DNA of 64,000 nt, taken from positions 1 through 64,000 of the forward strand of contig JAKQDR010000226.1 in the NCBI GenBank assembly GCA_029573715.1. The letters are read 5' to 3'. The translations under genes were made by a program, and so were the position numbers. Below are positions 1 to 64,000 of the stretch, piece after piece. A model generated the notes under the pieces. That model did not search any database. It worked only from the letters and a program-made list of their open reading frames with translations, and was not told the origin of the DNA. Source of the DNA: a bacterium (GTDB lineage Bacteria > Patescibacteriota > Microgenomatia > UBA1406 > GWC2-37-13). Positions within the stretch are counted from its first letter, which is position 1. Every line of letters starts with the position of its first letter.

Positions 1-138
1 AAAGGTGCTCAATACTTTAAAATTCTCCACCCGGAATTGCCGGATTTATTAAGAATTGATTTTATCGGAATTGTAGCCGAAGAAGATAAAGAGAATTTTA
101 AGCTGAAGAAAATTAACCACCTTAAGGATATTTCCTAA
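1..138 (+). CDS. C-terminal fragment of a protein, possibly YraN/UPF0102-like (5' end outside window)
   Basis: Open frame from base 1 to TAA at 136-138: KGAQYFKILHPELPDLLRIDFIGIVAEEDKENFKLKKINHLKDIS. The 'RIDFIGI...KINHLKD' ending resembles YraN C-termini. Confidence 0.4.
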   Translation, partial: KGAQYFKILHPELPDLLRIDFIGIVAEEDKENFKLKKINHLKDIS

Positions 139-143
139 ACGGG

Positions 144-217
144 TGACCCCGGTGGGAATCGAACCCACGATTCTCTGGCTGAAAACCAGATGTCCTAGGC
201 CGCTAGACGACGGGGCC
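144..217 (-). tRNA. tRNA-Glu (UUC)
   Basis: Reverse strand GGCCCCG...CGGGGTC acceptor, CTGG-TTTTCAG-CCAG anticodon arm, GTTCGATTC T-loop. Confidence 0.93.
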
Positions 218-270
218 AAGATTGACCTGATATTAGATATTGGATATTAGAAAAGGGAATTGCTACCTCT

Positions 271-1044
271 TTATTTTACCAGTTTTCGCTTTCTTATTCC
301 ATTCGTAATCAAATAGAGGCCTATTGCGATGAAAAATAATGAAATTGCTTGAGCAACCTTAAATTCACCAATAACCCAGGTATCAAATCTTAAAAATTCC
401 AAAAAAAATCTAATTGTTCCGTAAGATATTAAATAAAATCCAAAAGAAAAACCACGACGATTAGAAAATTTCTTTTCCAAAATAAACAAGAAAAAACTAA
501 AAATTAAGCAGAAAAGTGATTCATATAAGAAAACCGGATGAAAATAAGCACTATTTAAATAAATAACCGGACGATTTTCCTGAGGCAAATAAAGTGCCCA
601 GGGCAATTGGCTTGGCGGGCCGATAACCTCATAATTAAAATAATTTCCTAACCTGGCAATTGACTGGGTGACCAATAAGGGCAAGGAAAAAAGATCTAAA
701 ACACTAATTAAGGGTTTTTTCTTTACTTTTGCAATAATTGCCAGGGAAATTAAGCCAGAAATAATTGCGCCAAAAATTCCCAAACCTCCCCTATTTATTA
801 ATAATATTTCTTCTGGAAATAAACGGTAATATGACTTTAGGCTTAAAACATGGTAAATCCTGGCTCCCAATAAACATGAGGGAAAAAGAACCAAGAGGAA
901 ATCATCTAGGTCTTTAGACGCAAAATTAAATCTTTTTAATCTAGTTTTGGCAAGGAGATAACCGGCCACGATTCCAAGGGAAATAAACAGGCCGTAATAG
1001 TAAAGATCGAATGGTCCCAAAGAATATGATTGCCTCATAACCAA
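271..1044 (-). CDS. lgt: Prolipoprotein diacylglyceryl transferase
   Basis: 257 aa multi-TM; Lgt-like GLGIFGAIISGL, ARLGNYFNYEVIGPPSQLPWAL and HPVFLYESL segments. Confidence 0.9.
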   Translation of the reverse strand: MVMRQSYSLGPFDLYYYGLFISLGIVAGYLLAKTRLKRFNFASKDLDDFLLVLFPSCLLGARIYHVLSLKSYYRLFPEEILLINRGGLGIFGAIISGLISLAIIAKVKKKPLISVLDLFSLPLLVTQSIARLGNYFNYEVIGPPSQLPWALYLPQENRPVIYLNSAYFHPVFLYESLFCLIFSFFLFILEKKFSNRRGFSFGFYLISYGTIRFFLEFLRFDTWVIGEFKVAQAISLFFIAIGLYLITNGIRKRKLVK

Positions 1045-1076
1045 TTTATTGGTATAATTTTAACACTTAATTCATT

Positions 1077-1148
1077 GGGCCCGTAGCTCAGTGGTAGAGC
1101 AGTTGCCTTTTAAGCAATTGGTCGGCCGTTCGATCCGGCCCGGGCTCA
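1077..1148 (+). tRNA. tRNA-Lys (UUU)
   Basis: GGGCCCG/CGGGCTC acceptor, GTTGC-CTTTTAA-GCAAT anticodon arm, GTTCGATCC T-loop. Confidence 0.93.
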
Positions 1149-1296
1149 CCCTACCAAAATATTGCTTTTCTTCTTCTTTGTGTTACAATCCAAACAACAA
1201 ATGGGGCAGAAAGGAGCCAAAAGCGGCTATTTTTCTCATTTTGTTTTGCTCTTTAATAAGATCTGACTAAAACCAAAATCCAACAGGAGGAGAAGA

Positions 1297-1605
1297 ATGG
1301 CTTACAAGAAATCGAGAATTTGGGAAGAGATGAACGACAAGGATCAGCAGACGGAAACGGAAGCTCGGATGGTTATTGATACAAGAATGGATGACAAGTA
1401 TGGGAACCCGGATGTCGTTTTGCCGGTAGATCTACTCCGCGAACCTCTTTATGTAGTTTTCAATAAAGACAATTCTCAAGACGGCATTCTTGGCATTAAT
1501 TTTAGGGTCGCCCAGTCTTTGATCCATTTGTACACAAAAGCAGGATGGAACGTAACTATCTCCTGGTCTGGGGACGGCAAGAGTGTGATCTTTGCGTTTA
1601 GATAG
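1297..1605 (+). CDS. Hypothetical protein, tandem paralog A
   Basis: 102 aa with strong SD (caggaggagaagaATG). C-terminal half aligns with the next ORF. Confidence 0.75.
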   Translation: MAYKKSRIWEEMNDKDQQTETEARMVIDTRMDDKYGNPDVVLPVDLLREPLYVVFNKDNSQDGILGINFRVAQSLIHLYTKAGWNVTISWSGDGKSVIFAFR

Positions 1606-1689
1606 CTTAGCTAACCTCTAGTAATGTTCAATTTTCTTTAGCTCTTTGACTAAACCTATCTGAGACCGAAATGAAAAAGGAGGAAGAGA

Positions 1690-2001
1690 ATGGTGATCAA
1701 GGTAGAGGAAGTTCTAACTTTAAGTAAAGAAGACGAGGAGATTCTGAAGAGGGCAGAGGAGATCATTGATGCGAAGCTGAGGCACATTTTTGGCCCAGAT
1801 AATAACACCGGATCTCTTTCAACGATAGATAATCCTGTTAGGGTTGTCTTCGGAAGTAAAGGCGACTGTCGTCGCCTTGACATTTCCGTCAGGGTTGTAA
1901 AAGCTTTAATTGCAAGATACGAAGCCGCGAATTGGAATGTGAGAGTGAGTAGTATCTCCGAACTTGAAGGAGTTGAGTTTAGATTTCATTTGACAGTGTA
2001 A
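1690..2001 (+). CDS. Hypothetical protein, tandem paralog B
   Basis: 103 aa with strong SD (aaaggaggaagagaATG). Shares VVF...RV..LI..Y..A.WNV..S pattern with 1297..1605. Confidence 0.75.
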   Translation: MVIKVEEVLTLSKEDEEILKRAEEIIDAKLRHIFGPDNNTGSLSTIDNPVRVVFGSKGDCRRLDISVRVVKALIARYEAANWNVRVSSISELEGVEFRFHLTV

Positions 2002-2013
2002 GGTTGGTTCAAT

Positions 2014-2062
2014 AACCCTCAAGAAAGTTGCCGCAAGGCTTCATTCATTGAGGGTTTTTTTT
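2014..2062 (+). terminator. Intrinsic terminator
   Basis: CCCTCAA ... TTGAGGG followed by T8. Confidence 0.75.
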
Positions 2063-2116
2063 GACCTGTTTTCCCCTTCTTGAAGAAGACTCCTGATTTA
2101 GTCTATACTCTCTTTG

Positions 2117-2740
2117 ATGAAAATTTTGGGAATTGATCCGGGAACGGCAACAACCGGTTACGGTGTTATCACCTGTGAAGAGGGAAAATTTTGTGTCATT
2201 GAGTCGGGTTGGATTTCTACTTCAAAAGACGACGGCAAAGACAAGCGGTTGATTTCCACTTTTGAACAAACCCGCTCGGTTATTCAAAAACACCGTCCCG
2301 ATATTGTCTCCATTGAAAGGCTCTTTTTCTTTATTAATGCCAAAACAGCGATGGCGGTTGCCGAGTCGGGAGGCGTTATCAGATTGGCCGCCGCTTTGGA
2401 AAATGTTCCTTTCATCGAATTTGCGCCCAAATCCATAAAAATGGAGATTACCGGATACGGCCGGGCGGACAAAACCATGGTTAAATCGGCAGTCAGAAAA
2501 ATTCTAAACGTCCGTTCTCCCAAAAAAAAGAAGACCCATTTTGACGATGTTTCCGATGCTTTGGCCGTTGCTCTTTGCTATGCGAGAAAATGCCTGCTTT
2601 CATCAGAACAAAACCGAATCATGTATAATAAGGTAACTAACGGAGAGGCTCCTTTAAAAAAAGCAAAAAAAATAAAAAAAGCTAGCAAAAAAAGTCCAAT
2701 TAAAGGAGGTGATAAAATTGGCAGATCAAAAAGTCGGTAA
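2117..2740 (+). CDS. ruvC: Crossover junction endodeoxyribonuclease RuvC
   Basis: KILGIDPGTATTGYGVI, SIERLFFFINAKTAMAV, THFDDVSDALAVAL: RuvC catalytic motifs. Confidence 0.92.
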   Translation: MKILGIDPGTATTGYGVITCEEGKFCVIESGWISTSKDDGKDKRLISTFEQTRSVIQKHRPDIVSIERLFFFINAKTAMAVAESGGVIRLAAALENVPFIEFAPKSIKMEITGYGRADKTMVKSAVRKILNVRSPKKKKTHFDDVSDALAVALCYARKCLLSSEQNRIMYNKVTNGEAPLKKAKKIKKASKKSPIKGGDKIGRSKSR

Positions 2741-2972
2741 AATCATTCATTTTTACGACAAAATCGGCGTTGCCGTTGTTGAAGTTTCCGGTACTTTGGC
2801 CGTCGGAGACACTGTTAAAATATCCGGTCACGGTAATGAATTTACCCAAAGCGTCAGTTCAATGCAGGTTGAGCACGAGCAAATAGAGGAAGCCAAAAAA
2901 GGCCAGACCGTCGGAATGAAATTGGATAAGGCAGCGTCAGAGGGCGATGAAATCTTTAAAGTTACTTCGTAA
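2718..2972 (+). CDS. Small EF-Tu domain-2-like beta-barrel protein
   Basis: VGKIIHFYDKIGVAVVEVSGTLAVGDTVKISG...VEHEQIEEAKKGQTVGMKL. SD ggaggtgataaaa before a TTG start. Confidence 0.65.
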   Translation: MADQKVGKIIHFYDKIGVAVVEVSGTLAVGDTVKISGHGNEFTQSVSSMQVEHEQIEEAKKGQTVGMKLDKAASEGDEIFKVTS

Positions 2973-2978
2973 GGGCGT

Positions 2979-3350
2979 ATGAAATTTGAATCGGCGGAAG
3001 ATATCCAAAAAAGGATGAGGTTTATCGTGGAAAAAACCGGTTTGGAATATATCAACCCGCGAAAAATTAAATGTTATCGCAGTTTTGAGACTTCAACCCG
3101 AGCCAGGGCCAGGATTTGGGCCTTTCCGAAAATCTGGCAAGATGCTTTAAAAATTGAGCCTCATTATATTATTGAGGTAATTTCGGAAAAATTTGACCGG
3201 CTTAATCAATCGGAAAAAGACAGAACCTTAATTCATGAATTGCTTCACATTCCCAAAAACTTTTCCGGAGCTCTGTTGCCTCACCGCTCAAAAGGAAGAG
3301 CCATTAACTCCAGGGCGATTGATTATTTGTACGCCAAACTTGAGCTATGA
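2979..3350 (+). CDS. Putative metallopeptidase (phage-metallopeptidase-like)
   Basis: HELLHIPKNFSGALLPHRSKGR: HExxH-type zinc motif plus downstream His. Confidence 0.6.
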   Translation: MKFESAEDIQKRMRFIVEKTGLEYINPRKIKCYRSFETSTRARARIWAFPKIWQDALKIEPHYIIEVISEKFDRLNQSEKDRTLIHELLHIPKNFSGALLPHRSKGRAINSRAIDYLYAKLEL

Positions 3351-4036
3351 TTAAAATTTACGCCGGAGAAAATATCGTACTTTCCCGAAAAGCTTTTTTG
3401 GACGAGGTTGAAAGCCTGAAAAATAAAAAAGTTGAATTAATTTATTTTGAAGGAAAAAGATTAACTCTTTCCGAATTGATTTTGGCAACCGAAGCCAAAT
3501 CGTTATTTAAACAAGATAAAGCTATTGTTATTGAAAATCTTCTTTCCTCTTTAAAGTCAAAAGAAAAGGATAAAATCATCAAATATCTTGCCTCAGAAAA
3601 TCAAGACTTGCCGGAAGTTTTAATTTGGGAGCCCAAAGAAATCGGCAAATCTATGGCCCAGAATAAAAACTGGCAAATAAAATTGTTTAAACTATCTTCC
3701 TTTCTTTTTAATTTTTTGGACCAATTAAAACCCGGATCAGCCGCTAAAAATATAACAAATTTTCACCAATGCTTAAAAAGTGAACCGGCGGAAATGGTTT
3801 TCTCGATGCTAATAAGGCAATTTAGGCTTTTAATTTTGGCAAAAGACAACGAAAGCTATTTAAGCAAGATGGCTCCCTGGCAAAAAAGCAAATTGCTGTT
3901 ACAAGCAAAATTGTTTTCTCTCCAGGATTTAAAAAATAATTACCGACGACTTTTGGAAATTGATTTTCGGCAAAAAACCTCAGGAACTCCTTTTGACTTA
4001 TCTTCCGAGCTTGACCTTTTTCTTTCCGATCTTTAA
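3347..4036 (+). CDS. holA: DNA polymerase III delta subunit-like protein
   Basis: 229 aa; 'IYAGENIVLSRKAFLDEVESLK...SLFKQDKAIVIENLL' resembles HolA. Confidence 0.65.
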   Translation: MIKIYAGENIVLSRKAFLDEVESLKNKKVELIYFEGKRLTLSELILATEAKSLFKQDKAIVIENLLSSLKSKEKDKIIKYLASENQDLPEVLIWEPKEIGKSMAQNKNWQIKLFKLSSFLFNFLDQLKPGSAAKNITNFHQCLKSEPAEMVFSMLIRQFRLLILAKDNESYLSKMAPWQKSKLLLQAKLFSLQDLKNNYRRLLEIDFRQKTSGTPFDLSSELDLFLSDL

Positions 4037-4045
4037 GATATTTTT

Positions 4046-5374
4046 ATGGACTCTCTTTTTGGCACCAGCGGAATTCGCGCGGAAGCTTCTTTTTTCACCG
4101 AGCAATTTTGTTTTGATATGGGCCGCACTTTTGCTCTTTTTCTCAAGGCTCACAAGACAGATGGTAAAGTTGCAGTCGGCCGAGATCCCCGGTTGTCCGG
4201 TCAAAACATTTTAAATTTTTACTCTTCAGGATTAATTTATGAGGGAAGGGAAGTCCATTCAATGGGGATAGTTCCGATTCCCGCTTTAAATTATCTTTTG
4301 AAAAAAGATCCTTCTTTTGGTGCGGCGACGATGGTTACCGGCAGCCATGTCAAGGAGACGATGAACGGTTTAAAGTTTTTTTTCTTGGGGGAGGAAATAA
4401 GCAAGGAAGAAGAAAAGGAAATTACGGCTATTTACGAGAAGATTAAAAATCAGGTTTTGTTTAAGGATCTTTCGGCTAAGATTTTATCTTCCGATTTAGC
4501 GTTCGGTTTTTATGAAAATCTGCTATGGGGAATGGCGGACAAACCCTATCCTTCCTGGAAAGTCGTTGTTGATCCCGGAAACGGCGCCTGGACCGGATTT
4601 GCCGTCAAACTGCTTTCCCGATTCGACCTTACAACCGTTGGCTTGAATAATTCTTTGGATCTTGCCTTTATCTCCCGCGATACCGAGCAGGATGGGGTTT
4701 TTAAAGACTTGCAAAAGGCGGTCGTTGAACAAAAAGCCGATTTGGGAATCGCTTTTGACGCTGACGGAGACAGGGTTGTTTTCATTGACGAAAAAGGTAA
4801 TTTTATTCCCGGAGACTATTCCTGTTCCTTAATTGCCGGAAGCTCGTCTTCCTCAACCATTGTAACTCCAGTAGGCAGTTCCCAAGTGGTGGATTCACTC
4901 GGCAAAAAGGTTATTCGCTGCCAAGTCGGCTCGCCTTTTGTTATTAAAGCGATGAAGGAAAACAATTCATTATTCGGATTTGAAGCCAACGGTGGCGGTA
5001 TTTCCGGTGAAATAATGTTTACCAGGGACGGAGGGACAACCATGGTAAAAATGTTAAACACTTTAAAAAAACACAATGGGTCTCTTTCTTCTTTGGTGGC
5101 TATTTTGCCCCGATATTTTCAATTCAGGACCAAGGTTGATTGTCCAAGGGAATCAAATCAGAAAGTTTTGACTTTGGCGGAAAAGGAATTTTTTGGAAAA
5201 AGAATAGAAAGAATTGACGGCTTGAAAATTTGGGTAAGCGATTCATCTTGGATTTTATTTAGGCCATCAAACAACGCTCCCGAATTCAGGGTTTTTTGTG
5301 AAGCAAAAACCAAAACCGAAGCGGAGAACTTGGGACAAAAAGGGGTAGCTTTTGTTAAAATGGTTATTAAATAA
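4046..5374 (+). CDS. Phosphomannomutase/phosphoglucomutase family
   Basis: FGTSGIR start, VTGSHV phosphoserine loop, DADGDR metal loop, FEANGGG substrate loop. Confidence 0.9.
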   Translation: MDSLFGTSGIRAEASFFTEQFCFDMGRTFALFLKAHKTDGKVAVGRDPRLSGQNILNFYSSGLIYEGREVHSMGIVPIPALNYLLKKDPSFGAATMVTGSHVKETMNGLKFFFLGEEISKEEEKEITAIYEKIKNQVLFKDLSAKILSSDLAFGFYENLLWGMADKPYPSWKVVVDPGNGAWTGFAVKLLSRFDLTTVGLNNSLDLAFISRDTEQDGVFKDLQKAVVEQKADLGIAFDADGDRVVFIDEKGNFIPGDYSCSLIAGSSSSSTIVTPVGSSQVVDSLGKKVIRCQVGSPFVIKAMKENNSLFGFEANGGGISGEIMFTRDGGTTMVKMLNTLKKHNGSLSSLVAILPRYFQFRTKVDCPRESNQKVLTLAEKEFFGKRIERIDGLKIWVSDSSWILFRPSNNAPEFRVFCEAKTKTEAENLGQKGVAFVKMVIK

Positions 5375-5406
5375 TCTTTGATTAAAACTCAACTTTTTCC
5401 TTAAGA

Positions 5407-5826
5407 ATGAATAAATATTTGAATAAAGAAACAAAACCCTGGGGTTACGAATTAATTTTGGCTCCCGAAGGCGCCGGCATTATGGCTAAAATTCTTCATG
5501 TTAACCAAGGGCAAAGATGCTCTTTGCAATATCACGAACAAAAAGAAGAAGTTTTGGTTTTAACAAACGGCAGGGCAAAAATTATTTACGGATCCGATCG
5601 GAATAATCTATCAGAAGAGGAAATGGAAAAAGACAAGGGTTATTTAATAACTCCCGGGCTTATTCATCGTTTCCAGGCAATTACCGATTGTGATATTTTT
5701 GAATCTTCAACTCCGGAAAAAGGAACAACTTTCCGCCTGGAAGACGATTATCAAAGAACGGACGAAACCGAAGAAATAGGTAAAAAAGAGAGAGCGGAAA
5801 ACCTTTCTGCAAAAAATGAACAATAA
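5407..5826 (+). CDS. Cupin protein, mannose-6-phosphate isomerase type II-like
   Basis: KPWGYELI...GQRCSLQYHEQKEE...GYLITPGLIHRFQA cupin motifs. Confidence 0.75.
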   Translation: MNKYLNKETKPWGYELILAPEGAGIMAKILHVNQGQRCSLQYHEQKEEVLVLTNGRAKIIYGSDRNNLSEEEMEKDKGYLITPGLIHRFQAITDCDIFESSTPEKGTTFRLEDDYQRTDETEEIGKKERAENLSAKNEQ

Positions 5827-8149
5827 AACTAATCCGAACATTGTCTGGTTTAAAGATATCGGTAAAAACGATTTGGCTCTGGTTGGCGGCAAAGGAGCTA
5901 ATCTGGGCGAGATGGTTAAGATCGGCTTGCCGGTTCCCAACGGCTTTGTCGTAACCGCATCAGCCTACTTTGATTTTATTGAAAATAGCGGGGTTAAACC
6001 GGCCTTAAAAGAGCTTTTAAAGCAAATCGACAGGGAAAAACCGCAATCATATCTTGAAGTTTCCGTAAAAATTAAAAAGATTATCAACAACTGCGATTTT
6101 CCCCGCCAGCTTTCCAATGATATTCTCAAAGCTTATGCGCGTTTAAGCGGCGTTTTCGGGGAATCGCTGGTGGCAGTCAGGTCTTCGGCCACGGCGGAAG
6201 ACTTGCCGGAAGCTTCTTTTGCCGGCCAACAAAGAACTTTTTTAAATATCAAAGGAGAGGTAGATTTGGTTGAGGCGGTCAGAGAATGTTTTGCTTCTTT
6301 ATTTGAGGCCAGGGCGATTTTTTACCGCGAGCAAAACCAATTTGATCATTTTAGCGTCGGCGTGGCAGTTCCAGTTCAAAAGATGGTTCAATCCCAGACT
6401 TCAGGGGTGATGTTTACCTGTGATCCGGTTACCTCACAAAAAAACCGGATTATTATAGAAGCTATTTTCGGCTTGGGCGAGTTTATCGTTCAAGGTACTG
6501 TTACTCCTGACCATTATGCTTTGGATTCCGACTCTTTTAAAATTTTGGATAAAATTTTGGCTCCCCAAAAAATTCAATACGTCAAATCCGGGAATATCAA
6601 TAAAACCGTTGGCGTTCCTTCAAAATGGCAAACAAAACAAAAATTATCCGACAGCCAGATTACGGAATTGGCCAAAATAGGAAAAAAAATTCAAAAACAT
6701 TATTTCTTTCCCCAGGATATTGAGTGGGCAATTGAAAAAGAAAAGATATATATTTTGCAAACCAGACCGGTAACCACCATAAAGGAATTAAAAGAAACCC
6801 ACTTTGAAAAAACCATTAAAGAAGAAGTTAAAGAAAAAGTAGCTATTCTTGAAGGCCAGGCGGCCAGTCCGGGAATTGTTACCGGGTCGGTAAATATCAT
6901 CAATTCTGTCAGGGAAATAAATAAAATCAAAAAGGGCGATATTTTAGTTACCGACATGACAACACCGGATTTTGTTCCGGCAATGAAAAAAGCGGTTGCC
7001 ATTGTCACCAATAAAGGAGGCCAAACCTCTCACGCGGCGATTGTCTCGCGCGAATTGGGAATTCCTTGCGTTGTCGGAACAGGATCGGCAACAAAAACTT
7101 TGGGTAAATACCGCTTTGTTACTGTAGACGGAACTTCGGGAAAAATTTATAAAAGTGACTTTTCCTGGGCTAAAAAAACAATAAAAGAAGCGGAAAACAA
7201 AGAATTGCTTTCCAACGATAAATCAAACCGTTCCTCCGTCTCTTCCCAAATCAGAACCGCAACAAAAATTTATGTTAATTTGGGCGATCCTTCCTTGGCG
7301 GAAGAAGTGGCTCAAAAGAACGTTGACGGCGTCGGATTGCTCAGAGCGGAATTCATGATGGCCGATATCGGTATTCACCCCAAAAAGATGATTAAAGACG
7401 GCAAAAAAAAGGAGTACGTCAGCCAGTTGGCCGAAAAAATTTCTTCTTTTTGCGCTGCATTTTATCCGCGGCCGGTTGTTTACCGGACAACGGATTTCAA
7501 ATCCAACGAATACCGGAATTTAAAAGGAGGGCTAGATTTTGAGCCGGTTGAACCCAATCCAATGCTTGGATTCAGAGGAGCCAGTCGTTATATTATCAAT
7601 TCCGAAGTCTTTGAGATGGAGCTAGAAGCAATTAAAATGGTCAGAAACAAGTTGGGATTAAAAAATCTTTGGCTGATGTTACCTTTTGTCAGAACTCCGG
7701 AAGAACTGGCTGAAGTTAAAAAGATTATTGTCTCGGCAGGTTTATTGCGCTCACCTTCTTTTAAAATCTGGTTGATGGTAGAAATTCCTGCCAATGTTAT
7801 TAGATTGGAAGATTTTCTGAAGATTGGGATAGACGGAATTTCCATCGGCTCCAACGATTTGACCATGCTTTTGTTGGGAACGGACCGCGACAACAGCGAA
7901 GTCGCCAATATTTTTAATGAGATGGACAAGACTGTGCTTTGGGCCCTGGAAAGAGTGATTAAAACCTGTCAAAAAGAAAAAGTGACTTCTTCTATCTGCG
8001 GCCAGGCGCCGAGTGAATACCCCGATCTGGTTGAGTTGCTGGTCCGGTGGGGGATAACCAGTATTTCGGTCAATCCGGATATTGTGGACGGCGTCCGGGA
8101 AAACGTTTACCAGGTGGAGAATAAACTTCTTTCGGAAAGAAGAGGTTAA
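5816..8149 (+). CDS. ppsA: Phosphoenolpyruvate synthase
   Basis: 777 aa; VGGKGANLGEM, VRSSATAEDLPEASFAGQQ, TNKGGQTSHAAIVSRELGIPCVVG, and the PEP-binding C-terminal domain. Confidence 0.93.
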   Translation: MNNKTNPNIVWFKDIGKNDLALVGGKGANLGEMVKIGLPVPNGFVVTASAYFDFIENSGVKPALKELLKQIDREKPQSYLEVSVKIKKIINNCDFPRQLSNDILKAYARLSGVFGESLVAVRSSATAEDLPEASFAGQQRTFLNIKGEVDLVEAVRECFASLFEARAIFYREQNQFDHFSVGVAVPVQKMVQSQTSGVMFTCDPVTSQKNRIIIEAIFGLGEFIVQGTVTPDHYALDSDSFKILDKILAPQKIQYVKSGNINKTVGVPSKWQTKQKLSDSQITELAKIGKKIQKHYFFPQDIEWAIEKEKIYILQTRPVTTIKELKETHFEKTIKEEVKEKVAILEGQAASPGIVTGSVNIINSVREINKIKKGDILVTDMTTPDFVPAMKKAVAIVTNKGGQTSHAAIVSRELGIPCVVGTGSATKTLGKYRFVTVDGTSGKIYKSDFSWAKKTIKEAENKELLSNDKSNRSSVSSQIRTATKIYVNLGDPSLAEEVAQKNVDGVGLLRAEFMMADIGIHPKKMIKDGKKKEYVSQLAEKISSFCAAFYPRPVVYRTTDFKSNEYRNLKGGLDFEPVEPNPMLGFRGASRYIINSEVFEMELEAIKMVRNKLGLKNLWLMLPFVRTPEELAEVKKIIVSAGLLRSPSFKIWLMVEIPANVIRLEDFLKIGIDGISIGSNDLTMLLLGTDRDNSEVANIFNEMDKTVLWALERVIKTCQKEKVTSSICGQAPSEYPDLVELLVRWGITSISVNPDIVDGVRENVYQVENKLLSERRG

Positions 8150-8763
8150 TACTTTCTGATTAAGCCGACCAGCTTTCCTTGAATACGGACATTAGTAGTA
8201 TAGATGGGTGACATATTGGAATTGGCCGGTTGAAGCTTGACCCTGGTTGCCTCTTTAAAATATCTTTTTAGAGTCGCCAGGCCGTTTTCCAAAAGGGCAA
8301 CCACAATTTCGCCGTTACGGGCATCCTCCTGTTCTTCGATAACGACAAAATCGCCTTCAAGTATTCCGTCTTCAATCATGGAATCGCCCTTGACCCGTAA
8401 AACATAGGAACGTTTTTTTCCGGAAACAATTTCCGGCGGGACATCCAAAGAGGCGTTGGGGTCAGTATAAGGTTCAATCGGTTTTCCGGCGGCAATAAAG
8501 CCCAAAACCGGAACACTGATAAAACCCTCGGTCAAATATTTTTTCGGCTCGTCCGTTAATTTAATTCCCCGGATATTTCCTTTGTATCTTTTCAAAAGAC
8601 CTTTTTTTTCCAAGACCGCCAAATGTTCATGAACCGTGGCCAGAGAGGAAACGCCCAGGGAATCGGCTATCTGTTTTAAAGTTGGCGAAACCGAGTATTT
8701 TTGGATATACTGACTGATATAATCCAAAATTTGTTTTTGCCTTTTATAAATAGTGATTGCCAT
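8146..8763 (-). CDS. lexA: LexA repressor
   Basis: N-terminal wHTH (SPTLKQIADSLGVSSLATVHEHLAVLEKKGLL) plus S24 peptidase (VKGDSMIEDGILEGDFVVIE). Start adjusted to MAITIYKRQ. Confidence 0.88.
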   Translation of the reverse strand: MAITIYKRQKQILDYISQYIQKYSVSPTLKQIADSLGVSSLATVHEHLAVLEKKGLLKRYKGNIRGIKLTDEPKKYLTEGFISVPVLGFIAAGKPIEPYTDPNASLDVPPEIVSGKKRSYVLRVKGDSMIEDGILEGDFVVIEEQEDARNGEIVVALLENGLATLKRYFKEATRVKLQPANSNMSPIYTTNVRIQGKLVGLIRKY

Positions 8764-8821
8764 TAAAAAAATCATACCCGAAGAAAACCCCAACTGTCAA
8801 GGGGTAATTTACCGATATTTT

Positions 8822-10714
8822 TTGAAGATTGCCTTTTTTATATCTTTCGTTTTTGCTTTTCTTTTTCCTTCAAAGGTTTTTGCCGAAGAAAATTTTAAAA
8901 CCTATCAAAAAATTAAATACAAACTTTTACCCGGTGGGAACGCTAAGGTTTCCCAAGAAATTTCGTTAATCAATTTGAAGCCTGATATTTATGTTTCCGA
9001 ATATACAATTTCCTATTCCGGCGGCCAAATTATCAATGTCAACGCCTGGGATAAAATCGGCGAGCTGAAATATAACCTTGACAACCAAAACAGCGTTTCA
9101 ACCGTTAAATTAACTTTTAATGAAAAAGTTGTCGGTATCAATCAGGCTTTGTCTTTTATCGTCAATTATGAAATCCCCAAATTTTCCGAGAAAGAAGGGA
9201 ACGTTTGGAGAATTTATTTGCCGAAAATTGACGCCAGTAATATACCCGAAGAATACAATTTGGAGGTCAATGTCCCCACGTCGTTTGGGCCCTTGGCTTT
9301 TTCTTCTCCTTATCCGCAAAAAACCGAAGATTTAGTTTACTCCAAGAACTATTTTTTTGGGAAAAAAGAATTGCTTAGAAACGGCGCTTTAATGGAGTTT
9401 GGCGTTTCCCAAACATACGAATTTGAATTATCTTATCAATTGGCGAACAATGATGATTTTTCTGTTCTTAAAGAAATCGCCCTTCCTCCGGATACCAATT
9501 ACCAATCGATCAGCTATCTTTCTGTTGATCCCAATCCCAACAATGTCAGGCGCGACCAAGACGGCAATTGGCTGGCCGAATACCAGATTCCTTCCCGTTC
9601 GGTTTTAAATATCGTGGCCAAGGGCCGGGTAAAAATATTCCCTTATCCGATCAATATTTTGCCCAAATTTGATTTCAATTTTCAGGATTATTTAGTTGAA
9701 TTGCCTTATTGGGAAATTTCCAATCAAAAACTAAAGGAATCTGCCTCCGTCCTAAAATCAAGCCGGGAAATTTATCAATTCGTTATCGATAATCTTGAAT
9801 ATAATTACGACGGCATACAGGAAAACAGAAAAAGAAAAGGAGCCCTCTCGGCCCTGGAAACGCCCCTGGATAGCCTTTGTTCGGAATTTACCGATTTGTT
9901 TGTCGCTCTTTCGAGAATTAAGGGAATTCCCGCCCGGGAGATTGAGGGGTATGCCTTTACCGACAATCCGAAATTAAGACCGCTTAGTCTTGTTCAGGAT
10001 ATTTTGCATTCTTGGCCTGAATATTTTGATTCTGAAAATAATTCCTGGAAAATGATTGATCCGACCTGGGGAAAAACTTCAGGTGGTTTTGATTATTTTC
10101 AGAATTTTGACATGTCCCATTTTACTTTTGCCATTCATGGTCTTTCCAGCCAATATCCGTATCCGGCCGGCTCATATCATTTGCCCAACAATAAAAATAA
10201 AAACATTTTTGTTAAATTAAGCGGTGAAACAAGCGAAGGCCAAGCTATTGAGGCAAAGGAAAGCCGAATACAGGCTTCTTTGGAAATAAGTCCTTTTCAA
10301 ATTTTGTCCAAAAAAACCGACGGTTATTTGGTTTTAAAAAATAACGGGCCCGCTGCCGTTTACAATCTTAATTTAGCTATAAGCCAGAAAGAAAAAAAAG
10401 AAAATTCAGAGCTTTCAATTGATCTGGAGAAAAACAATCTTACTCATCTTCTTCCGTTCGCGACGGAAAGAATTAAATTTACCGCTACCAATCAAAGACC
10501 TTTCTTTAAGGAAATTAATAACAACTTTCTTGTTTATGTGAACAATGATCCCCATGAAGTTAATTTCCGGGTAAAATTCTTAAACGAAAAAACAATTTTG
10601 ATCATTGGTTTATTTTTAATTATCATTTCCGTGATCATTGTCTTCTTTCTGCTTTATTTATTAAGAAAGTTGTTGAGGAAGAGAAATAAAAACGATTTTT
10701 ATGATAATATTTAA
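8822..10714 (+). CDS. Transglutaminase-like membrane-anchored protein
   Basis: Signal peptide from a TTG start; SLCSEFTDLFVALSRIKGIPAREIEGY...HSWPEYF...WKMIDPTW gives a Cys/His/Asp triad; C-terminal TM. Confidence 0.75.
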   Translation: MKIAFFISFVFAFLFPSKVFAEENFKTYQKIKYKLLPGGNAKVSQEISLINLKPDIYVSEYTISYSGGQIINVNAWDKIGELKYNLDNQNSVSTVKLTFNEKVVGINQALSFIVNYEIPKFSEKEGNVWRIYLPKIDASNIPEEYNLEVNVPTSFGPLAFSSPYPQKTEDLVYSKNYFFGKKELLRNGALMEFGVSQTYEFELSYQLANNDDFSVLKEIALPPDTNYQSISYLSVDPNPNNVRRDQDGNWLAEYQIPSRSVLNIVAKGRVKIFPYPINILPKFDFNFQDYLVELPYWEISNQKLKESASVLKSSREIYQFVIDNLEYNYDGIQENRKRKGALSALETPLDSLCSEFTDLFVALSRIKGIPAREIEGYAFTDNPKLRPLSLVQDILHSWPEYFDSENNSWKMIDPTWGKTSGGFDYFQNFDMSHFTFAIHGLSSQYPYPAGSYHLPNNKNKNIFVKLSGETSEGQAIEAKESRIQASLEISPFQILSKKTDGYLVLKNNGPAAVYNLNLAISQKEKKENSELSIDLEKNNLTHLLPFATERIKFTATNQRPFFKEINNNFLVYVNNDPHEVNFRVKFLNEKTILIIGLFLIIISVIIVFFLLYLLRKLLRKRNKNDFYDNI

Positions 10715-10716
10715 TT

Positions 10717-11118
10717 ATGAAGAGAATAATCAGGAATATCTTGGTAAACTGTTTTTGTTTTTGGCTCATTTCTTTAATCATTCCCGCCATTGATTATTCC
10801 CGTAATTTTGTGGTTTTATTTTATGCTTCGTTAACTTTGTCTTTGGTCAATTTTTTAGTTAAACCTCTTTTAAACATTCTTTTTTTGCCTTTAAATTTAA
10901 TTACCCTGGGAACTTTTAGATGGGTTACTAACATCATTGTTTTATATCTGGTAACCGTTCTTATTCCCGAGTTTTCTATTACTCCGTTTCATTTTGCCGG
11001 ATATTCTTCCAGCGGCTTTATTTTGCCGCCTCTTTATTTCAATCTCATTTTTACTTATCTGCTGATTGCTTTTCTTTTTTCTGTGATTTCTGATATCATA
11101 TACTCACTTTTTAAATAG
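10717..11118 (+). CDS. Phage holin family 4 (Phage_holin_4_2)-like membrane protein
   Basis: 133 aa; VNFLVKPLLNILFLPLNLITLGTFRWVTNIIVLYLV. Confidence 0.75.
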   Translation: MKRIIRNILVNCFCFWLISLIIPAIDYSRNFVVLFYASLTLSLVNFLVKPLLNILFLPLNLITLGTFRWVTNIIVLYLVTVLIPEFSITPFHFAGYSSSGFILPPLYFNLIFTYLLIAFLFSVISDIIYSLFK

Positions 11119-11134
11119 CTTGAGGCTGATAGCG

Positions 11135-11350
11135 ATGAAGAACTTAATGACAATCGTCCAAATTATTCTGTCCTTACTTCTGATTGTTCTGGTCATTTTG
11201 CAACCGAAAGGAACAGGATTGGGCAAGTCTTTCGGCGGCCAAAGCAATTTTTTAAAAAGAAGAGGGATTGACCAGGCGTTTTTCAGATTAACCATTATCA
11301 TTGCCGTTCTTTTTTTGATCTCCTCTTTGGCCCAGACCCTGTTTTTTTAG
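11135..11350 (+). CDS. secG: Preprotein translocase subunit SecG
   Basis: IVLVILQPKGTGLGKSFGGQSNFLKRRGIDQAF; two TMs. Confidence 0.85.
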   Translation: MKNLMTIVQIILSLLLIVLVILQPKGTGLGKSFGGQSNFLKRRGIDQAFFRLTIIIAVLFLISSLAQTLFF

Positions 11351-11356
11351 CCTTAA

Positions 11357-12694
11357 ATGCAATTTTTTAAAAAAATAAGGTTCTTTTTCCGGCTTAGCTC
11401 CGCCTTTCTCAAGAAAAGGTTTTTAATTATTTTTGCGGGAATTTTAATCGGAATTTCGTTTTATTTTTTTCTTTCCTATATTTTTCAAAAATACAATTTA
11501 TTCCGCAAAACGGAAAAGATCGGTTTAGTTGGAAAATATTCGCTAGAAGATATTCCCGAAGAAATTTTACAGTATATCAGCTTTGGCTTGACGGAAATTA
11601 CTTCTGAAGGCGAAGTTGTTCCCAAGCTTTGTGATCGTTGGGAAATATCCTCAGATGAAAAAATCTATTCTTTCTATTTTGGTAAGAAGAAGTATTTCTG
11701 GCATGACGGGATGGAATTTAACGCTAACGATATCAACTACAACTTTAAGGACGCCAAAGTTATGCCTATAGATTCCTATCTTTTAAAAATTGTTTTAAAC
11801 GAGCCCTTTTCTCCTCTTCTTTCGGTTTTATCACAACCAATTTTTAAGAAAGGCCTTATCGGATTAGGTGATTATCGGATCGACAAAGTCGAAACTTCCG
11901 GAAAAACCTTAAAATCTATTCTTCTTAAGCCTAAAACCAGAAGCAGCCCGCTGCTAAATCTTCATTTTAAGTTTTATACAAACGAATCCTATCTGAAAAC
12001 TGCTTTTGCTTTGGGAGAGATAAATATCATTAAAGAAATTGAAAATCCACAATATTTTACTGATATAAATAACCTTAAAATTGATAATATTCCCAAAAAC
12101 GACCGCTATCTGGCCTTATTTTTTAATACTGCCAAAGATCCCTCTTCAGATAAAAATTTTCGCCAAGCGATTGCCTATGCTCTCTCTAAATTTCCCGATC
12201 AAAAAAGAGCGATTTCGCCGATTTCTCCTTCATCAATTTATTTTAACCCGGGTGTAAAAAAATACGAAATGGATTTGGCCAAATCAAAATTGTTATTGGA
12301 GAAGGTTAAAATTGAAAAAGAGAGAGTTTTTTCTATTTATTCCTTTCCTTCCTTGGAAGAACAGGCAAAAACTATTCAGGAAGAATTGAATAAAATTGGT
12401 TTAAAAACTGAGATTAAATATTCTTCTTTGCCTCAAGAAGAATATGATTTTTTTCTGGCAATCGAGACAATCCCCCTGGACCCAGACCAATATTCTTATT
12501 GGCACACCGGACAAACACGCAATATTACCCGTTTTTCCAACCCGAGAATTGATAAATTACTTGAAGACGGAAGAAAAACCCTCACAACAGAAGAGAGAAA
12601 GAAAATTTATTTTGATTTTCAAAGATTTTTGGCTGAAGAAACTCCGGCCGTCTTTCTTTACTATCCAATCTATTCTTCAATAGAAAGAAAATAA
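11357..12694 (+). CDS. ABC transporter substrate-binding protein, family 5
   Basis: LCDRWEISSDEKIYSFYFGKKKYFWHDGMEFNANDINYNF and C-terminal peptide/Ni-binding-like region; N-terminal TM. Confidence 0.75.
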   Translation: MQFFKKIRFFFRLSSAFLKKRFLIIFAGILIGISFYFFLSYIFQKYNLFRKTEKIGLVGKYSLEDIPEEILQYISFGLTEITSEGEVVPKLCDRWEISSDEKIYSFYFGKKKYFWHDGMEFNANDINYNFKDAKVMPIDSYLLKIVLNEPFSPLLSVLSQPIFKKGLIGLGDYRIDKVETSGKTLKSILLKPKTRSSPLLNLHFKFYTNESYLKTAFALGEINIIKEIENPQYFTDINNLKIDNIPKNDRYLALFFNTAKDPSSDKNFRQAIAYALSKFPDQKRAISPISPSSIYFNPGVKKYEMDLAKSKLLLEKVKIEKERVFSIYSFPSLEEQAKTIQEELNKIGLKTEIKYSSLPQEEYDFFLAIETIPLDPDQYSYWHTGQTRNITRFSNPRIDKLLEDGRKTLTTEERKKIYFDFQRFLAEETPAVFLYYPIYSSIERK

Positions 12695-12698
12695 TTTG

Positions 12699-12770
12699 AG
12701 CGGAAGACGGGAATTGAACCCGCCGCCTTCTCCTTGGCAAGGAGACGTTCTACCGATGAACTACTTCCGC
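12699..12770 (-). tRNA. tRNA-Gly (GCC)
   Basis: GCGGAAG/CTTCCGC acceptor, TCTCC-TTGCCAA-GGAGA anticodon arm, GTTCAATTC T-loop. Confidence 0.92.
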
Positions 12771-12841
12771 ATCTAGAAAAATCCTTCAAATTCTCGAAAC
12801 AATTCTTTAATTATTGACTCGCCCTGAGCGAAACCGAAAAG

Positions 12842-12914
12842 TGCCGGGACCCAGAGTTGCACTGAGATCTCATGTTTTTCAGACACGCGCCGTGACTACC
12901 TTGGCTATCCCGGC
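12842..12914 (-). tRNA. tRNA-Phe (GAA) with unusual T-loop
   Basis: Reverse strand GCCGGGA/TCCCGGC acceptor, CGTGT-CTGAAAA-ACATG anticodon arm, CTCAG-TGCAACT-CTGGG T arm (position 55 is G). Confidence 0.75.
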
Positions 12915-13003
12915 CTAAAGCAAATTGTAACATTGCCCACAAAACGATTCAAGAGTGATTTAGCTCTTGATTTACCTTCACTTTTGGAGATATATTATCC
13001 TTT

Positions 13004-13414
13004 ATGGATTCAACAAGCGCCAACGATTATTTAAATTTGGAAAATCAAATCAAAACCTTAATTGACCAGATTGATACCCTAAAGGAAGAAATTAAGAATC
13101 AAAAGCAAATGTATGACGATAGCTTCCAAAACGACACGACCTTTAAAGAACATGACGAGAAAGTCAAGGAAGCTTCCAAAATCCGCCAAGCGACAAAAGC
13201 GCAAATTTTGAAGCAGGGGAATGTCGCGGAAATTTCCGAGAAGATTGCCGATAGTAAAACTGATCTTAAAGGAATGCAAAATACTCTTTCCGAACTTTTA
13301 ATTCAATACCAAAAAGAATCAGGCGCTACTCAAATTGAAAGTAATAAAGGAGAAATTTTAAGATTGGTCAATTCGGTAAAATTAGTAAAAGAGTCTTCTG
13401 GTCCTCAGGAATAA
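13004..13414 (+). CDS. Hypothetical coiled-coil protein
   Basis: 136 aa, heptad-rich, acceptable start with TATTAT 5 nt upstream of ATG. Confidence 0.6.
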   Translation: MDSTSANDYLNLENQIKTLIDQIDTLKEEIKNQKQMYDDSFQNDTTFKEHDEKVKEASKIRQATKAQILKQGNVAEISEKIADSKTDLKGMQNTLSELLIQYQKESGATQIESNKGEILRLVNSVKLVKESSGPQE

Positions 13415-13436
13415 TTCCACTTTTTAATCGTAACTG

Positions 13437-13508
13437 TGAGCCCGGAGGGGATTGAACCCCCGGCCTTTCGGATGTAAGCCGAACGCTCTACCACTGAGCT
13501 ACGAGCTC
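13437..13508 (-). tRNA. tRNA-Val (UAC)
   Basis: GAGCTCG/CGGGCTC acceptor, TTCGG-CTTACAT-CCGAA anticodon arm. Confidence 0.92.
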
Positions 13509-13520
13509 AACAAAAATGTG

Positions 13521-13604
13521 TGCGGACGAGAGGACTCGAACCTCCAAGGTTTTAAGGCCACATGCTCCTTAGGCATGCGCGTCTACCAATTTCGCCACGT
13601 CCGC
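13521..13604 (-). tRNA. tRNA-Leu (AAG)
   Basis: GCGGACG acceptor, CATGC-CTAAGGA-GCATG anticodon arm, long variable arm. Confidence 0.9.
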
Positions 13605-13646
13605 AAAATAAATAACTTTTAATCCCTGCACTTTAAGACCAAAGAG

Positions 13647-13728
13647 TGCCGAAGGTGGGATTTGAACCCACAATCCTTTCGGAACACGGCCCTGAACCGT
13701 GCGCGTCTACCAATTTCGCCACTTCGGC
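13647..13728 (-). tRNA. tRNA-Leu (CAG)
   Basis: GCCGAAG acceptor, CACGG-TTCAGGG-CCGTG anticodon arm, long variable arm. Confidence 0.9.
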
Positions 13729-13818
13729 AAAATTTCAAAGAACAAGAGCTTGCGCTAAATTATACCAAAGAACAGCCAGCTTTAAAACAGAAGATGATAT
13801 TGATATAATCTCATTGAA

Positions 13819-13889
13819 TGGGGGATCGTCTAATGGTAGGACAACAGACTTTGGATCTGTTTATCTTGGTTCGAATCCAAGTCTCCCAG
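13819..13889 (+). tRNA. tRNA-Gln (UUG)
   Basis: TGGGGGA/TCTCCCA acceptor, ACAGA-CTTTGGA-TCTGT anticodon arm, GTTCGAATC T-loop. Confidence 0.92.
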
Positions 13890-13964
13890 CAAAAAGCGCT
13901 TTAATTATTAGACTTTTATAATTCACATAATGCTTATCATTAAGTAATTTGCTTGAATTGTAAG

Positions 13965-15527
13965 ATGAATACAAAAATATTTTTCGTTGCCGGACTAATT
14001 GTGTTATCAGTTATGGCTGTTTTTTTGTGGTTTAGAACATCAGATCGATTCGAACAGCAAGTTCTTGGATCGACTTACGATGTTTCAAAAGAGTACCTTT
14101 CTCTGCGATACCGAACAGATATGCTTTTAGTAAACGCAGAAGAATACGGTGATTATACGACTTGGGATGATGCAATGACGGCCTTAATTCAGGATTGGGA
14201 AAGCTTAAACCAAAAAGTACAAAAATTGGAAGTGGATGCCTATAAACAATCAGAAAAGATTGCTATTAATTTTGAATTAGTCAAATCAGCTCAAGCCTAT
14301 ACCACCAAAGAAATAACTGATATTTATGACAAGGCCCCAAGATTTAAAGGAATTGCGACTTTAGCTAAACATTTAGGAGTGGATGCTAAAAGAGCTCAGT
14401 TAATTCTTAATCAAGCTCAGGATGAGACAACGGCAGAAGGTTGGAATGAGGCTGGAGACACCCTTCAAAAATTAGAAACTTCGGCAATAGTGATAAAAGA
14501 TGGTTGTAAAGTAGCGGGTTATGTGGGGGGAACGATTATCACTGCAGGGGCTGCTGGAGGATTTGCAGCTGCAGGAGCATTAACTCAGGTAACTACAGTG
14601 GTTGTGGGTGTGGATCTAGCATTAGAAGTAACTGAAGATTCCGCGCAAATCGCTTTTGGTGACAAAAATAAAGTTTCCTCTTTTGTTAAGGATATTAGAA
14701 CTGTTACTGAACCGGTTGCCAGTGTTTTAACGATAACAAATATTCCCAATAGTCTTGGAACCGCCTATGGCAAGTTCGAATCAGTTATGGTTGGATTGGA
14801 ACAATTTAGAGAATCAGCTCAAGAAGGAAAAGTTATTGGAATAGATTTGACTAATTTTGAATATCATCCGCCATTTCAAGTAATAAAACGAACAAAATAT
14901 CCAGGTGAGATATCGGCAGCGGAAATGGATAAAGCCGAAGTTGAAGAATGGTTACAAAGTCTTAATGTGAAAAAAGAGCCAGTGACTCAAGAAGAAATTG
15001 AAGAATTTTTGAAAAGTCCAGCTAAAGAAATGAAACAAGAAGGTGGTATTAAAGAAAATGATGGTGTTAAAGTAGAAACAAAGTCTAAGGAAGTTAAGAA
15101 TAAAAAGAAAGCAAGCAATAATGTAGACATTACTCAAAATCAGATTTATAAAATAATTAATGTGAGTGGCTCCTCTTATATGATGGATGTATGTCTTTCG
15201 TCAACTTGTTGGGATGATTTGGATGCTAATCCAGCTGAAGATAGAGATTTGGGGGGAATTTATACCATGGGTAAGGTTTTTGCGAGTGGAGAAAGTCTCC
15301 GAAGTGGATTTCGTCCATCAGAAGTAAAAGCATCAGGTAAATTAAAGGAAATGTCAGCAAACAGTTATAAAATAACTATCTATTTAGCGATAGCGCCTTT
15401 TGAAGGACCAAGACACAAGACGATTGATTATGGAACTTGGGAAAATCATTCTGTAGAAATTAATGCAAAATATGGTGATGAGCCAGTGATTGAATGGGAC
15501 GGCAGCAGTTTAAAACAAGTAAAATAA
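13965..15527 (+). CDS. Hypothetical membrane-anchored/secreted protein
   Basis: ~520 aa; N-terminal TM (IFFVAGLIVLSVMAVFLWF), Gly/Ala-rich mid segment, charged linker, beta-rich C-terminus. Confidence 0.7.
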   Translation: MNTKIFFVAGLIVLSVMAVFLWFRTSDRFEQQVLGSTYDVSKEYLSLRYRTDMLLVNAEEYGDYTTWDDAMTALIQDWESLNQKVQKLEVDAYKQSEKIAINFELVKSAQAYTTKEITDIYDKAPRFKGIATLAKHLGVDAKRAQLILNQAQDETTAEGWNEAGDTLQKLETSAIVIKDGCKVAGYVGGTIITAGAAGGFAAAGALTQVTTVVVGVDLALEVTEDSAQIAFGDKNKVSSFVKDIRTVTEPVASVLTITNIPNSLGTAYGKFESVMVGLEQFRESAQEGKVIGIDLTNFEYHPPFQVIKRTKYPGEISAAEMDKAEVEEWLQSLNVKKEPVTQEEIEEFLKSPAKEMKQEGGIKENDGVKVETKSKEVKNKKKASNNVDITQNQIYKIINVSGSSYMMDVCLSSTCWDDLDANPAEDRDLGGIYTMGKVFASGESLRSGFRPSEVKASGKLKEMSANSYKITIYLAIAPFEGPRHKTIDYGTWENHSVEINAKYGDEPVIEWDGSSLKQVK

Positions 15528-15546
15528 TTCTAACTTCTTAGATATA

Positions 15547-15706
15547 TTAATCTACTGCTTTGTTCTGAATTAGATAAACTCGTCCATGATTTTTGGATAA
15601 AGTAATATTGATTTTGTAACCTTCCTCAGTGTAGTTTAGATCGCGCTCCCAATCATTTTTGAAATCAGTATTTGTTTGAATGTATAACAATTGATCTGCG
15701 ATTTGC
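15547..15706 (-). pseudogene. C-terminal fragment of a truncated gene at a possible sequence junction
   Basis: Reverse frame reads QIADQLLYIQTNTDFKNDWERDLNYTEEGYKINITLSKNHGRVYLIQNKAVD*. It is stopped by TAG just upstream and has no start. Confidence 0.5.
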
Positions 15707-15830
15707 TAATTTGTATGGACTGAAAGAGCTTAGAATAACATACTCAGCCAAGATCACTTTGTTATCGGGTAGAGGATGAGTGATGCTTACGGGCTGAGCA
15801 CAAGGGCAGGCAAAAGAGTATACTATGCGC

Positions 15831-16379
15831 ATGAGAAGTAAATGGCTCATCGTTGGTGTGGGAGCAGTGATACTAATGGTAATTGTTACCGTCCCATTTT
15901 TCTCTTTTAAAATAACTCGCCAGACAATACCTGTCCCCGATGCAGACGTATCACCGACAATGCAACCCTTGGGAGGAGATACTGATGAGCATGGATGCAT
16001 AGGCTCCGCGGGATATTCATGGTGTGAAGCAAAACAAAAGTGCCTGAGAACTTGGGAGGAATCGTGCACCGAAACAAACAAAGAAGAGGAGGTGCGTGAT
16101 GCAGTGCGTGCACAACTTATTGCCAAGCATGGCCCTGATGCTGAAGCGCTCAACATAAGTGTTGCCATCATAGACAGCGGATATGCCAAAGGAGGAGCGA
16201 GTGTTGAAGGGATGGGGGGCGGGATGTGGTTTGCAGCAGAGGTGAATGGCATGTGGCAGCTTGTTTGGGATGGGAACGGCGTTATCGAATGCAGCGTTCT
16301 TGCGGCATATCCGGAGTTTCCATCAACCCTGATTCCCGAGTGCTATGATTCTGTGGCCCAAATAATGGTAACGAGGTAG
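15831..16379 (+). CDS. Hypothetical secreted/membrane-anchored protein
   Basis: N-terminal TM; CIGSAGYSWCEAKQKCLRTWEESC Cys-rich segment. TATACT 6 nt upstream of ATG. Confidence 0.65.
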   Translation: MRSKWLIVGVGAVILMVIVTVPFFSFKITRQTIPVPDADVSPTMQPLGGDTDEHGCIGSAGYSWCEAKQKCLRTWEESCTETNKEEEVRDAVRAQLIAKHGPDAEALNISVAIIDSGYAKGGASVEGMGGGMWFAAEVNGMWQLVWDGNGVIECSVLAAYPEFPSTLIPECYDSVAQIMVTR

Positions 16380-16381
16380 AC

Positions 16382-17545
16382 ATGATATCTATGCAGAAAA
16401 ACATTCGACTACTTGCACTGTTCAACTTCTTCACAGACTTTCATCTGTATAGTGCCATTCTCATCATCTACTTTGTGCAAGTAGTTGAATCGTACGCACT
16501 TGCAATGAGTATTTTTTCTGTTGCGATGGTGTCATCTGCGATTTTTGAACTTCCTACAGGTATCTTTTCTGACTATATCGGCCGGAGAAAGACGATGATT
16601 CTTGGGGCAATTTGTTCTGTCTTGTCTGTGGCACTTTATGCTGTCGGGACAAGCTATTTAGTGCTTGTGATGGGCGCACTTTTCGAAGGATTACGCCGTG
16701 CATTTTATAGTGGTAATAACGATGCATTGCTCTATGAATCACTCACCGAAACCAGGCAGAAGCATCAGTACGAGATATATCTGGGTAAAACAAGCTCTCT
16801 GTTTCAAGTTGCAGCAACTGTAGGGATTGTCATTGGAGGCTTTATTGCCACATGGTCGTTTCCGCTGGTCATGTGGCTTTCAGTTATACCTCAGCTTGTT
16901 TGTCTTGGCATATCATTTCGCATTGTCGAACCAAAACGAAGGCGTGCTGACAATGGCAATGTATATGCTCATATTGGCGAAGCTGTGGGCAAGACGTTAA
17001 ACAATAGAAAACTCCGCTTGTTAAGTTTGCATCATGTCATCGCGTATGCAGTCGGAGAGTCTACATATCAATTTCGTGCTGCCTTCGTGAATTTGTTTTG
17101 GCCACTTTGGGCAATTAGTTTTTCTAAAGTTCTCTCAAGTATGGGAGCAACAGCAAGTTATTGGTATAGTGGAAAAATACTTCGAAAGTTTGGTGCTTTG
17201 CGGATATTGCTCATTGCGACGACTTATGGAAAAGTAGTTAACATTGGTGCTATATTGTTGGCGAATGTTTTCTCACCTGTGCTTCTCGCCACCACATCAT
17301 TGTTTCATGGAGTATCGACTGTTGCAAAAAGTAAGCTCATGCAGGATGAGTTTACCGATGCACAGCGCAGCACTCTTGGCTCTCTCAACTCGCTTCTGGG
17401 AAATCTTGCTTTTGGAATTTTTGCAGCTGTACTTGGCGTGTGGGCAGATGCATATGGCCCTACCAAAGCTCTGTTGTATGCATATATCCTCTCAATTCCA
17501 AGCATGTATATCATCTGGCTCCTTTTTACGCAGAGAAATAGATAA
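16382..17545 (+). CDS. MFS transporter
   Basis: 387 aa, ~12 TM; FELPTGIFSDYIGRRKTMILGAI MFS loop motif. Confidence 0.85.
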   Translation: MISMQKNIRLLALFNFFTDFHLYSAILIIYFVQVVESYALAMSIFSVAMVSSAIFELPTGIFSDYIGRRKTMILGAICSVLSVALYAVGTSYLVLVMGALFEGLRRAFYSGNNDALLYESLTETRQKHQYEIYLGKTSSLFQVAATVGIVIGGFIATWSFPLVMWLSVIPQLVCLGISFRIVEPKRRRADNGNVYAHIGEAVGKTLNNRKLRLLSLHHVIAYAVGESTYQFRAAFVNLFWPLWAISFSKVLSSMGATASYWYSGKILRKFGALRILLIATTYGKVVNIGAILLANVFSPVLLATTSLFHGVSTVAKSKLMQDEFTDAQRSTLGSLNSLLGNLAFGIFAAVLGVWADAYGPTKALLYAYILSIPSMYIIWLLFTQRNR

Positions 17546-17551
17546 GATGGT

Positions 17552-19015
17552 ATGATGATCGATATGTCTGTCGAATATCAAGGCGATGTAGATGTATTGG
17601 CCAACGTAATTACCTCTGCGGACCTTCTTTCAAGAAAAGAACTTATATCAAGTCCTAGGGCTCGATATTATCTTGAAAGGCTCTTGGACCACATGAGCAA
17701 GCTTTTGGCAATGGAGCAGATAGATATTGATACCTATCAAAAGGCGTTAGCGGGACTTGATGTGCTTACTCCAAAACTTGATTCATCGGGACAGGTATCA
17801 ATTGGAGGTATTCGAGTTTCCGAAGGGCTCCGAGCGTTAATTGAATCGCGATTGAGTGCTACGGAAGTGAGTGTATTTGGACCCGAGGGTGCTCTCGGCA
17901 GGCTTCCTTCAGAAGTTCGTAAGTACATTTGCGCGACAGGTTTCGCGGTTGAATTTACTGATAGATGTACGGTGAAATGCTCCTTTTGTGATCTTGCCAG
18001 AAAAGGAAAGATTAGAGAAATAATCCTATTGGAGGATGCCTTGCAATTGATGCGTATACGCGCATTATCGTCAAGCCAAGCTGATTTTATTCCATACGGA
18101 GGAACTGACCCTTTTGACGCTAAATGGTCGCGCAGTGGTGAGGAAGTATGGTTCGGAGATCTGCTCCGTCACTACTACAACTCAGCAAAGGAGCTAAGCA
18201 GCGCTGCTTCTGCACCTCGCGTATCTCTATCCACTGCCATACCAATAGGTGAGGAGTTTGCAGTTCTCGATGGACTAGTTGAAGCGATTTATACAAGGAA
18301 TTTTCGTGACATACCTCGCATAAGTCCAACAATGTTTAATAAGCAGCGTGCTGAAGCTATGAATAATATCTTGTCAGCAATATTTAATAGAAGAATAGAT
18401 CTCACTTATGGCATGAACTTGAGAGATGAGGATGCATTGCTCTCAGGTGATCAATGGCGAAATATACAACATGGTGAATTTAGAATGGAGGACGTCATTG
18501 GAGTACGCTGCTATGATGGCGTAATTATTTCTCCCGGTTCTATAGATGGTGTGTTGGTTATGCCTCAGTCACCTGAACATCCTAATGGATCACTTCGGAG
18601 ACCTATTGAGTCTATCGCTATGATTGACCCTTTAAGCCCTAGTTCGACACTTTTTCGATACGACGTGCCAATATATCAGGATATAAGTGTAAAAGCAGCC
18701 ACAGCAATGAATCCTCGTCTCACTTCCTTTTTCTATTCTGGAAGCACTCTCGTAAGTCAGAAAGAGACAGAAGTCAGTGATCCACATAGGTCTGCTTTTC
18801 GATTGGCGGCGTTATTGGCAGATCATGAAACCGGAGTTGCTGATAAAAAAATCAACGGGATCAAGAGATTTCTCAATGGTATATTCCTCAGGAACAAACA
18901 TATCTTGCCATTGCCTCTGCGCGATCTTCAAGTACTCAAAGAATATCTTCAACAAGGAAATCCTAATCCCGTTTATGAATATATTGTGCGAAGAATGGAT
19001 GATATTTTGAAGTGA
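17552..19015 (+). CDS. Radical SAM domain protein
   Basis: 487 aa; TDRCTVKCSFCDLARKGKI contains CX3CX2C, followed by IPYGGTDPF. Confidence 0.75.
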   Translation: MMIDMSVEYQGDVDVLANVITSADLLSRKELISSPRARYYLERLLDHMSKLLAMEQIDIDTYQKALAGLDVLTPKLDSSGQVSIGGIRVSEGLRALIESRLSATEVSVFGPEGALGRLPSEVRKYICATGFAVEFTDRCTVKCSFCDLARKGKIREIILLEDALQLMRIRALSSSQADFIPYGGTDPFDAKWSRSGEEVWFGDLLRHYYNSAKELSSAASAPRVSLSTAIPIGEEFAVLDGLVEAIYTRNFRDIPRISPTMFNKQRAEAMNNILSAIFNRRIDLTYGMNLRDEDALLSGDQWRNIQHGEFRMEDVIGVRCYDGVIISPGSIDGVLVMPQSPEHPNGSLRRPIESIAMIDPLSPSSTLFRYDVPIYQDISVKAATAMNPRLTSFFYSGSTLVSQKETEVSDPHRSAFRLAALLADHETGVADKKINGIKRFLNGIFLRNKHILPLPLRDLQVLKEYLQQGNPNPVYEYIVRRMDDILK

Positions 19016-19071
19016 GATTGTTGTATTATCCTCGCAGATAGTAATATGAATTACAATATTTGAGTTGCTCC

Positions 19072-19701
19072 ATGAATAATAAACGTACTTCTCGCACATC
19101 CCACCACTCGCGTCGGTCACGGGGCTCGCTCACCACATCGTCGACGCAGGCTGAAGCCTCAAAATCTATCTCAGCCTCTCATCCAAAAAACTCAGATGTG
19201 TATGCTTTTATTGACAGTCAAAACTTAAACCTCGGCATACGAAGCCAGGGGTGGCAGCTTGATTGGGGTGTGTTTCGGCAATACTTAAAAAGCAAATATA
19301 ACGTGAGTCGTGCCTTTGTTTGTATCGGAAAAGTTGAAGGGAATGAATCACTGTATACGTATCTTGAAGCATCGGGATTTGAACTCATATTCAAACCAAC
19401 GCTCTATCATCTCGAAGAAGATCAAAAAGTGGTAAAAGGCAATGTGGATGCGGAGCTTGTACTGCACACAATGATTCATTTTCCCCATTTTGCAAAGGCG
19501 ATTATCGTCACCGGTGATGGTGATTTTCATTGTTTGGTGGAGTATCTGCATCAGCAAGGTAAACTGCGGAAAATTATGACCCCAACTCAACATTATTCCA
19601 GCCTACTTCGCACGTTTAGCAAGTATATTGTGCGACTTGATCGTTTAAAAGAGTCGTTAAGAAAGAAAAAGACTGGTATTCGCGTTCGGCCGAAGCCTTA
19701 G
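19072..19701 (+). CDS. NYN domain (PIN-like) protein, LabA/DUF88 type
   Basis: YAFIDSQNLNLGIRSQG...GNVDAELVLHTM...KAIIVTGDGDFHCLVEYLHQQGK: NYN acidic residues. Confidence 0.8.
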   Translation: MNNKRTSRTSHHSRRSRGSLTTSSTQAEASKSISASHPKNSDVYAFIDSQNLNLGIRSQGWQLDWGVFRQYLKSKYNVSRAFVCIGKVEGNESLYTYLEASGFELIFKPTLYHLEEDQKVVKGNVDAELVLHTMIHFPHFAKAIIVTGDGDFHCLVEYLHQQGKLRKIMTPTQHYSSLLRTFSKYIVRLDRLKESLRKKKTGIRVRPKP

Positions 19702-19835
19702 GCTAGTCCAGTCATGGTGATACGGATATTTTAAGTGTTTGGGAGCCACTTGTCAAGCTGAACGGGAAACAGGACACATTATAAGTAAGGTTGAGACACC
19801 GCTATACATTATTGTTGATACAAGGTCATGTATAT

Positions 19836-20324
19836 ATGAAAATCCTTGTTTTTTTACATGGCACAACCATCATGCATAAAAGCGCTGCAGGTCAATCGCG
19901 CACCAAGCGGGTACAACAGGTTGTTGAGAGGGACCCTTCAGTGTGTGATTATTTATCGTACATTCCAACTGAAGGCGCAGTGAAGAAGCTTAATAATTGG
20001 TGCGCGCAGGGAGCGCAGATACTATATCTTAGCTCGCATGAGTCGGCTGATGATGTCACGAAAGACAAGGAAGTGTTAAACAAATATAGTTTCCCACCGG
20101 GAGACGTGTTGTATCGCCGTCACGGCGAGACGTATGCGGACATCGCTGAGCGCGTGTTGCCGGATGTGTTGATAGAAGATGATTGTGAGAGTATCGGGGG
20201 TGTTAATGAAATGACGATTACTCACATACAACCAGCGATCAAAAAAACGATCAAATCATGGGTGATGAAGGAGTTTGACGGGATAGATGGTATGCCGGAC
20301 GATATTCACTCTCTGTTATCATGA
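19836..20324 (+). CDS. HAD-like hypothetical protein
   Basis: ~162 aa; FLHGTTIMHKS, ILYLSSHESADDVTKDKEVL, DVLIEDDCESIGG resemble a divergent HAD fold. Confidence 0.45.
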   Translation: MKILVFLHGTTIMHKSAAGQSRTKRVQQVVERDPSVCDYLSYIPTEGAVKKLNNWCAQGAQILYLSSHESADDVTKDKEVLNKYSFPPGDVLYRRHGETYADIAERVLPDVLIEDDCESIGGVNEMTITHIQPAIKKTIKSWVMKEFDGIDGMPDDIHSLLS

Positions 20325-20328
20325 GTAT

Positions 20329-20733
20329 ATGAATACATTTTCTTGGTATGCACAACTGGTGAAACCCGCATGGGCGCCACCCTCCTGGCTCTTTGGGCCG
20401 GTCTGGACTATTCTGTATACAGTAATCGCTGTTACGTTTGGTACAGTGCTATATCGAACTTTTACTGGAAAACTCGCACCGATAGTGATGCTGCCCTTTG
20501 TGCTCAATTTAATTTTTAATTCTGCGTTTAGCCCTTTGCAGTTTGAGCTCAGAAATAATCTGCTCGCCGCCATTGACATTGTGCTTGTGCTCATCACACT
20601 GGTGTGGGCTCTTTGGGTGCTTTGGCATGCGGCTCCTGATTTGCGTTGGGCGGTGTATGCCAATATCCCTTATTTGCTGTGGGTAGCATTTGCGACCGTA
20701 TTACAAATTACGATAACTGTGTTAAATAATTGA
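20329..20733 (+). CDS. TspO/MBR family protein
   Basis: WYAQLVKPAWAPPSWLFGPVWTILYTVIAVTFG...NSAFSPLQFELRNNLLAAIDIVLVLITLVW. Confidence 0.85.
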   Translation: MNTFSWYAQLVKPAWAPPSWLFGPVWTILYTVIAVTFGTVLYRTFTGKLAPIVMLPFVLNLIFNSAFSPLQFELRNNLLAAIDIVLVLITLVWALWVLWHAAPDLRWAVYANIPYLLWVAFATVLQITITVLNN

Positions 20734-20781
20734 CACTACTGGTGACTACTACCATCCGCACAAGCATATAACAATCTCTTT

Positions 20782-21480
20782 ATGCTCACTCTAACATCCT
20801 GGCGCGCACGAGATATATTTTTTGCCATGGTCCTCATCAGCCTTCTTTCATTGGGAATAGGAATAGTAGATGAGTTGGTTCTCACGGGCCTACAGCTTTC
20901 TTTTCTTACCATGTTTGACATTATAGGGTTGTCGGTGATATTTTTGATATTAATCTATAAGTACAAATTAAATGTACGCGCCTTCTATGGATTGAGACAT
21001 ATAGGGATAGCACCTTTATGTGTAATTTTTTCACTCTTAGTTCTTGTCGCGCGGATAGTGATCACTAATGGATGGACAGATATTAAGTGGCTTGTTCAAA
21101 TGATTCCCCAATTAGTGTCATTCGAGTTTTTTCAGTTTATATTAACAAGAGCCACATCCCTAATACTTGCTCCTGTATGGGAAGAGTTTCTTTTTCGTGG
21201 AGTATTGTTCGTTGTATTCTTGCGAAAGTTCGGCGCACTTTCTGCATATGTGGTGCCATCACTATTTTTTGCCATACTGCATCTTGATGTAGATGTATTT
21301 TATGGTTTTGAGTATGTGGTGGGGAGTGTGCTTGTTATGTTGTTTGTGGAGAGTGTCATAAAAACATATGTTGTACATCATACGCAATCTCTTACTATTC
21401 CAACCCTCATGCATATCGCAACAAACATCACAGCCCTTGCTATACAATTCTTATACCTCCAGGCAGGGTATGGGGGGTGA
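20782..21480 (+). CDS. CPBP family intramembrane metalloprotease
   Basis: WEEFLFRGVLFVVFLRK (EExxxR) and FAILHLDV motif; multi-TM. Confidence 0.8.
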   Translation: MLTLTSWRARDIFFAMVLISLLSLGIGIVDELVLTGLQLSFLTMFDIIGLSVIFLILIYKYKLNVRAFYGLRHIGIAPLCVIFSLLVLVARIVITNGWTDIKWLVQMIPQLVSFEFFQFILTRATSLILAPVWEEFLFRGVLFVVFLRKFGALSAYVVPSLFFAILHLDVDVFYGFEYVVGSVLVMLFVESVIKTYVVHHTQSLTIPTLMHIATNITALAIQFLYLQAGYGG

Positions 21481-21510
21481 TTAGAATTAGTCTGTATATA
21501 TCTGCAGTGA

Positions 21511-21996
21511 TTACAGTTTTTCAAATTCGCCCAACAATTTGAGATACTCGTTTTGAGTATTTAAGTTTACCCATGATTCGTTCAAATCATCCATGTGTCC
21601 GTGGTTATTAACTATCGTATGGGCGGTCGTGCAAAAGAATTGTTGAGGAGTAGCGATAAATAGCCAAGAAGGATCCCAGCGTTTTAAGAGACGCATTGCG
21701 AGCTGTGTCATCCCATCTTTATTGGGTGCACTCCGATACTTGACTTCAACCAAATACACCTGTGAATTATCTTTTGAAACCAAAGCGAAATCAGGGGCAT
21801 CTTTAATATTGTTCATTACTTTTTTCAGTTGCACATGGTGTTGGTGTTGCGCAAGAAGTGGCATTGTATGTTCATAGCCAAAAGGGATTACCATGAAGCG
21901 TTCTTCATGTTTTATCATCTGTTCAAACACAGTTTCTGCGATTCTGCCTTTAATCAGTTCACGTGCAAATTCAAGTGGTGTTTGTGGGTGAAGCAT
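21511..21996 (-). CDS. Putative PD-(D/E)xK nuclease-fold protein
   Basis: GRIAETVFEQM ... APDFALVSKDNSQVYLVEVKYR: E...D...ExK pattern. Confidence 0.55.
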   Translation of the reverse strand: MLHPQTPLEFARELIKGRIAETVFEQMIKHEERFMVIPFGYEHTMPLLAQHQHHVQLKKVMNNIKDAPDFALVSKDNSQVYLVEVKYRSAPNKDGMTQLAMRLLKRWDPSWLFIATPQQFFCTTAHTIVNNHGHMDDLNESWVNLNTQNEYLKLLGEFEKL

Positions 21997-22045
21997 ATCT
22001 TAGAAGTATACTAAATTTGGAATGAATATAGTATGATGTGTGTGC

Positions 22046-22342
22046 ATGACGTCAGATACTAATATTATTCTGAAGCGACTTGACGACATCGAACAGAAGC
22101 TTAATCTGCTTTTAAAAATACTTAATGTTCCTTTTGAAGAAAGTGACAGTGTGCATAGTCATGATTCTCTGTTTGCTCAGGCAGTCGAATTGGTCAAGGC
22201 TCAAGACAGGGTGAGTCATTCGTTCATTCAGCGCCGACTTAGGGTGGGTTACGCGCGTGCAGCCAAAATATTGAATGAACTATCCGAGGCAAGGCATGTT
22301 TCTTTTGAGCCGAGCACAGGGATATATGCTGTCAAAAAATAA
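22046..22342 (+). CDS. Standalone FtsK gamma-like winged-helix protein
   Basis: LFAQAVELVKAQDRVSHSFIQRRLRVGYARAAKILNELSEARHVSFEPSTGIYAV resembles the FtsK C-terminal gamma domain. Confidence 0.75.
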   Translation: MTSDTNIILKRLDDIEQKLNLLLKILNVPFEESDSVHSHDSLFAQAVELVKAQDRVSHSFIQRRLRVGYARAAKILNELSEARHVSFEPSTGIYAVKK

Positions 22343-22417
22343 GCGCGATAAGGGCATACGCATGCATCTCTCCATCTCAGTGTTATACTGTGAAAATTGT
22401 TCATTGAGACTACCTCT

Positions 22418-23362
22418 ATGAAGAATATCTTAGTGACTGGCGCTTTCGGCCAGATCGGAAGCGAGCTCGTGCCTGCACTTCAAAATGCATATGGAGAAAA
22501 GTCGGTCGTGGCTCTTGGCAATACACACATTCCGCATGACTTTACGGGCATCGTGGAGATGGGGAGGTTGCCCGATGCACAACTGCTCAACACCTTGGTG
22601 AAGAAGTATAAAATTGATACCATATTTCATCTTGTATCATTGCTTTCTGCAAAAGGAGAGATTGACCCTGCACTCACGTGGCATGTGAATATGCAGAGTT
22701 TGCGTGATGTGCTTGACATTGCTGTCACACACAAACTCCGTGTGTTTTGGCCCAGCTCCATTGCAGCATTTGGCCCCACCACGCCGCGTACAAGCACTCC
22801 TCAGCGCACTATCCTTGAGCCAACCACCATGTATGGTGTCACAAAAACAGCGGGGGAGCTTCTTTGCCAGTATTACCATTTGAAGTATGAAGTCGATGTA
22901 CGAAGTGTGCGTTATCCCGGAATAATAAGTTATAAGGCAGAGCCAGGTGGAGGAACAACTGATTATGCCGTTGCTATTTACTATGAAGCGCTTAAACAGG
23001 GGAAATATATGTGTTATCTTAAGTCCGACACCATGCTTCCTATGATGTACATGGATGATGCTGTTCGTGCGACTCTTGAGCTTATGCATGCTCCGGATGA
23101 TGCCTTAACCGTCCGAACAAGCTATAACTTAGCGGCTGTGAGTTTTACACCTGCACAACTTACCCACGAAATACAAAAACACATTCCATTGACAGTATCA
23201 TATGCGCCAGATCACCGACAAGCCATCGCCGACTCATGGCCACAGTCTATTGACGATTCTGTTGCACGAGTTGATTGGGGATGGAAGCATGCATATGATG
23301 TGCCACTGCTAACGCATACCATGATTCGTGAGCTCAGAAAGAAGTTTTCCATTACACGATAA
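22418..23362 (+). CDS. SDR-type NAD-dependent epimerase / L-threonine 3-dehydrogenase-like
   Basis: ILVTGAFGQIGSELVPAL Rossmann; YGVTKTAGE (YxxxK); RYPGIISYKAEPGGGTTDYAV as in SDR-type threonine dehydrogenases; adjacent Kbl-like gene. Confidence 0.75.
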   Translation: MKNILVTGAFGQIGSELVPALQNAYGEKSVVALGNTHIPHDFTGIVEMGRLPDAQLLNTLVKKYKIDTIFHLVSLLSAKGEIDPALTWHVNMQSLRDVLDIAVTHKLRVFWPSSIAAFGPTTPRTSTPQRTILEPTTMYGVTKTAGELLCQYYHLKYEVDVRSVRYPGIISYKAEPGGGTTDYAVAIYYEALKQGKYMCYLKSDTMLPMMYMDDAVRATLELMHAPDDALTVRTSYNLAAVSFTPAQLTHEIQKHIPLTVSYAPDHRQAIADSWPQSIDDSVARVDWGWKHAYDVPLLTHTMIRELRKKFSITR

Positions 23363-23368
23363 TGAAGC

Positions 23369-24610
23369 ATGTCAAAAAACACATTTATCAAACTCCTTTC
23401 TGATGAAGTATCTCGTATTGACAAAACACAGACGTCCAAGCGTCACGAACGTGTGATTGACGGGTTTACGAACCATCCATCACCACGTGCCATAATGAAA
23501 GGAAGAGGATACATACTCTTTAATTCCAATGACTATTTGGGTTTGCGTCACCACCCCCGTTTGAAGCAGGCGGAGCATGATGCGAGTGAGCGTTTTGGAG
23601 CGGGCCCTGGAGCAGTAAGATTTATCTCTGGTTCATTAAAAGTGCATCAAGATCTGGAGCGAGCTTTGGCTCGCTTTCATGGTCGAGAAGCTGCCATGCT
23701 TTTTTCGTCCGCATTTGCTGCAAATCTTGCGGTGTTATTTTCTTTTCTCAAAGGACAAAGTAAAGATTCGTTGGTTGCGGATAACACTGTTGTAGTTTCC
23801 GATGCATTAAATCATCGAAGCATCATTGATGGTATTCGTCTTGCAAATTTAGATGCCGAGCATAAACGTATTTTTAATCATCTTGATATGAAAGCGCTTG
23901 ATGCAGTGCTTGCATCATGTGTGGGAAAGTATGAGAGAGCTGTGGTGGTGACTGATGGGGTATTTAGCATGCTGGGGGAGATGCAAAATCTTCATGCAAT
24001 GCGCTCTGTTATTGATGCGTACGATGATAGCTTTCCTCATGGGGTGTGGCTTATAGTTGATGATTGTCATGGGGTTGCTGCATGTGGCGCAACAGGTCGG
24101 GGTACAGAAGAGCTAACAGGTGGCCGTGCAGACATTCTCATTGGCACACTAGGGAAAGGCTTTGGTGCGGACGGTGGATATGTAGTAGCAGATGCCGTCA
24201 TAATCGATTATCTGCGTGAATCATCAGCTACCTACATTTATTCAAACCCAGTGTCACCCGCAACTGCAGCTGCTGGGCTCGCGGGTGTGCAAGTAGTTGA
24301 CTCAGACCAGGGGCAAGCCCTTCTTGCACAGTCCCAAAGTAACATTGCGTGTTTCAAAGAAGAAGCTGCATCCCGAAGCATTCCATTTGTTGCAGACTCC
24401 AATCACCCTATACAGCCAGTACTTATCGGCGATCCACAAATAGCCCGCACGGTAACACAAGGTCTTTTTGAGGCAGGAATAATGGTCACGAGTATCAATT
24501 ATCCGGTGGTACCTCGGGGGAAGGATGAAATTCGCGTTCAGATATCAGCGACACATACACATGAAGATATCACTTCGTTTCTTTCCATTCTTACAAGACT
24601 TATCGCATGA
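23369..24610 (+). CDS. Alpha-oxoamine synthase family; 2-amino-3-ketobutyrate CoA ligase-like
   Basis: NSNDYLGLRHHPRLKQAEHDA, GAGPGAVRFISGSLKVHQDLE, DDCHGVAACGATGRG, GTLGKGFGADGGYV (PLP lysine). Confidence 0.8.
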   Translation: MSKNTFIKLLSDEVSRIDKTQTSKRHERVIDGFTNHPSPRAIMKGRGYILFNSNDYLGLRHHPRLKQAEHDASERFGAGPGAVRFISGSLKVHQDLERALARFHGREAAMLFSSAFAANLAVLFSFLKGQSKDSLVADNTVVVSDALNHRSIIDGIRLANLDAEHKRIFNHLDMKALDAVLASCVGKYERAVVVTDGVFSMLGEMQNLHAMRSVIDAYDDSFPHGVWLIVDDCHGVAACGATGRGTEELTGGRADILIGTLGKGFGADGGYVVADAVIIDYLRESSATYIYSNPVSPATAAAGLAGVQVVDSDQGQALLAQSQSNIACFKEEAASRSIPFVADSNHPIQPVLIGDPQIARTVTQGLFEAGIMVTSINYPVVPRGKDEIRVQISATHTHEDITSFLSILTRLIA

Positions 24611-25619
24611 ATGCATTAAATGAATAGCCAATGAAAATAATACCGATAGCAACAATGCTAAAAAATGAGATAAGCAGTGGTAGCTTCATAACCTTTTTAA
24701 GAATTAACGCCTCAGGAAGTGAGAGTCCGACTGTTGCCATCATAAATGCAAGTGCTGTGCCAAATGGAACTCCTTTTGCCACCAATGCTTGCATGATAGG
24801 GATGACACCGACTGCATTTGAATACAAAGGTATGGCGATGAGGGTCGCGACAGGTACAGCCCAAACACCTGAGCCCTTCAGTGATGATTCAAAAAACCCT
24901 GTCGGTACAAAGCCATGAATAAGTGATCCGATGCCAACACCCAAGAGCACATACCCAAATATTTTGCGTGTCAGATCCCATCCTTCATGCCAGAATTGTC
25001 CAATAAGCGCAGGACTGAACTTCTTTGCTCTCACATATGACGTGCTTACTTTTCTTTGTGCGATGATGTTTCGAATTTCATCATCGATAAACCGTTCAAG
25101 CCTGAGTCGTGAGAGCACCATGCCGCCAATCACTCCAACGCCCATCCCCGCTAGCACATATAACGCGGTTATCTTTAGGCCAAACAAGCCGATAAATATC
25201 GCAATAGACGCTTCGTTTACCAGTGGTGAGGTGATAAGAAAAGATAGAGCGACTCCCAGTGGTACTCCCGCTGATAGAAATCCAACAAAAAGGGGGATAG
25301 AAGAACACGAACAAAATGGGGTAAGCACACCAAACAAGGCTGCAAGGACATAATCGAGCCCGTACCATTTACGCTTTGTGAGAAAATCACGGATAGACTC
25401 AACAGGTAAGTAATGACGTATTGCGGCCATTAGGTAGTTGATGATCAAAAGGAGCACAAATATCTTGAGCGTGTCGTAGATGAAGAAATGTACTGCATTA
25501 CCCAGATACGAACCTTCTCCGATTCCAAGAATCTGATAGGTAAGTACGTTTGCAATAAGTTCGAACGGGTAAAATATGTCCATTGAAAAATATTTCACTA
25601 AGTTAACAGTTGCCCCCAC
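24600..25619 (-). CDS. Permease (DUF318/ArsP-like)
   Basis: FGVLTPFCSCSSIPLFVGFLSAGVPLGVALSFLITSPLVNEAS; ~8-10 TM. Confidence 0.8.
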   Translation of the reverse strand: MGATVNLVKYFSMDIFYPFELIANVLTYQILGIGEGSYLGNAVHFFIYDTLKIFVLLLIINYLMAAIRHYLPVESIRDFLTKRKWYGLDYVLAALFGVLTPFCSCSSIPLFVGFLSAGVPLGVALSFLITSPLVNEASIAIFIGLFGLKITALYVLAGMGVGVIGGMVLSRLRLERFIDDEIRNIIAQRKVSTSYVRAKKFSPALIGQFWHEGWDLTRKIFGYVLLGVGIGSLIHGFVPTGFFESSLKGSGVWAVPVATLIAIPLYSNAVGVIPIMQALVAKGVPFGTALAFMMATVGLSLPEALILKKVMKLPLLISFFSIVAIGIIFIGYSFNAFMR

Positions 25620-25896
25620 ATGTGCACCCTCCTGTTTTCGGTGGTGTTATTGCACCGTTTTCAATGATGCGTCGTATCTCATCTTTTGATGAAGTAGATC
25701 CTACGAGTGCTATCTTGCCATTTATGGCAAGTACTGGGCTACCCATCGCACCTAGTGCGAGCATTGCGTCCATTCCTTCAGCACCGGTAATATAGCTGAC
25801 TTTTACATCTATACCGAGTTCTTCTACGGTTTGACTTGTAAGCTCATACAGCTTTTTGCAGGTGGGACATCCGCTCCCCAAGACTTGAATATCCAT
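25603..25896 (-). CDS. Thioredoxin-like (redox-active disulfide protein 2 type)
   Basis: MDIQVLGSGCPTCKKLYELTSQTVEELGIDVKV; C-terminal Cys-rich tail GGCTCGGNC. Confidence 0.8.
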   Translation of the reverse strand: MDIQVLGSGCPTCKKLYELTSQTVEELGIDVKVSYITGAEGMDAMLALGAMGSPVLAINGKIALVGSTSSKDEIRRIIENGAITPPKTGGCTCGGNC

Positions 25897-26215
25897 ATGA
25901 TGAATAGTGAATTTGAATGGGTAATAGCGATCGCATAAGTTTTCGTCCGGAGTAGGTGAGCGTGTAGTACACACGCAAACCCTTTTTGGTATCAGCTACC
26001 AGACCTGCGGTTTTCAAATCTCGTAAATGATGTGATATGAGACTTTGTGAAAGATCCGTGTGCTCCATAAGCTCGCATACACAATGCGCATTTTGCGCAA
26101 GAATACAAAGGATGCGAAGCCGGTTGGGCTCGGCAATAAGTTTTAAAAGGGGGACAAGCGCTGCGATGTTGATTGATGAAGTTGAAGATGCTCTACAACA
26201 ACTATATGAACGCAT
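25844..26215 (-). CDS. ArsR family transcriptional regulator
   Basis: AEPNRLRILCILAQNAHCVCELMEHTDLSQSLISHHLRDLKTAGLV: wHTH with CVC metal-site signature. TATTAT 6 nt upstream of ATG. Confidence 0.85.
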   Translation of the reverse strand: MRSYSCCRASSTSSINIAALVPLLKLIAEPNRLRILCILAQNAHCVCELMEHTDLSQSLISHHLRDLKTAGLVADTKKGLRVYYTLTYSGRKLMRSLLPIQIHYSSYGYSSLGERMSHLQKAV

Positions 26216-26380
26216 GTTCATATAATACCACCGTTCATCTCCCATGACAACCAGTATTAACAACCCTCTTTAGAAACAGCACCAACCTTACCGTTGGGCT
26301 TACATATTCACTCTTAGTGAATCTGGTTTAGAAGTGTTTTGAGAAAATACAAGTGATAATCTGTGCTTCGCTATACATTT

Positions 26381-27451
26381 TCACGGTGCAAGATGAGTCG
26401 AGAAGAATGCAATAGTTCGATCCATAGCAGGTTCAAATGAAGGAGAGGTGATGTTGTGCCCACCTGTTGAATAGGTATGTAGCTCGTATACTTTGTCACT
26501 CTTTTCAAGTGCTTCCGCCAAATCTTGCGCATATCTGACAGACACCACTGCATCATCTGTAGCGTGGTGAAGCTGGAGGGGGGCATTGAGATAGTTTATG
26601 TTTGCAGTGAGGGAGATAGATTTCCAAAAGGGGCTTTGAAAATCGACCGATTCGGGTGATGTGCGAAGTGTTTGAATGTTGACACTTGCCTCGCGGTTTG
26701 GTTGCGGTTGGGTTGTTGTTGTGGGGCGGGGTACGTAACTGCCATCGTTAAGACGATATTTTGCAAAATCCTCATAACTATACACAGCACCAGCCCATAT
26801 CACCCCTGCGCGGATCTCATCTGATGTAAGCAGTGCACGAAGCACCAAATTGCCTGCCATACTATGTCCCCACATGCCGATGCGTTTGGGGCTTACTTGC
26901 GGATGTTTTTGCAGGCTTTTTAATGCATGTATGGCATCGATGGTGTATGCAGATGAAAAGTATGATCCTGTCGCTACGCCCTCAGATTGGCCGTGTCCAC
27001 GCATGTCAATTTTAAATACGACAAACCCGTTTCGCGCGAGTGCATCGACATATGCGATGTATCCTTCAGTTGTTTGATATTGCTGTGGAGGAATGTAGCC
27101 ATGATTGAAAACAATAGCAGGAAAACCACCCGGCGGCATGGGGCCTTGGGGAATGGTAAGTAAGCCGTATATGGTGTTTCCCTCACTTTGATATGACACT
27201 ATGGTGCGGGAATAATTTGAACCCGGATCAAGGGTTTGCACGTTTTTGGGTGCATCTGCTTCAAAGATGAGAGAGCGAAGATACGCAATGCTTATGGGTG
27301 AAACATATGACACCTCATCCAAAGTATTTGTTGTATCAGTAGTTGCCGATGCGTTTTGTATATTCACCCGTGCGATATGCTGAGAGAACATTAAATGGGC
27401 AACAAACCCCACAAGAAGTAAAGTGAAAATGAATGACAGGACTATTTTCAT
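26381..27451 (-). CDS. Alpha/beta hydrolase (S9/dienelactone-type)
   Basis: AIVFNHGY, DMRGHGQSEG, GMWGHSMAGNL nucleophile elbow; N-terminal TM. Confidence 0.8.
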   Translation of the reverse strand: MKIVLSFIFTLLLVGFVAHLMFSQHIARVNIQNASATTDTTNTLDEVSYVSPISIAYLRSLIFEADAPKNVQTLDPGSNYSRTIVSYQSEGNTIYGLLTIPQGPMPPGGFPAIVFNHGYIPPQQYQTTEGYIAYVDALARNGFVVFKIDMRGHGQSEGVATGSYFSSAYTIDAIHALKSLQKHPQVSPKRIGMWGHSMAGNLVLRALLTSDEIRAGVIWAGAVYSYEDFAKYRLNDGSYVPRPTTTTQPQPNREASVNIQTLRTSPESVDFQSPFWKSISLTANINYLNAPLQLHHATDDAVVSVRYAQDLAEALEKSDKVYELHTYSTGGHNITSPSFEPAMDRTIAFFSTHLAP

Positions 27452-27503
27452 GGGAGGGTATCATAGCACGAGAAACAAACATTATTATTTGAAATAGATT
27501 GCG

Positions 27504-28040
27504 TTAAATAAGAGATGAGCATTTAGACAATGTATATGCCGCGATTGCGCTTGTTACTCCAAACTCGCCGCGCGCAATCAGACGGATTAAATCCTCTTCA
27601 TCTATGAATTTCAAACGAATTGATTCTGAGCTGTCTAATGTTTGTTTTGTTACACACCCGACATTATTAGCACGAACCACATGAACAGTGTGTCTATCTT
27701 TTGAGGGGTAGTCAAATACTTTTCCTAGATAGGTGTAAATGCCGCCCATGCAGCCTGTCTCTTCAGCTAATTCTCTTTTTGCCGCATCAATACCATTTTC
27801 GTTTTTTTTGAGACCTCCGGCAGGGAACGTCCATAATTTGCTTTGAGCACCATATTTATATTCCTCAATAATGGCGTATTGGCCAGAAGTATTTGTAGCG
27901 ACGATCATTACCACATCCCTTTTTCGGATTATAGAATAATCACGAATAATAGAGCCTTCTTCTGTTTGCACATCTTCTAACAGAACCTGCACAAATTTGT
28001 CTTGAAATACTATGCGTGATGGAATAACGAAAGGTTTCAT
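27504..28040 (-). CDS. NUDIX hydrolase
   Basis: GGLKKNENGIDAAKRELAEETGCMGG Nudix box. Confidence 0.85.
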   Translation of the reverse strand: MKPFVIPSRIVFQDKFVQVLLEDVQTEEGSIIRDYSIIRKRDVVMIVATNTSGQYAIIEEYKYGAQSKLWTFPAGGLKKNENGIDAAKRELAEETGCMGGIYTYLGKVFDYPSKDRHTVHVVRANNVGCVTKQTLDSSESIRLKFIDEEDLIRLIARGEFGVTSAIAAYTLSKCSSLI

Positions 28041-28057
28041 TAAGTACCACAAAATGT

Positions 28058-28921
28058 TTAGTTCATAAACAGTAACACCAACCCCACCATCACTCCAACT
28101 ACCCCCACCATTTTTCGCAGGGTGAGTTCATCGCGGAAAAATAGCCACGCACCCAAAGTGACCGCTCCAATGCTTGCGGCATTTACCGCATTAACATATC
28201 CCACGTTTGGTGCCAAGTCGATCCCAACTTGCATAAAGTAATTGAATGCTGTCGCCAGAACGCCGATGCCAAAGAGTATTAATACTTGTAATCTCGATAG
28301 TTTTTGTAAGTCGATGTGTTTTTGTTTTGTTTCAAGCGCAATCAATATGGATGCAATGCCCATAGAGTAGATAAGCCGTGTAAGAATTGGCACACCAAGC
28401 TCGTAGAGATATTTTGAAAATAGTGTCAGAAAACCCCAACAGAAAAATGCTGCAAGTGTATACCAAATCCATGCCGTGTTTCGGTGCAACGCAGGAGATT
28501 TTCTTTCAATGATAATAAGGGTAGAGCACACAATGATAAGAACAATGGCAATCATTGACGGCACTGATATTCGTGCACCAAACCAAAATAGTGCGACCAG
28601 CGTCGTAAATACGACATAGCTTTTTGAGATAATCAAGCTGTACCCCGGATTGGGTGCAAGCTGCATGCCTCGCAGTGAACTTTTATTGCCAAGATAGCTT
28701 AAGAATGCTCCCTGTGTGATGATAATAGCCCACTCATTCCATTGGAGTGCGAATCGTGTGGGCGTGTTGAGTGCAATTGGTAGGTATATAAGCACCGGCA
28801 CCGCAAACATTGCTAGATTGTTGAGAGGTTCGGGCATCTTCGCTTGATGGCTTGCGCGGATTAATAGATACAGCCCGACCGAACTTGCGAACATAAGCAT
28901 GCTTGCGCTGATCCAATTCAT
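28058..28921 (-). CDS. EamA/DMT superfamily transporter
   Basis: ~10 TM, repeat architecture. TATAAT 6 nt upstream of ATG. Confidence 0.7.
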   Translation of the reverse strand: MNWISASMLMFASSVGLYLLIRASHQAKMPEPLNNLAMFAVPVLIYLPIALNTPTRFALQWNEWAIIITQGAFLSYLGNKSSLRGMQLAPNPGYSLIISKSYVVFTTLVALFWFGARISVPSMIAIVLIIVCSTLIIIERKSPALHRNTAWIWYTLAAFFCWGFLTLFSKYLYELGVPILTRLIYSMGIASILIALETKQKHIDLQKLSRLQVLILFGIGVLATAFNYFMQVGIDLAPNVGYVNAVNAASIGAVTLGAWLFFRDELTLRKMVGVVGVMVGLVLLFMN

Positions 28922-29072
28922 GTGCTTATTATAACCCAAATCGTACTGCACTATCTGTTACAATACCTGTACCCGACGTGCAATAAGTTCGTTTTTAATC
29001 CAAACAAGGTAGGGCGCGCTTATTTGAATAGACCATAAATCACCGAATGTTGTTTGTTGATGTCAACTTCTC

Positions 29073-29855
29073 ATGCACACAATTGCAGTTATCACTCCGG
29101 TACACAATGCATCCTCATTTATTGCACAATGCATTCGATCTGTTGCGCGAAGCGTGACAATGGGGAAGTTCACAATTGAGCATATTATCGTTGATGATGC
29201 ATCTACCGATCGATCGTGGGAGACGATTCAATCATTTGCTCACCTTGAGCATGTGCGCACCCACCGACTGGATCATCGCTCAGGCGCCGGGCATGCCCGC
29301 AATTTCGCCGTATCCTGTGCTCAAGCTGATTATGTGTTTTGCCTTGACGCAGACGATGTCCTGTTTCAAAATTCACTCCACACACTGTATCAGGCGATAC
29401 AAGCATCCGGCAGAGAATGGGTATATGGAGACTTTCTTCGCTGTGAAGAAGATTTGACCTATCGTATGGGAGATGACTACTATGGCCATGCATTCACGAG
29501 TGCTCCTCAGCTTCTTACCTCGCTTTTTACCGGCGAACATTTTTTTCAGCAAAATTGTTTGTATCATAAAACACTTTTTGATTCGGTCGGAGGGTTTGAT
29601 GAGTCGCTTGATGGGGCGCAGGATTTTGACTTGTTTGTACGATTTGCATTGCAAGGAGAAACACCCTTGTACGTTCCGGGGCCGCTGTATTTACATCGAT
29701 TTCATCCAACCAATATGAGTAAAATGTCAGGACGTGAAGGGAACCTAAGCGCGCATAAAGATGATGTGCGTCGTTTTTATGCAAAATATCAAACACATCT
29801 TTCTTTAGTAATATCACCCGAAGATCAACAAAAAATTGAGCTCTATCTCCAGTAA
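29073..29855 (+). CDS. Glycosyltransferase family 2
   Basis: IAVITPVHNASSFIAQCIRSV...EHIIVDDASTDRS...CLDADDVL. Confidence 0.85.
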   Translation: MHTIAVITPVHNASSFIAQCIRSVARSVTMGKFTIEHIIVDDASTDRSWETIQSFAHLEHVRTHRLDHRSGAGHARNFAVSCAQADYVFCLDADDVLFQNSLHTLYQAIQASGREWVYGDFLRCEEDLTYRMGDDYYGHAFTSAPQLLTSLFTGEHFFQQNCLYHKTLFDSVGGFDESLDGAQDFDLFVRFALQGETPLYVPGPLYLHRFHPTNMSKMSGREGNLSAHKDDVRRFYAKYQTHLSLVISPEDQQKIELYLQ

Positions 29856-29894
29856 TTTCATTCCATTTCTTCTTTGCGGTTGTATACTATGGTC

Positions 29895-31118
29895 ATGAGA
29901 ATACGTTCCCTTATCTTTTTGTGCTTTGCATTTTTATTTTTCGCATTTTCGATTTATGCTCCGATTACTCATGCACAAGAATCTGCATCAGTTACGGTGC
30001 ATGTGTTTACTGCCGATGGTTGCCCTCACTGCATGAAGGAGAAGACATTTCTCACATCATTATCCAGCAAAATGCCTGGAGTTGAAGTTGCGGAATATGA
30101 AGTCACCAAAAGCCAATCAAACGTTGCCCTTTTGCAAGCGGTTGCTCAAACACTCGGGGTGAATGTACAAGGAGTTCCTTTTACCGTCATTGGTACTCAG
30201 CACATCATGGGATATGGCTCTGATGAAACGACGGGTAATGCCATCGTACAAGCAATAGAGACGGCGCGTATGAGCGGTCAACCCGATGTAGTTGCCGAAA
30301 CTACTCGTGCCCTAAGTCAAAGTGCCGCGAAACCTTCGGCAGAAGAGCCTAAACCCTCTTCTCCATATCCCGACTCAATAGCAGTACCAATTTTGGGCAC
30401 CGTTTCACTCAAGGGACTTTCTCTTCCTGTCATCACGATTGTAATTGCCGCGATTGATGGGTTTAATCCTTGTGCCATGTGGACACTTATATTTCTCATA
30501 AGTCTTCTTATCGGCATGCAGGACAAGAAGCGCATGTGGATATATGGATTTACGTTTATTGCCGCATCGGCATTTGTATACTTTCTATTTTTAAGTGCGT
30601 GGCTTAATCTATTTTTATTCCTTGGATTTATTGGGATTATCCGCATCGGAGTGGGTGTCGTTGCGCTTTTTGGTGGCGCACTGAACTTGCGTGAATATAT
30701 GTTAAAGAAAGATGCAAGTTGCAAGGTAACTAATGTCAAAGAGAGAAAGCATTTTTTTGAAAAAATGAAGGAAGCCACTCAACAGCAATCGTTTATCATC
30801 GCGTTGGGGGCAATCATCATTCTTGCATTTGCAGTAAATCTGGTTGAACTTATTTGTTCGGCGGGACTTCCTGCGGTGTACACCCAAATCCTCGCGTTAA
30901 GCGATCTCCCCACCTGGAAGTATTATGCATATCTGTTTTTATATATTGTCATCTTCATGCTTGATGATTTATTCGTGTTTGTTGTTTCTATGAAAACACT
31001 GCATCTTGCAGGCGTGACCACCAAGTATGCGCGCTTTTCCCATCTGGTGGGTGGTGTGGTGATGCTTTTGGTTGGGATTCTGCTTATATTTCGACCGGAT
31101 CTTCTGATGTTTGGTTAG
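29895..31118 (+). CDS. Glutaredoxin/thioredoxin-like domain fused to a DsbD/CcdA-like membrane domain
   Basis: Signal peptide; VHVFTADGCPHCMKEKTFL CxxC; DGFNPCAMWTLIFLISLLIGM CcdA-like segment. Confidence 0.75.
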   Translation: MRIRSLIFLCFAFLFFAFSIYAPITHAQESASVTVHVFTADGCPHCMKEKTFLTSLSSKMPGVEVAEYEVTKSQSNVALLQAVAQTLGVNVQGVPFTVIGTQHIMGYGSDETTGNAIVQAIETARMSGQPDVVAETTRALSQSAAKPSAEEPKPSSPYPDSIAVPILGTVSLKGLSLPVITIVIAAIDGFNPCAMWTLIFLISLLIGMQDKKRMWIYGFTFIAASAFVYFLFLSAWLNLFLFLGFIGIIRIGVGVVALFGGALNLREYMLKKDASCKVTNVKERKHFFEKMKEATQQQSFIIALGAIIILAFAVNLVELICSAGLPAVYTQILALSDLPTWKYYAYLFLYIVIFMLDDLFVFVVSMKTLHLAGVTTKYARFSHLVGGVVMLLVGILLIFRPDLLMFG

Positions 31119-31128
31119 TGGGATACGT

Positions 31129-31157
31129 TTGACAAGTCTTTACGTATTTGGAATACT
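31129..31157 (+). promoter_or_regulatory. Sigma70-like promoter
   Basis: TTGACA (31129-31134), 17-nt spacer, AATACT (31152-31157). Confidence 0.55.
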
Positions 31158-31193
31158 AAAGGAACTTTTAGCATTTACTTAATAACACTTATT

Positions 31194-31472
31194 ATGAAAA
31201 AGAATCACGCAAATCCTCATTACATCGGTTTGTTTTTTGGTGGTCTTGCAGCATTTGGTAAAGGGGTATGGTCGCTTCTTGTGCTCGTCGGATTCGCACA
31301 GCCCATCTTGGATTTTCTGTTCTGGCTCGCGTTCATGACCAACCCCATTACCATTCAAATGTTTGAACTGACTCGTGCAGTGATGTTTGTATCATTCGCA
31401 TTTGCGTTTGGATATGTGGTGGGCTATGTCGGTGCGTATGTTTGGAATATGTTGCATCACAACAATAAATAA
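31194..31472 (+). CDS. Hypothetical membrane protein
   Basis: 92 aa, 2 TM. Promoter TTGACA-17-AATACT at 31129-31157. Confidence 0.6.
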   Translation: MKKNHANPHYIGLFFGGLAAFGKGVWSLLVLVGFAQPILDFLFWLAFMTNPITIQMFELTRAVMFVSFAFAFGYVVGYVGAYVWNMLHHNNK

Positions 31473-31477
31473 GTCAT

Positions 31478-31855
31478 ATGCACATTTACGTCGCTCACAG
31501 CAGTGGATTTGACTATCAAAAGAAGTTGTACACTCCGATACGCGGATCTCATTTAAACACAGAACATCATATTGTATTTCCTCACGAACGTGCCGATGTT
31601 TTTGTGAATACCAAAGAGATTATTGAAAGTAGCACTTTAGTGCTTGCGGAAGTTTCATATCCTTCAACAGGATTGGGCATAGAGCTGGGGTGGGCTGATG
31701 CAGCACAGATACCCATCATATGCATGTATGCAGAAGGGTCAAAGCCCTCCGAGGCGCTTCGTGCCATAAGCGCAGTGTTCGCGCAATATCAGTCACCCAA
31801 AGACATGGTGGAAAAAATAACCACAGCACTTGCGGCGCTTTCAAGTACGATGTAA
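31478..31855 (+). CDS. Nucleoside 2-deoxyribosyltransferase-like protein
   Basis: IYVAHSSGFDYQKKLYTPI...SSTLVLAEVSYPSTGLGIELGWADAAQIPIICMY. Confidence 0.6.
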   Translation: MHIYVAHSSGFDYQKKLYTPIRGSHLNTEHHIVFPHERADVFVNTKEIIESSTLVLAEVSYPSTGLGIELGWADAAQIPIICMYAEGSKPSEALRAISAVFAQYQSPKDMVEKITTALAALSSTM

Positions 31856-31862
31856 CCACATA

Positions 31863-32996
31863 ATGCGCACACCTTCTATGTCCACCACTCATAAACCCCA
31901 GACTAAAACCAATCGCGCGAAAAGGTCATCACCACTTGTCCAGGAGGACATGCAAAAATACCAGCTTGCGGTTGAGCATGCTTCAGATCATATTGTAATC
32001 ACTGACCCAGATGGAATTATTCTCTATGCCAATCGAGCAGTCGAAAAAATTACCGGCTTTCCTCCCTCTGAAATCATGGGCACGAAGGCCGGAGTGAAGT
32101 GGGGAAAGCGCATGAAGCATGAAGTATATACACATTTATGGAATGAAATAAAACACCACAGACGACATTTTCATGGCGAGTTCCAGAACGTCAGGAAAAA
32201 TGGCGAGATGTATACCGCTGAAGCAAAAATCGCGCCGGTACTCGATGCACAAGGTGAGGTGCTGTATTTTGTGGGCATTGAGCGCGATGTCACTCAACTG
32301 CGTGAAGTCGACCGCATGAAGACAGAGTTTATATCACTTGCATCGCATCAACTGCGCACACCTTTATCTGCCATGAAGTGGTTTCTTGAGATGCTTTTGG
32401 ATGGTGATTTGGGCGATTTATCAACCGAACAAACGAATATGTTGCGCAACATAAATGCATCTAATGAGCGCATGATTGACTTAGTCAATACGCTGCTTGA
32501 TATTTCGCGCATAGAATCAGGTCGGTTGGTGATTGATGCGGTTCCAACGGACATTACAGAGCTTGTTACGGGGCTACGCCATGAGCTTGAGCCACTCATG
32601 CAAGCCAAAAACCAAACGCTCACCATTGCAATTGCAGATAACCTCCCTCAAGTCACCATTGATCCTCGCCTTATTCGTCAGGTATATATGAATTTATTAA
32701 CTAATGCGGTCAAATATTCGGCGTACAGCACGACTATCACCGTGTATGTATTTGTCAAAGAAGGCATGATCATATCAACAGTGCAAGATCAGGGGTATGG
32801 CATCGATGTAAGCGAAAGAGAGCATATATTTGAGAAGTTCTATCGGGCAAAGAGCGCGGTTAAAGCTGAGGCAGAGGGCAGTGGATTGGGGCTGTACTTG
32901 GTGAAATCAATCATTGAAACTTCAGGGGGCACTATGTGGCTTGAGAGCGAGCCAGGGCAGGGGAGCTCCTTTTCGTTTAGTCTTCCTATCCGATAG
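31863..32996 (+). CDS. PAS-domain sensor histidine kinase
   Basis: PAS (DHIVITDPDGIILYANRAVEKITGF), HisKA (FISLASHQLRTPLSAMKWFLE), HATPase (GSGLGLYLVKSII). Confidence 0.92.
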   Translation: MRTPSMSTTHKPQTKTNRAKRSSPLVQEDMQKYQLAVEHASDHIVITDPDGIILYANRAVEKITGFPPSEIMGTKAGVKWGKRMKHEVYTHLWNEIKHHRRHFHGEFQNVRKNGEMYTAEAKIAPVLDAQGEVLYFVGIERDVTQLREVDRMKTEFISLASHQLRTPLSAMKWFLEMLLDGDLGDLSTEQTNMLRNINASNERMIDLVNTLLDISRIESGRLVIDAVPTDITELVTGLRHELEPLMQAKNQTLTIAIADNLPQVTIDPRLIRQVYMNLLTNAVKYSAYSTTITVYVFVKEGMIISTVQDQGYGIDVSEREHIFEKFYRAKSAVKAEAEGSGLGLYLVKSIIETSGGTMWLESEPGQGSSFSFSLPIR

Positions 32997-33060
32997 GTCT
33001 TGTCGCTCATGAGGTGTATTTATCAACGCTTAGTACTATAATGGTTTCCAATTAATATAT

Positions 33061-33441
33061 ATGGCACGTCCTAAGACTATTCTTGTTGTTGAAGATGATC
33101 GCATGCTTCGTGAGGCGCTTCAAAAAAAACTTACGTTGAGCGGATTTGAAGTTGTTGCATGTGCACTCGGTGAAGAGGCGCTCACCCACCTGACAAAAAC
33201 CATCCAACTGCCAGATGCCATTTGTTTAGATTATTATCTGCCCGATATGACGGGAGATGATTTTATGCGCATGCTTCGATCGAAAGACGTGTGGGTAGAT
33301 GTGCCGGTTTTGATGTTGAGTAATACCGATGAAGAAAAGAGTGTTACCTCAACCCTTTCGCAGGGCGCCAAGCTCTATATGCTTAAAACTCAATACAGCT
33401 TGGAAGATGTGGTTACTCAGCTTCGGAAATATTGTGTCTAG
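33061..33441 (+). CDS. Response regulator receiver protein (no output domain)
   Basis: ILVVEDDRMLREALQ...CLDYYLPDMTGDDF...LMLSNTDEEKS. Confidence 0.88.
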   Translation: MARPKTILVVEDDRMLREALQKKLTLSGFEVVACALGEEALTHLTKTIQLPDAICLDYYLPDMTGDDFMRMLRSKDVWVDVPVLMLSNTDEEKSVTSTLSQGAKLYMLKTQYSLEDVVTQLRKYCV

Positions 33442-33463
33442 TATTGCAAATTTTAATACACCT

Positions 33464-33832
33464 ATGAAAAAAGTACTTATCGCCGAAGACGACAAATTTC
33501 TCGCGAGTGCATATCAAATGAAGTTGTGTAATTCGGAGTATGAAGTGGTGATTGTGGCCGATGGACAGGAGCTATTAAATTATATCTCTGCCCAAAAGCC
33601 CGACCTTATTATGCTCGATCTTATTATGCCGGTGAAAGATGGATTTGAAGTGCTTGAAGAATTGAGGAAAAATCCTAAGTGGCGCAGTGTCCCGGTTTTG
33701 GTGGTCACTAACCGCGATGAGAAAGCAGACATGGCCCGATGCAAAGAGCTGGGTGTGCGCGAGTATATACTGAAGAGCCGCATGTCACTGGATATGTTAT
33801 GTAGTAAAGTCAAAGCGGTGCTTAAATCATAA
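33464..33832 (+). CDS. Response regulator receiver protein (no output domain)
   Basis: VLIAEDDKFLASAYQ...LIMLDLIMPVKDGFE...VLVVTNRDEK...YILKS. Confidence 0.9.
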   Translation: MKKVLIAEDDKFLASAYQMKLCNSEYEVVIVADGQELLNYISAQKPDLIMLDLIMPVKDGFEVLEELRKNPKWRSVPVLVVTNRDEKADMARCKELGVREYILKSRMSLDMLCSKVKAVLKS

Positions 33833-33846
33833 ATTCTTTTCAACGC

Positions 33847-34557
33847 ATGGCCCACACTCTAATTCTTGATATCGAAACGATAGGTGAGCATTGGGACGCA
33901 CTCGATGCATTTACTCAAAACAATCTTTCCGCATGGGTCCGCCAGGAGTCAAAAAATGATGCTGAATTGGAGCATGGCATGCAAATGCTTAAGGATGGCC
34001 TCGGGTTTTCTCCGCTCACCGGTCAAATTGTCGCAATTGGCATTCTTGATTATGAGCGCGACAAGCGCGCAGTATATTATCAAGATCCGGGAAAAAGTGA
34101 AAAACTCGAAGAAGATGGAGTCAGCTATCAAGCCATGACAGAAGCTCAAATGCTTCACACCTTTTGGGATATTGCTCAAAAATACGAGGTGTTTGTGACA
34201 TTCAATGGCTATCAGTTCGATGTGCCATATCTTATGGTGCGCGCAGCGACACATGGCATTCGCCCCACGGTGAATTTGCTCTCAAACAGATATCTGTCCA
34301 TGCAAAGGGGAGGAAAAAGCCACATAGATCTTATCGATCAGCTGTCATTTTATGGCGCGATGCGGCGCAAGGGCAGTATGCATATGTGGACGCGGGCGTT
34401 TGGCATTGCAAGCCCCAAGTCAGAAAACGTCAATGGGCATCAAGTGGCTGACATGTTTCAGGATGGAAAGTACATGGATATTGCACGCTATAACGCGGCA
34501 GACCTCAAAGCAACTGCGGAGCTTTACACCAAATGGTTGCACTTCTTGAAGATGTGA
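33847..34557 (+). CDS. RNase H-like 3'-5' exonuclease (DNA pol B exonuclease-like)
   Basis: LILDIETIGE (DxE), FVTFNGYQFDVPYLMVRA, YNAADLKATAELY. Confidence 0.75.
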   Translation: MAHTLILDIETIGEHWDALDAFTQNNLSAWVRQESKNDAELEHGMQMLKDGLGFSPLTGQIVAIGILDYERDKRAVYYQDPGKSEKLEEDGVSYQAMTEAQMLHTFWDIAQKYEVFVTFNGYQFDVPYLMVRAATHGIRPTVNLLSNRYLSMQRGGKSHIDLIDQLSFYGAMRRKGSMHMWTRAFGIASPKSENVNGHQVADMFQDGKYMDIARYNAADLKATAELYTKWLHFLKM

Positions 34558-34596
34558 GGGATAATGAGTAGTTTATATTATTCAAACTTAACCATG

Positions 34597-35493
34597 GCAT
34601 TCGAACTTCCTGGTTTTGGCAGTGGTAAAGGTCGGGCTCAAAGCCCCGTAGACAAACCAACGCTGAGGCCTGATTATCGATCCGCAGAAAGAAAAGGTAT
34701 AGCTGCGGGACCAACTCCTTCTCATCCTCCTGAAAGTACTCAAGATCGCTATACCGCATTATCAGCGGGTCAAAAACCACAGCGCCGTCCAGATGTAACA
34801 GGAGATCTTGCTGTAGAGGTGATAAAAACTCCACGTCTAGAAACACAGGCTCTTCCTACTCAGGAGGAGATTAAAGCAAAGGCAACCCCACTACCCGAGC
34901 GGATACCAGCAGGTCTATCTGCACCAGTGCGCGCATTGGCAGAAGCTGTATTAGCAACCAATAGAAATTGGCAGAGATGGTCTGATATTCCCCGATCGAT
35001 CCAACATGTTATTAGTGCCTACGATATTGCCCATGAACAAGTATATACCACTTCCGGAATGCCTATATCAGAAATTCAGAAGTTGCGAGAGCGCTCTGTA
35101 CTTGAGTTCCAACGCATTACGCAAGAGATTGATACATTAAGGACAAGTGGTACTGACATCACGGATAGCTTGGTTGCACTTTTGACCCAATTGCAAGAGC
35201 GCGAAGCACAGGTAGCAGCGGATGTCGCTGCGCTTGTGTTCCTCAATACTTTATTGCAGGATGGAACTATCCAATATTTCCTCACGCAGATGACTGGCAT
35301 GTCAGCATCGTTACAAGTTGATTATCTTTTGAAGCAAGACACCCAATATGCTCAGAGCAGACTGCAACAGACTGTCCGGGCATTGAGGAAATACCAAAAT
35401 CTTGCGTCTAGCCAAACACTTAATAAACTCCTGGATATTCTTCCGAACAGAAGTACTTATACAGAGTTGTTGCAGAGATTGAGCTTGTTATGA
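34597..35493 (+). CDS. Hypothetical helical protein
   Basis: ~300 aa, Pro-rich N-terminus then long helices. Start uncertain. Confidence 0.6.
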   Translation, partial: AFELPGFGSGKGRAQSPVDKPTLRPDYRSAERKGIAAGPTPSHPPESTQDRYTALSAGQKPQRRPDVTGDLAVEVIKTPRLETQALPTQEEIKAKATPLPERIPAGLSAPVRALAEAVLATNRNWQRWSDIPRSIQHVISAYDIAHEQVYTTSGMPISEIQKLRERSVLEFQRITQEIDTLRTSGTDITDSLVALLTQLQEREAQVAADVAALVFLNTLLQDGTIQYFLTQMTGMSASLQVDYLLKQDTQYAQSRLQQTVRALRKYQNLASSQTLNKLLDILPNRSTYTELLQRLSLL

Positions 35494-35542
35494 CAGCTGA
35501 TTCTATTTTGTGACGATATTTATTATCTTTCGTAGTGCCGTT

Positions 35543-35640
35543 GGTGGTATGATATGCCATATGAAACATCTCATCACCCTCCTTCTTAACGGACTTGCAG
35601 TTTATGTGTCGGCGCAGCTTCCCAGTTGAGACGGTTTTTT
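35543..35640 (+). pseudogene. Truncated remnant of the holin-4-like gene found intact at 37808-38179
   Basis: 35543-35615 matches 37790-37862 at 72 of 73 positions, followed by a second short match (gcttcccagttgagacgg vs gctacccagttgctatcgg) implying an internal deletion. Confidence 0.8.
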
Positions 35641-35778
35641 TTAAATTCGCTTGTATTGCAATCGATGAGATGTTTTGCTGACTCTTTTTTTGGTTTAGTA
35701 CGCTTCTGCATGAAATTTAGATACCTATCTGAAAATGTTATTCGATTATAATTATAGACATAGTCTATTAAAGACGGC

Positions 35779-36705
35779 ATGTTAGAGCAAGAAGCTAATC
35801 CTCAACCTACCATAGCAGAGAGAATATTAGAAGGCACACGTAGATTTGAACTGCCTCAATGGCTCGTAGACAGATTCTTTAGGAGCCACATGGATGCATA
35901 TCGCAATGCATTTCCCGACATAGATTTTTCTAGTATTGCTCGTCCGCGACTTAAATCGGTTGCGCTTACTTACCACTACAGTCCTGAAGCCGTGTCAGTT
36001 TGGAATGAGGTTCGACAAACCAGCCCCATAGACTTATGGAACGAAACCTTGACAGAAATAATTACATTATATACTCAGCGAGTGGATGATATGCGCGCAG
36101 GAAAAATTACACCTGCTCAGATGACCGCTCAACTTATGAAAGCTGCTTGGCTTTATGGAAGTGTAAAAAGCCCGGATATTAAACGCATTCCTGAGAATGC
36201 GGATGACATTGATCAGTGGTTATTTCTGATCTTGCTTGGCAATGGAAATGATATGAGCAATGAGGATGTGGATCGAGTAATGTCACTTATTGCGAGAGCA
36301 TATTTCACAGGTGACTACGATTTGCTCAAAACGACATATGAGGAAACGAGAAGTGGAAAGGGTCTGAGAAGTCCAAGCACTCATATTGAAAGCCTTATGA
36401 CACAACGTCTGGAGGTTTCAAAAAGTCTCAATAAAATAAGAAACAGCGGCATGTGTATCCATACACCAGATGGAAACATTATTCACATCAGTGTGCAAAA
36501 AACGCTTGAGAAAATTATTGCAAGGTCAGCGTCTCCGATTTTTGAACTAATATTTAGATATTTTTATCAAGAAGGAAAAATGGGCATGTCTGATGGTCAG
36601 TGGGATGTTTTGCAGGCTGCAATGAAGATGCAACGTGTTTCTAGACATGAATTCGCACATTTTATTGCTAACGAAATGCGAGCTCAGAATGCAAGTACTA
36701 CATAA
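35779..36705 (+). CDS. Hypothetical protein
   Basis: 308 aa, helical, no recognised family. Confidence 0.65.
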   Translation: MLEQEANPQPTIAERILEGTRRFELPQWLVDRFFRSHMDAYRNAFPDIDFSSIARPRLKSVALTYHYSPEAVSVWNEVRQTSPIDLWNETLTEIITLYTQRVDDMRAGKITPAQMTAQLMKAAWLYGSVKSPDIKRIPENADDIDQWLFLILLGNGNDMSNEDVDRVMSLIARAYFTGDYDLLKTTYEETRSGKGLRSPSTHIESLMTQRLEVSKSLNKIRNSGMCIHTPDGNIIHISVQKTLEKIIARSASPIFELIFRYFYQEGKMGMSDGQWDVLQAAMKMQRVSRHEFAHFIANEMRAQNASTT

Positions 36706-36913
36706 TTTCTACCCTTATCATTATAAGTGAGGCGCGATGTAATCTGTTTGATATCTAAGTCGTCAATAGTCGATCACAGTTACATGGAATAGCGTTATCT
36801 TCCATCATTGACTTGTGATATGTTAACTAGGCTTGTTGGTACGCATAGATTCAAAAGTACGACAGAAAATACGATCCTTGATTTTTACCTCCCCTTGAGG
36901 TATAACATCGTCC

Positions 36914-37780
36914 ATGGCTGAACAATTACTCCCAGACATCGATGTTCCGGAGCGGCCTTCTATTGGTGAAATTCGGCCCCCGTTTGAAACTGATGCCGAC
37001 GTTGAAAGAATGCTTATGTATGCACGTACTCGGTACCTCTCCAAACTTACCACAAGTGGAATACTTGATACCACACCAGGGGCTCTCGTAAATCCATCCG
37101 AGGTGCTTGTAAACACAGTAGTCACGTTTCGCAAGCAGGCGGTGCAGTATCGGTCGATCATGTGGTTATGTGGATCCGGCACACGAAAGAGCAAATTCGA
37201 TCCTGCCTTCTATGGCTTGCCGCAGTATGAGGAGAACTTCATATACAGATTAGGACAGTACAAAGATGCGGTATTGGGCATTGAAGGGAGCAAAGAAGAA
37301 ACTGCTCAATGTCTCGTGCCTAAACTTGATAAGATTCGCGCAACACGTAATCAAGAAGTAGCAATACAAGCTGTGCCCATTGTCCTGGCGCATGAGAGGC
37401 TCTCTCATGCGATTGACCGCATAGATGCGTTATCTCAAAAACCAACGATCACTGATAGAGGTATACATGATTTGCGCATACTCATTCGAGTGATGCGAGA
37501 TGTATACACAATATCAGATGCCAGTAGACAAACGGGTGCGCACAATACATTCGTCAAGTGGCTTGATACGATTCAAAAGGCCTGCAATACATGGAGGTAT
37601 ATGGTGGCATTAGGCCAGGTGGCTCCGGTATTTGCACCACAGACTGCAGCACAGCAAGATTCGTTACCTGTACCCGACAACGGTTTGCCTGATAAGGCAC
37701 TCTACACTCTCCCTCCAGATATTGCTCGGGCGAGCCAAGAAGTTGTCAGTATTTTGCGTCAGGCTTTGACACCCTCGTAA
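36914..37780 (+). CDS. Hypothetical protein
   Basis: 288 aa. TATAAC 7 nt upstream of ATG. Confidence 0.65.
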   Translation: MAEQLLPDIDVPERPSIGEIRPPFETDADVERMLMYARTRYLSKLTTSGILDTTPGALVNPSEVLVNTVVTFRKQAVQYRSIMWLCGSGTRKSKFDPAFYGLPQYEENFIYRLGQYKDAVLGIEGSKEETAQCLVPKLDKIRATRNQEVAIQAVPIVLAHERLSHAIDRIDALSQKPTITDRGIHDLRILIRVMRDVYTISDASRQTGAHNTFVKWLDTIQKACNTWRYMVALGQVAPVFAPQTAAQQDSLPVPDNGLPDKALYTLPPDIARASQEVVSILRQALTPS

Positions 37781-37807
37781 ATCATGAGAGGTGGTATGAT
37801 ATGCCAT

Positions 37808-38179
37808 ATGAAACATCTCATCACCCTCCTTCTTAACGGACTTGCAGTTTATGTATCGGCGCTTGTGCTCAATATGCTGTTTCCCGCAGTGCTTCCGGTG
37901 TATGTGCAAAGCTACCCAGTTGCTATCGGGGTGAGCATCGCCATTGCACTGGTGAATATGCTCATTAAGCCGGTGCTTAAGCTTGTCACGCTGCCCATTA
38001 ACATCATTACCCTTGGGTTTTTCAGCCTCATTGTCAATGGCATTTGCATGCTGATTGTTCCGTATATTGTGAATATCTTTGTACCGGGTGGATTTGTGAT
38101 AAGCGGACTTTTGTGGGCTATTGTGTATGGTGCATTGGTATCGTTTACACAGTCTACATTGGCTGTTTTGGTAAAATAG
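37808..38179 (+). CDS. Phage holin family 4-like membrane protein
   Basis: VNMLIKPVLKLVTLPINIITLGFFSLIVNGICMLIVPYIV; TATGAT 7 nt upstream of ATG. Confidence 0.78.
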   Translation: MKHLITLLLNGLAVYVSALVLNMLFPAVLPVYVQSYPVAIGVSIAIALVNMLIKPVLKLVTLPINIITLGFFSLIVNGICMLIVPYIVNIFVPGGFVISGLLWAIVYGALVSFTQSTLAVLVK

Positions 38180-38210
38180 CCAAGATACGTGTTTCAAATA
38201 TTTTCTTTGT

Positions 38211-39332
38211 ATGGAACTATCATTACTATTGTTTGTTGTTGGTTTTGTTGCTGGCTTTGTTATCGCATATATTTTGACGCGCAAAAATCAGACAGATAAT
38301 TTTTCCAAACAGTTAGAAGAACGCCTGACGCAATTTTTGCCCCAAATAACCCAGACGGCGGGCGAGCAAACTGCATTACTTGCGAAAGAAAAGCTTGAAT
38401 CAGCATCTGCACATCTCAAGCAAGACTTTGCCAATAAACAAGATGCAATAGGGGAAACAATCAAACGGCTTCATGACGAACTGCAGAAAGCTAATGAGAA
38501 ACTTGAGAAAGCAGAGCGTGAACGCATTGGTTCATTTGAAGGGTTGCGCCAGCAAATAGCAACACAAACAAAGCAAACAGATAACCTTATTCAAGCAACC
38601 AGCAAATTGCAATCGGTTCTTTCCAACAACCAACAACGAGGAGTGTTTGGAGAGCAGGTGGCAAAGGATTTGCTTGCAATGGCTGGGTTTGTGCAAGGAG
38701 TCGACTTTTTGGTGCAAGAGGAGCAACAACAAGGGTCACGTCCTGATTTTACCGTACTTCTTCCCAATGGTATGAAAATTAATGTGGATGCAAAATTCCC
38801 TTATCAAAATTTGCTGAAATATGTAGAGGCACAAGATGAGAGTCAAAAAGCCGTGCACAGAAAACTTTTCGAACAAGACATCAAAGCAAAAATCAAACAA
38901 GTTACCACTCGAGACTACATTAATCATGAAGAAAATACCGTCGATTTTGTCATCCTCTTTATTCCCAATGAGAAAATATTTTCATACATCTATGATGAGA
39001 TGCAAAGCATTTGGAATGAAGGTCTTCGGCAAAAGGTGATATTTGCGGGGCCCTTTAGTTTTACTGCGATTTTGCGCATGGTACGGCAGGCATATGAATA
39101 TTTCAGTGTGCAGAAAAATTTGCGCACCATCATAACCTATATCCAAACATTTAAAGATGAATTCGCCAAGTATTCTGATGAATTTGATAAGTTGGGAGAT
39201 CGCATAGACAGCACCCACAAACAGTTTCAACAGGTCGCACAAACTCGTACCACAAAACTCAATCGTATTGTTGATAAGATCCAACTTCAAGATCAACCAA
39301 TTGATCCCAGCCCCACCCGACTGCTTGAGTGA
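38211..39332 (+). CDS. rmuC: DNA recombination protein RmuC
   Basis: N-terminal TM, coiled coil, RGVFGEQVAKDLLAMAGF, RPDFTVLLPNGMKINVDAKFPYQNLLKY. Confidence 0.9.
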   Translation: MELSLLLFVVGFVAGFVIAYILTRKNQTDNFSKQLEERLTQFLPQITQTAGEQTALLAKEKLESASAHLKQDFANKQDAIGETIKRLHDELQKANEKLEKAERERIGSFEGLRQQIATQTKQTDNLIQATSKLQSVLSNNQQRGVFGEQVAKDLLAMAGFVQGVDFLVQEEQQQGSRPDFTVLLPNGMKINVDAKFPYQNLLKYVEAQDESQKAVHRKLFEQDIKAKIKQVTTRDYINHEENTVDFVILFIPNEKIFSYIYDEMQSIWNEGLRQKVIFAGPFSFTAILRMVRQAYEYFSVQKNLRTIITYIQTFKDEFAKYSDEFDKLGDRIDSTHKQFQQVAQTRTTKLNRIVDKIQLQDQPIDPSPTRLLE

Positions 39333-39415
39333 TGCATTTCCCGATTCTTTCAAGACTTTTGCGATCATCACTATGTAGATACATTGCGCTCAATTCTTGC
39401 GCATACACCGCTCAG

Positions 39416-39573
39416 CACACCCGTTTAAAAGAAATGTTCGTCTGTGGTTGGGCTTATAGATTCATCTATGACATCTCTAAAACTCACTTAGGTGAGCGTC
39501 CTCTGATACATACTCAGTACATAAAGAGAGCACATTGTTTGGTCAGACACTCAACGCTTTTTGAAACGGGTGT
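39416..39573. repeat. Inverted repeat closing a possible structured RNA
   Basis: ACACCCGTTTaAAA and TTTgAAACGGGTGT about 130 nt apart, with inner complementary segments (GTCTG/CAGAC, TCTCT/AGAGA) and local hairpins. Confidence 0.35.
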
Positions 39574-39691
39574 TTGGTGAGCTATACAAGAAACCATGAG
39601 GTTATTACAGTATGTCGTAAATGTGTCGGAAGCATAAGTATTTCTTGGTGTCTGCATATTTTTCTGCTACACTAAACCACGTTTCTCGTAT

Positions 39692-40522
39692 ATGAGAAGT
39701 ATTAATTTATTTCGGATATTTCATCAAGAGCACACTCCGGTTGAAACCAAGTCATCCGCCCGTAAGATGATGGCGCATACCATGGAGGCGTTTGAGGCCC
39801 GCGTCGGTGAGACACTGGGCACTCTTGGACACCTGAGTATCTTCTTTCTCGCGTTTTTGTTTGTGATGGGTGCCTTTTTTTGGAAAGAAGGGAAGCTCGG
39901 AGGTCCCCGCACGCAGACAGAACAATCACTGCTTCCTTCAATTGCACCTACCCAGGTGCTTGAAGAAGTTCCTGTCGCAGAAGTCGGTATTCGCATGCTT
40001 ATGGATCAGGCAAATGGAGAAATGAGTTCTGATTCGGCTTCGTTTGCAACGCCATCAGCTTCAAATAGTGCTCTCACAGAATCTGATATTGACACGGTCG
40101 ATTATCCTATCTTGGACTTAAATGGTCCTTGGCAATGCAACGCACAAAATTCCGCAGGTTCGGCACAGTTGTATATCGCTGATAAAAATATGAAGTTCTC
40201 ATACACCTCAGGCACAGAAAGCGCACACGCTCTATTGCGTGGTGATTGTTTGTACAATTGGCAGGGGAGTGAAGGGGGAAAACAGTGCGGCCTAAGCTCG
40301 TATCTTTCGCTCTTTGATGAAATGATGGGATCTGATGGTTTTGATGTAGGCGATTTGCTCGCAGATCAGATGGCCCAAGATGACGCAACACAAATTGAGC
40401 TCTACCAATTGCTTCGCGCATCATGCGTTGCCCAAACACCCAGAAGCGACGTCTTCACTGTGCCTCAAAATATAACATGGGAAGAGTCCAACTTAGAAGA
40501 TGATATGTGGAGTATCTTTTAA
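39692..40522 (+). CDS. Hypothetical single-pass membrane protein
   Basis: 276 aa; TM LGHLSIFFLAFLFVMGAFFW then Ser-rich ectodomain with Cys. Confidence 0.65.
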   Translation: MRSINLFRIFHQEHTPVETKSSARKMMAHTMEAFEARVGETLGTLGHLSIFFLAFLFVMGAFFWKEGKLGGPRTQTEQSLLPSIAPTQVLEEVPVAEVGIRMLMDQANGEMSSDSASFATPSASNSALTESDIDTVDYPILDLNGPWQCNAQNSAGSAQLYIADKNMKFSYTSGTESAHALLRGDCLYNWQGSEGGKQCGLSSYLSLFDEMMGSDGFDVGDLLADQMAQDDATQIELYQLLRASCVAQTPRSDVFTVPQNITWEESNLEDDMWSIF

Positions 40523-40536
40523 GATCAATAAAAAAA

Positions 40537-40655
40537 CCTGGCTACGACCTACTTTCCCCCATCGCCGCTTTGGCGGGAGTATCATCGGTGCTGACGCGTT
40601 TCAAGACCTTGTTCGAGATGGGAAAGGTTGGTGCCACGTCGCTCCAATAACCAGG
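40537..40655 (-). rRNA. rrf: 5S ribosomal RNA
   Basis: Reverse strand CCTGGTTATTGGAGCGACGTGGCACCAACCTTTCCCATCTCGAACAAGGTCTTGAAACGCGTCAGCACCGATGATACTCCCGCC...GGGGGAAAGTAGGTCGTAGCCAGG; closing stem CCTGG/CCAGG, U-tract follows. Confidence 0.92.
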
Positions 40656-40662
40656 AGCGACT

Positions 40663-40691
40663 AGTGTAACATAGCATTGTCAATCTTTCAA
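40663..40691 (-). promoter_or_regulatory. Promoter of the 5S rRNA gene
   Basis: Reverse strand TTGAAA - 17 nt - TACACT, ending 8 nt before the mature 5S 5' end. Confidence 0.7.
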
Positions 40692-40741
40692 GGCGTGACC
40701 TCTCATGGTGTGTGTATGCTATACTTTCAAAAAGTACGCGT

Positions 40742-41314
40742 ATGACTCGCCTTACTCTTAGACCAGATAAACAAACACTGGGCTCATTTTGCGTATTACC
40801 CGATACTCGGTTTGGTGAGGCCGAACTGGGAGAGCGCACCATACTTCTTCTACGTGGTCATCCATTTACCCAAATTTCTTGGGTCATCAATTCGGTAGTA
40901 ATTCTCATTTTAGTTTTGATATTTGACATCATTTGGGGACAATCACTAAGCATACGTGCGTATTTTTGGGTGAATGCACTCGCGGTCATCGCAGTCGGCG
41001 CCTATGCATGGTACAACTTTTTATTATGGTACTACACGGTTGGATTTGTCACTAATAGGCGCGTCATTGACATCGACTATTATGGAGTCGGCAAGCGACG
41101 ACTTATTCAAGCACCCATTGCCAAAGTCGCTGACGTCACCGCTAAAACAAGTGGATATTTTGGTCAGGTGTTTGATTTTGGTGTGGTAAACGTACAAACT
41201 GAAGGATATATTCAAAATATTACATTCACCAATGTGCCCAATCCCGATCGCGCAATAGCTATCATAGAGGCCACCGCAGCTGGCGAAATTAGCACTGCAC
41301 CCCCAACACCATGA
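40742..41314 (+). CDS. PH-domain (YdbS/DUF304-like) membrane protein
   Basis: Two TMs then YYTVGFVTNRRVIDIDYYGVGKRRLIQAPIAKVADVTAKTSGYFGQVFDFGVVNVQTEG. Confidence 0.75.
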   Translation: MTRLTLRPDKQTLGSFCVLPDTRFGEAELGERTILLLRGHPFTQISWVINSVVILILVLIFDIIWGQSLSIRAYFWVNALAVIAVGAYAWYNFLLWYYTVGFVTNRRVIDIDYYGVGKRRLIQAPIAKVADVTAKTSGYFGQVFDFGVVNVQTEGYIQNITFTNVPNPDRAIAIIEATAAGEISTAPPTP

Positions 41315-41541
41315 TAAGCGTCATAGAATTTTTTCTTACCGTTCCGTTTATCAATATACTTTTGAAGCTGTTTATTGTTTCACTCAGTGTCTTTTATGTT
41401 TTCTATAGCATTCTCATGCTTGGGCAAATAGGATCACTGCGTAAGATTATTATTACCGATCAAGGTGACCTTATTCAGTTCGTGAGCACGGTGCAGCTGG
41501 TTGTAGCACTTGCAGTCTTTGTCATATCCCTGATATATTGA
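41311..41541 (+). CDS. Small hypothetical membrane protein
   Basis: 76 aa, 2 TM, ATGA overlap with upstream gene. Confidence 0.6.
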   Translation: MISVIEFFLTVPFINILLKLFIVSLSVFYVFYSILMLGQIGSLRKIIITDQGDLIQFVSTVQLVVALAVFVISLIY

Positions 41542-43370
41542 GCACACAAACCTCACCCCTTATGCACAGCGTTCACTATATCAATACCGCCGGAGGAATT
41601 GGCTTAGCACAAGCTTTTGCAACACATCATGCAAATGTGTTTGTGCGCACAGAGCGCTTAACAACCGAGTCTGAAGCATTAGCAACTTCTTTTCATCAAA
41701 AGCTCACTGCGCACCCTCCTTTTACCGTGAATGAAGCCACTAAACTTCTCGCTCCATACCGAGATCAACTTGATATCGCCTTATTAGTACATAAGGAGCA
41801 AACTCTCACCCTCGCAACCACCGGATCGGGCATCATTTTTTTAAAACGTAATGAAAAAATTATTGAACTTGTCGCAGAAGGCAACATCGCACAAGGCCCG
41901 CCCATGCGCGGTGATGAGTACGTGCTCACTAGTGGTGAGTTTGTTGATGTGTCGGGTGGGCTTGAGGGGTTTGCCTATTACTTCACTCACTACACCGGGC
42001 CTGAAGTGGTTGAGCTTATGAAAACGTCTGAAGATCAATCGGTGGTACGGGGTTTTGTTTCGGTGCAATATGGCACCATTCCAAAACTAGATCCAAGTGT
42101 ACTGGTGGTTGATGAACAAATAGTGCCACCTTCCGCGCTAGATGTTGATACTCAAATTCCTATTTCCTCTTCTCAAAAAGAAACTGTGGTTGAAACATCG
42201 CCCAATTCAAACGCTGTTACTACTTCTTTACCAAGTGCTCCTCACTTTGAGCGCATACGTATGCCAAAAATAAAGTTTACAGTTCCTCGCCGAAGGTACG
42301 TGGCACTTATAGTTCTTGTGGTCATTTTATTAGGAGTAGGTTTGCGACTTGCGGGGGGGCGCATGGGCTGGTTGGCAGGGGAACAGAATCGATCGTCGGG
42401 GTTTGCCCCCATTGAAGTGGAGATCGCACAGCGAATGCAAGATGCGAAAGAAAGCTCTTTTTCAGAAGTTTCTCAACTCGGTCAGATCTTTGCCGATATG
42501 CACGCTCTTCTTGATGGGCTTGATACAAAAGAGCAAGAAAAATACGCCAATGAAATTGCGCAGTTGCAAGAAACCATTGCACAAAAAGAACGTGAGCTTA
42601 TGAAAATCGTGCAAGAGGAACCTGTAGAGTTTTTTGACTTTGGGCTTTTCGCTAAGGGTGCGTTAGCACAGGATATTGACTTTATCGATGACACCTTTTA
42701 TATCCTTGATGGGGCGCAGGGAAGTGTGTACACGGTCGACACCAACAGAGCACAAGGCAAATTCACATCCGACAAGTACAAAGGTGCCACGCAGGTCACT
42801 TCAACGGGCAGACACACCTATGTCCTTACCCAGCGTGACGGTATTTATTTGGTAGACAAAGATTCTTCAGTTCAGGTGGTGCCTCCCGACCCATCGTGGG
42901 GCACGATTACTGACATGAAAGCATATACCGGCAACCTCTATCTTTTGGATAGTGCAAAGCGAACGATCGTCAAGTATCAGGGGGTAGATGAGCGCACATT
43001 TGGGAGCGTGAGCCCGTATCTGGTGCCGGAATTACAAGGCGCACTTCAAGAAACAAAAGGCATGATGATTGATGGCGCAATATATGTGCTTGGCACTCAA
43101 TCAATACGTAAATTCTCAGTAGGAAAACGCGTCGATTTCAAACTTTCTATTCCTTATGCACAAGGGAATTTTTCGGCATTGTATACCAACCCCGAGATCG
43201 ATGCACTCTATGTGTTTGATGATGTGCACAAGGTGCTCTATGAGCTTTCAAAGGAGGGTCCATTTAAGCGTGTATGGCGTGTGCCACATGAGGTGATTGC
43301 CGGTGGAGCTACAGAAGAAAGTGCTGTGTTTGTGGTGACAGAAGACAAGATCTACAGTTTAGGAGAGTGA
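41538..43370 (+). CDS. Membrane protein with PP2C-like N-terminal region and beta-propeller-like C-terminus
   Basis: 610 aa; GSGIIFLKRNEKIIELV..., TM (YVALIVLVVILLGVGL), coiled coil, repeated beta blades (IDFIDDTFYILDGAQGSVYTVD; AYTGNLYLLDSAKRTIVKYQ). Confidence 0.5.
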   Translation: MSTQTSPLMHSVHYINTAGGIGLAQAFATHHANVFVRTERLTTESEALATSFHQKLTAHPPFTVNEATKLLAPYRDQLDIALLVHKEQTLTLATTGSGIIFLKRNEKIIELVAEGNIAQGPPMRGDEYVLTSGEFVDVSGGLEGFAYYFTHYTGPEVVELMKTSEDQSVVRGFVSVQYGTIPKLDPSVLVVDEQIVPPSALDVDTQIPISSSQKETVVETSPNSNAVTTSLPSAPHFERIRMPKIKFTVPRRRYVALIVLVVILLGVGLRLAGGRMGWLAGEQNRSSGFAPIEVEIAQRMQDAKESSFSEVSQLGQIFADMHALLDGLDTKEQEKYANEIAQLQETIAQKERELMKIVQEEPVEFFDFGLFAKGALAQDIDFIDDTFYILDGAQGSVYTVDTNRAQGKFTSDKYKGATQVTSTGRHTYVLTQRDGIYLVDKDSSVQVVPPDPSWGTITDMKAYTGNLYLLDSAKRTIVKYQGVDERTFGSVSPYLVPELQGALQETKGMMIDGAIYVLGTQSIRKFSVGKRVDFKLSIPYAQGNFSALYTNPEIDALYVFDDVHKVLYELSKEGPFKRVWRVPHEVIAGGATEESAVFVVTEDKIYSLGE

Positions 43371-43425
43371 GAGTGTGAATTCGAGCTACCCCAAGAGGTA
43401 TATTGTCTCCGCGCGCAAATTAATA

Positions 43426-43845
43426 TTATGGACATACTTGGGCTCCACCGGGGCCCGGAATAAGAGCACCACCCGCACAACATTCATTGATATTTGTGGC
43501 CGGCTGGCCGGGCCGCTTGCACATACTCTGGATAGTGGGTACAGTGATTTGCCCATTTTTAAATATGCCAAGAATAGGGCCGACTATCACATTCCATCCG
43601 ACAAAAAGAACTACCGCAATAACAAGCCCAATACCGGCCGAAGTGAGGCGTTTGCGGGCGTCTGCAAGTTTTTTATCATCACCCCCCGATGTCACCCAGT
43701 TGAGCGCACCTTGCAAAAACATAACAAGTGCGACCATGCCAATGAGAAAGAAGAAGAGCTGAACTCCCCATGAGGCAACATCAGAAAAGTTGAGCTCACC
43801 AAATGGTCCGGGCTGTATGGTGCCTATGACTTGGTTTGCTCCCAT
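43426..43845 (-). CDS. T4SS pilin (VirB2/TrbC)-like membrane protein
   Basis: Two TMs with ALNWVTSGGDDKKLADARKRLTSAGIGLVIAVVLFVGW, the CPR pilin-like pattern. Confidence 0.7.
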   Translation of the reverse strand: MGANQVIGTIQPGPFGELNFSDVASWGVQLFFFLIGMVALVMFLQGALNWVTSGGDDKKLADARKRLTSAGIGLVIAVVLFVGWNVIVGPILGIFKNGQITVPTIQSMCKRPGQPATNINECCAGGALIPGPGGAQVCP

Positions 43846-43848
43846 ATA

Positions 43849-44364
43849 TTAAAAACCAAATGTATTTATTTTTGTAATAAAGAGAATAGTGCGGACAATG
43901 GCATATGATATCACAATCACAATAAGCCCAAGAGCAGAATATGTCATCGTATGCATGGAGTCGGTGATTTTTTTCTCATCCCCTCCGGACATAATGTAAG
44001 TATATGCACCGTACAGCAAAAACAATAAACACACCCCTGCGCCAAATGCGATGGCAAGTGGGACAGCTAAGCTTAATCCTCTTCCTACACTCCAAAAATT
44101 CAGTGCCGCAAAATTGCGCATGATATATCGAGGGTCTTTTTTGCACAGATCATCAGTTGTATCTTGAGGTGTCGTATAAGTGAGACATTCTCGCAATGTT
44201 TTAAATGTGTTTGGAGGCGGGGGAGGAACCGCCGAGTCATATTCAATACATTTACTATCGATGGTGCCAGGTTGATCACAATACCAATCTGCACGTACAT
44301 GCCCCAATGGGGTAAAAAGTATCAAGAACAACGTAAAAATCGGAAAGAAGAGTATTCTTCGCAT
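43849..44364 (-). CDS. T4SS pilin-like membrane protein with Cys-containing ectodomain
   Basis: Signal peptide; LYGAYTYIMSGGDEKKITDSMHTMTYSALGLIVIVISYAIVRTI. Start taken as MRRILFF. Confidence 0.7.
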   Translation of the reverse strand: MRRILFFPIFTLFLILFTPLGHVRADWYCDQPGTIDSKCIEYDSAVPPPPPNTFKTLRECLTYTTPQDTTDDLCKKDPRYIMRNFAALNFWSVGRGLSLAVPLAIAFGAGVCLLFLLYGAYTYIMSGGDEKKITDSMHTMTYSALGLIVIVISYAIVRTILFITKINTFGF

Positions 44365-44551
44365 ACTCTCATTGTACTCAATAGTTCTCAAAGTCAAAAG
44401 AGGAACACGTTTTTGCTCATCATAGGAGGCCTCGACCACCGCAAAAACTCTTTACATCAGCTTCAAAAACACAAGCCCTTGTGTGTTGGGTGCGGGAAAA
44501 GTACAATAAATAAGTTGTAAGTTCCTATTCCCAAGTTTCATTTTTGCTGTT

Positions 44552-45595
44552 GTGTTTAATCCGCAATTTACCATCACCAATACCATTTTAAACCGTATCG
44601 GGCGTATTGAGGCTGCGGTTGAGCTTATTCACCAAGCTCCTGTGGTGCCTTTGTGGGAGAAGGAGTTTCGCCAAGATGCCATTGTTCGCCAAGTGCATCA
44701 TGGTACTCACATAGAAGGTAACCAACTTGGTTTACAAGATGCCAAAGATGTGCTCATGGGCAAGGATGTGGTCGGGCGTCCGCGCGATATTCAGGAAGTC
44801 ATCAATTATCGCAAAGTCATTGAGATTCTTGATGATGTGCATGAGCGGCATGTCGAAAAAATAACTGAAATGTTTATATTCAAACTTCATCGGACGCTCA
44901 TGGACAAGATACTCACCCCCGACTTATGTGGCGCATATCGAAAAAAATCGGTCATTATTCGCAACTCGCATACGGGTGAAATTACTTTTCGCCCACCGGA
45001 GCCACTCAAGGTACCATTTTTCATGAGTGAGTTTATTATTTGGCTCAATCGTACCACCAAAGATGAATTACACCCCATACTCAAAGCAGGAATCGCACAT
45101 CATGAGATGGCCCGCATTCACCCATTTGTTGATGGCAATGGCCGAGTGTCGCGCATTGCCGCAACGATAGTGCTGATGCTTGGTGGATACGACATGCGGA
45201 AGTTCTTTTCGCTCGAAGAGTTTTATGACAAAGATGCAGAAAGCTATTACAAGGCGCTCCAACAAGCTTCAGAGGGCAATATGACGGCATGGCTTGAATA
45301 TTTTGTACTGGGAGCATCGGTAGAGTTTGACAGGATTCGCGATAAAATTCTCAAATTATCACAAGATGTCAAACTCAAAACCAAGATGGGAGGTCGGCAG
45401 GTATTTCTTACAGAGCGTCAAATAAAAATCGTTGAGTACATGACTGATGTTGGATACATCCAAAACAAAATGTTCGCGATGCTTTTCCCGGATGTGTCCG
45501 ATGACACGGTGCTTCGTGAGGTGAATGAACTTACTCAAAAAGGACTCATCCGAAAAGTGGGGAGCACAAAAGGTGCGCGCTACGAACTCATTTAG
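44552..45595 (+). CDS. Fic domain protein with C-terminal winged helix
   Basis: HGTHIEGNQLGL; IHPFVDGNGRVSRI (HPFxxGNGR); C-terminal wHTH. Confidence 0.9.
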   Translation: MFNPQFTITNTILNRIGRIEAAVELIHQAPVVPLWEKEFRQDAIVRQVHHGTHIEGNQLGLQDAKDVLMGKDVVGRPRDIQEVINYRKVIEILDDVHERHVEKITEMFIFKLHRTLMDKILTPDLCGAYRKKSVIIRNSHTGEITFRPPEPLKVPFFMSEFIIWLNRTTKDELHPILKAGIAHHEMARIHPFVDGNGRVSRIAATIVLMLGGYDMRKFFSLEEFYDKDAESYYKALQQASEGNMTAWLEYFVLGASVEFDRIRDKILKLSQDVKLKTKMGGRQVFLTERQIKIVEYMTDVGYIQNKMFAMLFPDVSDDTVLREVNELTQKGLIRKVGSTKGARYELI

Positions 45596-45608
45596 AATAT
45601 TTTTCACT

Positions 45609-47375
45609 ATGCAATTTGCACAGTTTGCATCCTATTTGCATGATATTGAGACGGTATCTTCACGCCTGGCAATTACCGAAAAGCTCGCTAAACTATTTAG
45701 TGAGCTACACACAGATGAGCTTGCGGTGGTGCCCTATCTGTTGCAAGGACGTGTTGCGCCGGCATACCGTGGGCTTGAGTTTGGCATGGCTGAAAAGAGC
45801 CTGCTTAAAGCTGCTGCACAGGCATTTGGCCTTGACTTGCCAGATGTGGCCCGACATGTGCGCACAACCGGCGACTTGGGCGAAAGTGTTGAGACGTTGC
45901 GGAGAGCCTTCATGTCTATGGAAGAAAAAACTCTTTCCATTGCTCATGTGTATGGCGAGCTGTATCGCATCACTCAAGCTACCGGTGAAGGCAGTCAGGA
46001 ATCAAAAGCCAACATACTCGCATTTCTTTTCACCCAACTTGATCCGCTTTCGTGTAAATATTTGTGTCGCATTCCGCTGGGGCAACTACGGTTGGGAGCA
46101 TCTGATGTCACCATCCTTGATGCGGTTTCATGGATGCTCGTTGGCGATAAGTCTTTGCGCTCAAAAATTGAGAAAGCCTACCAAGTGCGGCCCAATTTGG
46201 GATATATCTGTGCACAGGTGGTAAAGATGGGTGTTGACGTGGTCGAAACGATTTCTCCACAGGTGGGCACTCCGATACTTATGATGAAGGCAGAGCGCCT
46301 GTCATCGGGCGCTGAAATAATTAAAAAGATAGGACAGTGTATGGTTGAGCCAAAATATGATGGCCTCCGCTTGCAGGTACATATCCAAAAGTACAAAGTA
46401 CAAGGTGCAGAACACAAAGAGCAAGTGCCTAACGATAAAAAATATTCTGTGGAGATATATACGCGAGGACTTGAGTTGGTAACCCATATGTATCCGGATA
46501 TTGTTGATGCGGTAGAGAGAGAAGTTGGTTGCACAAATGCTATTATGGAGGGTGAAGCTTTGGGATACGATGAAACAACCGATACGTTTTTACCTTTTCA
46601 GCAAACCATTCAACGCAAACGCAAACACGATGTGGCCGAGGCGGCAAAGCGTATCCCCTTGCGGTTTATGGCCTTTGATCTGTTGTATATGAATGGGGAG
46701 AGTTGTTTACATAAACCGCTTGTGGAGCGCAAAGCTCAACTTCAATCACTTATCGCTTCTGATGCATCGACCATTCGACTTTCACCTCATGAGCAGGTCA
46801 CTGACCCTCATAGATTAGAGGCACTGTTTGACCAATATATTGGAGAAGGATTGGAGGGGATTATGGCTAAGCGACCGGAGAGCGTGTATAAGCCGGGAGC
46901 ACGTGAATTTTCTTGGGTTAAGTTGAAGCGGAGTTATTCAAGCAAAGTCAATGATACTGTTGATTGTGTGGTAATGGGGTATGATGCGGGCAAGGGCAAG
47001 CGCGCTGCGTTTGGCATTGGCGCGGTGCTTGTGGGTGTGTATGAGCAAAGTGCTCAGCGTTATCTCACCATAGCTAAAATCGGCACTGGTATGACCGATG
47101 AAGAATGGAAAACGCTCAAAGCAAATAGCGAAAAGCGAATAGCGAAAAGCAAACCGGATGAATACACGGTTGCAAAAGAGATGGAGTGTGATGTATGGGT
47201 ACATCCGCACATCGTTCTTGAGGTGCGCTCGGATGAAATCACCCAATCCAAGATTCATACGAGTGGCTGGAGCTTGCGGTTTCCTCGCTTGGAGCGGTTT
47301 CGAGCGGATAAGCGCCCACATGATGCGACAACAAAAGATGAGATAGATACTCTTGCAGTCAGCCAGAAAAACTAG
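45609..47375 (+). CDS. ATP-dependent DNA ligase (archaeal type I-like)
   Basis: MVEPKYDGLRLQVH (KxDG), EGEALGYDETTDTFLPFQQTIQRKRKHDV, EGIMAKRPESVYKPGAREFSWVKLKRSY. Confidence 0.9.
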   Translation: MQFAQFASYLHDIETVSSRLAITEKLAKLFSELHTDELAVVPYLLQGRVAPAYRGLEFGMAEKSLLKAAAQAFGLDLPDVARHVRTTGDLGESVETLRRAFMSMEEKTLSIAHVYGELYRITQATGEGSQESKANILAFLFTQLDPLSCKYLCRIPLGQLRLGASDVTILDAVSWMLVGDKSLRSKIEKAYQVRPNLGYICAQVVKMGVDVVETISPQVGTPILMMKAERLSSGAEIIKKIGQCMVEPKYDGLRLQVHIQKYKVQGAEHKEQVPNDKKYSVEIYTRGLELVTHMYPDIVDAVEREVGCTNAIMEGEALGYDETTDTFLPFQQTIQRKRKHDVAEAAKRIPLRFMAFDLLYMNGESCLHKPLVERKAQLQSLIASDASTIRLSPHEQVTDPHRLEALFDQYIGEGLEGIMAKRPESVYKPGAREFSWVKLKRSYSSKVNDTVDCVVMGYDAGKGKRAAFGIGAVLVGVYEQSAQRYLTIAKIGTGMTDEEWKTLKANSEKRIAKSKPDEYTVAKEMECDVWVHPHIVLEVRSDEITQSKIHTSGWSLRFPRLERFRADKRPHDATTKDEIDTLAVSQKN

Positions 47376-48154
47376 TGTTTTTTGTGTGGAGTGCTTGGAT
47401 TATCTTTTGGTTGATACATGTGCCCGCCCATTTCGTAGTTTAGCTCAATAAATTCTTTGCCGAGTGTGCGCTCTACCATACTGAGGATATATTTAGGTAC
47501 GACAGTAATGTATCCTTCTTTCTCAAATCTTCTGAGTGAATAAATATAATGCGCGTGACGTGCGACTGCGCCTATCACTCCAGCACGTCTTGCTCGGATA
47601 AATATATCGTGATCTTCTGCAAATAGTTTTTTTTGTTGATGTCGGGGTGAAGATTTGTATCCATCGATATGAGTGAATAACCCTTTCTCAAACAATGCAA
47701 TTCCCAGAGTATTTAGCGGTGTAGGGAGCATGCGCGCGACTTCGATTGCTTTGTTATACACTTTAAATGCAATTTTAATTCCCACATCGGATGTGTCAGT
47801 TTCCATGATGGGGTAGTACATAAGACATCCATTTTTTTTTGTTTCTTGAATGATGTGTTCTAAAAAATGAGTGTCTGGGATACGTGTATCAGCATCGGCA
47901 AATATGAGGTATTTCCCATGAGCCAACAAAGCCCCCATGTTCTTTTGCAATGCAACACCTCGCTCAGGTGAGAGCGCATGCACCACATGCATTGATTCTT
48001 TGAATTTTGAAACAATTGAATTCGTATTATCTTTCGATCCCCCATCGACGTGTACGACTTCAAAGTCTTTGTAAGTTTGTTGTTGTAAATCTTGCATGAG
48101 CCCACCTATGAAGTGTTCTTCATTTAGGGTAGGAATAATGATAGAGATATACAT
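47372..48154 (-). CDS. Glycosyltransferase family 2
   Basis: YISIIIPTLNEEHFIGGLMQDLQQQ...VHVDGGSKDNT...IFADADTRIP. Confidence 0.88.
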   Translation of the reverse strand: MYISIIIPTLNEEHFIGGLMQDLQQQTYKDFEVVHVDGGSKDNTNSIVSKFKESMHVVHALSPERGVALQKNMGALLAHGKYLIFADADTRIPDTHFLEHIIQETKKNGCLMYYPIMETDTSDVGIKIAFKVYNKAIEVARMLPTPLNTLGIALFEKGLFTHIDGYKSSPRHQQKKLFAEDHDIFIRARRAGVIGAVARHAHYIYSLRRFEKEGYITVVPKYILSMVERTLGKEFIELNYEMGGHMYQPKDNPSTPHKKH

Positions 48155-48198
48155 AGTTTATAAATGGTATTGTACATCGTAGTTAACTCAGTGAGACC

Positions 48199-49923
48199 CT
48201 ATTGAGTCTGAGACAAAATATAGACATGATATTGATCATTTTCGTATGCCACCGGCAATTTGTATTTGGTTGGTTTGATTGTCACCGCATATGTAGCATC
48301 ATACTTTTTTCCGATACGGACCAAATCTTCAGTAGTGAGGCTTCGATAGGCATCTGCGGTGAGGGCTAAATTGACATAAAAATTTCTATTGAATTTCTCG
48401 AGCGCGCCGGGTGCCACATCTGCAAACCGCTCTTTCCAATAGGGGATATACCCCGGGTCAAACGCAGCCTCCAAAAGTTCAGAAATGGTTGAAACGCTTG
48501 AACGCTCCGAAAGCACGCGCCATTCCACATCATAAAGCCAAAACATATGTGGCGGAGTGATGAAGATGGCGTTTTTTGGGGTATTGTCTTTTGCCCATCG
48601 TTGCACTTGGTTAAACGCATTGTCAGGTGGATAGATGTACACGCCGGGCCGCCACAGTGCAAAATGGTAAGCGAGTGCCAGCGCATATGCGTATACCCCA
48701 ACAAATACAATGACAAGCGGGCGCACGTCACGAAGCCGAGTAACATAATTTCGAAGCCAATAGGCGAGCAGGAGTAAAAATGGAGTGAAAGAAAAAATGA
48801 GAATAAGAAACCATAGAGATGCGGTGTGTCGGGTGGGTGAATTTCTCATGCGCTCAGCCACAAATGCGCACGCATACACGTAACAAAATACCATCAAAAA
48901 TACTCCTACGCGCGTGATTTGTGCTTGGATAATGAGTGCTGAAGGGGTAATGTATGTGGCAATCAGTTGCACGCACAGAATGAGCATGCCTGCAAACATA
49001 AAATGGCGCACCGATGTGTCGATGTCTGTGATTTTGTCTTGTGTGTGTCGCTCACGAATAAAAAGAAATGTGAGCACTATGGTGGCAATACCTCCAAGGG
49101 TGATAAGCGGAATATATATCGCCTCAAAACTTATGAAATGAAACAAATGCGCAAAGACTCCTCTGTCTAAGATGTCAAACCATTCCCAATTAGCTGCAAT
49201 TCCCCCGCTTGGTTTGCTCAGCCGCCATATAAGCACCGGTGATGCAAAAAGCGTAAAGAGGATTCCGTGCTTAATGATATTTCTCCAGCCGAAGTCTTTC
49301 ACACGGAGCACCAAATCAAGCATAATCATCGCCATCACAAAATTTACCGAGATGACATGAATATTAAATAGCAATCCAAGCAATATCATCGCCCGATATG
49401 TTTTTTTCTTAAAGTACCAGCTGAGCGCAAATAGCTCAAATGGCAGAGCGAACGTTCTGTTAAGCAGGCTAAACTCCAAAAATGGAAACCCGGAAAATCC
49501 GAAATGAGGAAATAGCATCGCACACACGGAAAGAAAAGAAACCAGCGTGTCACGAAACATTGTATGTGTAAGTGTCCACACTCCCCAAAACGTAAGGTAA
49601 ACGACTCCCACATGCACCACAAAAAGTGCAATCTCAAGTAAACCCGCCTGATACAACGGAGTGAAAAACTGCCAAAAGAAAGAGTAGTGAGTGAGGCGCA
49701 AATCAAAATATCGGTCATTCGGATAGAGTGTTGGGTCTACAGATTGCTTTAAAAAAGGGATGTGGCTTACTTGGTCAAATGTTCCTACGTAGTAGCCGTA
49801 CAGCATCACAGCGACAGCGGTTAAGAATGCGAAAAGTAGGTGTTTGTGATACGGTTTGGCATCAAGCGCATGAACGAGAGAGAGTAAGTTATGGGTGAAT
49901 GATGCGCGCATAAGGGACACCAT
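48199..49923 (-). CDS. Polytopic membrane protein, glycosyltransferase-C-like
   Basis: 574 aa, ~10+ TM, large C-terminal extracytoplasmic domain. Confidence 0.6.
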   Translation of the reverse strand: MVSLMRASFTHNLLSLVHALDAKPYHKHLLFAFLTAVAVMLYGYYVGTFDQVSHIPFLKQSVDPTLYPNDRYFDLRLTHYSFFWQFFTPLYQAGLLEIALFVVHVGVVYLTFWGVWTLTHTMFRDTLVSFLSVCAMLFPHFGFSGFPFLEFSLLNRTFALPFELFALSWYFKKKTYRAMILLGLLFNIHVISVNFVMAMIMLDLVLRVKDFGWRNIIKHGILFTLFASPVLIWRLSKPSGGIAANWEWFDILDRGVFAHLFHFISFEAIYIPLITLGGIATIVLTFLFIRERHTQDKITDIDTSVRHFMFAGMLILCVQLIATYITPSALIIQAQITRVGVFLMVFCYVYACAFVAERMRNSPTRHTASLWFLILIFSFTPFLLLLAYWLRNYVTRLRDVRPLVIVFVGVYAYALALAYHFALWRPGVYIYPPDNAFNQVQRWAKDNTPKNAIFITPPHMFWLYDVEWRVLSERSSVSTISELLEAAFDPGYIPYWKERFADVAPGALEKFNRNFYVNLALTADAYRSLTTEDLVRIGKKYDATYAVTIKPTKYKLPVAYENDQYHVYILSQTQ

Positions 49924-50076
49924 TGTACCAATTATTGGTAATAAATAGTCGATAAACGCCCTTTCCCCAAATTATCCACATAGAATGTATTAAAAATTAT
50001 GGGTTGGTGCAACAATCTAAATCACTAATACAATAATATAGGTTGTCTTATAGTACACACGAAATAAAATATAGGC

Positions 50077-50105
50077 TTGACAAGTGAAAAAAGAGGGTCT
50101 ACAAT
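50077..50105 (+). promoter_or_regulatory. Promoter of candidate sRNA-1
   Basis: TTGACA (50077-50082), 17-nt spacer, TACAAT (50100-50105). Confidence 0.8.
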
Positions 50106-50111
50106 CTTCAT

Positions 50112-50214
50112 CAGATAAACCGCTCAATTGGGGACGAGTAAGGTTTAGGAAATTGGTTGTAGGAAGAGCATTGTTGAGCTTGTCAAAATTTGACGAGCGA
50201 CGATGCTCTTTTTT
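50112..50214 (+). ncRNA. Candidate small RNA 1 (~103 nt)
   Basis: Strong promoter; 5' hairpin TAAACC-G-CTC[AATTGGGGAC]GAG-TAA-GGTTTA; long terminator hairpin AAGAGCATTGTT...GCGACGATGCTCTT followed by T-tract; no convincing ORF. Confidence 0.7.
50164..50214 (+). terminator. Intrinsic terminator of sRNA-1
   Basis: AAGAGCAT...ATGCTCTT with internal GCTTGTCAAA/TTTGACGAGC stem and TTTTTT. Confidence 0.8.
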
Positions 50215-50473
50215 GTATCTTGGGCCCACCCGACTTGTTTTTGTGTGGCGAGCCAAGCACTGATCACGCGAAAAGGTGTGGCAGTGTGTCGTTTTGCACA
50301 GTGGCTGAGAGTAGTATCACCAAATATAAACACACCATGTTTTTGTTTATGTTTGATTCTCGCATTCAGATCGTTGCTTCAAGCTAGTGAGCAGTTTTTA
50401 TTTTTTTTGAGAGGTTGGAGTTATGCTGCGTGATGATGGGGATGAGTATGAAATCTCGTGACTAGAACCCAAC

Positions 50474-50557
50474 AAAAAAGAGCATCATTACCGCTCGTAA
50501 ATTGGGGACGACGAGTAATAATGCTCTTTCTTATATCGATATCTTTCCGTATCGATA
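50474..50557 (-). ncRNA. Candidate small RNA 2 (~84 nt), partly complementary to sRNA-1
   Basis: 5' hairpin TATCGAT-10 nt-ATCGATA (50534-50557), then terminator hairpin with loop CGTCCCCAATTT and U-tract 50474-50479. The loop complements 50126-50136. Confidence 0.7.
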
Positions 50558-50563
50558 GTGCAC

Positions 50564-50592
50564 ATCGTATCAGCCGTTTTTCTGTGTGTCAA
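50564..50592 (-). promoter_or_regulatory. Promoter of candidate sRNA-2
   Basis: Reverse strand TTGACA (50592-50587), 17-nt spacer, TACGAT (50569-50564). Confidence 0.75.
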
Positions 50593-50631
50593 TCACCAGG
50601 GGTAGTGTGCGTTTGTTAATTCACACACTAG

Positions 50632-52149
50632 TTATGCTTTACGTGCTGCATCACCAATAATGCCCGACATCATTTGAAACAGTGCAAAAATACCCATGAG
50701 TGCGATGTCTTGGCCGTGTTCTTGCAAGAATTTCGTGAGCCATGCTTGTGCTCGTGCTGTCTGTTCAGGATTAAGTCCGCCCATAATATGCTTGAAGGCT
50801 TTTCCGGCAAGACATTTATCATCTTGCCAATCATGCTCTTTCAGAAATGCCCAAGGGTCTTTTGCTTCTAGCATTTGATTGGTGAACCACTGAGCGTCTG
50901 CCATATCAACATCTCCAGCAACCACAGCATCAAGATATCGGCGATATAAAGAATCAGTTTCACCACTCTGGAAACTGCGCAAACTCTTGAGTGAGTTTTC
51001 AAGCTCAGTAGTATCTTTACCTGCTTTTCTTTGTTCTGCAATTCGTAATTCGAGATCCCCTGCTTTGCGTTGAAGACCGGGAAGAGCAGCCATACGAAGT
51101 ACTTCTTGTAGTTGAGCACCCGTTGGCTGGAGTCCGCTTTCTAGCGCTTGTCTTATGGCGCTTATATCTTGCTCAAACTTCTCCATTTCTTTTGGACTAC
51201 CACCCCATTGATCCGATCGGATGTAATCGAGCATATTTTGAGCAAAGGTGTCTGCGGTTACTGCAGAAACAGCAGTAACTTCCAGGGCTTCTCGGAGCAC
51301 TTTGTCAGCAATTCCATCTGTAATGTCTAAGTTCTCATTCCCATATGGTTTGGTAGGAGTTATGCTACTTACATATCTTTCACATGCGTTTACTGCTTCT
51401 TTTAAGGCAGGGTTGGTATTCTCGTTACTACTTGCCTTCAGATCTGCATACTGTGTTAAGACTAATAATTCTGTTGCCTGTTGCATGGGGAGCGCAATAT
51501 CAAGCACAGGATTGCCCGCACTATCAGTGCCTGAGAAGTGTACAAGCGGTAAGTCATTTGGCCCCTTGGGGCCTTGTGTTTTACCACGAAATGTTTTGAG
51601 CTCAATGACGCCGGGTGGCAATCCGGAAGGGGTATTTGGCATGCGCTCACTTCGTTTGTCGTATGCGAGTGCATACGAGCCGTCGGCAAGAGCGCGTACT
51701 CGAGGCAAGGGATGGTTTGGGCCAAACCATGGACTCTCAGGATCATCTTTGAGATGAATACCCACGGAAGGTTCTTCCAATACGCCGTCTTCACACAGCA
51801 GTCCAATTACTGAAAGTGGGACACTCTCAGGACCTCGGTCATTTCTGAAAGCGTCCTTCCCGAGTGACTTTATGATTGCATAGAGTGCTTGACGTCTTTG
51901 TTCGGGCGACGCTGGCGGCCTCTCGCGAGATTCAGATCGCGGTTGTGCGTCTGGCCGTTGATTGCCATCAAACCCCCCAGACTGACCTGACACGAGTCCA
52001 GGTTGCACATCTGGCGGACTCATGGGCCCCGGTGCTTGTTCAGCTGGGGTGGTTGCCGGCGGTGGCAACTCAGCTACACCAGCCATAAATGCATTCCTTG
52101 CATCTGCGGCATCGAATGCCGGTGCTGGCGGATTTTCAGATTCTGTCAT
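50632..52149 (-). CDS. Hypothetical helical protein with Pro-rich N-terminus
   Basis: 505 aa, good coding continuity; C-terminal hydrophobic stretch. Confidence 0.65.
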   Translation of the reverse strand: MTESENPPAPAFDAADARNAFMAGVAELPPPATTPAEQAPGPMSPPDVQPGLVSGQSGGFDGNQRPDAQPRSESRERPPASPEQRRQALYAIIKSLGKDAFRNDRGPESVPLSVIGLLCEDGVLEEPSVGIHLKDDPESPWFGPNHPLPRVRALADGSYALAYDKRSERMPNTPSGLPPGVIELKTFRGKTQGPKGPNDLPLVHFSGTDSAGNPVLDIALPMQQATELLVLTQYADLKASSNENTNPALKEAVNACERYVSSITPTKPYGNENLDITDGIADKVLREALEVTAVSAVTADTFAQNMLDYIRSDQWGGSPKEMEKFEQDISAIRQALESGLQPTGAQLQEVLRMAALPGLQRKAGDLELRIAEQRKAGKDTTELENSLKSLRSFQSGETDSLYRRYLDAVVAGDVDMADAQWFTNQMLEAKDPWAFLKEHDWQDDKCLAGKAFKHIMGGLNPEQTARAQAWLTKFLQEHGQDIALMGIFALFQMMSGIIGDAARKA

Positions 52150-52229
52150 GATACATGAGCGGAGTCATTGGTAATGATGACTAATCAGTTCAAAATATAC
52201 TTGATATCACCATTGAAAACAACTATATT

Positions 52230-55200
52230 GTGAGTATGGTGGAACGACAACAACAGGTATTACATAGATCTGATGGTACACTCGCCAGGAGAGAAGCTAG
52301 AAGAGCAACATCGCTTGGATCAAAAAAACCATGGCTTAAAGGCGGGGCTTCCGAGCGCATCAGAGACTCCAAAGTAGTAAATGCACTTATTGGTAAAAAA
52401 GAAGATCCTGTCCCAGTTGATGTGCGAAAGGCGAATGCAGATGTGCTTGCGAGTGTTTATAGAACTAATCTTCACAATAGAGATGTAACACAAGGCAATG
52501 AAACAGCCAGATTTAAACTCTGGCATCGTAAACCTAAAGAAGTCAGGGCCAATATTGATCGCGTCTATCCCAAGTTTGAAGAATGGTGGGAAGGGTTTGC
52601 GACGCGTATGATGAAGCTTTACCCTCCTGAGCAATATCCATACGGCCCTGGTGAAAAGAGCCCCATATATTTCAAATGGCAGATGGCCCGCTCGTTTTAT
52701 GAACATGGCAAAGTGCAAGTGGCTAAGATACAAGAGGCGTTCATGGATCCTGATTTTTTCAACACCACCATGATGCTTATTGAACATGAAGCCACGCTTA
52801 AGATGCATGCACTTGGTGTTCGCAAAGAATTCGACCGCATATTCAAATCAAGAAATGTGTTGCGCACAGACACGGTTGGGGCAAGTACACCAGATCTTGG
52901 CAAGCTACTTGTAGCAGGACTTGAGATCGATGCAGCACTTGCTGTCGCACTTGGCACCATCGCCCTCACCGCTGCAACCGCAGGAACTGCATTACCTCCG
53001 GCACTGGTAAGTATGATGGCAGGATACCTCGGAGCGGCAGCAATAGGAATGACGGGCACTGCATTAGTTGAGCAAATTGCGGTAGGCGGGCTCAAGACAC
53101 TTTTTGATGGGTTGAGAGCAAATGGGCAAATTAGAGTATTCACCGATACATGCCAAAATTCGTTACGACAAATACAGGCAAATGCACCCATCGCAGATTA
53201 TATGCGTGATGTGTATCACATAGATCCGCGCCAAATACAAATCAATAATCAGGGGGCGGTTGAGTTTGTCAAAGGTACAGATTCTGCAAGTTGGGTGGCG
53301 GTACGACATGATTTGGAAGCTGATATTCGTCTGCGTGAGCATTTTTTGGTGGATATGGTTGGCGTAGATATGAAGCGTGCCCATGCACTTACTGAACAAT
53401 TTCTCACCCAAGGTTATCCACGGCAGCGTGGGGGCAGACGACCATCATGGCTTGGTGGATCGCGTCGTGTTAGCAGGAAAGCGGGCAGTGGTGTTGATAG
53501 CATGATTGTCAATCAAACAGGCTCAGCGTATGAGCATGAGGTGCTCACTGAGTTTGCCCTTCTTCGAGAAAAAGGAGCGCCCAACCTCCATATCGATATT
53601 CCGACACCGCTTGAGCAAGCGAATGCGGCCCGCCTTCAGATTTTGTATATCGAAGCAGGCAAGCGGGTGCTTGCAAGAAGAGCGGAACCTATGTTTCGTC
53701 AGACGCTTGCTGAAATAACTGCTTCTCGCGCACAGACTGATGGTATAGATGCGAAGCAAAAAACGATTGATCAAAAAGTAGAAGAATGGGGGCGTGGCAC
53801 CAAAGGAGCGGATGGGAAAGTTACCAAAGAGGGCTCACGCAGGCAAGAAGCAAAAAAAGAAGCTGAAAAGGTGAAACAACAGGCAGAACAGCTGATAGAC
53901 GGAGTGGGAGTGAAAGACGGTAATCCAGCGCGGGAGGGGCTCATAGCAAGAAAGGAAGCGCTGAGAGGATCTGATGACAAAGGACTGTTTAAACGTCAAG
54001 AGAACGTGCAATTAACCTTTAAGGATGCAGTCTCAGAATTGCGCAATGCTGGGTTTCGAACTCAGGCGGATATATTAGATAGGGATAACACGATAGATTC
54101 GGTGCTGAGCGCTATTAAAGCAATTCAAACAGAGAAAGGAAATGTAGAGTCTTCAATTTCAGATTATACAGAACCCAATGGAGCGGAATACCAAAAGGCC
54201 GAGAAATCATTTGAAACAGCCAAAGCAGCAATCGAAATTACACCCCCTCCAAAGAAGTATCAAGATAATCCCTCACTTTTGTTAGAAGATCTTAAAAAAG
54301 CGGACAGCATACGAGAAGGAGAGCGGGCCAAGATAAAAGCAGAATACGATAGGCGGAATGAACGAATACAAAAACTCACTGATCTTATCTCATCTCTTCA
54401 GACCAAAATAAAACAATTAGAGACAGCACAAGCTGAGCTCAAGTCCACACGAGCTGAACTTATGGTAATTCGACGGACGCTAGATGCAATGCGTAAGGCA
54501 TATACGGATGTGACCACCACTACACTAGCCCCGAATCCACCTGTGACAAAAGATGATCTTCAGAAGTATGGCCAAACAGGACATGATATGTTGACGTTGA
54601 TAAACAAATGGAAAGCTCCACGCACTGCTGCATTGTCACTTGCTCAAGTTTCATATGATGAACAGGAGATGGTTGTTCTCGCTGTCGCAGAAGCGAGAGC
54701 TGCAGAAGTGTACCATCAAAATACGGGTAAAGACGAATATCTCAACCCCCCAACCGGCGTACATGCGGACATGCTCAACGTGCTTACTGCCGAACAGCTA
54801 GTGGTGCTTCCTCCGGCGCGGATACGGGAAATATTAGACAGCCAAACGACACTTACAGTTTATGGAAGACCTCCTGCGAATACACCTGAGGCCAAACTTG
54901 CTGCCATAGTTGCTGCACAAACGCATGAGACTCAGTGTTATATGGCTCGTGAGAAGGGGCTTCAAGAGACCATTAATACTCAACGTATCGTTGTGACCGG
55001 CCTTGAGAAAGCAGTCCAAAATGCAGATAAGGAATCCGACAGAAAGCTTAACCAGATACATTTAGTGAAAAAGTATTTGGAGGACAGAGCGCACGTATAT
55101 GGGGAGGTTGAACACATGAGAAGTTTCGCGTCATTGAATAGATATCTTGTCGGGTATAGCGTGGGTAACCCTGCAAATCAAATGAGGGAAGAAGATAAGC

Positions 55201-55676
55201 GACAATATTCTCGTGCCGAGATGCGCCTCCCCAATCTTCCCAAGGGCTTTGTTGATTTTTTGCGTGACATATTCAAATATCATGAGATGGGCAGAGGAGC
55301 TGATGCAGTGGCAATAGATGGCGTTAATTCAGATATCTTGTTTGACACTCTCCTTGATGTACTTGGTGGCCCAAGCGCACAAGAGATTGTCGCACGCGCC
55401 ATCGTGCGCGCAGTAGAGCCTTCTGGGCAAGGCGCACAAGGGTTTCGTGAATTTATGTTGCCGCCACTTCCGGCAGCGCCAATGATTAATCCTGAAAATC
55501 TAAGTTTTACTCAAGTCATGTCGATACTTGCCTATCGTGCAAACCCACAATATGCACGCCCTCCCGAAGCTGTCTGGGTGCCCGCACCTCAGCCCATCAC
55601 TCATCATGAAACGATGAACATCGTAGGAAACATTATGAACATTGCAGTAGCAAAAGTTGAAGGGCATGAAATTTGA
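52230..55676 (+). CDS. Very large hypothetical coiled-coil protein with internal hydrophobic segment
   Basis: 1148 aa; hydrophobic Ala/Gly/Thr-rich region (ALAVALGTIALTAATAGTALPPALVSMMAGYLGAAAIGM), extended coiled coils. Confidence 0.7.
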   Translation: MSMVERQQQVLHRSDGTLARREARRATSLGSKKPWLKGGASERIRDSKVVNALIGKKEDPVPVDVRKANADVLASVYRTNLHNRDVTQGNETARFKLWHRKPKEVRANIDRVYPKFEEWWEGFATRMMKLYPPEQYPYGPGEKSPIYFKWQMARSFYEHGKVQVAKIQEAFMDPDFFNTTMMLIEHEATLKMHALGVRKEFDRIFKSRNVLRTDTVGASTPDLGKLLVAGLEIDAALAVALGTIALTAATAGTALPPALVSMMAGYLGAAAIGMTGTALVEQIAVGGLKTLFDGLRANGQIRVFTDTCQNSLRQIQANAPIADYMRDVYHIDPRQIQINNQGAVEFVKGTDSASWVAVRHDLEADIRLREHFLVDMVGVDMKRAHALTEQFLTQGYPRQRGGRRPSWLGGSRRVSRKAGSGVDSMIVNQTGSAYEHEVLTEFALLREKGAPNLHIDIPTPLEQANAARLQILYIEAGKRVLARRAEPMFRQTLAEITASRAQTDGIDAKQKTIDQKVEEWGRGTKGADGKVTKEGSRRQEAKKEAEKVKQQAEQLIDGVGVKDGNPAREGLIARKEALRGSDDKGLFKRQENVQLTFKDAVSELRNAGFRTQADILDRDNTIDSVLSAIKAIQTEKGNVESSISDYTEPNGAEYQKAEKSFETAKAAIEITPPPKKYQDNPSLLLEDLKKADSIREGERAKIKAEYDRRNERIQKLTDLISSLQTKIKQLETAQAELKSTRAELMVIRRTLDAMRKAYTDVTTTTLAPNPPVTKDDLQKYGQTGHDMLTLINKWKAPRTAALSLAQVSYDEQEMVVLAVAEARAAEVYHQNTGKDEYLNPPTGVHADMLNVLTAEQLVVLPPARIREILDSQTTLTVYGRPPANTPEAKLAAIVAAQTHETQCYMAREKGLQETINTQRIVVTGLEKAVQNADKESDRKLNQIHLVKKYLEDRAHVYGEVEHMRSFASLNRYLVGYSVGNPANQMREEDKRQYSRAEMRLPNLPKGFVDFLRDIFKYHEMGRGADAVAIDGVNSDILFDTLLDVLGGPSAQEIVARAIVRAVEPSGQGAQGFREFMLPPLPAAPMINPENLSFTQVMSILAYRANPQYARPPEAVWVPAPQPITHHETMNIVGNIMNIAVAKVEGHEI

Positions 55677-55723
55677 TTTCTAAATATGAACGTTGACATA
55701 TTTACTTATTCATATACACACTA

Positions 55724-56074
55724 ATGCGTATTCGAGATCTATCCACCAAAGATGTGCTCACCATTATTCCCTTAAGTGACGATATCAGAGCTCAGCTATT
55801 GGATATTTACCCGGACAAAGTGACACTTGCGGAAAGCGGGAAGATTGAAGATTTAGCATGGCGCATATTTTATGCATACTATGACGTGGTGTATGAAGCG
55901 GTGATAAAAAAACATGTGCAAGATAATCCAGGCCCCCTACCAGATGACTATCACGACACCATGCAGCAAAAGACAGAGGAGCTCATTATGCAAAGATACG
56001 AAGGAGATGTCACCTCTGCCAAACTGGATGAGCTTCGCAAGAGTTTGAGCACACTAATTGATACCCCAACATAA
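55724..56074 (+). CDS. Hypothetical protein
   Basis: 116 aa, helical, overlaps the large-protein block. Confidence 0.6.
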   Translation: MRIRDLSTKDVLTIIPLSDDIRAQLLDIYPDKVTLAESGKIEDLAWRIFYAYYDVVYEAVIKKHVQDNPGPLPDDYHDTMQQKTEELIMQRYEGDVTSAKLDELRKSLSTLIDTPT

Positions 56075-56078
56075 AGAT

Positions 56079-57944
56079 ATGACTACTCAAGAACACACCC
56101 CCATAGTAGTTATGAGGCTCAAGCCTAAAGAGCCATGGATGCTGCTGTCGTCACGCACAAAAGAGCAAGATGCGAAGATACAAGCCGGATTTCGTGCTCT
56201 TGAAGAAGCGAAGAAGCAAAAAGATCCGACAACTGGCATAAATGAAATTAACCCTGCCGAGACAGTGCGTATATTTGATACCCAAATACAAGAACTTGAA
56301 GCGCTAGCCGAGAGACTCCAGGATGAAGCCGAAAGAGCACAAAGAGCAAGAAACGAAGATGTAGAAGGTGGAGAAACGAATGGCCCGGCAGCCCAGACTG
56401 AAGCGAGGCAGGGCGAGCATGCGCAAGTTATTAGAGGATCACAAGCAACAAGGCTCACCGCAGTTCCCGCTCAAACAGAGGCAAGCGCACAACCCAGCAC
56501 AGAGGCGCTGAGTTTTGAACTGCAACAAGCGGAACAAGAGCTTGCGTCATCAGAAACTGATCTGGACAGAAGACACATCATATATAGAAGGGTAGTCCGA
56601 GACAGAGATGGTTATTTTTATAGACGTTTACAAAATGCCGGGCCGATGTATGATGTAGATGCACCTCCACCGCTTACTACAGAAGACCGCTTACAATCTG
56701 CGCAAGATGTAGTGACAGCGATACTCACTCGCTATACCGATCGTCTTGCCGATAACCGTTCTGAGGTAATGAATACATATCGTTTGAGTGAGGTGACTGT
56801 AGATTTGCTAATACGCCATCAGACGGTTTTTTCTGAAACTACAACGGCCAGTATCGAGAATACTCTTGAACAAGCGCAAATTGCGATGGAGCGACAAGTA
56901 GAAGCTGAACGACAATCTTGGGAACAAGATATGGGGCTGAGCCCAGTCGTTGATACCGGCGCTGATGATGAAGAAGAACAGGAAGCACAAGAAGAGGCAG
57001 AGTCAAATGCCGTAGATACAGAAGAGGTTCACGTGTTATTAGAGCAGGTCCGGTCAGAGCGTGCGCGCTATATTCAGGAAGTCCGAGATGTGGTAGAACA
57101 AAGACGTATTGCTATTGAAAGAACTTTGCAGTTGCCGGTGAGTCATACGGAAGTTCGTGCACACACAGGCTTCAAGGGTGATAATTTTTTTGGTCATACC
57201 GACGATTCACTGCGTGATGCAGACTATGCATTGAGAGACTTAAGGCATGATTTAGAAATGGCTAAAGAAGAACGTGAAGATGTGCGGCGGCACCAGAGGC
57301 GACTTGATGTTGCAGAAATCGAAGGACTCGTAAGACAGTTTGGGAGGCCATCCACTCTCTTTGGAGAGCTTGCACTAAAAGCTGATACGAAGAAGGGTGT
57401 CTCTATGTTGCATTTGGGGAGAGGTGTTGAGGATGCTAGGAAACAGGCAATCGCCGATATGGTTATTGTTCTTGAGAAAGAAGGAGACATTGATGCATTA
57501 CTTCCACCTAAAGAAAAAAGTGCAGCAGCTGAAGCAGTACTCCGCAATCCTCAAGATTTAATCGCAAGAGCGAAAGCCTTAAATGACGAGGGAATAGGGA
57601 GAAGGTCAGATCGAGCGCGTGATATCCAGGCCCGTCGAGAATTTATTGAGCATTTGGAGGCGTGCGAAACATGGGCAAACGAACTTCAACTCGCTTTAGC
57701 ACAATATGATCAAATACTTGACGCTGTTGCGTGGTTGAATAGGCCCCCTCAGCCCCCACTTCCACCATATACACCTGGTCCACCACGAAGTTCTGAGGGT
57801 CCCCCACCTCCTCCTGCTCCACAAGGACTGCCTCAACAAGACAATCCCCCAGCAGTGCCTCCACCCCGGCCAAGGTCTAATGGTTCTGATACAGAGGCTG
57901 GGGCTTCTAAAAAAAAATTGATGCTGCGACTGCCGAATCCTTAG
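56079..57944 (+). CDS. Hypothetical coiled-coil protein with Pro-rich C-terminus
   Basis: ~621 aa; PPQPPLPPYTPGPPRSSEGPPPPPAPQGLPQQDNPPAVPPPRP tail. Confidence 0.65.
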   Translation: MTTQEHTPIVVMRLKPKEPWMLLSSRTKEQDAKIQAGFRALEEAKKQKDPTTGINEINPAETVRIFDTQIQELEALAERLQDEAERAQRARNEDVEGGETNGPAAQTEARQGEHAQVIRGSQATRLTAVPAQTEASAQPSTEALSFELQQAEQELASSETDLDRRHIIYRRVVRDRDGYFYRRLQNAGPMYDVDAPPPLTTEDRLQSAQDVVTAILTRYTDRLADNRSEVMNTYRLSEVTVDLLIRHQTVFSETTTASIENTLEQAQIAMERQVEAERQSWEQDMGLSPVVDTGADDEEEQEAQEEAESNAVDTEEVHVLLEQVRSERARYIQEVRDVVEQRRIAIERTLQLPVSHTEVRAHTGFKGDNFFGHTDDSLRDADYALRDLRHDLEMAKEEREDVRRHQRRLDVAEIEGLVRQFGRPSTLFGELALKADTKKGVSMLHLGRGVEDARKQAIADMVIVLEKEGDIDALLPPKEKSAAAEAVLRNPQDLIARAKALNDEGIGRRSDRARDIQARREFIEHLEACETWANELQLALAQYDQILDAVAWLNRPPQPPLPPYTPGPPRSSEGPPPPPAPQGLPQQDNPPAVPPPRPRSNGSDTEAGASKKKLMLRLPNP

Positions 57945-57958
57945 CACAAGCCAAAAAG

Positions 57959-60370
57959 ATGATGCAAGAACTTTCGGATAGGCGAAGACAGTTGTTATCA
58001 TCTATACAAACCGTCGATGATGTCAACACATATCTTCAAAATGTTGTAAATGAGGGGGAACAATCAGAACTTACTGGGCTTCCGGCAGAGCTACTTGAAC
58101 TTTTCGGACGAGCCCACGATCTTGATAATGTCTTACCAGATGAACAAGCAACGCTTGATGTGTTCGGGCTTATTGTAAGATACTATCGACTCGCAGGTAA
58201 TTCACTAGCCTCTATACGACAGGAAAATTATCCTGCATATAGTAGCGCCTTGCAAAGGCTCTTAGAGCAAGAGCGGCGCATTCTTTCCACGATACTAAGT
58301 CGTTATCCAGATGCAGATGTTCAAGTTAAGAAGGAACGGGTCTTAATCGTTATCCCGATTATTGAACACTATAGGGCTATGGATACGATGGGTAGTTTAG
58401 ACCAGATGTTTGCCGATGTAGATAATTTGAGTGATGCACTATATAACATCATCGACTTCATCCATTACACCAATTGGTATCAAGAATCACCAGAAGAAGT
58501 ATTGGGCATATCTCATCTTGAATTACAAGCTTTGACAGAATGGGCAAATAAAATGCGCACATATATAGAGGACAAGCTAAAAGAGAAAGGACAATCCGGG
58601 GGAGAGACTATCCCAGCGGAGTTTCAAATAGGTAAACCCTTGCATTTGGTATGGGATATGCGCACTCAGCACGAAATACCTTTGGAAAGAGATTCGAACG
58701 TATATTTAGTAGTCTGGCGTAACCAAATCAATGATGGCTTACTAGTAAACTTACTCCATAAACGTGATAATAAGACACTGGAGGGATATTGCCAAATCGA
58801 TGGTACAGGGCAGTTCGATGATATTACAGATGGTTCTGATGATATTACAAAAATATGGGATGTAGCCGTCGAAGCTGGGGATATTGCAGGAGAATTGCTT
58901 CCACTCACTATAACTGTAACAAGAAAAGCAGAGGCAGGTGAGTTGATACATAACCCACGAACGATTAAGGCTGGTGAGACGGTTGCGGTACGTTTACGGG
59001 GCGATGTGGCTGGTGGAACAAGTGAAGCAACATCGCACGATATCATAATTAAGGACAAAGAAATACCTAATTGCTACATAGCAACATATTGGTTTAAAAA
59101 TGAAGGAAAAATTTGCGTCTATTTATTTAAAGATATACCTGATAAAGAAGGAGGGACGAAACCTGAGCTTCAATCAAGGTTGTCTTATCTGGTTGATGGT
59201 TCGACGGACTTGTCATTTGAGAAGACAGTTGATGACACACCGTATTACCTTGTAGTAACAAATATACAATCAGATGGTGATGATGGAGTAGCTTTTAACC
59301 TTACTCTGGAAGCTGAAACTGATCCAGGTGCTGCTCGCACAGGAACTGCTGAGATTACTACGGTTGCGTTAAGCACCGATATCCCTGAAATTCCCATACC
59401 GAGAGAAGTAATGGAGAGGGTCATGGCGTTAGGTATGGCAGCAAGCAACCCATCTGAGGTCGCTGATGCATTAGTAATAAGTGGTGCAACTCTTCGGCGT
59501 TGGACGAGTCGCTTCGCCACTGAGCTTGGTGTTGATATGAGTACTGCTGTAGCTGGTTATCCTCGGGAATATTCTCGAGCACAGATGATTCTTTTGGCCA
59601 ATATCAGAATCCTTCTCGAACAACAATTGACATACCCACAGGTTGCTGAAAGGATTGCTGCTCTTCCACAAATTGCGGTGACAATGCCTGAGTCTACCAA
59701 TGCACTACCAGCGTGGGCGCAGGAACGAATAGACCTTGCAATGGCAGATCTCGGTTTGTCAGATCAAGATAGTTTACGACAAGCATTTGTCGCACTCGCG
59801 GAGTTGGGCTGGCGGGGAGCGGCGGTTGAGCAGAGCGTCATTGAAGTAATACAGCAAAGGGCTGTAGCATTAAACATTCCTGTTGCATCACAGGCAGTGG
59901 CGGGCTTTAGCGAGTATTTGTTGGGAGTACTTGCGATGCGTAACGGTGAAAATGTTGGAGACAGATTGGCTGTGCTACGTCCTCATCTCGGGCGATGGAT
60001 CAGACACAATCTCGTGGCCTCATCGGAACTTCTTCCTTTTTTAAGAGGTTTGAGAGCTGCGCCCATAATTAGCACGCTTATCAATACATTAGCGAATGAG
60101 GGTGAATCTGGAGAAGAAGGTGTCTCCATCTCGTGGGATTCACTAACTCGAGAAACCATGCAATCAATACTCGTTGAGGTAGCGAACCGCACAACGGGCA
60201 GCTCACCTACTGACAGAATAGTGCACGCAGCTGCGCAGATATTAGGCCATGCATTAGCATCAAATGACTCAACTATTGCTGCAGAAATGCGCACTGTTGC
60301 AAGTGATGACGCAGTGCAGCAAGTGTTGAGAACTTTAGCAGCGGAATTGAAATCAAAACAGAGCGAATGA
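57959..60370 (+). CDS. Large hypothetical protein with beta-sandwich-like region and internal MerR-like HTH
   Basis: 803 aa; SEVADALVISGATLRRWTSRFATELG...YSRAQMILLANIRILLEQQLTYPQVAERIAAL resembles a MerR-type HTH. Confidence 0.65.
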   Translation: MMQELSDRRRQLLSSIQTVDDVNTYLQNVVNEGEQSELTGLPAELLELFGRAHDLDNVLPDEQATLDVFGLIVRYYRLAGNSLASIRQENYPAYSSALQRLLEQERRILSTILSRYPDADVQVKKERVLIVIPIIEHYRAMDTMGSLDQMFADVDNLSDALYNIIDFIHYTNWYQESPEEVLGISHLELQALTEWANKMRTYIEDKLKEKGQSGGETIPAEFQIGKPLHLVWDMRTQHEIPLERDSNVYLVVWRNQINDGLLVNLLHKRDNKTLEGYCQIDGTGQFDDITDGSDDITKIWDVAVEAGDIAGELLPLTITVTRKAEAGELIHNPRTIKAGETVAVRLRGDVAGGTSEATSHDIIIKDKEIPNCYIATYWFKNEGKICVYLFKDIPDKEGGTKPELQSRLSYLVDGSTDLSFEKTVDDTPYYLVVTNIQSDGDDGVAFNLTLEAETDPGAARTGTAEITTVALSTDIPEIPIPREVMERVMALGMAASNPSEVADALVISGATLRRWTSRFATELGVDMSTAVAGYPREYSRAQMILLANIRILLEQQLTYPQVAERIAALPQIAVTMPESTNALPAWAQERIDLAMADLGLSDQDSLRQAFVALAELGWRGAAVEQSVIEVIQQRAVALNIPVASQAVAGFSEYLLGVLAMRNGENVGDRLAVLRPHLGRWIRHNLVASSELLPFLRGLRAAPIISTLINTLANEGESGEEGVSISWDSLTRETMQSILVEVANRTTGSSPTDRIVHAAAQILGHALASNDSTIAAEMRTVASDDAVQQVLRTLAAELKSKQSE

Positions 60371-60464
60371 CCCATTGCTAATGTGAATAATCCCTCCATT
60401 AAGATTTAGGATCCAAAGCCCCATTGACATTGACTTCTCCCACATAAATCAGTAGCATAAAGGT

Positions 60465-62249
60465 ATGCCACTTCAGCTTGTTTGGATTGGGGTTAAACGA
60501 TACTTTGCCACGTTTCGCAAGGTGTTTTTTGTAGTGATGACGTTTTTGGTGGTGCTCTACGTTTTTGCGGCATTTTCCAGCATGGATAATGCCCGAAATA
60601 GCGCCGGCAAGCCCACCCCGGCACAAATTGAGGAAGCGCGGCGACTCAGATTATATGACGCTTATAGCAGTGCACATGACCCGGTTAATGACGAAGATGC
60701 AGTCTTGGGGCGTGAGCTCATGCGCGGATTTATGTGCTCAACCATCGGTGAGCTCTGCACCGACAATCCAGAAGAGGCATATTTATACAAAGACCAATCA
60801 TTCACCTTCAAGGCCTCAGGGTTACTGAGTGAGACACTCCGCCATCCACCCTCGTCATTTTATTACTGGGCGCGGGGGACACTCGAGAATGCAGGGTTTG
60901 TCCCGCAGACATATGCGCAAGGCATCGGCTTTGCGGCACTTACGAGCTTTCAGCCCATTTGGAAGGTGTTTCGCAACATTGCATATCTCGTGATTGTCAT
61001 TGTTATCATGATTGTCGGATTTATGGTGATGTTTAAGGTGGGCGGGGGCGGGAAAAATGCAGTAACGCTTGAATCGGCACTGCCCAAACTTGTCATTGCG
61101 CTTCTCGCGATTTCTATGTCGTATGCCCTTGCGGGGCTTTTTATAGACATCATGTATATATCGGTTGCACTCATCATAAATTTGATGGGGCCCGTTTCAG
61201 GAATGAATGCAGCAACTCAAACGAAGATGATTGGGGGGGTAATAACGGGTGGATCTCAAGATCTTTTTTTCATGCTCATGGGAAACATCGGTCAGTCGGA
61301 TGGTAATTATTACAATCTGGCGGGTTCGCTGTATAGCCTCGTGCCAACCTATATGCAACGTGTCATAGATGGATTGCTGAATAGTTTCGTGATAGGAGTG
61401 ATAGGCCACTGGCGAGCAACATCAAATTTTAATGCAAATCCGGTGTATCCAGGAGCTACCGCGACTCCGGGCAACAATGTACGCGATTCTCTTACGTATA
61501 TCGGCAGAGCTTTAACAAATGTAGTAAGAAGAATTAGTCCGATTGATGACTTACTGACGAGTTTATCGAGCAGAGGTCACGGAGCATTGCCAATTTCCAC
61601 GATTGCCAATATTGCTCAGATTATTTTGGGCATGATTGTAGGCTCGCTTTTAGGAAGTGTGCTTGTGCGAACTGCCCTCATGTTTCTACTTATCTTAGGG
61701 ATGGTGGTAATTTATTTTCGCCTTTTCTTTACTCTTCTGGTTAATTATGTGGAAATCATTATTTCTATTCTTGTCGCACCTCTTGCGCTTATGCTTGAGG
61801 CCATACCGGGTCAAAATGCATTTATGAATTGGATGAAGAGTCTATTTGTCAATTTGAGCGTGTATCCCATCGTGCTTGTTGTCGTCCTTATTGCGCGTGC
61901 TATCATGAATGTTTCCGCCGCGACGGTGCCCATGTGGTCTCCGCCTTTTATCGTTAACATTACTGATCAAACAAGCCTACAAACATTGGTAGGGGCAGTA
62001 CTTATTTATTCGCTGCCCAATATTATCAAGGGATACAAACAAAAACTCAAGCCCGCATCGTTAACCGAATCTATGGGTATTGGGGTGGGCTCGCTTTTTG
62101 TCGGTGCGGCACCGATACTTCGAGGAGGTTCAACCATCATGGGTGCATCCGGCTTGACTGGTGCTATGGCTACACGAATTTCAGCACCGCTCGGTAAAAT
62201 TATGGGCAAGACCTTTAACGAAACTACTGGCAAATGGCAAAACAAATAA
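60465..62249 (+). CDS. VirB6/TrbL-like polytopic membrane protein
   Basis: 594 aa; central multi-TM region PKLVIALLAISMSYALAGLFIDIMYISVALIINLMGPV typical of CPR T4SS VirB6-like proteins. Confidence 0.65.
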   Translation: MPLQLVWIGVKRYFATFRKVFFVVMTFLVVLYVFAAFSSMDNARNSAGKPTPAQIEEARRLRLYDAYSSAHDPVNDEDAVLGRELMRGFMCSTIGELCTDNPEEAYLYKDQSFTFKASGLLSETLRHPPSSFYYWARGTLENAGFVPQTYAQGIGFAALTSFQPIWKVFRNIAYLVIVIVIMIVGFMVMFKVGGGGKNAVTLESALPKLVIALLAISMSYALAGLFIDIMYISVALIINLMGPVSGMNAATQTKMIGGVITGGSQDLFFMLMGNIGQSDGNYYNLAGSLYSLVPTYMQRVIDGLLNSFVIGVIGHWRATSNFNANPVYPGATATPGNNVRDSLTYIGRALTNVVRRISPIDDLLTSLSSRGHGALPISTIANIAQIILGMIVGSLLGSVLVRTALMFLLILGMVVIYFRLFFTLLVNYVEIIISILVAPLALMLEAIPGQNAFMNWMKSLFVNLSVYPIVLVVVLIARAIMNVSAATVPMWSPPFIVNITDQTSLQTLVGAVLIYSLPNIIKGYKQKLKPASLTESMGIGVGSLFVGAAPILRGGSTIMGASGLTGAMATRISAPLGKIMGKTFNETTGKWQNK

Positions 62250-62487
62250 TCATTCCTAAGGTTATCCTCTTACCTCGTATCACCCGTGTATGGAGTTTAT
62301 ACGACATTCGTTTAAATTAGTGAGCGTTGATGAGTACCTTACAACTTTCTATCTGACCCCGGAGTATCTGATGTTCAAACGATGGCTCACATAGCATAAC
62401 AAATAGAATGTGCACGTGAACGATGTGACATTACTCCATCTTTCTTAACTACTGTGAGGCCACGATTGTGCAAGGTGCGTGCCCCAA

Positions 62488-64000
62488 TTATCCGAGTCCA
62501 TATATACGAAGTAGATTTACCCCGATAAATCGAAGAATAAACACGGAGAAGAGTATAATCAAAAGCCCTACAATACATTGAGTAATAAGCTTTTGGGCTT
62601 TTTGAACTTTGGCAGATTCTCCTGCTGACAATTGGAATTGTATGGCGCCATATATGATGCAAAAGATAGATGCTGCTGCGGCAAGGGTGATACCAAACCC
62701 AAGCACTCCTTCTGCCAAAAACCGCTCAACTTTATCCATGGGCATGCACCCAAGCCCCGACGGAAATCCACCGTATTTAGCACATGCAATACAGCTAACG
62801 TATTGTCGAACAAATCTGTTTTGTCGGAATGCATCTATGGTTGCGGGGGTATTGGGAGGGATATTTCTTGCATCATCAACTCCAAAGAATCGTTCAAGAA
62901 ATAGGCGAGAAACCAGCGTCTGATTGCCGATATGTTTGAGTTGATCCATCCATATTCCTAAATCAACTGAAGATCCAAGAAACGCTTCGATATCTTCATC
63001 AATTTTTCTTCGAAATTCATCAATATCAGCGGTGGATTGCAGTTCGCCAAAAAGTAGCCCGACAAATCGGGTACTACCATTATTATTATCATCGGGAGCG
63101 GGCACAAGGATGCGCCACGGCGCAGAAACGTCATCTAGTCCAGCGATAAAACGAGTACACAGGAGTACTGCTGCGGTGCCAGGGCCTGAATTGGTGTCTA
63201 TGCAGTGGCAATCAGTTCGATCGAGCCCATCAATTGAACCATCTGGGTTAAAGGTGAGTGCTCCAGGATCGCTAAACTGGGGCGTTCCTTTAGCGCATAA
63301 CAGTGCAACGTCGGGGAGATTGTCTTGGCTTGTGAAGCGACGCTCCAGCGCTGCGACACCATTGTAAAGCGGTGTCATAAATACGTTACCCAACTTACAT
63401 CCCAAGTTTTTTAATGGCCCTCCACCTTGATCTGGTCTGGGGTCAACTGGCCCTCCATCTACTTCGACCCCATTTAATTTGTGTAATCCAATAGCCCACC
63501 CAGCGTTTATAACACCAGTTGTGATGAAATATCGCTTCGTATTGTCATCTTCAATTTGATAATAATAGGTATATGTTTTGTAAGTCGGCTTATTATCTAG
63601 TCGGTGCGCATAATTTTCAAATTGGATACTTTCTTCGTATACAGGAAGCCCGCCAATGCTTTTTCCTTTTGGTGGTTTTTCTGTGCGTCCTCCTACTTTT
63701 TTAAATACGTCACTGAGTGATTGAGGGCGCCTTGTTTCCGAACCATCGGGATTTCGAATAATTTCTGGGGGAACAATGTACACATTTTTATCTGCTGGAG
63801 ACAGTGCATCTTCGTCAACCTTTCCACATTGTTTGGGTTTAAAGTTGGCAAACGTCATCGTTCCGGTCTCTACACCTAAACTTTTTCGATCTATTTCCTG
63901 TGGTAGAAAACATTCACCCCCATAAGATCCTTTGAGTGGTTGTACACAACAACGTTTGCGTACAACACCGTCCGCATCAGCATCGCATGTTATGGTATCT
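62488..64000 (-). CDS. Cys-containing ectodomain protein with C-terminal pilin-like two-TM module; 5' end beyond window
   Basis: C-terminus LGFGITLAAAASIFCIIYGAIQFQLSAGESAKVQKAQKLITQCIVGLLIILFSVFILRFIGVNLL. The frame stays open through 63859-64000 (...DADADGVVRKRCCVQPLKGSYGGECFLPQEIDRKSLGVETGT-M). Confidence 0.7.
   Translation of the reverse strand, partial: DTITCDADADGVVRKRCCVQPLKGSYGGECFLPQEIDRKSLGVETGTMTFANFKPKQCGKVDEDALSPADKNVYIVPPEIIRNPDGSETRRPQSLSDVFKKVGGRTEKPPKGKSIGGLPVYEESIQFENYAHRLDNKPTYKTYTYYYQIEDDNTKRYFITTGVINAGWAIGLHKLNGVEVDGGPVDPRPDQGGGPLKNLGCKLGNVFMTPLYNGVAALERRFTSQDNLPDVALLCAKGTPQFSDPGALTFNPDGSIDGLDRTDCHCIDTNSGPGTAAVLLCTRFIAGLDDVSAPWRILVPAPDDNNNGSTRFVGLLFGELQSTADIDEFRRKIDEDIEAFLGSSVDLGIWMDQLKHIGNQTLVSRLFLERFFGVDDARNIPPNTPATIDAFRQNRFVRQYVSCIACAKYGGFPSGLGCMPMDKVERFLAEGVLGFGITLAAAASIFCIIYGAIQFQLSAGESAKVQKAQKLITQCIVGLLIILFSVFILRFIGVNLLRIYGLG

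Follow-up and report, generated by a model that had tools for sequence, protein, structure and literature searches.

A conserved small-RNA family with a putatively antisense terminator loop in Microgenomatia

The convergent locus

The window is the whole 64,000-nt stretch of contig JAKQDR010000226.1 that was analysed, from a Woesebacteria-type CPR bacterium of the class Microgenomatia (genome G000). Between the genes of a 505-aa protein and a 574-aa membrane protein, it carries two candidate small RNAs, here RNA-1 and sRNA-2, that would be transcribed toward each other (Table 1). The gene of the 505-aa protein adjoins the RNA in this genus, and most of the family has the gene of a different membrane protein in its place. 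An earlier sequence-only reading of the window had proposed a promoter and a strong intrinsic terminator for each RNA. Both promoters are found where that reading placed them, both terminator stems and their T6 tracts are present, and 0 of 200 dinucleotide shuffles fold as well as the original in the case of either RNA.

Table 1. Positions of genes, promoters and predicted RNA elements at the locus, in window coordinates.
Feature	Position	Strand	Remarks
574-aa membrane protein	48199-49923	-	DUF6798 match
Convergent promoter of RNA-1	50070-50105	+	conserved TATAGG box, then TTGACA-17-TACAAT
Core of convergent promoter	50077-50105	+	TTGACA-17-TACAAT
RNA-1, predicted convergent short RNA, ~103 nt	50112-50214	+	folding z=-4.95
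RNA-1 5′ hairpin	50116-50147	+	exposes AAUUGGGGAC; from folding; kept in G001
RNA-1 site AATTGGGGACGA	50126-50137	+	exact complement of sRNA-2 loop; 43 nt past -35 box
RNA-1 terminator	50166-50214	+	stem 50166-50208, T6 50209-50214
sRNA-2, predicted transcript, ~84 nt	50474-50557	-	folding z=-7.25; covariance matches in relatives
sRNA-2 conserved hairpin, intrinsic terminator	50480-50526	-	T6 at 50474-50479
sRNA-2 loop region UCGUCCCCAAUU	50500-50511	-	exact 12-nt complement of RNA-1 site
sRNA-2 5′ hairpin	50534-50557	-	UAUCGAUA...UAUCGAUA; lineage-specific
sRNA-2 promoter	50592-50564	-	TTGACA-17-TACGAT
505-aa protein	50632-52149	-	no Pfam/NCBIfam match

The loops of the RNA-1 5′ hairpin and the sRNA-2 terminator hairpin had been described as complementary over 11 nt. 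The match is exact and in fact runs to 12 nt, a length reached by 0 of 5000 pairs of dinucleotide-shuffled RNAs. Both loops are predicted to be open, and the predicted loop-loop duplex has 8 bp at about -11.5 kcal/mol. The extension of the match across two gaps is likewise real, and arises because the two places form direct repeats on the + strand, CCGCTC-[GTA]-AATTGGGGACG-[ACG]-AGTAA. Repeat analysis shows that the copying goes beyond the loop: the apical half of the second hairpin is partly reproduced in the first. The two RNAs share a further stretch at their ends, in that the last 15 nt of the RNA-1 terminator (GATGCTCTTTTTTGT) are 100% identical to the 3′ end of sRNA-2 as an inverted repeat. 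Because of this identity and a weak score of the sRNA-2 covariance model (31.2 bits, 50158-50215 on the + strand), the RNA-1 terminator may be an inverted, diverged copy of the sRNA-2 hairpin.

A second genome of the same genus (G001; JAGOLU010000001.1, Candidatus Woesebacteria bacterium) contains the same hairpin pair with identical loops, both promoters and the same flanking genes, the two copies being 104 nt apart. The outer stem of its first hairpin differs from that of the window by two paired double changes that keep the pairing (AAACC/GGUUU versus AUUCC/GGAAU), and in the predicted ensemble the occupancy of this stem is only about one half. The terminator that RNA-1 has of its own in the window is absent from G001. 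The first hairpin is known only from these two members of a single genus. The earlier view of the locus as two convergent RNAs with loops able to pair is supported by the predicted open loops and by the complement kept in G001.

A small-RNA family conserved across the class

No match above the gathering score was obtained with Rfam 15 in the window and 20 class loci, in agreement with the earlier impression that no known RNA family fits. Judged by comparison of its sequence and predicted fold with those of relatives, sRNA-2 is a member of a previously uncatalogued small-RNA family that is absent from Rfam. A pattern search located the - strand hairpin alone in other genera, and a family covariance model, built from six sequences, matches in 64 of the 73 genomes of the window's family, including 44 of the 45 good ones. 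The RNA is nearly always single in these genomes, and most of the weaker second matches come from reading the same palindrome on the opposite strand. A class-level covariance model finds the RNA in 203 of 289 class genomes (175 of 245 good ones), usually in single copy; about 29% of the good genomes have no match at the threshold applied, and the model E-values are rough. When the class-level model was run on a sample of the phylum, 26 of 33 class members matched, as against 0 of about 356 genomes from other classes. At one locus (L070, genome G003), a partial tandem copy of the apical 3′ half of the RNA (GTCCCCCAATATGAGCGGTGATTATAG) lies directly past the terminator and resembles a young repeat.

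The sRNA-2 hairpin has a characteristic architecture, with a GAGCAUURCUA stem followed by a bulge, an invariant CG/CG step, a further bulge, and a variable apical stem and loop. The parts that are constant in the class are GCAUU...AUGC and the CG/CG step with one bulge flanking it on each side, and both GCAUU and CG/CG are invariant among 40 diverse sequences. Above the CG/CG step the apical stem covaries (UGG/CCA, UAG/CUA, UCG/CGA, UAC/GUA). In the family, six pairs show double-sided changes compared to 0.8 in shuffled alignments, and in the class 98.8% of cells are paired, with 60 double-sided changed cells versus 20.1 shuffled. Within the window's family the stem is near-invariant and the loop varies freely. 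The C-rich UCCCC loop of the window, suggested earlier as a trans-acting element that pairs with SD sites, is not invariant there, as UUGCC, AACC and even GGAGGGG occur.

A TTGAC -35 element, a spacer of exactly 17 nt and a TA-type -10 element are found upstream of sRNA-2 in 63 of 64 family loci, where 12% of random 130-nt windows match the same promoter score. The -10 element ends either 6-12 nt or 30-57 nt ahead of the stem, so near to it that in many loci the predicted RNA would consist of hardly more than the hairpin. Outside the window's family, a 5′ hairpin usually precedes the conserved one, with a CUGYYC loop in 24 of 40 loci versus 10% of random windows. Loops of this kind are seen in L172, L186, L189, L191 and other loci, and that of L186 has its complement in the 5′ UTR of the facing ORF. 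A clean T tract follows the hairpin on the - strand even where the + strand is without one, and in some genomes the + strand has a T-rich tail as well. The RNA was also considered as a leader or riboswitch for a gene further along the - strand, and this was rejected because no such gene follows in the family and the facing ORF comes next.

The facing transcript and its small ORF

The transcript that faces sRNA-2 would also be driven by a conserved promoter, since 58 of 64 family loci, those of G000 and G001 included, have TATAG[GA]N(1-3)TTGACA on the facing strand. In most genomes examined, this promoter drives an ORF of about 50 aa with the C-terminus (K)xLxxPVxLYHL or KGLSIPVFTL. The protein has no match in Pfam, NCBIfam, PHROG or to Fst. 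The AlphaFold model (mean pLDDT 72) has a single helix predicted with confidence, at residues 28-49, and its N-terminus is loose; the conserved part of the protein is this C-terminal helix and the tail. On inspection, the proteins of the window's family are charged and without a membrane-spanning stretch; some of the ~50-aa proteins have a short hydrophobic N-terminus. The gene often closes a cluster of S1-like, RadA and PIN-domain genes (L176, L198, L250, L253).

A profile of the small ORF has no match in G000 or G001; four further family genomes do have one, located at the RNA. By this comparison of predicted ORFs, RNA-1 stands in the place of the ~50-aa ORF of related genomes. The facing unit looks non-coding only in the window's genus and in family f8.

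Complementarity between the terminator loop and the facing transcript

In at least six families of the class, the terminator loop of the RNA is exactly complementary, over 8-21 nt, to the convergent transcript, and the sites vary from genome to genome yet fit the local loop. When second copies of the apical part were sought around each locus without guidance, most matches lay downstream and were oriented so as to render the facing transcript complementary. Among class representatives, which are the best model matches of their families, the native loop ranked at the floor against shuffled loops in 9 of 28 testable cases (KS p=4e-4), as it did in G000 and G001. In the predicted orientation, 20 of 82 loci have an exact match of at least 11 nt; the three control combinations of orientation and side give 0, 2 and 2. 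A chance origin of the complementarity is rejected by the shuffled pairs, the loop ranks and these orientation controls. Complementarity of the 5′ leader of the sRNA, as opposed to its terminator loop, to the facing transcript was weak, with 7 of 43 loci at rank ≤0.05.

Five families of the class pass the significance cut for repeats, and f2 adds one site that overlaps an AUG. In an enlarged set, a site is present in 11 of 21 loci of f9, 7 of 13 of f25, 3 of 3 of f22, 2 of 3 of f5 and 1 of 11 of f8, the sequences in the first four of these families differing for the most part. Many of the sites lie where the action of an antisense RNA would be expected. The site of G137 covers the SD (GUCUUGGGAGAG, 5 nt ahead of the AUG), that of G123 covers both SD and AUG, and that of G042 covers the AUG with 8 nt exact. 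The f9 sites fall within codons about 3-15 and have matches of 10-21 nt, all different; coding constraint may contribute here, since part of the match encodes a common GLG peptide. Elsewhere, G106 has three tandem 3′ sites and the f5 site lies in the loop of the facing terminator; sites at the 5′ end of the transcript also occur.

These results bear on the original idea of antisense or kissing pairing, for which the retention of loop complementarity in homologous loci had been named as a check. In several families an exact complement persists in the facing transcript as the loop sequence changes, so the idea gains support from the class comparison. It gains none from the window's family outside its genus, where the loop is without complementarity to the facing transcript in 58 testable loci, and many other families of the class (f10, f14, f19, f31, f36 and others) have no site in the enlarged set. 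Because the stem of the family is near-invariant even without a facing site, it must have a role beyond pairing, perhaps with a protein or with other targets. The proposal that the partner is itself a small RNA holds for the window's genus and f8; elsewhere the partner is usually the mRNA of the ~50-aa protein.

Copies in mobile elements

Broad scans of genome and viral collections with DNA patterns returned mostly unrelated coding matches, and a BLAST match in G010 (L006) was rejected as a coding coincidence. Two genomes of the window's family have a copy in a phage-like element, at L131 (G062:C31, about 668-750) and L132 (G011:C3, about 2050-2130). Here a 30-nt complement of the loop and 3′ arm of the conserved RNA lies between two ORFs, near a gene for an M23/LysM endolysin-type protein. 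Past it stands a small hairpin, one base pair of which is kept by a double change (GAGCAUAUUUGCUC versus GAGUAUUUACUC). The 30-nt sequence is complementary to the RNA of G011 itself with one mismatch, and to that of G062 in the arms only. Also, an IMG/VR contig (L232, 2140-2190) carries a copy of the hairpin with a T tract and a preceding CCUGCC hairpin, in the direction opposite to the surrounding genes.

Proposed mechanism and alternatives

The RNA family, its structure, promoter and distribution, and the complementarity of its loop all come from sequence comparison; from these we infer transcription, pairing in the cell and an effect on translation or RNA level. The conserved sRNA is probably an antisense switch. 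The reading that we favor, and hold with fair though not high confidence, is that sRNA-2 pairs with the facing transcript, so as to repress it across the class and to enter into mutual titration in the window. sRNA-2 would kiss the facing RNA through the loop of its terminator hairpin, the target site often being itself a hairpin loop. Where this pairing covers the SD, the start codon or the earliest codons, it would block translation of the ~50-aa protein or lead to decay of its mRNA. In the window's genus the ORF would have been lost, with RNA-1 keeping the site and having a terminator of its own, such that RNA-1 and sRNA-2 would act as mutually titrating antisense RNAs and RNA-1 as the antagonist of sRNA-2. 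The sequence-only reading had cast RNA-1 as a decoy; the class data fit regulation of the convergent transcript by sRNA-2 at least as well as that direction. A wider scenario is offered tentatively, as one that we consider possible but would not expect to hold. It would make the locus a core antisense module of the whole CPR class, in which the loop of a universal structured sRNA co-evolves with its site in the gene of the facing small protein, the partner has been reduced to an antagonist RNA in some lineages such as that of the window, and mobile elements counter with complementary copies (L131, L132).

The 58 family loci that have no facing complementarity also sit well with a different account, in which sRNA-2 is mainly a protein-binding RNA whose protein recognizes the stem with its CG/CG step and the C-rich loop. 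The repeats of the facing transcript would in this case have arisen incidentally through local duplication, or would add a second level of control. Conservation of the stem sequence far beyond the needs of pairing alone argues for this account, as does the family loop, which varies freely where the stem does not. However, by-products of duplication would not stay exactly complementary as the loops drift, as they do in f9, f22 and f25, nor would they sit on an SD or AUG, and no candidate protein has been identified; we regard this account as unlikely, if deserving of some weight. We rate as rather improbable a type I toxin-antitoxin locus like par(pAD1), with the ~50-aa protein as toxin, sRNA-2 as antitoxin and a decayed copy in the window. 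Such a locus would explain the convergent promoters with a hairpin terminator between them, the direct repeats read in opposite directions, the sites over the translation start and the short hydrophobic N-terminus of some of the small proteins. It is opposed by the lack of any match of the protein to Fst, Pfam, NCBIfam or PHROG, and by the charged proteins of the window's family, which have no membrane span and conserve a C-terminal helix and tail. Furthermore, addiction modules do not usually occur as a single copy that keeps the same chromosomal position throughout a class.

Two further explanations would dispense with a regulatory RNA. A hairpin between convergent units can terminate both, and the T-rich + strand tail of some genomes is in keeping with a conserved bidirectional terminator whose loop similarity is due to chance. 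Terminator sequences are not conserved over a class, however, and a dedicated promoter in 63 of 64 loci, a good T tract on the - strand only in several genomes, and loop matches beyond chance make this very improbable. A DNA site (dif, attachment or replication element) would account for a palindromic, usually single-copy sequence with conserved arms and a variable center, and for the degenerate copy inside a phage-like element (L131, L132). This we find scarcely credible: the G-U pairs, the strand-specific T tract and the promoter all indicate an RNA, and the locus lies about 9-20% of the genome from dnaA rather than at the terminus, a position on which a dif or terminus element was rejected.

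Significance

No conserved regulatory small RNA of this CPR class is described in Rfam or in the open-access literature that was searched, which covers the field in part. An RNA kept in about 70-98% of genomes, having a consensus promoter and a loop that shifts along with its target, would make RNA regulation in strongly reduced genomes open to concrete tests. The pairs of loop and target are in effect natural compensatory mutants, and thus make the pairing hypothesis directly testable. The ~50-aa protein family, which is uncharacterized, is also worth study.

Comparison with known systems

6S RNA, like the family of sRNA-2, is a widespread structured small RNA. An analogy with it was rejected: sRNA-2 is too short and without a promoter-like bubble, and the Rfam 6S model, at limited sensitivity, found nothing in 12 of these genomes. 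Certain Gram-positive sRNAs with a UCCC motif expose a C-rich loop that pairs with G-rich initiation regions, and a C-rich loop is exposed in sRNA-2 with the possibility of similar pairing. The C-rich loop is here common rather than invariant, and no sequence relationship was found. In the copy-control pairs ColE1 RNA I/RNA II and R1 CopA/CopT, RNAs from opposite strands kiss through complementary hairpin loops, and the RNAs described here have complementary hairpin loops and opposite strands in common with them. The antisense RNA of those plasmids overlaps its target on the same DNA, whereas here the matching sequence is a separate repeat that diverges, and there is no replicon.

In par(pAD1), the convergent RNA I and RNA II have a terminator in common, the start site is masked, and direct repeats are read in opposite directions (PMC7472228). 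The present locus resembles it in having convergent promoters for two RNAs with a hairpin terminator between them, oppositely transcribed direct repeats, and a small regulatory RNA of tens of nucleotides. Complementarity over the SD or start codon of a small ORF is also shared (G042, G123, G137), although the window is without the ORF, and a loop-loop start of pairing is plausible. As regards a common terminator of the par type, the hairpin is common to both units, a good T tract is consistent on the sRNA strand only, and RNA-1 of the window has a terminator of its own. The locus differs from par(pAD1) in that the loop of the regulator's own terminator would pair with the 5′ or start region of the mRNA, and in that the stem sequence is kept across the class, usually in one chromosomal copy. 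The protein is also not Fst-like, and some lineages have lost the ORF, leaving a facing transcript of non-coding appearance. For want of an Fst-like toxin, the locus is not filed among par(pAD1) members. In its presumed working, the locus is closest to RNA I/RNA II of par(pAD1), minus the Fst-like toxin.
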